Source of the DNA: a virus
DNA: 22,415 bases
IMG/VR virus record: IMGVR_UViG_3300035698_022240
Location: 1-22,415 of that record
Reading direction: 5' to 3' (one strand)
Both the position numbers and the translations under genes were made by a program. Below the pieces are notes generated by a model. The model ran no database searches. It saw nothing but the letters and a program-made list of their open reading frames with translations, and had not been told where the DNA came from. Below, piece after piece: positions 1 to 22,415 of the stretch (positions within the stretch are counted from its first letter, which is position 1; every line of letters starts with the position of its first letter).

Positions 1-1
1 G

Positions 2-37
2 GCAAGTAACCTTGTGGCGAATGGCGTGATTGATTGA
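2..37 (+). CDS. 3' end of a gene cut by the window edge
   Basis: An open frame enters from the left edge and stops with TGA at 35-37, leaving only 11 visible codons (ending NGVID). The next gene's ribosome binding site follows at once, as expected for the end of a preceding gene in the same direction. Nothing can be said about function, and so short an open frame could be chance. Confidence 0.25.
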   Translation, partial: ASNLVANGVID

Positions 38-59
38 ACGATACGAACGGAGGGGCACA

Positions 60-191
60 ATGCCGCACAACCCGCAAACGCATGAGCAGATAGCCAACAA
101 CGCACAGATCAAAGTAAGTTATGATCGTGATCCGAAGTCGCACCATGCAGCTTGGGGCATCAAGTTGAAGCCTGACATCCTAGATGATTAG
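60..191 (+). CDS. small hypothetical protein, 43 aa
   Basis: An ATG lies 6 bases after a strong GGAGG ribosome binding site (around 49-53), and the frame runs 43 codons to TAG. The peptide is polar and His/Asn-rich at the start (MPHNPQTHEQIANNAQ), with no membrane segment, signal peptide or cysteine pair. No family is recognised. The binding site and the weak terminator-like hairpin just behind it argue for a real gene. It converges on the minus-strand terminase gene. Confidence 0.55.
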   Translation: MPHNPQTHEQIANNAQIKVSYDRDPKSHHAAWGIKLKPDILDD

Positions 192-193
192 GT

Positions 194-216
194 AAACAGC
201 GCCTGTTTCCTTTACT
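194..216 (+). terminator. weak terminator-like hairpin
   Basis: AAACAG (194-199), loop CGC, CTGTTT (203-208) form a 6-bp stem followed by a pyrimidine-rich run (CCTTTACTT). It lies directly behind the 43-codon gene. The stem is A/T-rich and the U-tract is interrupted, so it is a modest candidate. Confidence 0.4.
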
Positions 217-237
217 TAATTTAGCCCTCAAATCGGT

Positions 238-243
238 TATAAT
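238..243 (+). promoter_or_regulatory. TATAAT -10 box, candidate sigma70-like promoter
   Basis: A perfect TATAAT hexamer lies in the A/T-rich gap between the convergent small gene and terL. No good TTGACA-like -35 is present at 17 bases; TTTACT at 211-216 is too far away (21-base spacer). If active, it would transcribe the short structured stretch that ends at the terminator at 302-322. Confidence 0.35.
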
Positions 244-249
244 TAGATG

Positions 250-322
250 TAAAGAAGTACACTAGTGTCGCCCAGACACAGTGAGCCACGATTACAAACC
301 CAGAGGCATCTGACCTCTTTTT
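250..322 (+). ncRNA. candidate small non-coding RNA of about 70 nt
   Basis: Downstream of the TATAAT box there is no reading frame, but there are two stable hairpins. The first pairs CACT-A-GTGTC (260-269) with GACACAGTG (275-283): 9 bp with one bulged A and a 5-base loop. The second is the intrinsic terminator at 302-322. Promoter, hairpin and terminator in about 85 bases is the layout of a small RNA. It could instead be a pair of transcription-stop hairpins guarding the convergent junction with terL. Its 3' end overlaps the last bases of terL on the opposite strand. No known RNA family is recognised. Confidence 0.35.
302..322 (+). terminator. intrinsic terminator facing terL
   Basis: AGAGG (302-306), loop CATCTGA, CCTCT (314-318) run into TTTTT (318-322). 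The U-tract is on the plus strand only, so it stops rightward transcription from running antisense into terL. It overlaps the terL stop codon at 321-323. Confidence 0.6.
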
Positions 323-2048
323 ACATGGCACCGCCAAGGAAGTCCTTGGGATCTACTTCGACGTGTTCTGGTGCCGAGGTAGCTTGATCGCCCACGTTGA
401 ACGCGTCTTGCGGGACCATGTCGACAACCGGGGAACCCATGAGCTTCATGGCCACCGTACCCGCGAAACACAGGGCGTGTGCAAAGTCATCAGGTTGTGC
501 CGGGTTGCGTAAGAAGCGGCGAGACGTCAGGCCGCCAGTTTCTGATATGTTTTCGTAGGGGCTGAGCAGATCATCCGTGAAGGTCTTGAACTCGGCCTGG
601 GGCGGAAAGAACATACGTCCGTACTTGATAGATAAGAATAACACCTCAAGAGCAGTGGTTTTATCTATAGTCCAGCGATGGTGACCCAAGATCGGGTTAT
701 AGTTGAGCATCCTGTTTTGACGCACATACTGGATCTGGACTACCGGCAACCCGAAACGCTGCTCCAGCATGACATTCTTATCAAAACCCATACCGAAGTC
801 AGCGGCTAACATACGACAGTTATAGAACCGGTGTGCTTTTGCGATCTCTGCCAGGGTATCATCGGGGTCGAAACCTACAAAACGTTTGGCCCACAAGACA
901 TGCATGGTACCGTCAGGCCGTACACCTAGAATGGTGTGGACCGTAAACGATGTCTGCTCTGCAATGCCCCAGTCAACTCCCCCTACCGTAAAGACGTAAT
1001 CAGCGGTGCTGTTCTGCAGTTGCTTGACGGTAGGCAATACGCTCTGGCGATCGATATCGGTCTGGGTAATGAGGCGAGCACCCAGTGAACAACTGATACC
1101 CAGGATTTCCTGTAGGGTAAGGGATACTGGATACCGGGTTACTTTCCGGATCAGTGCGCTCCACTTCACGGGGTTGCAGGCAATAGCGGGCACCACGATT
1201 TGAGGTATGTGATACCCCCGGAAGGTATCCACTCGATCCCGATGCGCCGGAACATATATGCCCCCACGTACATCCAGCAGCTTACCGCACTTAGCGCAGC
1301 TCGGGCCCTGGGGCCGAATCATCTTCAGCACTTTGCCCTCGACGGTAGGGATATTCCAGTGATTACAGCCCGAGCACTTCATGGCCCACTCAGACATAGA
1401 GGTCTGCTGCCAGTAGTTCTCGATGGTGTTATCCGTGGTTTTAGCAGTGCCCGTAAATTTACGCAACCCCCATTCAGATGCAGTCAGTGATTCACTGATA
1501 ATGGGGATGTTGTCTACCAGTTGATCCTGGATCTCATCGAAATCAATCCTGTCCGCGTAAATACCACGGGCACGATCAGATGAGGTCTTGGCGTACGTGA
1601 GCTGAATACCGGCTCCGTTAGCCCAACTCTGGTGCATGACAGTACGCATGATCTTGGAGTCGGAGGTCTCACCTTCGCCCCCTTCTTGCAGTGCAACAGC
1701 AGCAAAACATGACGATATGGCTTCAGTGAGATACAGAGTTGAATAGCGCATCGTCTGCTGTTGCAGCGGTGCTACATAGAGCAATTGCATATGAGGAACG
1801 CTGATTGCGTCCAACACCTCAGAACGGGAAAGGTTCATACTTTTCCCGATTTGTCGCCCGCACATGAATAATGTGTCGGGTGAGCAATCCCTGTCGTACA
1901 TAGGACGCAGTTGAGGATAGTCTTGCAGTGAGTACGGTTCTCCCCTGACACGAAAGAACATTGGTAGCAGTTCGGAACGGTCCAAGTTTGCGATAGCATC
2001 TTGTGCCGTTGAGTTATCTACTAATTCGTATTTTTCGGAGGAACCCAT
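321..2048 (-). CDS. terL: terminase large subunit (packaging ATPase/nuclease)
   Basis: This 575-aa protein is the DNA packaging motor of a tailed phage: its ATPase pumps DNA into the prohead and its nuclease cuts the concatemer. The ATPase domain has a Walker A-like CGRQIGKS (63-70), a Walker B RIDFDE (167-172, acidic D171/E172) and a TGTAKT coupling motif (199-204). A zinc-binding insert with CSGC (225-228) and CAKC (251-254) follows. The C-terminal RNase H-like nuclease has candidate metal-binding aspartates at D359 (VGGVDWG), D417 (AADFGMG) and D520/D521. The length is normal for the family. The start is the only in-frame option, because TGA lies two codons upstream; no good ribosome binding site is visible. 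It is the only confident minus-strand gene here. No small terminase subunit is seen, so it probably lies to the left. Confidence 0.93.
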   Translation of the reverse strand: MGSSEKYELVDNSTAQDAIANLDRSELLPMFFRVRGEPYSLQDYPQLRPMYDRDCSPDTLFMCGRQIGKSMNLSRSEVLDAISVPHMQLLYVAPLQQQTMRYSTLYLTEAISSCFAAVALQEGGEGETSDSKIMRTVMHQSWANGAGIQLTYAKTSSDRARGIYADRIDFDEIQDQLVDNIPIISESLTASEWGLRKFTGTAKTTDNTIENYWQQTSMSEWAMKCSGCNHWNIPTVEGKVLKMIRPQGPSCAKCGKLLDVRGGIYVPAHRDRVDTFRGYHIPQIVVPAIACNPVKWSALIRKVTRYPVSLTLQEILGISCSLGARLITQTDIDRQSVLPTVKQLQNSTADYVFTVGGVDWGIAEQTSFTVHTILGVRPDGTMHVLWAKRFVGFDPDDTLAEIAKAHRFYNCRMLAADFGMGFDKNVMLEQRFGLPVVQIQYVRQNRMLNYNPILGHHRWTIDKTTALEVLFLSIKYGRMFFPPQAEFKTFTDDLLSPYENISETGGLTSRRFLRNPAQPDDFAHALCFAGTVAMKLMGSPVVDMVPQDAFNVGDQATSAPEHVEVDPKDFLGGAM

Positions 2049-2247
2049 GCTTCAAGTATGGAAACTGTGGCGCGCTGCTGTTGCAGAATGTGCCACATGT
2101 GTTGTAAACTACTTCTGTGATATGACGGACTTCATTCGTATAGATTACTGTACGGGAATGGATATGTCAACACCCGCGGAGGTAGCTACTAATGCAGAAT
2201 CGATCACCGAATGTGTATCGAAGAATAAAACAGACCCGGTTGCGTAA
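2047..2247 (+). CDS. small hypothetical protein, 66 aa
   Basis: The start ATG follows a strong CGGAGGA ribosome binding site with good spacing. The first half is hydrophobic and Cys/Trp-containing (MLQVWKLWRAAVAEC...), with cysteines at 15, 18, 24 and 35. The tail is polar and acidic, then Lys-rich. No family is recognised; the N-terminal part could associate with membrane. The start codon overlaps that of the divergent terL gene within one CATG, so the binding site lies inside terL coding sequence. The strong binding site favours a real gene. Confidence 0.5.
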   Translation: MLQVWKLWRAAVAECATCVVNYFCDMTDFIRIDYCTGMDMSTPAEVATNAESITECVSKNKTDPVA

Positions 2248-2346
2248 AGAGGATCCGTCACTGCTCTTTCCCGCAGAGACGCATCGTCCTCGCTATCAAC
2301 ACGGGCTTACATTAACCCACAGACGAGGGGAAAAAGGAACGGCTAA

Positions 2347-2469
2347 ATGGGTGAAATACGTTTGATCATAACTGTCCTGTTATGCTTAGTTGCGGCGAGC
2401 GCCATAATACTGGCTGCACGTACGCAACGACGCGTTAGCAAACAGTGTGATCCACCGGCAGAAGAGTAA
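2347..2469 (+). CDS. small membrane protein, 40 aa
   Basis: This short frame starts with ATG after an AAGGAA sequence about 8 bases upstream. The peptide has one clear membrane segment (about residues 5-23, LIITVLLCLVAASAIILAA), then a basic stretch (RTQRRVSK) and an acidic tail. By the positive-inside rule the C-terminus would be cytoplasmic. It opens a run of three short membrane-protein genes. Small phage membrane proteins often act in lysis or superinfection control, but nothing here proves that. Confidence 0.55.
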   Translation: MGEIRLIITVLLCLVAASAIILAARTQRRVSKQCDPPAEE

Positions 2470-2492
2470 TAACAGGCCACAGGAGGTGCACT

Positions 2493-2732
2493 ATGGTCGT
2501 AGGTGGATTTCTATTCCTGATAGGAGCGGTAATCCTTCAGGTTCGATTAGATGCATACCGACGATACGGTGACAACATAGCGAGTCGGCTGGCGCAACGC
2601 CACGCAGACGCAGCGACGGTAATAAAGCCGTCACCCGCAGTTGCAAAGACTGCGCCGGCACCACGTGTCGATCCTTACCGGAAAGCAATCGCTATTCCGA
2701 GTACACCGCAACACGCGGTACCCACAGTATGA
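2493..2732 (+). CDS. small membrane-anchored protein, 79 aa
   Basis: An AGGAGGTG ribosome binding site precedes the ATG. Residues 2-17 (VVGGFLFLIGAVILQV) form one N-terminal membrane segment. A basic helix and then an Ala/Pro-rich tail follow, so it looks like a membrane-anchored protein with a flexible tail. Its stop overlaps the next start (ATGA at 2729-2732), implying translational coupling. No family is recognised. Confidence 0.65.
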   Translation: MVVGGFLFLIGAVILQVRLDAYRRYGDNIASRLAQRHADAATVIKPSPAVAKTAPAPRVDPYRKAIAIPSTPQHAVPTV

Positions 2733-3130
2733 AATGTGGACCAGGCGGAACGATTCTGCTCATCGGGTTTGTGCTTATAGCATTATTCGATGGCGTACTG
2801 GGGTTAATCCTGTTAGCGGCAGGCGGAGCATACCTTACGTACGCTGTAGTGGTGCTGACGCATCAGCAGATCACAGCTAAGATCTACCGGACGAAAGAAC
2901 GGGAGATCGAGATACAGGTAGCATCTGTTAAGGATAAGGACACGCGTCGCCTGATGGAAAGGCAAGCCCGACAAGAGTTGTCGGAACTGCAGGACCAATC
3001 ATGCAAGGATGATAAAGGCGTGGAGAATGCCGGTGGACTCATGGCGTTAGGCGTTTTAGTCTTTCCCGTGTTGCTGATCGGCGTATTAATCGGTGGTGCG
3101 TGGACACTTATTACACGTGACCAACGATAA
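2729..3130 (+). CDS. membrane protein with coiled-coil-like middle, 133 aa
   Basis: The start overlaps the previous stop by four bases (ATGA). There is a hydrophobic N-terminal region with one or two membrane segments (about 8-46), a charged helical middle (about 50-95, rich in K/E/R/Q, likely coiled coil), and a C-terminal membrane segment (about 104-128). The predicted form is a hairpin anchored at both ends. The strong terminator at 3185-3209 closes this group of genes. The function is unknown. Confidence 0.7.
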   Translation: MKCGPGGTILLIGFVLIALFDGVLGLILLAAGGAYLTYAVVVLTHQQITAKIYRTKEREIEIQVASVKDKDTRRLMERQARQELSELQDQSCKDDKGVENAGGLMALGVLVFPVLLIGVLIGGAWTLITRDQR

Positions 3131-3145
3131 CGAACATGCGGGCTG

Positions 3146-3171
3146 CTTAGCAGGGACAATGTCCTGCTAAG
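3146..3171 (+). repeat. 9-bp stem-loop between gene groups
   Basis: CTTAGCAGG (3146-3154) and CCTGCTAAG (3163-3171) form a perfect 9-bp inverted repeat with an 8-base loop, 15 bases after the membrane-protein gene. It has no U-tract, so it is not an intrinsic terminator by itself. It lies just before one and may protect or process the mRNA end. Confidence 0.6.
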
Positions 3172-3184
3172 TGGTCCGAATTAC

Positions 3185-3209
3185 GGGAGTGCAAGCTGCA
3201 CTCCCTTTT
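3185..3209 (+). terminator. strong intrinsic terminator
   Basis: GGGAGTGCA (3185-3193), loop AGC, TGCACTCCC (3197-3205), then TTTT. The 9-bp G/C-rich stem with a U-tract is a classic factor-independent terminator, ending transcription of the small membrane-protein genes. Confidence 0.85.
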
Positions 3210-3231
3210 AGCTATTGGATAGAAAACACCC

Positions 3232-3243
3232 CTCCTAAAGGAG
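3232..3243 (+). promoter_or_regulatory. ribosome binding site inside a short hairpin
   Basis: CTCC (3232-3235), loop TAAA, GGAG (3240-3243) form a hairpin whose right arm is the Shine-Dalgarno sequence of the DUF932 gene at 3250. It could restrain translation, but a 4-bp stem is marginal and the ribosome may open it easily. Confidence 0.35.
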
Positions 3244-3249
3244 ATACAG

Positions 3250-4149
3250 ATGACAGACGCACACAAGAACGTAGCAATGATAAACGATGATCCCTTTGCC
3301 CCAGTGCAGTTAAGGAACATTGAGAACGCCGGCCGCAAGACAGATAAGTTCTGGGTCGAGATTGAGGATTCCGAAACCAACGAGTTCCGTGAGATACCCG
3401 GTGTAGGTGTTGTTCACGGTAGCGACTACCAGCTTGTCTCGAACAGACAGGTACATGACATGGCGGTAGGGGTTCTGGATGAAACCGGAATGGTCTATAA
3501 GCCATTGCCGACATTTGGCGCAGGCCATTCCGAACCACTGAACTGGAACGGACGCCGGTTCTCGGCCAAATGGTTTGTCGAGGATGCGGCCGTGGATGTT
3601 CCCGGTGGTTCCAAGATGATGCTGGGTGTCGAGGCCCGTAACAGTTACGACGGCTCCTGCAAGGTCGGGCTGGCGTTCTTCGCCATGCACCTGGTATGCA
3701 GCAACCAGTTCTACAGTAATAATCTGTTAGGCACGCCTTTCGTGTTCCCGCATATCAACAAGGGCGGTAACCTGGAAGAAGACATCGGATTAGCCATGGC
3801 GCAGATTCGAGCGCAAGCAGCAGGGTTCGTCAAGGTAGGCCCCAACATGCGGATGTTGCAGGATACACGCGTGGACAAGTTCACCGACTTCCTGGCACTC
3901 AGGGAACAACTCAAAGCCACGGCTGGACTTGAGTTCCGCGATAAGGTAATACTGGACGAGCTGTCTGGTCGTGGCCCGAGTGCCGCGATGGAGATACCCA
4001 CAGCGGATTACTCTGACCCGTCAACTTACTGGTCGATCGGGAACGCGTATACCGCGGTATGCACTCACCAGGTAGGTGGGGTTCGTGGCGCTGATCAGTC
4101 GGGTCGAGTTATCGACTTCCTGCTGAATAGCGCATCAAAGGTAGCGTAA
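3250..4149 (+). CDS. DUF932 phage/plasmid-like protein
   Basis: This 299-aa protein resembles the DUF932 (phage/plasmid-like, TIGR03299-type) family, common on phages and plasmids with no settled biochemical role. The signature is the central stretch with NSYDGSCKVGL followed by a conserved VCSNQF and, soon after, a His in FPHINKG. The fold is soluble, with no membrane segment. The start has a strong AAAGGAGA binding site 6 bases upstream. It sits alone between the terminator at 3185-3209 and a G/C-rich hairpin at 4157-4183, so it may be made at a level different from its neighbours. Confidence 0.75.
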   Translation: MTDAHKNVAMINDDPFAPVQLRNIENAGRKTDKFWVEIEDSETNEFREIPGVGVVHGSDYQLVSNRQVHDMAVGVLDETGMVYKPLPTFGAGHSEPLNWNGRRFSAKWFVEDAAVDVPGGSKMMLGVEARNSYDGSCKVGLAFFAMHLVCSNQFYSNNLLGTPFVFPHINKGGNLEEDIGLAMAQIRAQAAGFVKVGPNMRMLQDTRVDKFTDFLALREQLKATAGLEFRDKVILDELSGRGPSAAMEIPTADYSDPSTYWSIGNAYTAVCTHQVGGVRGADQSGRVIDFLLNSASKVA

Positions 4150-4156
4150 ACAATCT

Positions 4157-4183
4157 GGAGTGGGCGGGATTTCCCGCCCCTCC
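4157..4183 (+). terminator. very stable hairpin, possible attenuator
   Basis: GGAG-T-GGGCGGG (4157-4168), loop ATTT, CCCGCCC-CTCC (4173-4183): 11 bp with one bulged T. No U-tract follows, so complete termination is unlikely. It may set the 3' end of the DUF932 mRNA or reduce readthrough into the next gene, whose AGGAGG binding site starts four bases later. Confidence 0.5.
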
Positions 4184-4196
4184 ATTAGGAGGTAAA

Positions 4197-4547
4197 ATGG
4201 AAGCGATATTGACATTTCAGATCAAGGATACACTAGCCGAAAAAGGCGGAGACGGTAAAGCCGTTAACGTGCCGGTAGAAGCCGTGCACCGAATAGCGGT
4301 TACAAGCACGGGTACCGATCTGCCTGATATGCGTGCGCTGATAGACAGTATCGTCACTGATGGCGTGGAGAAGTTACTCGATAAGGTCTTTGCTGAATAT
4401 CCAGAGGCAGAGGCTACAATCCGTGCTAACTGTGATGCAGCCCGTAAGAAGGCAGCCAAGAAGAAAGCAGATGAGGCCGAAGCCAAGAAGAAAGCAGATG
4501 AGGCCGAAGCCAAGAAGCAAGCAGAACCCAAGGCTGCCGCTAAGTGA
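4197..4547 (+). CDS. hypothetical protein with Lys/Ala/Glu repeat tail, 116 aa
   Basis: The N-terminal 80 residues look like a small globular domain (MEAILTFQIKDTLAEKGG... DIAL-type helices, AEYPEAEATIR). The last 35 residues are a highly charged helix built from a tandem nonapeptide, KKKADEAEA, repeated twice and then degenerating. Such tails usually form a single extended alpha-helix. The AGGAGG binding site is perfect. The gene overlaps the next by four bases (GTGA). No family is recognised. Confidence 0.7.
   Translation: MEAILTFQIKDTLAEKGGDGKAVNVPVEAVHRIAVTSTGTDLPDMRALIDSIVTDGVEKLLDKVFAEYPEAEATIRANCDAARKKAAKKKADEAEAKKKADEAEAKKQAEPKAAAK
4458..4511 (+). repeat. two tandem 27-bp repeats in coding sequence
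   Basis: Two identical 27-base units (4458-4484 and 4485-4511), each encoding KKKADEAEA, followed by a partial diverging third copy. Identity at the DNA level suggests a recent duplication and a site of length variation. Confidence 0.9.
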
Positions 4548-5194
4548 GAATCGCTAATCAGCGGCTTAAAATGTGCCGGGGTTGCGGGGTAGACCGCCCC
4601 ATTACCTGGTTCAGGATGCCACCCCAGCCGGGTAAACGTGCGAGGGCGCATGGTAAATGCAGGACCTGCCGACAGCGAGACGCGGCTGTAGCAGACGCAT
4701 TGGCCCAATGGGATTGGGCGAAAGCGTTACACAAAGAAGTTAGCATGTCGCTTTATAAGCAGGGTAAGCCCGGACTGCATGCCTCTATCGATGCCATCCT
4801 CTTGCGTGCATTGCTGATCGCACAGTGTGGTAAATGCGCCTTCGATAACGAGGCACAATTACTGCTACCCGATGGGGACCTAGAGGGCAGAACCACGTTG
4901 CGCAGGTGGCGTAATAGTCTTGATCCCAAATCTAGACTCAGGACACCTTACCTGGTACGGGTAACAGATTACAACCCGTGGATACCGGGAAACATCATGC
5001 TGATTCGATTCGGGCTCGTGAGTCTCTACCACACCCTGAATTATACGGCACAGGGTTTTCAGGCCACGGTAAAACGATTGATAGTCAGGCCCCCTGATGT
5101 ACCACAAGAAGCGCGGCTCAAATCAGTGGTAGCGGAACTGAATAAACAATATTTCTTTCACTGGAAAACGAAAGGGAAGGGCAAGGCCACATGA
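4544..5194 (+). CDS. zinc-finger protein of unknown function, 216 aa
   Basis: Translation starts at GTG overlapping the previous stop (GTGA), typical of coupled genes. Near the N-terminus are two cysteine pairs, CRGC (about 11-14) and CRTC (about 39-42), forming a likely zinc ribbon. A third motif, CGKC, occurs near residue 95. The rest is basic with hydrophobic helices and a Lys-rich end. The pattern is reminiscent of phage endonuclease-like or DNA-binding zinc proteins, but I find no complete HNH triad, so the function stays open. Its stop overlaps the RNase H start (ATGA). Confidence 0.6.
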   Translation: MRIANQRLKMCRGCGVDRPITWFRMPPQPGKRARAHGKCRTCRQRDAAVADALAQWDWAKALHKEVSMSLYKQGKPGLHASIDAILLRALLIAQCGKCAFDNEAQLLLPDGDLEGRTTLRRWRNSLDPKSRLRTPYLVRVTDYNPWIPGNIMLIRFGLVSLYHTLNYTAQGFQATVKRLIVRPPDVPQEARLKSVVAELNKQYFFHWKTKGKGKAT

Positions 5195-5703
5195 GTAAAC
5201 CACATGCATATCTATTCGCGGATGGCTCATGCGGCTCCCAGCAGAACAATCTGGGGGGATGGGCCTCTATTGCGGTAACGCAGTCAGAGCGGAAAGTATT
5301 GTACGGGGTAGCGTGCCCCACAACTATCAGCCGCTGCGAGCTTATACCCATCATTGAAGGTTTACGCTGGATCAAGCAGAACTGGGTACATGGACCAGGG
5401 TTCCGCGTGCTGGCGATCTCGGATTCGGAATACACCGTCAAAACCTTATCCGGTCTGTATGCCCGACATAAGAACACTGATCTCTGGGCTGGCCTGGATG
5501 AAGTGGTGAAGGGCATGAACGTGCGCTTTCGATGGCGCGAACGAAATACACTGCTCTACATGGAGTTGTGTGATGGCTTATGTGGTGGCTTCCGTAAAGA
5601 GGTCAAACTGATAGCCAATGATCTTTTCGGTGATTACCGAGATGCAGAACAACAGATACCATACGGTGCATTACCCGACGACATCGAGGAGAACGAGACT
5701 TGA
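5191..5703 (+). CDS. RNase H-like ribonuclease
   Basis: This 170-aa protein has the acidic residues of RNase HI in order: D11 in FADGSC, E50 in SRCELIPIIEGL, D78 in ISDSEYTVK and D128 in MELCDGLC, with the usual GGWA strand (22-25) between the first two. RNase H removes the RNA of RNA-DNA hybrids, here most likely primers laid down during phage replication. The start overlaps the previous stop (ATGA). The C-terminal 40 residues are an acidic extension beyond the catalytic core. The nearest downstream gene is a homing endonuclease, and then the SbcD-like nuclease. Confidence 0.8.
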   Translation: MSKPHAYLFADGSCGSQQNNLGGWASIAVTQSERKVLYGVACPTTISRCELIPIIEGLRWIKQNWVHGPGFRVLAISDSEYTVKTLSGLYARHKNTDLWAGLDEVVKGMNVRFRWRERNTLLYMELCDGLCGGFRKEVKLIANDLFGDYRDAEQQIPYGALPDDIEENET

Positions 5704-5760
5704 CTTAGCTAGTACCCCCGTATAGTATGCACATGAATGATATACATATAGGAGTACTAG

Positions 5761-6693
5761 ATGCAAAAAGGACAAAAAATGTCAGCCGCACAACGGCAAA
5801 AGATTAGCGCCGCACATCAAGGTCTGAAGCATACAGCCGCCACTAAGAAAAAGCTGTGCGCACAGGCACGACGCGTGGCGCAGCTAGAACGGCTACTAGA
5901 GCCCATACCGTTAGCATATTACTGGATTGGTTTCCTGCTCGCTGATGGTCACGTGACTCCGCGTGGTCAATTGCGATTACGGATCGCAGAATGTGACAAA
6001 GCGCACTTGCTTAAATATGGGCGCTTCATACATTACACAGGTAAGGTAGCCACACACGTGGGCAGTAAACCTACACACCAAAACGACGTGTGCATTGTTG
6101 CCGCTAATAAACAAGTACTGGCGCAACTAGCCGAGTTTGGTTTACGTCCGCGTAAGACATACTATCCGCCGCAGCCGGAAAGTTTACCCGCTGATACCGA
6201 TCTTATGCTATCACTCCTCATAGGTTTTATAGATGGAGACGGCGCAATACAATATCAAACCGGGAGGTCTGATTGTAAGTTGACTATTAAAGTGCACAGC
6301 ACGTGGCTCAGTATACTAGCTGCGCTGCGTCAACGTGTAGTATCGATTTTCAACACAGATATGGCCGAACCCCATATCAATGCGCAGGGCTACGCGCATT
6401 GGTGTATGGCGAATCAGCGGGTGCTGCGTGAGCTTAAGCAGCATGCGATTAGATTAGGTTTGCCGATGTTAGCGCGTAAATGGGATAAGATCGATTTAGA
6501 ACGAGGACCAGGGCGCGGGGAAGTCGCCAAAGAGCGGTTGCTACTGGCGCAACAGTTACGCGAACAAGATTATTCTAACGTAGAAATAGCAAAAACATTG
6601 CACGTTAGCTATGCGTGTATCGAAGCTATGATGTGGCGGGGCAAGCTTATGCGTCGCCAAAAATGGGTTAAATTAAACACAAAGGAGAACTAA
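5761..6693 (+). CDS. LAGLIDADG homing endonuclease, free-standing
   Basis: This 310-aa protein has two LAGLIDADG helices, WIGFLLADG (55-63) and LIGFIDGDG (153-161), each ending in a catalytic acidic residue, so a single chain should form the pseudo-dimeric nuclease. The first 35 residues look like a NUMOD3-type DNA-binding repeat (GQKMSAAQRQKISAAHQG). The C-terminus has a helix-turn-helix (about 262-300, NVEIAKTLHVSYACIE) that probably adds DNA contacts. An AGGAG site precedes the ATG. RNase H upstream and SbcD downstream both look complete, so it is free-standing rather than inside a broken gene. Such enzymes cut genomes lacking them and spread by repair. Codon use is somewhat A/T-richer than that of its neighbours. 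Confidence 0.85.
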   Translation: MQKGQKMSAAQRQKISAAHQGLKHTAATKKKLCAQARRVAQLERLLEPIPLAYYWIGFLLADGHVTPRGQLRLRIAECDKAHLLKYGRFIHYTGKVATHVGSKPTHQNDVCIVAANKQVLAQLAEFGLRPRKTYYPPQPESLPADTDLMLSLLIGFIDGDGAIQYQTGRSDCKLTIKVHSTWLSILAALRQRVVSIFNTDMAEPHINAQGYAHWCMANQRVLRELKQHAIRLGLPMLARKWDKIDLERGPGRGEVAKERLLLAQQLREQDYSNVEIAKTLHVSYACIEAMMWRGKLMRRQKWVKLNTKEN

Positions 6694-6694
6694 T

Positions 6695-7783
6695 ATGAGG
6701 ATCCTGCATTGCGCAGATATGCAACTCGGATATCGCCAATATGGCTTCCAGCAGAGGGAGATAGATTTCTATACCGCTGCTGTGGAGACGCTCCATCGGG
6801 CGATTGACCTGGAAGTAGACGCAGTCATCATTGCTGGTGACATATTCGAGATGCCACGACCGCCTGGAGCAGCCGTACGCATCTTACAGGACGCGGTATC
6901 CGAGTTGGTAAAGCACGGTATACAGGTCTTAGGTGTTGATGGTAACCATGATGCAGTGGACGGGAACTGGATGGCGGTAGCCGGTATTCAAGGACTGCAT
7001 CACAGTATCGTGGAAATCAAAGGCATTAGGATAGCCGGACTAAATGGGCTGCGACCCGCTACGTTCAAGAGTGAACTGCAACGGTTGCTTGATAACCCAA
7101 GTGCGGGACGTATAGATGTTCTGACAATTCATCAGTCTATCGCCGAGATGGCTGATTTTGTAGCGCAGGAGATATCTGCGATTGAACTGGCACCGATGCT
7201 ACATGCAGCTGGTGTTAGATATGTGGCCATGGGAGACATCCATGACTACAAGGAACTCGACGTTGGTGGCGTCAGATTTGCGTATAGCGGATCGACTGAA
7301 ATCAACGCCGCGGATGAGCGGGAGGATAAAAGCTTCAGCATCATCGATATTACAGAGGATGACCTCAAGATAGAGATGCACCCGATTCGGGTTCGTCAAT
7401 TCATACAGACGTACTTGGAAACAGATGCTGACCTGGATCAACTGTTAACGCAGATACAGGCAGCGAATGAGCCAATGGCGTTTGTATGGTATGATCCCGC
7501 TGTCCCGGACCTGAAGCGTAGAGCTGAAGCCGTTCTGGATGGCCGGGTGCCGATGTACAAGGTACTACCCCGCAAGTCGAAGGATACGATCAAACTGGTC
7601 GAGAAACTCCGGCGTGACGGTGTTGAACGAAAAGGCGCTTTGCTGAATCTCAAGGATTCGGTAGAGGTCTACTTTGAACCAGAGACCGATGAATACCAGC
7701 TGGTGTTCCAATTGTTGGAAACACCAAACAGTGTACCAGAAGTAGTACAACAGTACCTAAAGTCAAAAGGATTAGAAATATAA
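6695..7783 (+). CDS. sbcD: SbcD/Mre11-like recombination nuclease (T4 gp47-like)
   Basis: This 362-aa metallophosphoesterase has the calcineurin-fold motifs D8 (ADMQLG), GDIFE (about 48-52), GNHD (about 82-85), a later IHQS and GDIHDYK. It should act with the SbcC-like ATPase encoded downstream to process double-strand ends for recombination-dependent replication, as T4 gp47/gp46 do. The first motif reads D-x-Q, not the usual D-x-H, so a canonical metal-ligand histidine is replaced by Gln10. The C-terminal third would be the cap and SbcC-binding part. The start has AAAGGAG upstream, immediately after the homing endonuclease gene. Confidence 0.88.
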   Translation: MRILHCADMQLGYRQYGFQQREIDFYTAAVETLHRAIDLEVDAVIIAGDIFEMPRPPGAAVRILQDAVSELVKHGIQVLGVDGNHDAVDGNWMAVAGIQGLHHSIVEIKGIRIAGLNGLRPATFKSELQRLLDNPSAGRIDVLTIHQSIAEMADFVAQEISAIELAPMLHAAGVRYVAMGDIHDYKELDVGGVRFAYSGSTEINAADEREDKSFSIIDITEDDLKIEMHPIRVRQFIQTYLETDADLDQLLTQIQAANEPMAFVWYDPAVPDLKRRAEAVLDGRVPMYKVLPRKSKDTIKLVEKLRRDGVERKGALLNLKDSVEVYFEPETDEYQLVFQLLETPNSVPEVVQQYLKSKGLEI

Positions 7784-7803
7784 CGCTAAGCAAATCAAGC
7801 AAA

Positions 7804-8106
7804 GTGGTGCAACTCGTGTGTCAAGATTACGGCCTGACCCCTCAGGATCTACGAATCGCCGGCGCTGTTGAAGTCATGTGTATGCGTGCGAATACGGCCG
7901 ATACGATTGATGCCGCGGCAACCGCGCTGATATCAGTATTGTCAGATACGGAAATGGCGTCCGCTATTAGGTGGGGCACATTCGTTAAGCACGCACGTAT
8001 TACGGAACAACCGGGTAATGATGTCGGATCATTGCTCAAAATAAGACAGGAGTTAGACAATGGAAGCGAAAGTTCACAAGGACCTGACGACAAGACTGAG
8101 GGATGA
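7804..8106 (+). CDS. hypothetical protein, about 100 aa
   Basis: An open frame starting at GTG (a second GTG follows at once) lies 20 bases after sbcD. No clear ribosome binding site is present, and the last 47 bases overlap the next gene, whose own start is well supported. The predicted protein is soluble and helical (AAATALISVLSDTEMASAIRW) with a polar, Ser/Asp/Gly-rich tail. The composition looks like a real protein up to about residue 85. Both the start and the long overlap leave doubt. No family is recognised. Confidence 0.5.
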   Translation: MVQLVCQDYGLTPQDLRIAGAVEVMCMRANTADTIDAAATALISVLSDTEMASAIRWGTFVKHARITEQPGNDVGSLLKIRQELDNGSESSQGPDDKTEG

Positions 8107-8605
8107 CAGGCAGGGCGCATTGGGGCTAGGACTGCATAAAATGTTGGCTAAGTACGCCAACAAAGCCCAGGCAACTGGGTTGACGCGGGACTTCCCGGAT
8201 CTGTTTGTCATTAAGGACGGGAAAGCGAAAGTGAAACGGGTCCGGCAATCGGCCCCGACACCGTCTGCACCCCCGCCACCAGCCACGAAGAACCCGACCA
8301 CTAAGCCCAACGTGAAACCGTTGAGGGTGATATTGGGTGGGTACGGGCATAAGGCCGGGGCCGAGGAAGACGCTCGACAGTTCCTGCATCCACAAGTATT
8401 GCAGTACCGGTCAGCGATATTCCCGAATCCACGGGCTCACGGTGTCAAGGTTGACATCACACAAGCCGACGCAGTCGAGCTTACAGGCGCGAACCCTCTG
8501 TTCCCATGGGGTGTGCAGCTACGCATAGACATTCACGGTGCACCTGACAAGGTGGAATCCTGGAGCGCGGCGTTCAAGGGACGAATACGAACACAACAAG
8601 CATAG
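8060..8605 (+). CDS. hypothetical protein with Pro-rich linker, 181 aa
   Basis: ATG follows a clear ACAGGAG binding site. The protein has a basic helical N-terminal part (1-60), a flexible Pro/Thr/Lys linker (about 65-95, with APPPP) and a compact C-terminal domain (about 100-181). The two-domain layout with a linker suggests an adaptor or nucleic-acid-binding protein. Its position, 7 bases before the sbcC start and after sbcD, suggests a role with the recombination nuclease, which is inference. No family is recognised. Confidence 0.7.
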   Translation: MEAKVHKDLTTRLRDDRQGALGLGLHKMLAKYANKAQATGLTRDFPDLFVIKDGKAKVKRVRQSAPTPSAPPPPATKNPTTKPNVKPLRVILGGYGHKAGAEEDARQFLHPQVLQYRSAIFPNPRAHGVKVDITQADAVELTGANPLFPWGVQLRIDIHGAPDKVESWSAAFKGRIRTQQA

Positions 8606-8612
8606 GAATACG

Positions 8613-10880
8613 ATGATACTTACCAGACTGATACTCCATAATTACAAGCAACATGAGAACTTGGAAGTTGAGTTTGCTGGTAACGTGATAGTGGTGGTCG
8701 GGCCCAATGGATCGGGTAAATCCAATCTGTTGGGCGCGATTCACTTCGCGTTTGCTGGAGAACAACCAGGGTTCAAGAAGAGCCACCTACTACGGTGGGG
8801 CAGTACGTCCGGTGGTGTGGAGTTGCATTTCACACACGACGGCGTGGATTACGTGCTGAGCAGATCGTTGACCAGTTCAACTGTGACGCTTACGCCGAAA
8901 GATGGGGATGCGACACGGGGTGCGACCAAAGTGGCCGAACGCATAGAGGAGCTGATGGGTCTTGATAAGGATCTGTTGAAGCAAACTATCTTCGTTCGTC
9001 AGGCCGAAATAGACTCGGTCCTATTCACGGATCCCCGCGTACGTACTCTGGCATTCCAGAAGCTCTGCGGATTAGGTGATGCGGCAACAGTCCATAAGCG
9101 GCTGGGGGAAGCTCTCAGTGGCTTACAGGCCCCGCCGAACTACGACGAGCAGATAGCTGAAGGCAAAGCGCAATTAGCTACTATGCAAGCGCGTGTCAGG
9201 GAGATCGAGAGCCAAGCGGCAGCGGCACAGACTCAACGGTCTACGTGCCCAGATCAAGCTACCCTGGAAACATCCATGGCTACGTACAATGCAGTACAGC
9301 CTACGCTGGAGTCGTATGTAACCACGACCCGGGCTATTGAACAAGCGGAACATCAGTTAGCGGATCTAGCGAAGCAGACCGTAGAGCGTACCGCTTATCC
9401 GGACATTGATCCGACTACAGTGGATGGCGAGATAACACTGCTGGAGCAGCTATTTTCGCAATCCGTTGATCACGAAAATAAGACAGCAGCCTATAAGTCA
9501 GCTGGTGAAGCCATGATCGCAATGGGTGATCAGCCCTTTACAGCTGAGCAGATCCGAGACTTTAACGATAAAGCAGGTGAGCTTGTCGAAGCGTATCAGA
9601 CGCTGAAGGCCCAGACGGATATGTACGGGGAATTCTTCGTGATGGCGCAAGCCGTGCCTGATGTCAACATGACTACTGAGTGCCCGATGTGCGGTACGTC
9701 TGTTAGCCCGAACCAGATACTGGAACGGCTACAGGGTAAGATCGGGGCTCTGGAGCCACAGCTGACCACAGCGGTGGCTGCGTCCACTATGGGACAGCAA
9801 GCAGCGTCACAGGCGCAGACACAGCAGACACATTGGCAGGCTGGTTACGCAGTGGGACTGAAACAGTTCCAGGCAGCGGAGCGGGCTATGCAGACCGTGC
9901 AAGCTGTGCAGGAACCAGCTGGGGATATCCGAGTTAGACTGGATGAGCTCAAGCAGCATAAGGACATGTACTTCACAGCCATGGCCGAAAAGACCCGCCT
10001 GGAGACAGCCTCTAATGGTGCGCTTCAGACACGGGACAGATTGGTACAGCAACTAGCGGACCTAGAGACTCGTCTCGTTTCCGTATCAGATGTCAAACGT
10101 ATGCTCGACGAGGGATCAACTATCCCCGCCATACATACTTACGTGACGCAACGTGTCGCAGAACTGCGTGGGTTGGCCAGTCAGGCCCAGCTCATCGAAC
10201 AGCAGATCGCGAAGCTGACTGGTATGCTAGAAGAGCTAACCGCAGCGTTAAGCGGGCTGGAAAACACGGTCGCCACATTGGAATTCAAGCGTACGCAACA
10301 GGATGCCTATCGGGAAGCCGTGGACACACTGAACCGTACACGCGACTGGTTCCATTACAATAACGGACCGCACACGTTCTCCTTAGGGGTACTGGGCGAT
10401 ATGTCTGATGATATCAATGAGTTCTTACAACAGTTCAGTGCGCCGTTCTCGGTACAGCATACAACTGATACCCTAGAATTCGAATGCTTGTTCCATGATG
10501 GACGAGCGATGCCAGATGATGGGCCGCCTACAGCGCAGCACTTATCTGGTGGTGAAAAGATCCAGCTGGCTGTCAGCTTCCGGTTTGCGGGCTATTGTAT
10601 GTTCGCTAATAAACTGGGGTTGCTAAGCCTGGATGAGCCCACGGTGTACCTCGATGAGGACAACGTGGCACGCTTCTGTAAATTACTGCAGAAGATAAAA
10701 GAAGTGGCACAGGCAATGGGATTGCAGGTTCTGATCTCCACACACGAAAGAGCGGTGATACCCTTCGCCGACGGGGTCATTGAGCTCGGTGGTGAAACAG
10801 AAGAACTCACGTTAGACAGCGTGCTAACAGATGGTGGAAGCAAAACGGAGCTGAGTAACACAGTTGCGGACGTCGATTAA
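8613..10880 (+). CDS. sbcC: SbcC/Rad50-like ATPase (T4 gp46-like)
   Basis: This 755-aa SMC-like ATPase should partner the SbcD-like nuclease. Visible motifs, numbered from the chosen ATG, are Walker A GPNGSGKS (30-37), a long Gln/Glu-rich coiled coil, the zinc-hook CPMC (357-360) at its middle, a second coiled coil, the ABC signature LSGGEK (644-649) and Walker B LLSLDEP (about 670-676). The frame is open further upstream to 8538, but the ATG at 8613 begins the family-typical MILTRLILHNYK. It lies just after the previous stop, with AGGAA in front, so I place the start there. A strong terminator follows the gene. Confidence 0.92.
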   Translation: MILTRLILHNYKQHENLEVEFAGNVIVVVGPNGSGKSNLLGAIHFAFAGEQPGFKKSHLLRWGSTSGGVELHFTHDGVDYVLSRSLTSSTVTLTPKDGDATRGATKVAERIEELMGLDKDLLKQTIFVRQAEIDSVLFTDPRVRTLAFQKLCGLGDAATVHKRLGEALSGLQAPPNYDEQIAEGKAQLATMQARVREIESQAAAAQTQRSTCPDQATLETSMATYNAVQPTLESYVTTTRAIEQAEHQLADLAKQTVERTAYPDIDPTTVDGEITLLEQLFSQSVDHENKTAAYKSAGEAMIAMGDQPFTAEQIRDFNDKAGELVEAYQTLKAQTDMYGEFFVMAQAVPDVNMTTECPMCGTSVSPNQILERLQGKIGALEPQLTTAVAASTMGQQAASQAQTQQTHWQAGYAVGLKQFQAAERAMQTVQAVQEPAGDIRVRLDELKQHKDMYFTAMAEKTRLETASNGALQTRDRLVQQLADLETRLVSVSDVKRMLDEGSTIPAIHTYVTQRVAELRGLASQAQLIEQQIAKLTGMLEELTAALSGLENTVATLEFKRTQQDAYREAVDTLNRTRDWFHYNNGPHTFSLGVLGDMSDDINEFLQQFSAPFSVQHTTDTLEFECLFHDGRAMPDDGPPTAQHLSGGEKIQLAVSFRFAGYCMFANKLGLLSLDEPTVYLDEDNVARFCKLLQKIKEVAQAMGLQVLISTHERAVIPFADGVIELGGETEELTLDSVLTDGGSKTELSNTVADVD

Positions 10881-10888
10881 TGATCTGA

Positions 10889-10931
10889 GTAAGGGCGGTG
10901 GTATGCGAGAAGCAGCCACCGCCCTTACTTT
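10889..10931 (+). terminator. strong 13-bp hairpin with short U-tract
   Basis: GTAAGGGCGGTGG (10889-10901) pairs perfectly with CCACCGCCCTTAC (10916-10928), followed by TTT. This lies 9 bases after sbcC. The stem is very stable but the U-tract is short, and the AGGAGG binding site of the next gene comes directly after, so it may be an attenuator rather than a full stop. Confidence 0.75.
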
Positions 10932-10941
10932 AGGAGGCCAT

Positions 10942-11118
10942 ATGAGACTGTGCGTAGGCACCCCAGATAAGGAACCAGAAGCGGCGAAGCCACTTACCAG
11001 GAAATGCTTCGGTTGTTGTCAATTAATGTGTAAGCGTCCTATGTACAATATATGGCATTGTGATATGTGTGGTGCCCATATTAGAGCAGATGGGACGCGC
11101 ACAATACCTGAGAGGTGA
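10942..11118 (+). CDS. small zinc-binding protein, 58 aa
   Basis: The start is the ATG following TTAGGAGGCCAT. The frame extends upstream through the terminator hairpin, but that part is not expected to be coding. Cysteines lie in CFGCC and then C-x-R (KCFGCCQLMCKRP), and a CDMC with a nearby His (WHCDMCGAH) makes a likely four-Cys zinc knuckle. Such small zinc proteins in phages often bind nucleic acid or host proteins. No specific family is recognised. Confidence 0.65.
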   Translation: MRLCVGTPDKEPEAAKPLTRKCFGCCQLMCKRPMYNIWHCDMCGAHIRADGTRTIPER

Positions 11119-11123
11119 CAAAT

Positions 11124-11240
11124 ATGCCATGGTACGACGTGTTAATATGCGTGTGCGCAGTTCTGTTTTGCGCCGCGTTAATGTTCATGGTGCGCGTGAT
11201 ATGTAGTGCTTATGCAGATAGGAGACAGCATGAATTGTGA
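11124..11240 (+). CDS. small membrane peptide, 38 aa
   Basis: ATG follows GAGAGGTGA with good spacing. The peptide is almost all one membrane segment (about 5-27, with four Cys: VLICVCAVLFCAALMFMVRVIC), ending in a short polar tail. Its 3' end overlaps the next gene's start by 11 bases, consistent with translational coupling. The function is unknown. Confidence 0.45.
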   Translation: MPWYDVLICVCAVLFCAALMFMVRVICSAYADRRQHEL

Positions 11241-11538
11241 TAGAGACGATGTAGCAGCTGCGCTCAAGGTGCCATTGATATTGGGGCGCGGCGATCCCGT
11301 ACTCCTTGTGATAGGGGATAAACGATTCCAGAAAATGCTGGCATGGAGTAATCCGGAGTGTGGAGGCGACATCGAAAAACTGGCTGATGCAGCCGGGGTC
11401 CCGAGTAAATTACGGGTCGTTATAACCATCAAGTACCCGGACACCTTATTCGCGATAGGCGAAAACGAGCCTGTTCCAGAGTTCATCCGGACTACAGAAG
11501 ACGACGCAGCTACAACTAAAACACGAGCAGAGGTGTAA
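11230..11538 (+). CDS. hypothetical protein, 102 aa
   Basis: I choose the ATG at 11230 because of the GATAGGAGA binding site just before it; the frame is open back to a GTG at 11206. The protein is soluble, mixed alpha/beta, with Cys at 3 and in NPECGGD, and a Thr/Ala/Glu tail. No family is recognised. It is followed two bases later by the next gene. Confidence 0.65.
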   Translation: MNCDRDDVAAALKVPLILGRGDPVLLVIGDKRFQKMLAWSNPECGGDIEKLADAAGVPSKLRVVITIKYPDTLFAIGENEPVPEFIRTTEDDAATTKTRAEV

Positions 11539-11540
11539 TT

Positions 11541-11930
11541 ATGAGTGTGACTTACAGGGCGACAGTGGTCGCAGGATTTGAACTAACGCGCCGCACGGTT
11601 ATGGTGGATCGGACGAAGTACAACACGAATACGGGCGAGCCGTACACAGCGCAGGAAGAATCGCACGAAGAAGCTATCGTCGATAGCGTTGTCGTAGCCA
11701 CTGACCAGGAACGAGAGGGATTCTTCCAAGGTGAAATGATCGACGGGCTTGAAATTCATGAATCGGGCTACGAAGAAGGTACGCAGATACTCGGGGCGGT
11801 GCTGGCTAGTTGCAGCGAGAACACGCATGACTGTACCGACTTCGAGACAGAAATACCTGAAAAGGTTATGAAATTTGCAGCAGAGCACGGCGTTACGCCT
11901 AAACTGTTCTTGCTGCAGTCGTGTGGGTAA
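11541..11930 (+). CDS. hypothetical acidic protein, 129 aa
   Basis: ATG lies close behind an AGAGGTG binding site, two bases after the previous stop. The protein is strongly acidic and soluble, with cysteines only in the C-terminal half (LASCSENTHDC and the terminal QSCG). No family is recognised. Confidence 0.7.
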   Translation: MSVTYRATVVAGFELTRRTVMVDRTKYNTNTGEPYTAQEESHEEAIVDSVVVATDQEREGFFQGEMIDGLEIHESGYEEGTQILGAVLASCSENTHDCTDFETEIPEKVMKFAAEHGVTPKLFLLQSCG

Positions 11931-11967
11931 CAGCCGCGAAAGTAGTTGCGAGCCCGCATACTGTGTG

Positions 11968-12015
11968 TTACGGTAGTATTCGCATAACAACTAGCGAATC
12001 AGAATACAACCGTAA
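11968..12015 (+). promoter_or_regulatory. long imperfect dyad before the gene at 12026
   Basis: TTACGGT-A-GTATTC (11968-11981) pairs with GAATAC-A-ACCGTAA (12002-12015): 13 bp with a single A-A mismatch and a 20-base loop. The loop holds alternative pairing, since ATTCGC at 11978-11983 can instead pair with GCGAAT at 11994-11999. The element fills a 95-base gap without genes. It could be an operator, a mutually exclusive RNA switch or a processing site. The right arm ends 11 bases before the start codon and overlaps the weak TAAGGAA binding site. Confidence 0.6.
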
Positions 12016-12025
12016 GGAATAACGG

Positions 12026-12499
12026 ATGAAAGACGCACAGTTCACGCTTGAATTCACGACGCACGTACTCGCAAACGGAACAGACTCCGATGGTAACCGT
12101 GACCGCTTCCAGACAGATAGTCAGGGCTACCTCATCTGGCAACAGAGTTGGTGGCACTCCGCACTATCACAGGGTATCAGCCTTTGTAAGCTGAAACATA
12201 TCAAGGCCGGCGATATCCACATGGATCTCAGCGTCGACGCCGAGACCGAGTTATACGACCGGAGATACGGCGACAAAAAGTACCGCACCCATGAAGCCAT
12301 CTTACCTGGCTCAAAAGTAACATTTCACGCCATCGTGGCGGATAGCATTACAGAATCCGAGCTGCGCCTGATCCTTAACCGGGTCGGGCGTTTCATTGGA
12401 CTCTCTCCTTACGGTTTCAATCTGGGCTATGGCAAATTCAATGTCCTAGACGTGCAAGTCGCACCCAGTGATGCCGCAGAGGATACAGAAACAGAATAA
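12026..12499 (+). CDS. hypothetical protein, 157 aa
   Basis: ATG follows TAAGGAA and the dyad at 11968-12015. The protein is rich in beta-type segments, with an aromatic cluster (IWQQSWWH, about 38-45) and a Gly-rich C-terminal loop (SPYGFNLGYGKFNV, about 126-139) after a helix and before a final strand. The strand, helix, Gly-loop, strand order is loosely like the RAMP/ferredoxin-like fold of RNA-binding proteins. This is a resemblance only. The tail is acidic. Confidence 0.65.
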   Translation: MKDAQFTLEFTTHVLANGTDSDGNRDRFQTDSQGYLIWQQSWWHSALSQGISLCKLKHIKAGDIHMDLSVDAETELYDRRYGDKKYRTHEAILPGSKVTFHAIVADSITESELRLILNRVGRFIGLSPYGFNLGYGKFNVLDVQVAPSDAAEDTETE

Positions 12500-12616
12500 C
12501 GAATGCCATGCACAGGGGTTGTTTAGACCGCAACTTAACCTTGTAGCGTGGAGATACACGAAGCATTTATATGCATGGAACTCAGTCTCGGTTCCGTAAA
12601 CATCTGACAAAGACAA

Positions 12617-12635
12617 CTGTGCCACAATGGCACAG
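12617..12635 (+). promoter_or_regulatory. 8-bp hairpin just upstream of the helicase start
   Basis: CTGTGCCA (12617-12624), loop CAA, TGGCACAG (12628-12635) form a perfect hairpin ending 11 bases before the helicase ATG at 12647. The helicase has no good Shine-Dalgarno (only GGGTG). The hairpin may position or block the ribosome. The gap 12500-12616 holds no convincing gene, only a small GGAAC/GTTCC inverted repeat. Confidence 0.5.
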
Positions 12636-12646
12636 ATGGGTGTTTT

Positions 12647-15217
12647 ATGGCTTTGACACAAATTATGATCTATTGGGGTGATGGTTTCATCCAGGTTGAC
12701 AGTCCGTTCGCCTTCCCCGATTCGATATACAAGAACCTGAAATATTACCACCGCTCACTAGAGTGGGACGAGCGGCTCATGCGCCGCGTATCTTCCGGCG
12801 AATACCGGAATCTGTACACGTTTACGCACGGTTTGCGAGACGGAGAATACGTACAACAGATCCTTACCTACCCCGGATTCGCGCATAGACTCGTGGGGCT
12901 GTTCCGTAAGGAAGCATTACCGTTCGAGTTCGTTGACGTCCGTACCCCTCCTCCTACACCTGACATCGCAGCCGCTATGGCTGGATTACGGGAATACCAG
13001 TATGAAGGTGCGTACACCTGTCTGGCATCTGGCGGTGGCGTATTGGCCTGTCCTACGGGCTGGGGAAAGTGTATGTGTCCTGATACCAACGTCTTACACA
13101 CGAACGGAGAGGTAAAACGCATAGGTGATATCGCAGTAGGCGATACGCTGATGGGCGATGACTCAACACCCAGACGCGTGCTAAACCGAATAGACGGTAA
13201 CGGGCCCATGTACCGTATTACACCTAAGACAGGCCAAACATTCGACGTAGCAGATCATCATATACTCTGTTTGGTACAGTCAGGTGACTGCAAGCGCGAC
13301 AAATACCCTGCCGGGCATATCGTACAGCTTACGGTAGCCGATTACCTTCAACGGAGTAAGACGTTCAAACACAGGCATAAGCTTTACCGTGTACCCGTTG
13401 CGTTCGACGAGCAATCTGTTACGGTAGATCCGTATTGGTTAGGCCTTTGGCTTGGTGACGGCGACTGGTATAGGCCTAACATAACAACGGAAGACGCAGC
13501 AATAGTAGCTGCTATTTACGCTTACGCGGACACTATGGGTTTAGCTGTTACTAATAGCGGTGTACGGGAAACACATCGTACTCCGTCATACGCCATAGTT
13601 AAAACGTCAGGTAAACGTAACCCGTTAACGGATGCCATGCGCGCATACGGATTGCTGAAGTCGCGTAACAAGTTCATCCCGCAAGAGTTCATGACGAACT
13701 CCCGCGAAATCCGCCTGCAGTTACTGGCTGGTCTCATGGACTCAGACGGTAGCCTTAACGCTGGTACGGATTTTGATTTCGTTAATACGAATCACGAACT
13801 CGCAAACAGCGTGGCGTTTCTAGCCCGGTCACTAGGCTTACTGGTACACGACAGTGTGCGTAAATGTACGGGCTTCGGGGTAACAGTTGATGCGTCCCGC
13901 TTACGCATTACGGGCGACACACACCTGGTACCGACACGCTTGAAGCATAAACAAGCTGTGGTACGGCGCCAAAAGAAGAATCCACTCAGAACCGGGTTCA
14001 CAATCGAACGTATAGATGACGGCCCATACGTGGGTGTCCAGCTAGACGGTAACCATCGTTATTTGCTGGGTGACTGCACTGTAACGCATAATACGCATCT
14101 GATGAGCGCCATAATCAAGGCCTACGATCACAAAGAGCTAATTGCGCGTAATACACCCATTACTGTAGTAGCGACTCCGGAGAAGGAGATCACCCGTAAG
14201 GATTATAATGATCTGGTCGAGATGTTTCCCGATAGGGATGTGGGTTTGATCATGTCGGGTAAGAACAAGTACTCAGAGGATATACAGGTCTGCACGCTGG
14301 ACAGTCTGCATAGGCTGACCCTAGACGAAGTGGGCCTCCTGATCGTAGACGAGGTCCATACCGCCCCTACTGAGGCCCGCACAAATCTCATACTGTCTGC
14401 TACGAAAGCTTTGCGCTGGGGGGTGAGTGCTACACCAGCTGGACGCTTTGATGGCCGTGACAGGGTCACAGAAGGCCTTTTCGGGCCCGTGGTGTACCAC
14501 AGGACATATGAGCAAGGCATCACTGACGGGGCATTAGTGCCTATCAAGATATTCTGGGTACCAGCAGGGGAGCCCAGCATAGGCATGGATTCCTACGATA
14601 GGTATTCAGCCCGAACAGCGAAGTACCGTCACGGGATAGAACGGAACGAAAACCGAAATAAGGATATTGTGACCATATTACGCCGTATGCCACCCGCATT
14701 GCAGACCCTTTGCATTATGAAGCATTTGGCTCAGATGGACCACATTATCGCTGCCGCTGACTTCCAGTTGGACTTCGTACACGGAACAGAGCGACAGGAA
14801 GACTTAACCCGTAAGCGGTTGGACAACCTGGCGCCTGTACGTAAAAAAGAGCGTATCGCCATATATGATCGATTCGCGGCCGGAGAGATTCGACGTATCT
14901 TAAGCACGCACATCTACAAGCAAGGGGTCAACTTCCCGCAGCTGAGCGTGATTATTAACGCCGGCGGTGGTGGTGCCTCTATAGCGGCTGCCCAGATCCC
15001 GGGACGAGAAAGCCGAAACATAGACGGCAAAGATGAATCGTATCTGATCGATTTCTACCATCCATGGGACACCGTCACAGAACTAGACGGACGGCTGAAA
15101 GATGGGCCAATTCGTAAAGATGATCTGTCCCGCGAAAAGGTATATACTCGATTGGGCTTCGAACAGGTCTGGTTGAATAGCGTGGATGAGCTACCGCTGT
15201 TGGAGCCCACGGCATAA
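12647..15217 (+). CDS. SF2 DNA/RNA helicase (UvsW-like) containing an intein
   Basis: This 856-aa precursor is a helicase split by a 341-residue intein (142-482), leaving a 515-aa mature enzyme. Motif I is PTGWGK at 136-141 continued by THLM after the intein. Motif II is DEVH (568-571), motif III is SATP (594-597), and the C-terminal QIPGRESRN is motif VI. It resembles phage UvsW-type helicases, which resolve branched recombination and replication intermediates. The N-terminal 110 residues would be a DNA-recognition domain. The mature helicase works only if the intein leaves, since it interrupts the ATP-binding loop. The stop overlaps the next start (TAATG). Confidence 0.88.
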   Translation: MALTQIMIYWGDGFIQVDSPFAFPDSIYKNLKYYHRSLEWDERLMRRVSSGEYRNLYTFTHGLRDGEYVQQILTYPGFAHRLVGLFRKEALPFEFVDVRTPPPTPDIAAAMAGLREYQYEGAYTCLASGGGVLACPTGWGKCMCPDTNVLHTNGEVKRIGDIAVGDTLMGDDSTPRRVLNRIDGNGPMYRITPKTGQTFDVADHHILCLVQSGDCKRDKYPAGHIVQLTVADYLQRSKTFKHRHKLYRVPVAFDEQSVTVDPYWLGLWLGDGDWYRPNITTEDAAIVAAIYAYADTMGLAVTNSGVRETHRTPSYAIVKTSGKRNPLTDAMRAYGLLKSRNKFIPQEFMTNSREIRLQLLAGLMDSDGSLNAGTDFDFVNTNHELANSVAFLARSLGLLVHDSVRKCTGFGVTVDASRLRITGDTHLVPTRLKHKQAVVRRQKKNPLRTGFTIERIDDGPYVGVQLDGNHRYLLGDCTVTHNTHLMSAIIKAYDHKELIARNTPITVVATPEKEITRKDYNDLVEMFPDRDVGLIMSGKNKYSEDIQVCTLDSLHRLTLDEVGLLIVDEVHTAPTEARTNLILSATKALRWGVSATPAGRFDGRDRVTEGLFGPVVYHRTYEQGITDGALVPIKIFWVPAGEPSIGMDSYDRYSARTAKYRHGIERNENRNKDIVTILRRMPPALQTLCIMKHLAQMDHIIAAADFQLDFVHGTERQEDLTRKRLDNLAPVRKKERIAIYDRFAAGEIRRILSTHIYKQGVNFPQLSVIINAGGGGASIAAAQIPGRESRNIDGKDESYLIDFYHPWDTVTELDGRLKDGPIRKDDLSREKVYTRLGFEQVWLNSVDELPLLEPTA
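13070..14092 (+). mobile_element. LAGLIDADG-bearing intein in helicase motif I
   Basis: The 341-residue insert starts with Cys142 (CMCPDTNVLH, splicing block A) and ends VTHN (block G), with Thr483 as the first C-extein residue. Between them is a block B-like segment (TGQTFDVADHHIL), two LAGLIDADG helices (WLGLWLGDGD about 263-272; LLAGLMDSDG about 359-368) and a block F-like DGPYVGVQLDGNHRYLLGD. It should therefore splice itself out and also cut intein-free alleles. Insertion between Lys and Thr of the P-loop (GK/T) is a favoured intein site. Cys1, the terminal His-Asn and the +1 Thr are all consistent with active splicing. Confidence 0.92.
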
Positions 15218-15834
15218 TGGACGATACCGAAACACAGGGTTATCTAGTATGGGACGCGTTCTACACGTTTATGGAACAGCGTTGCAACGGATACAGGGGT
15301 CGGGGTCAGTTCTGGACCAACCGCTATTACAAGACGTTCTGCAAGCTCGGCGAGGTAGTTGCCGCAAATCAGTACGACATTACTGATTTCATTACAATGA
15401 ACGTGCAGATGGTCAGTAAGAACCACAAATACATTACGCCGAAGGACTTACTGTCTGCCGACGCAATCGAAAGATACAAGGAATGTGTAGCACGCCGGGG
15501 TATTACCGACGCAGCAGAGGTCTGGAAGCACCAGGTTACTTTGCTCGTCGATATCTCGGTAGCGCTGATCCCGAAAAAGTACGCCAACGAAGTCGAACTG
15601 TTACTAGATCTCCATATGCCCTTTTGGGCGTGGTTTCGTGTCGCATACCCTTCGCCGATCGAGCTCAGGTTGTTCGATCAGTACGCGACATTGGCATGGA
15701 GTGAATTGCAGCAGGACGCACGGGCAAGGACGTTCGTACGCCAGAATTTCGGAGACAGACTAACAGAATTGGAACGGCGCGTAGCTCGATTCAATGATTC
15801 GCCGTTACAAGGAGGTACCCATGCTCACACGTGA
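15217..15834 (+). CDS. hypothetical protein in the replication cluster, 205 aa
   Basis: The ATG overlaps the helicase stop (TAATG) and the 3' end overlaps the DnaB start by 14 bases. The protein is helical and soluble, with many aromatic residues in the N-terminal half (WDAFYTFMEQ, FWTNRYYKTF) and a basic C-terminus. By position it could be a helicase loader or replisome partner, but no motif confirms that. I see no Walker motif. Confidence 0.7.
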   Translation: MDDTETQGYLVWDAFYTFMEQRCNGYRGRGQFWTNRYYKTFCKLGEVVAANQYDITDFITMNVQMVSKNHKYITPKDLLSADAIERYKECVARRGITDAAEVWKHQVTLLVDISVALIPKKYANEVELLLDLHMPFWAWFRVAYPSPIELRLFDQYATLAWSELQQDARARTFVRQNFGDRLTELERRVARFNDSPLQGGTHAHT

Positions 15835-17299
15835 TTTCCAGATTAAACTGATTGTGCATTTAGCTAAGGATCCAGCGTTGTTCGCCAAAGTGCGCCCGCT
15901 ATTACAGCTGAGCGATCTAGATTTATCAGCCTGCCAGTTGATTTGGGAGTCGTTAATTCGATTCCATGACCAGTTCAATCGATTGCCACATTTCGATACA
16001 TTGCAGTCCCACGTCCTGTATGTGCTACAGAATGTGGATGGTGCAACCCTGACACGTATGCTCCCGGAGGAGTATCCGGCATTAGCGCATGTCATGAGCG
16101 AGATCTCAGGCACAGCAGTACTCGACAGTGAGTATTACTACAGTTGCTTACCCGCATATCTGAAGAGCATTCGTATAAGCAGGGCAACGGAGTCGTTCGG
16201 CGGTCTCCATGCAGGGCAGAACGCTGAGCAGTTTATCAGTGTAGTAAGGGATATCGATGAGAGCGTTAAAGTCGATACTGGTATCAAAATAGACGGTATG
16301 CTAACCAACCCAGAACCTAGATTCCATCAGGATTCCATGATACGTATCCCAACCATGTTGCCTATCCTCAACGATAAGATCGACAATGGACTGGGCCGCG
16401 GAGAGTGCGGCATGATAGTAGCGTGTCCGGGTGTGGGTAAGACTACTGGGCTGATTAACTTCTTGGACGGTTGTGTGGCTAGTGGTAAACACGCGTTGTT
16501 CCTGACATTGGAACTGACAGCTGTACGTATTAAGCATAGGTACCAAGCCATTACGGCCGGCATACCGGCGCAGTACTTTAAGCGTCCCGTAACTGAGTGG
16601 CCTGAAGCGCTGTTGAGAATGTACGACGCCGTACTTGACCCCATTCAGAATCCCATGATAACGTATCCCTCTATTGTGGATCTGTCGAAATCGGCACCTA
16701 CGATAGCCCAGATCAATGAAACAGTGTCGATGTGGAAAGAACAGTGTTACAAGAACGGTGGCGACCCCGACAAAGAATGTGTTGCAGTGTTTGTGGACTG
16801 GCTGGATAAAATAGATCCTAGGGGCATCGCAAGATGCACCACCCAGACCAAGGATGATAGGATGTTAACATTGACCAGTGAAGCCTTGGCCGAAGTAGGC
16901 CGAAAACAGAACGTAGCCATGTGGACAGCGACGCAGGCAAATCGCGACGGTGATGGCAGAGAAAAACTTGATATGCGTCATACCGCTTACGCCTACCACA
17001 AACATGATGCAATGGATCTGAGTATTGGATTCGGTGTCGTGGATGCGGCAGAACTGCCTGTAGGCCCCGCCGACACAAATGAAAACGCGTGCAGCCGATC
17101 GCTCATCGGCAACATCATGAAAAACAGGGATAACCCCACCGGGTCATTCGAGTTCTATCAAGGTTCAACACTTCGATTCTGGAACACTGAAAGCGTAGCA
17201 GCAGAAGAACAAAGAAGAGGAAAAGAGGACGGATACGCAGGCGTCAAACAGGTACATAGTGACGCTATGCTCCACAGTACACATGCAAAACTTAGCTAA
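15821..17299 (+). CDS. dnaB: DnaB-type replicative helicase
   Basis: This 492-aa protein has a helical N-terminal domain (about 1-150) and a RecA-like motor. Walker A is ACPGVGKTT (201-209). An L-T-L-E-L segment follows (228-232). Walker B is VFVDWLD (323-329), and ATQANRDGDG occupies the position of motif H3. It should form the hexameric helicase at the phage replication fork. I choose the ATG at 15821, preceded by AAGGAGGTACCC, over the earlier ATG at 15794, which has no binding site. Its end overlaps the primase gene, and primase and helicase probably work as one complex. Confidence 0.85.
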   Translation: MLTRDFQIKLIVHLAKDPALFAKVRPLLQLSDLDLSACQLIWESLIRFHDQFNRLPHFDTLQSHVLYVLQNVDGATLTRMLPEEYPALAHVMSEISGTAVLDSEYYYSCLPAYLKSIRISRATESFGGLHAGQNAEQFISVVRDIDESVKVDTGIKIDGMLTNPEPRFHQDSMIRIPTMLPILNDKIDNGLGRGECGMIVACPGVGKTTGLINFLDGCVASGKHALFLTLELTAVRIKHRYQAITAGIPAQYFKRPVTEWPEALLRMYDAVLDPIQNPMITYPSIVDLSKSAPTIAQINETVSMWKEQCYKNGGDPDKECVAVFVDWLDKIDPRGIARCTTQTKDDRMLTLTSEALAEVGRKQNVAMWTATQANRDGDGREKLDMRHTAYAYHKHDAMDLSIGFGVVDAAELPVGPADTNENACSRSLIGNIMKNRDNPTGSFEFYQGSTLRFWNTESVAAEEQRRGKEDGYAGVKQVHSDAMLHSTHAKLS

Positions 17300-18245
17300 C
17301 GTAGAAAGATCTATACGCCAGAAATTCGGGAAAGTGAAACGGTCACAGGGCAAGAAAGGTCCTGAACTAATAGTCCGTTGTCCCGAATGCGGTAAGTGGA
17401 AGCTCTATATCAACTTGCAAGTAGGGACCTATCTCTGTTTCAAGGGTTGTAGATCTGGGCACATCAGCGATCTGCTGGACATGCCTGACACCGCTTTCCA
17501 AGCGATACCAGCACCTCCGCCGCAAGCATTGGTTACTTCGGTGATGCCTGGTGAGCTTATAGGATTGATCGAAGCCGGGGAAGACAATCCTGGCAACCTA
17601 TATCTGCGCTCACGTAATTTCGATCCGGCCTACCTGGATAAGCAATACGGCGTACGTTATTGCACCCGGGGCCGCGTATTCGGAGGCGTGTTCAATACCA
17701 CTGGTTCACTGATATTCCCCTTCTATGTGAATGGGGTACTAGCGGGCTGGCAGGCACGATTACTCTATAACCCGGATAAGTTAACCCCGGAAGAGTGTGG
17801 CGCAATGGGGTTCCCCCGCGACGAAGACGGTGACTATCTCAAACCGCCTAAGTACTTCACGTGTCCAGGACTGGAACGCAGCAGAGCGCTATTCAATTTC
17901 GATTGGGCACGCAAGAGCGACGTAGTGGTGCTGTGTGAAGGCGTATTCGACGCTATGGCTGTAGGCCGTTGTGCAGTCGCTACGCTGGGTAAGAAGTTAC
18001 CTGAGCAGCAACTACAGGTGGTTAAGTCCCTCTGGGGGGTCGTAGTGATCCTATTGGATCCGGATGCGGTTGAGGACATCGAGAGCGCACGACAGAAAGT
18101 CAGCCGTTCCTCGATAGCTATCCCCGTAATGCTAAAAGGATTCAAGGATCCTGGCGATGCCCCACGTGATGAGATATGGGCACAGATCGGCGCTGCCGCA
18201 CATAAACAGGGTGTTGATTTACTCCAATACAAACTTGTTATTTAA
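17259..18245 (+). CDS. DnaG/TOPRIM-type DNA primase
   Basis: Residues are numbered from the GTG at 17259. A zinc ribbon is formed by C41, C44, C60 and C64 (CPECGKWKLY ... CFKGC). The TOPRIM catalytic part has E227 (LCEGVFDA), D267/D269 (LLDPDA) and KDPGDA (296-301). The enzyme makes RNA primers for the DnaB-type helicase and the polymerase. Two starts are possible: GTG 17259, with a modest AGG in front, or ATG 17283, which has no visible binding site. Both overlap the dnaB end. The 328-aa length is short for bacterial DnaG but normal for a phage primase without the helicase-binding C-terminal domain. Confidence 0.85.
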   Translation: MTLCSTVHMQNLANVERSIRQKFGKVKRSQGKKGPELIVRCPECGKWKLYINLQVGTYLCFKGCRSGHISDLLDMPDTAFQAIPAPPPQALVTSVMPGELIGLIEAGEDNPGNLYLRSRNFDPAYLDKQYGVRYCTRGRVFGGVFNTTGSLIFPFYVNGVLAGWQARLLYNPDKLTPEECGAMGFPRDEDGDYLKPPKYFTCPGLERSRALFNFDWARKSDVVVLCEGVFDAMAVGRCAVATLGKKLPEQQLQVVKSLWGVVVILLDPDAVEDIESARQKVSRSSIAIPVMLKGFKDPGDAPRDEIWAQIGAAAHKQGVDLLQYKLVI

Positions 18246-18253
18246 GGACGAAT

Positions 18254-18799
18254 ATGAGCAGGAAATACCTGAACGAAAAATGGTGCGTGCGATGTGGCCG
18301 AACAGGCCCGACGCCGTACCTGAAGCAGCATTACCGTAAACTGGTGCATAACCCCCACGACTTCATGATGGGGTTCAGTGAATCAGATCTGCGGGTGCTG
18401 GATCTGGGTTGTGGCAATGGCCGCAATACTGAGTTCATGAAAGAACAGGGCTACACCAATGTAGCTGCCCTGGACATGGTCGGGGATTACGGATGCGCGG
18501 TGCCGCTAGGGAAAGGCAGGTTACCGGTATTCGATAGTACGGCAGATATCGTGCTGGCTAACTTCGTATTCATGTTCCTCAATCAGAAGGAACGTAAGCA
18601 ACTCATTAGAGAGATCAAACGTGTAGCACGATCTGGCTGTACCATCATGGTAGAGCTGTATCCAGCAAAGGATAGTTTCGCCCCGACAGACGAGGCGTGT
18701 GTAGAGCTCTTAGACGAGCTATTCGACCAGCTTAACTGGACGAAAATCCTGAAAAGCAAATATCGCTTTATAGCGAAATGGGGTTCCGATGTCTATTGA
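18254..18799 (+). CDS. class I SAM-dependent methyltransferase
   Basis: This 181-aa protein has the SAM-binding glycine loop VLDLGCGNGRNT (about 48-59), followed by an acidic residue at the end of the second strand (AALDMVGDY) and DIVLANFVFMFL as motif IV-like. An N-terminal CVRCG adds a zinc knuckle or a stray Cys pair. The substrate cannot be told: no DNA-methyltransferase DPPY or PC motif is seen, and the family is usually small-molecule, protein or RNA directed. An AAGGA site precedes the ATG. The end overlaps the polymerase start by 11 bases, so it is part of the replication transcript. Confidence 0.75.
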   Translation: MSRKYLNEKWCVRCGRTGPTPYLKQHYRKLVHNPHDFMMGFSESDLRVLDLGCGNGRNTEFMKEQGYTNVAALDMVGDYGCAVPLGKGRLPVFDSTADIVLANFVFMFLNQKERKQLIREIKRVARSGCTIMVELYPAKDSFAPTDEACVELLDELFDQLNWTKILKSKYRFIAKWGSDVY

Positions 18800-21019
18800 T
18801 CCCGAAGAAGTCATCCCTACGTGGTTGAATAACACCCAGATCCTGAACGGGGTCAAGTGGATAGTGGGCCACGGAGCCCTTCCTGCGGACTGTATGATTG
18901 TAGGGGACTCCCCCGGCCGTGACGATGTACGGTACGGGAAGGTCTTTACCGGTGACGGCGGTACACACATGTTCAAGACAGCCAGGGAATGTGGCTTCGA
19001 CACGAGCAAAGCGTATCTGACTAATGCGGTGAAGTACCAACCCAAAGGTAACAAAAAGGTAAACGCCCACGATCTAAAGGTCTGTGGTCCTATTCTCCAG
19101 GAGGAGATACTGCGGTGTAAGCCCAAGGTGATCATTACGATGGGCGCCAAGGCGTTTAATGCGGTGGTGGGTAAGGGCTACGAGTTCTCACAGTATCGCG
19201 GTACTGAGCTGATGCATCCACTCCATGAAGGCGTGCGTGTATTCCCGCTCTATAGCCCTAATTACGTAGTGCGCAATCCTGACGCGGACCGTTTGTTCCG
19301 ACAGGACTGGAAACAGATAACCGCTACCCATACTGGTAAGACGTTAGAGCCGGATGTCACGGAGTACGTGGTCATCAAGACCGTGAAGGATTTGCGCTGG
19401 TTCAAGGACTGGTTGTTAAAGACTTACCCCAATCCTATCCTGGCAGTTGACTGTGAGTGGCACGGCATCACCTGGATGCACAAGGATCGGTATATCCGGA
19501 CTGTGCAGCTGGGGTACGAAATAGGGAAGTCGGTGGTCATAGAATTCGATGACACCTTTATCCCACATATGGATGAGAGTGGTAAGCTAACCGGAATCAC
19601 CCGTGTACCCGTGATGGATGACCATGATGAAGCCTGGTCTATACTGAGGGAGCTGCTTGAAAATTCTCAAGTGGGGCTATTGGGGCACAACATCATAGCT
19701 GATGGGGAATGGCTCATGTCATACGGCATCGATATTCGGGACAGGGTAGTGTACGACACTATGCTGGCCGAGTACCTGTTGAATGACCAGGGGCCGTGGA
19801 ACCTGAATGAGTGCACAGTCAAGTACACCAATATGGGCCGCTACGATATGGGTCTGGTGCGGTGGAAAGAGATGAATAAGGATCTATGGCGGCACGGCTA
19901 CGGAGCTGTACCCAGAGAGAACCTTATCCCGTACTCCGCGAAAGACGTGGATGCGGTGTTGCGTATAGCAGCCAAACAAGCGCCACTGATGGCCGAGTTC
20001 ATGGAACCCAGAGGTGTTAACGGCGAGATACCCAGCTTATGGGACATCACGTTACAGACGCAGCGCGTACTATACGAGATAGAGATCACCGGAATGGAGA
20101 TTGACGCAGACAGGCTGAAGGAGATAGAGATAGCTTACCTGGCCAAGCTGGCTGACCTGGAAACCAGGTTAGTACAGATGGTAGAGCAGATAGGGATCGA
20201 TAACTTCAATCACCGGTCGCAACCGCAGGTCTCGAAGTTACTGTTTGATACCTTAGGTCTGCAACCGGTTAAGACTACCTCGAACAGGCCCTGGAGTTGG
20301 GTACTGCAACAGGCGCCTGAGCTGCAAGCCACATGTAACCCATCTACGGACAAGACAACGTTGGAGATCTTGGAGGAGTCGCACCCAGTTGTAAAACTGA
20401 TCATGCACGTCCGCCGAGTAGATACCATACGTAAGATGTTCCTGACTACGAAGGATGATAAAGACCAGTCTGATACCGGAGGCGGTATCGGCTCTAAGAT
20501 ATGGCCGGATGGTCGTATGCATCCACGTTTCTCGCAGCTAAGCGATACTGGACGATTCCGCACCAGTAAGCCTAACTGCCAGAACTGGCCCAAACGGGCA
20601 GAAGAAAGTATGGTCCCTGTGTTCGGGGACAAGAAGTCGGTACCACCGGGTGTAAGGACAATAGTAGTACCCACCTATGGCCACGTGTTAATGGAAGCAG
20701 ATTTTATGCAAGCCGAGCTGTTCGTGCTGGCGGCGTTAGCTGGCGATACCACTATGTGGGACGTGCTGACGACACCAGGCAAGGACATGCATGATATGAC
20801 CGCCATATCAGCGTTTGGAATAATCGTATTAGATGCAAGTGGTGCGCCTATCAATCAGGCTGGGGTTCCCGTGGAATCACCAGAACTGTTAGATCTGGCG
20901 GCACGTGACATAAAACAGTTCGAGGAGCTACAGAAGACCTGGATTTACGTAGACCAGAAGAGCAAGCGCATGACGCGTAAGAACTTCAAGTCTGGTATCC
21001 GGGTGAGCGCAAAGAATCT
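18789..21019 (+). CDS. family A DNA polymerase with N-terminal UDG-like domain, exon 1
   Basis: Exon 1 encodes about 743 residues. First comes a uracil-DNA-glycosylase-like domain (about 1-180), with GDSPGRDD (39-46), KVFTGDGG, and SPNY (156-159) in place of the usual HPS. A 3'-5' exonuclease follows, with D221/E223 (VDCEW), N301/D305 (HNIIADGE) and Y382/D386 (YSAKD). Then comes the polymerase domain, with the GRFRTSKPNCQNW stretch, motif A D638 (EADFMQAELF) and the start of motif B, R738/K742. The frame would stop at 21027-21029 in mid motif B, so group I splicing is needed. The link of UDG-like domain and polymerase is known from SPO1-like phages. The ribosome binding site is weak. Confidence 0.9.
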
Positions 21020-21034
21020 TTCGGCTTGACACGT

Positions 21035-21061
21035 ATAACACGTTTGATAATGTGGTGTTAT
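21035..21061 (+). promoter_or_regulatory. hairpin that hides the endonuclease start codon
   Basis: ATAACAC (21035-21041) pairs with GTGTTAT (21055-21061), a perfect 7-bp stem with a 13-base loop. The right arm contains the first two bases of the ATG at 21060. It is probably intron stem P2 or a translation-control hairpin; intron endonuclease genes in T4 are known to have sequestered starts. Confidence 0.6.
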
Positions 21062-21179
21062 GAAACCAACAGAAATAACGTGTAAACAGTGTGGGCGACC
21101 GTTTGTCGCCAGGGACCCAAGAAAAATGTATTGTTCACAAGTATGTAACGGTAAAGCACAACGGGCTAAACAGACCTAA
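21060..21179 (+). CDS. first zinc-ribbon part of intron HNH endonuclease, frame 0
   Basis: A 39-codon frame from ATG to TAA encodes one FCS-like zinc ribbon: CKQCGRPF (8-15), then YCSQVC (24-29). The following frame carries three more ribbons of the same type and the HNH domain. This looks like the natural N-terminus of that protein, separated by a +1 shift at CAG-ACC-TAA-G. Skipping one base there reads AKQT-KVRDNLPERKC without a break. It could be a programmed frameshift, a decaying gene or a sequencing error. Confidence 0.6.
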   Translation: MKPTEITCKQCGRPFVARDPRKMYCSQVCNGKAQRAKQT

Positions 21180-21180
21180 G

Positions 21181-21873
21181 GTGCGCGACAACTTACCAGA
21201 ACGTAAATGTGAGGAATGCGGTACAAAGTTCAAACCATATAGCAAGCGTAATCGGTTTTGCACGGAAGCGTGTAAAACCACTAATAAAAGTCGGACCCGT
21301 AGTTACCCGCATACCTGTATAGGTTGCGCCGTAACATTCACGTCCAAGCTACCACGTACTAAATACTGTTCGCGTAGTTGTGCTCTAACGCACACTATAG
21401 TGGCGAAGGTATTGGTATGCGTGGACTGCGGCTGTGAGTTCGAGTTCGTAGGACGTACACGCAAGCATCGATGTGATGCTTGTTCGGATAAGTACTGGAG
21501 AGGTTATCTTTCCCGCTACTCGTCTGATTACGACGGGCGTTATAGACAACAACTAAGATCTAAGCCAACTAAAACACGCTACGCGTTTCGGAAACTGTGT
21601 TGGACCTACTGGCCTAAATGCTGCGTTATATGTGGCGCATTAGTAAAAGTAGATGTTCACCATATTGACGGAAACGTAACCAATGATTACATTGGCAATC
21701 TAGCGCCATTGTGTAGACAGCACCATAAGCTGACACACAAAAAAGACGGCCGTGATTTGACAATCAAGTTATTTGAACTTTGGCCTGCGGGCCCCCAAGC
21801 AATTGGGACCGCTGTCCAGCAATGGATGGCTGAGCACACCGCTAATTCGGGGAACCCTACGTCATGCAAATGA
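21181..21873 (+). CDS. HNH homing endonuclease of intron 1, main part
   Basis: From GTG 21181 the frame encodes 230 residues. Three Cys-pair ribbons come first (CEECGTKF with FCTEAC; CIGCAVTF with YCSRSC; CVDCGCEF with CDAC). An HNH nuclease domain follows, with CCVICG as the zinc pair, VDVHHIDGN as the catalytic histidines, NLAPLC, and RQHHKLTHK. It would nick or cut intron-free polymerase genes to drive homing. A GTG at 21091 is in frame, but translation from there crosses the frame-0 zinc ribbon and looks spurious. The natural product is probably the frame-0 part joined by a +1 shift. Its last 12 codons lie inside the ribozyme core (P3-P5), so protein and RNA sequence are both constrained. 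Confidence 0.85.
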   Translation: MRDNLPERKCEECGTKFKPYSKRNRFCTEACKTTNKSRTRSYPHTCIGCAVTFTSKLPRTKYCSRSCALTHTIVAKVLVCVDCGCEFEFVGRTRKHRCDACSDKYWRGYLSRYSSDYDGRYRQQLRSKPTKTRYAFRKLCWTYWPKCCVICGALVKVDVHHIDGNVTNDYIGNLAPLCRQHHKLTHKKDGRDLTIKLFELWPAGPQAIGTAVQQWMAEHTANSGNPTSCK

Positions 21874-21953
21874 TACGGCAATCCCGAGCTAGGATCTATG
21901 ATCCGAGTGTAGAGACTTTACACGGTGCACCCCTCGTGGGTGAAGAGAAAGTC
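21837..21953 (+). ncRNA. group I ribozyme core of intron 1 (P3-P8)
   Basis: This stretch holds stems P3, P4, P5, P6, P7 and P8 in the usual order, with P7 (6 bp) and P8 (5 bp) perfectly paired and a GCAA tetraloop in P5. The sequence at 21911-21925 (AGAGACTTTACACGG) and the AAGAGAAAGTCC at 21943-21954 match the conserved R and S elements of group I introns. Confidence 0.85.
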
Positions 21954-21997
21954 CAGACCGCAAACGAGCAATCGGCAGTGAAAACTGTAGTGGTAAG

Positions 21998-22014
21998 CAA
22001 CTTCGGCATTCCGT
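21998..22014 (+). CDS. 17-nt polymerase micro-exon (exon 2)
   Basis: The 17 bases supply the last base of the Leu744 codon, then N-F-G-I-P, and the first base of the Tyr750 codon. Joined to exons 1 and 3 it restores the family A motif B with canonical R-x3-K-x7-YG spacing. Its last seven bases (ATTCCGT) also form the exon arm of intron 2 helix P1. Confidence 0.85.
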
Positions 22015-22288
22015 GGAACTTTGCGGAATTAAAACTTTGTGAATTGCTGGAACACCCTGTCGTAAGCCAGGACAATCAGCAGCCAAGCCCTACATGGGGA
22101 AGGTTCAGAGGCCAGCCGCAAGGCGTAGGATCCAGGGTTAAGGATCCGAAGCGCAAAGGATCGGGGTGTATGCTGCTATATGTACTCTATGAGTGCGGTA
22201 TACACGAGTACCCGATCATGATATGGTCCGACCTACACGGTAACGTGTAGAGACGCTCGCTGACCCGGCGGGCGTCGTAACATAAGTG
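22015..22288 (+). ncRNA. group I intron 2 in the polymerase gene, no ORF
   Basis: This 274-nt ribozyme lies directly behind the micro-exon. P1 is exon AUUCCGU paired with guide GCGGAAU (22023-22029), seven pairs ending in the U-G pair at the splice site. P3 is CTTTGTG/CGCAAGG (22035-22041/22117-22123). P4 is TGCTG/CAGCA (22045-22049/22077-22081). P7 is GGCCA/TGGTC (22110-22114/22224-22228). An extra GGATCC/GGATCC hairpin lies at 22128-22147. P8 is a long stem GATCGGG/CCCGATC (22159-22165/22211-22217). P9 is CTACACG-GTAA-CGTGTAG (22233-22250), and a 9-bp stem occupies 22252-22276. It ends with G at 22288. A 128-codon open frame crosses it by chance. Confidence 0.9.
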
Positions 22289-22415
22289 ATGGCCGCGGCG
22301 CAATGGATATTGCGCGACAAGTAAAAGGAGAGACGGGATCTACCGAACCGCTAGAGGTATTACAGACAGAGATTCAAGAAATGATGGACATGTGGAAAAG
22401 CACCACGTATCCGCA
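22289..22415 (+). CDS. polymerase exon 3, runs off the window
   Basis: After splicing, T plus AT completes Tyr750, followed by GRGAMDIARQVKG... as in family A polymerases after motif B (YGRGA, then a helix leading to a conserved YP). The frame stays open to the right edge with 41 complete codons; the palm motif C (HDE) must lie beyond it. A P9-like GCGCAAT/ATTGCGC stem in the DNA here is coding sequence. Confidence 0.9.

Follow-up and report, generated by a model that had tools for sequence, protein, structure and literature searches.

An ordinary ORF-less group I intron in a crowded codon block of a phage family A DNA polymerase gene

The DNA analyzed here (IMG/VR virus record IMGVR_UViG_3300035698_022240, positions 1 to 22,415, hereafter the window) ends within a family A DNA polymerase gene that is interrupted by two group I introns (Table 1). 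Intron 1 carries an HNH endonuclease gene, intron 2 has no open reading frame, and between them lies the micro-exon CAACUUCGGCAUUCCGU, which starts with the last base of a Leu codon, continues through N F G I P and stops after the first base of the Y codon. The reading frame continues into exon 3 until the contig end. Removal of both introns gives SGIRVSAKNLNFGIPYGRGAMDIAR and restores AKNLNFGIPYGRGAMDIAR, the reading of five relatives (L005, L006, L013, L017, and L019) in which no introns were seen and motif B is uninterrupted. Intron 2 is located among the codons of motif B (fingers domain), in the active-site region of the polymerase, and skipping of the micro-exon would, from the reading of the sequence, shift the frame. 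The first exon also codes for an N-terminal uracil-DNA-glycosylase-like domain (residues 27-176) ahead of the exonuclease domain. Elsewhere in the window, a helicase gene (12647-15217) contains, in frame, an intein-like block of Hint plus homing endonuclease (approximately residues 142-404), and a free-standing LAGLIDADG-like endonuclease gene (5761-6693) lies directly upstream of an SbcD-like gene.

Table 1. Coordinates of the polymerase exons, the two introns and the helices of intron 2 in the window.
Feature	Position	Strand	Basis or remark
Exon 1, family A DNA polymerase (UDG-like, 3'-5' exonuclease, polymerase domains)	18789-21019	+	Pfam, PHROG 17
Intron 1, HNH-bearing group I, 978 nt (site a)	21020-21997 (core 21829-21957)	+	R1, Rfam below cut-off, L002 identity
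HNH endonuclease ORF of intron 1	21091-21873	+	Frameshifted relative to L002 homologue
Micro-exon, 17 nt	21998-22014	+	Frame and homologues
P1 5' strand AUUCCGU, last 7 nt of micro-exon	22008-22014	+	
Intron 2, ORF-less group I (IA-type), 274 nt (site c)	22015-22288	+	Rfam RF00028, R1, exon joining restores NFGIPYGRG
Internal guide sequence GCGGAAU, P1 3' strand	22023-22029	+	
P3 5' strand CUUUGUG	22035-22041	+	Both-sided changes (34 introns)
P4 5' strand (partner 22076-22081)	22045-22050	+	Invariant, paired in 34/34 introns
P6 and P6a	22082-22104	+	P6 invariant; P6a paired in most of 34 introns
P7 5' strand GGCCA	22110-22114	+	Hand reading, P7 survey, covariation
P7.1 and P7.2, subgroup IA insertions	22115-22147	+	Sequence reading
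P7.1 with GCAA loop	22115-22124	+	
P7.2	22128-22133/22142-22147	+	
P3 3' strand CGCAAAG	22152-22158	+	Covariation
P8, extended	22159-22217 (strands 22159-22165/22211-22217)	+	Folding, hand reading, R1
P7 3' strand UGGUC	22224-22228	+	Hand reading, P7 survey, covariation
P9 with GUAA tetraloop	22233-22250 (strands 22233-22239/22244-22250)	+	Folding, hand reading
P9.1 hairpin	22252-22276	+	Folding, hand reading
Exon 3, cut by contig end	22289-22415	+	

The initial annotation had proposed a group I intron without ORF at 22008-22288, and this span corresponds to intron 2 plus the seven exon bases of P1. Its class was confirmed in agreement by Rfam, by covariation and by R1, a covariance model made from 23 other phage introns from which the window and the contig L016 were left out. 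RF00028 detected intron 2 with 85.4 bits (E 8.7e-21) and R1 with 111.6 bits (E 3.5e-21). The start drawn by Rfam (21985) is too early, since Rfam mispairs P1 with the tail of intron 1. The folding energy (z = -4.2) was better than that of all 100 shuffled sequences. The P3-P8 core with the guanosine site in P7, a P1 with U·G at the 5' splice site and an internal guide, the terminal ωG (G22288) and in-frame exon joining are all present, as are the insertions of subgroup IA between the P7 5' and P3 3' strands, a GCAA hairpin and a GGAUCC/GGAUCC hairpin. Intron 2 is thus very probably a group I intron with the junctions given in Table 1. It was seen in a single contig, as would be expected of an assembly artefact or a structured stretch arisen by chance, but the R1 E value, the covariation and the exact restoration of the frame leave such an origin a negligible likelihood.

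P1 and P7 were analyzed in comparison with related introns, and the remaining helices (P3, P4, P5, P6/P6a, P7.1, P7.2, P8, P9, and P9.1) were assigned by hand and verified in the sequence. The full pairing of AUUCCGU with GCGGAAU, noted previously, was corroborated as a P1 of 7 bp closed by U22014·G22023. Its description as unusually clean was overstated, given that, among 119 related cores, 34 are preceded by a hairpin of at least 7 pairs with U·G at its end. P10 is weak by hand reading (A-U, a mismatch, G·U, and G-C with the P1 loop). The five P7 pairs are G-C, G·U, C-G, C-G, and A-U. A 5' strand of P7 was readable in 70 cores, 54 of which had a pairing 3' strand: 49 were GACUA/UAGUC, two GGCCA/UGGUC (the window and L016 only), one GAUCA/UGAUC, one GCAUA/UAUGC, and one imperfect. 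The GGCCA/UGGUC form is therefore rare, yet shared with L016, and on these counts the previous proposal of compensating changes relative to the common GACTA/TAGTC form was right.

Group I introns gathered from phages and IMG/VR by means of a conserved P3-P6 string were aligned with the window (33 introns plus intron 2, 34 in total), and pairs were counted on the structure written from the window. Under this structure 91.8% of the cells were paired, a share somewhat flattered because the regular expressions used to pick the introns favor well-formed cores; the covariation is not affected by this selection. The covariation score was 0.256, compared with 0.116 in shuffled alignments and at most 0.10 when the structure was slid, and none of 500 shuffles matched the observed value. 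Both-sided changes were found in six of the seven P3 pairs and in two of the five P7 pairs, with P7 paired in 100% of the introns.

The identity of intron 2, its helices and the joining of its exons come directly from sequence and comparison, and self-splicing of this compact intron is predicted on the same grounds. A guanosine bound in P7 would attack after U22014, held in place by the guide; the freed exon end would then attack after G22288, so that ATT CCG T continues into AT GGC and I-P-Y-G is regained.

The core of intron 1 was recognized less strongly, with 27.8 bits by R1 and 24.5 bits by Rfam, the latter below the Rfam cut-off. With the 5' junction fixed by homology, no convincing P1 or guide was found for this intron, so that this junction rests on protein homology. 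The first zinc-finger block of its HNH gene (MKPTEITCKQCG..., 21060-21179) is out of frame with the remainder (21181-21873), whereas the homologue of the relative L002 reads through; the HNH domain is readable in intron 1 despite the frameshift. The frameshift could come from a sequencing or assembly error, and possibly the homing-enzyme gene is broken. A search of viral contigs with the HNH protein gave no relatives beyond those reached through the polymerase.

The relatives of the polymerase, which are metagenome contigs and may contain assembly errors, were compared at four insertion sites. Site a interrupts the Leu codon of AKNL and site c the Tyr codon of IPY, site b is at NFG^IP, and site d, at QNFP^IQST, is beyond the contig end in the window. 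L002, whose polymerase is also found in L003 and L007, has an HNH intron at site a, an intron with an HNH-like ORF at site d, and an empty site c with the identical 11 nt ATTCCGTATGG. HNH-bearing introns occupy site b in L004, L015, and L016, as opposed to an intron without ORF in L012, where nothing else was seen. Similarly, the site d intron carries an ORF in L002 and L004 and none in L015 (about 250 nt). In L016 an ORF-less intron of 252 nt at AKN^ is followed by the 12-nt micro-exon GUAAACUUCGGU and the HNH intron of 1177 nt at site b. These tandem introns (L016 5213-6653), ORF-less upstream and HNH downstream, are in the reverse of the window order. In the site d introns of L002 (7508-8441) and L004 (8228-9211) the core is 5' and the HNH-like ORF comes after it.

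A scan of 2.9 million viral contigs for the core of intron 2 behind NFG at site c yielded 139 stretches, with the core in the window only; the pattern needs exact letters and may miss diverged copies. A profile search of genome contigs with exon 3 gave no relatives, and the plasmid search gave one partial match. As to phages carrying one intron but not the other, a comparison proposed earlier, L002 has intron 1 alone, and the pattern scan met intron 2 at site c in no other contig.

Intron 2 cannot home by means of its own enzyme, because no endonuclease ORF was found within its 274 nt. Where homing genes are gained and lost in a cycle, a given site is expected to hold an HNH-bearing intron in some relatives and an ORF-less one in others, and the occupancy observed here appears to fit this ordinary cycle. 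Intron 2 probably (roughly 0.6) represents the stage of the cycle at which the endonuclease is lacking, and was passed on together with its gene. For site c itself, at which no other occupant was found, the loss of an ORF is presumed.

The initial annotation had suggested that intron 2 may depend on the HNH enzyme of intron 1 and on co-conversion, the enzyme nicking or cutting intron-less alleles near site a and the repair copying both introns. Since the introns are only 17 nt apart, such repair would usually copy both, and homing in general involves co-conversion of the flanking DNA (PMC3984707; PMC2988022). The 3' ribozyme half of intron 1 is 84% identical to that of L002 over 229 nt, with 57-69% in the nearby exons, which suggests movement or more constraint. 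Hitch-hiking is possible and mechanically sound, and the spacing stands in its favor, but the comparisons did not support it. L002 carries intron 1 without intron 2, the HNH ORF is frameshifted, and L012 has an ORF-less intron without an HNH partner. Exon identity between the window and L002 is no higher near the introns than elsewhere or than to intron-less relatives, so that no co-conversion footprint was seen beside the introns. Introns 1 and 2 were seen together in one phage, the only one known with intron 2 at site c. This passenger origin is considered unlikely. An argument from co-occurrence (ORF-less introns only in genes with HNH introns, Fisher p 0.015) was dropped, because it had miscounted the introns at site d in L002 and L004, which carry HNH-like ORFs, as ORF-less and because the ORF-less intron of L012 is alone. 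A still more speculative version would be a linked mobile unit, in which the nuclease of intron 1 would open the site in motif B and intron 2 would be carried along through its 17-nt linkage; intron 2 would also break the recognition site of the nuclease and so protect its carriers from intron 1.

Two further origins were considered, both improbable. In collaborative homing, a known process (PMC3984707), an endonuclease encoded elsewhere would cut the intron-less motif B site. The window contains a candidate in its LAGLIDADG-like gene, and in phage tootiki, whose polymerase is split by an ORF-less intron, the polymerase is followed by a gene for a homing endonuclease; however, the candidate in the window lies 15 kb away. 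Alternatively, intron 2 could have arrived from another gene by reverse splicing of its RNA, guided by GCGGAAU. The target fully matches the guide, and the best sequence relatives of intron 2 (over about 100 nt) are in contigs outside its polymerase family, but any intron at site c must have a matching guide, and no intron with this guide turned up as a donor. Inheritance of an intron without endonuclease remains the preferred reading.

Intron 2 is genuine and, as group I introns go, ordinary; the codon block around it is unusually crowded. Introns of its class are very common in phages, and alone it adds one sequence to them. Motif B of the family A polymerase is an insertion hot spot in uncultured phages (some contigs of about 200 kb), with three or four positions within 17 nt differently filled in relatives, and with HNH-bearing and ORF-less introns at the same positions. 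This set is suitable for testing how ORF-less introns persist, whether by inheritance, by passenger co-conversion or by blocking a neighboring homing site.

Phage polymerase introns have long been known, and it is the sequence and exact insertion site of intron 2 that are new, not its type. The DNA polymerase introns of SPO1, SP82, Bastille, Pf-WMP3, and phiL7 belong to group IA2 and, like intron 2, are group IA introns in phage family A polymerases, but they carry HNH genes and are published from other parts of the gene (PMC3428280). Those of SPO1 and phiL7, checked here, lie upstream of motif A, close to the TGR-SS-PN stretch. Exon skipping has also been published, as have small exons flanked by group I introns of phages (PMC11878797). 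The phiNIT1 ribonucleotide reductase, SIOphi, and Twort orf142 have two or three such introns separated by a small exon, as in the window. The genes are different ones, and skipping of the 17-nt exon would break the frame here. In Felixounavirus phages (tootiki, L023), the DNA polymerase is split by an intron that is likewise ORF-less, scores 98.6 bits with R1 and is about 75% identical in the P3-P7 core. This intron interrupts the same codons of motif B, about 6 nt away from the position equivalent to site c. It differs in its insertion base, its P7 (GACUA/UAGUC) and the type of polymerase, and no adjacent intron was noted. L016 shares with the window the polymerase family, the GGCCA/UGGUC form of P7 and tandem introns in motif B, but in L016 the ORF-less intron precedes the HNH-bearing one, is at another site, and is not the closest to intron 2 by sequence.
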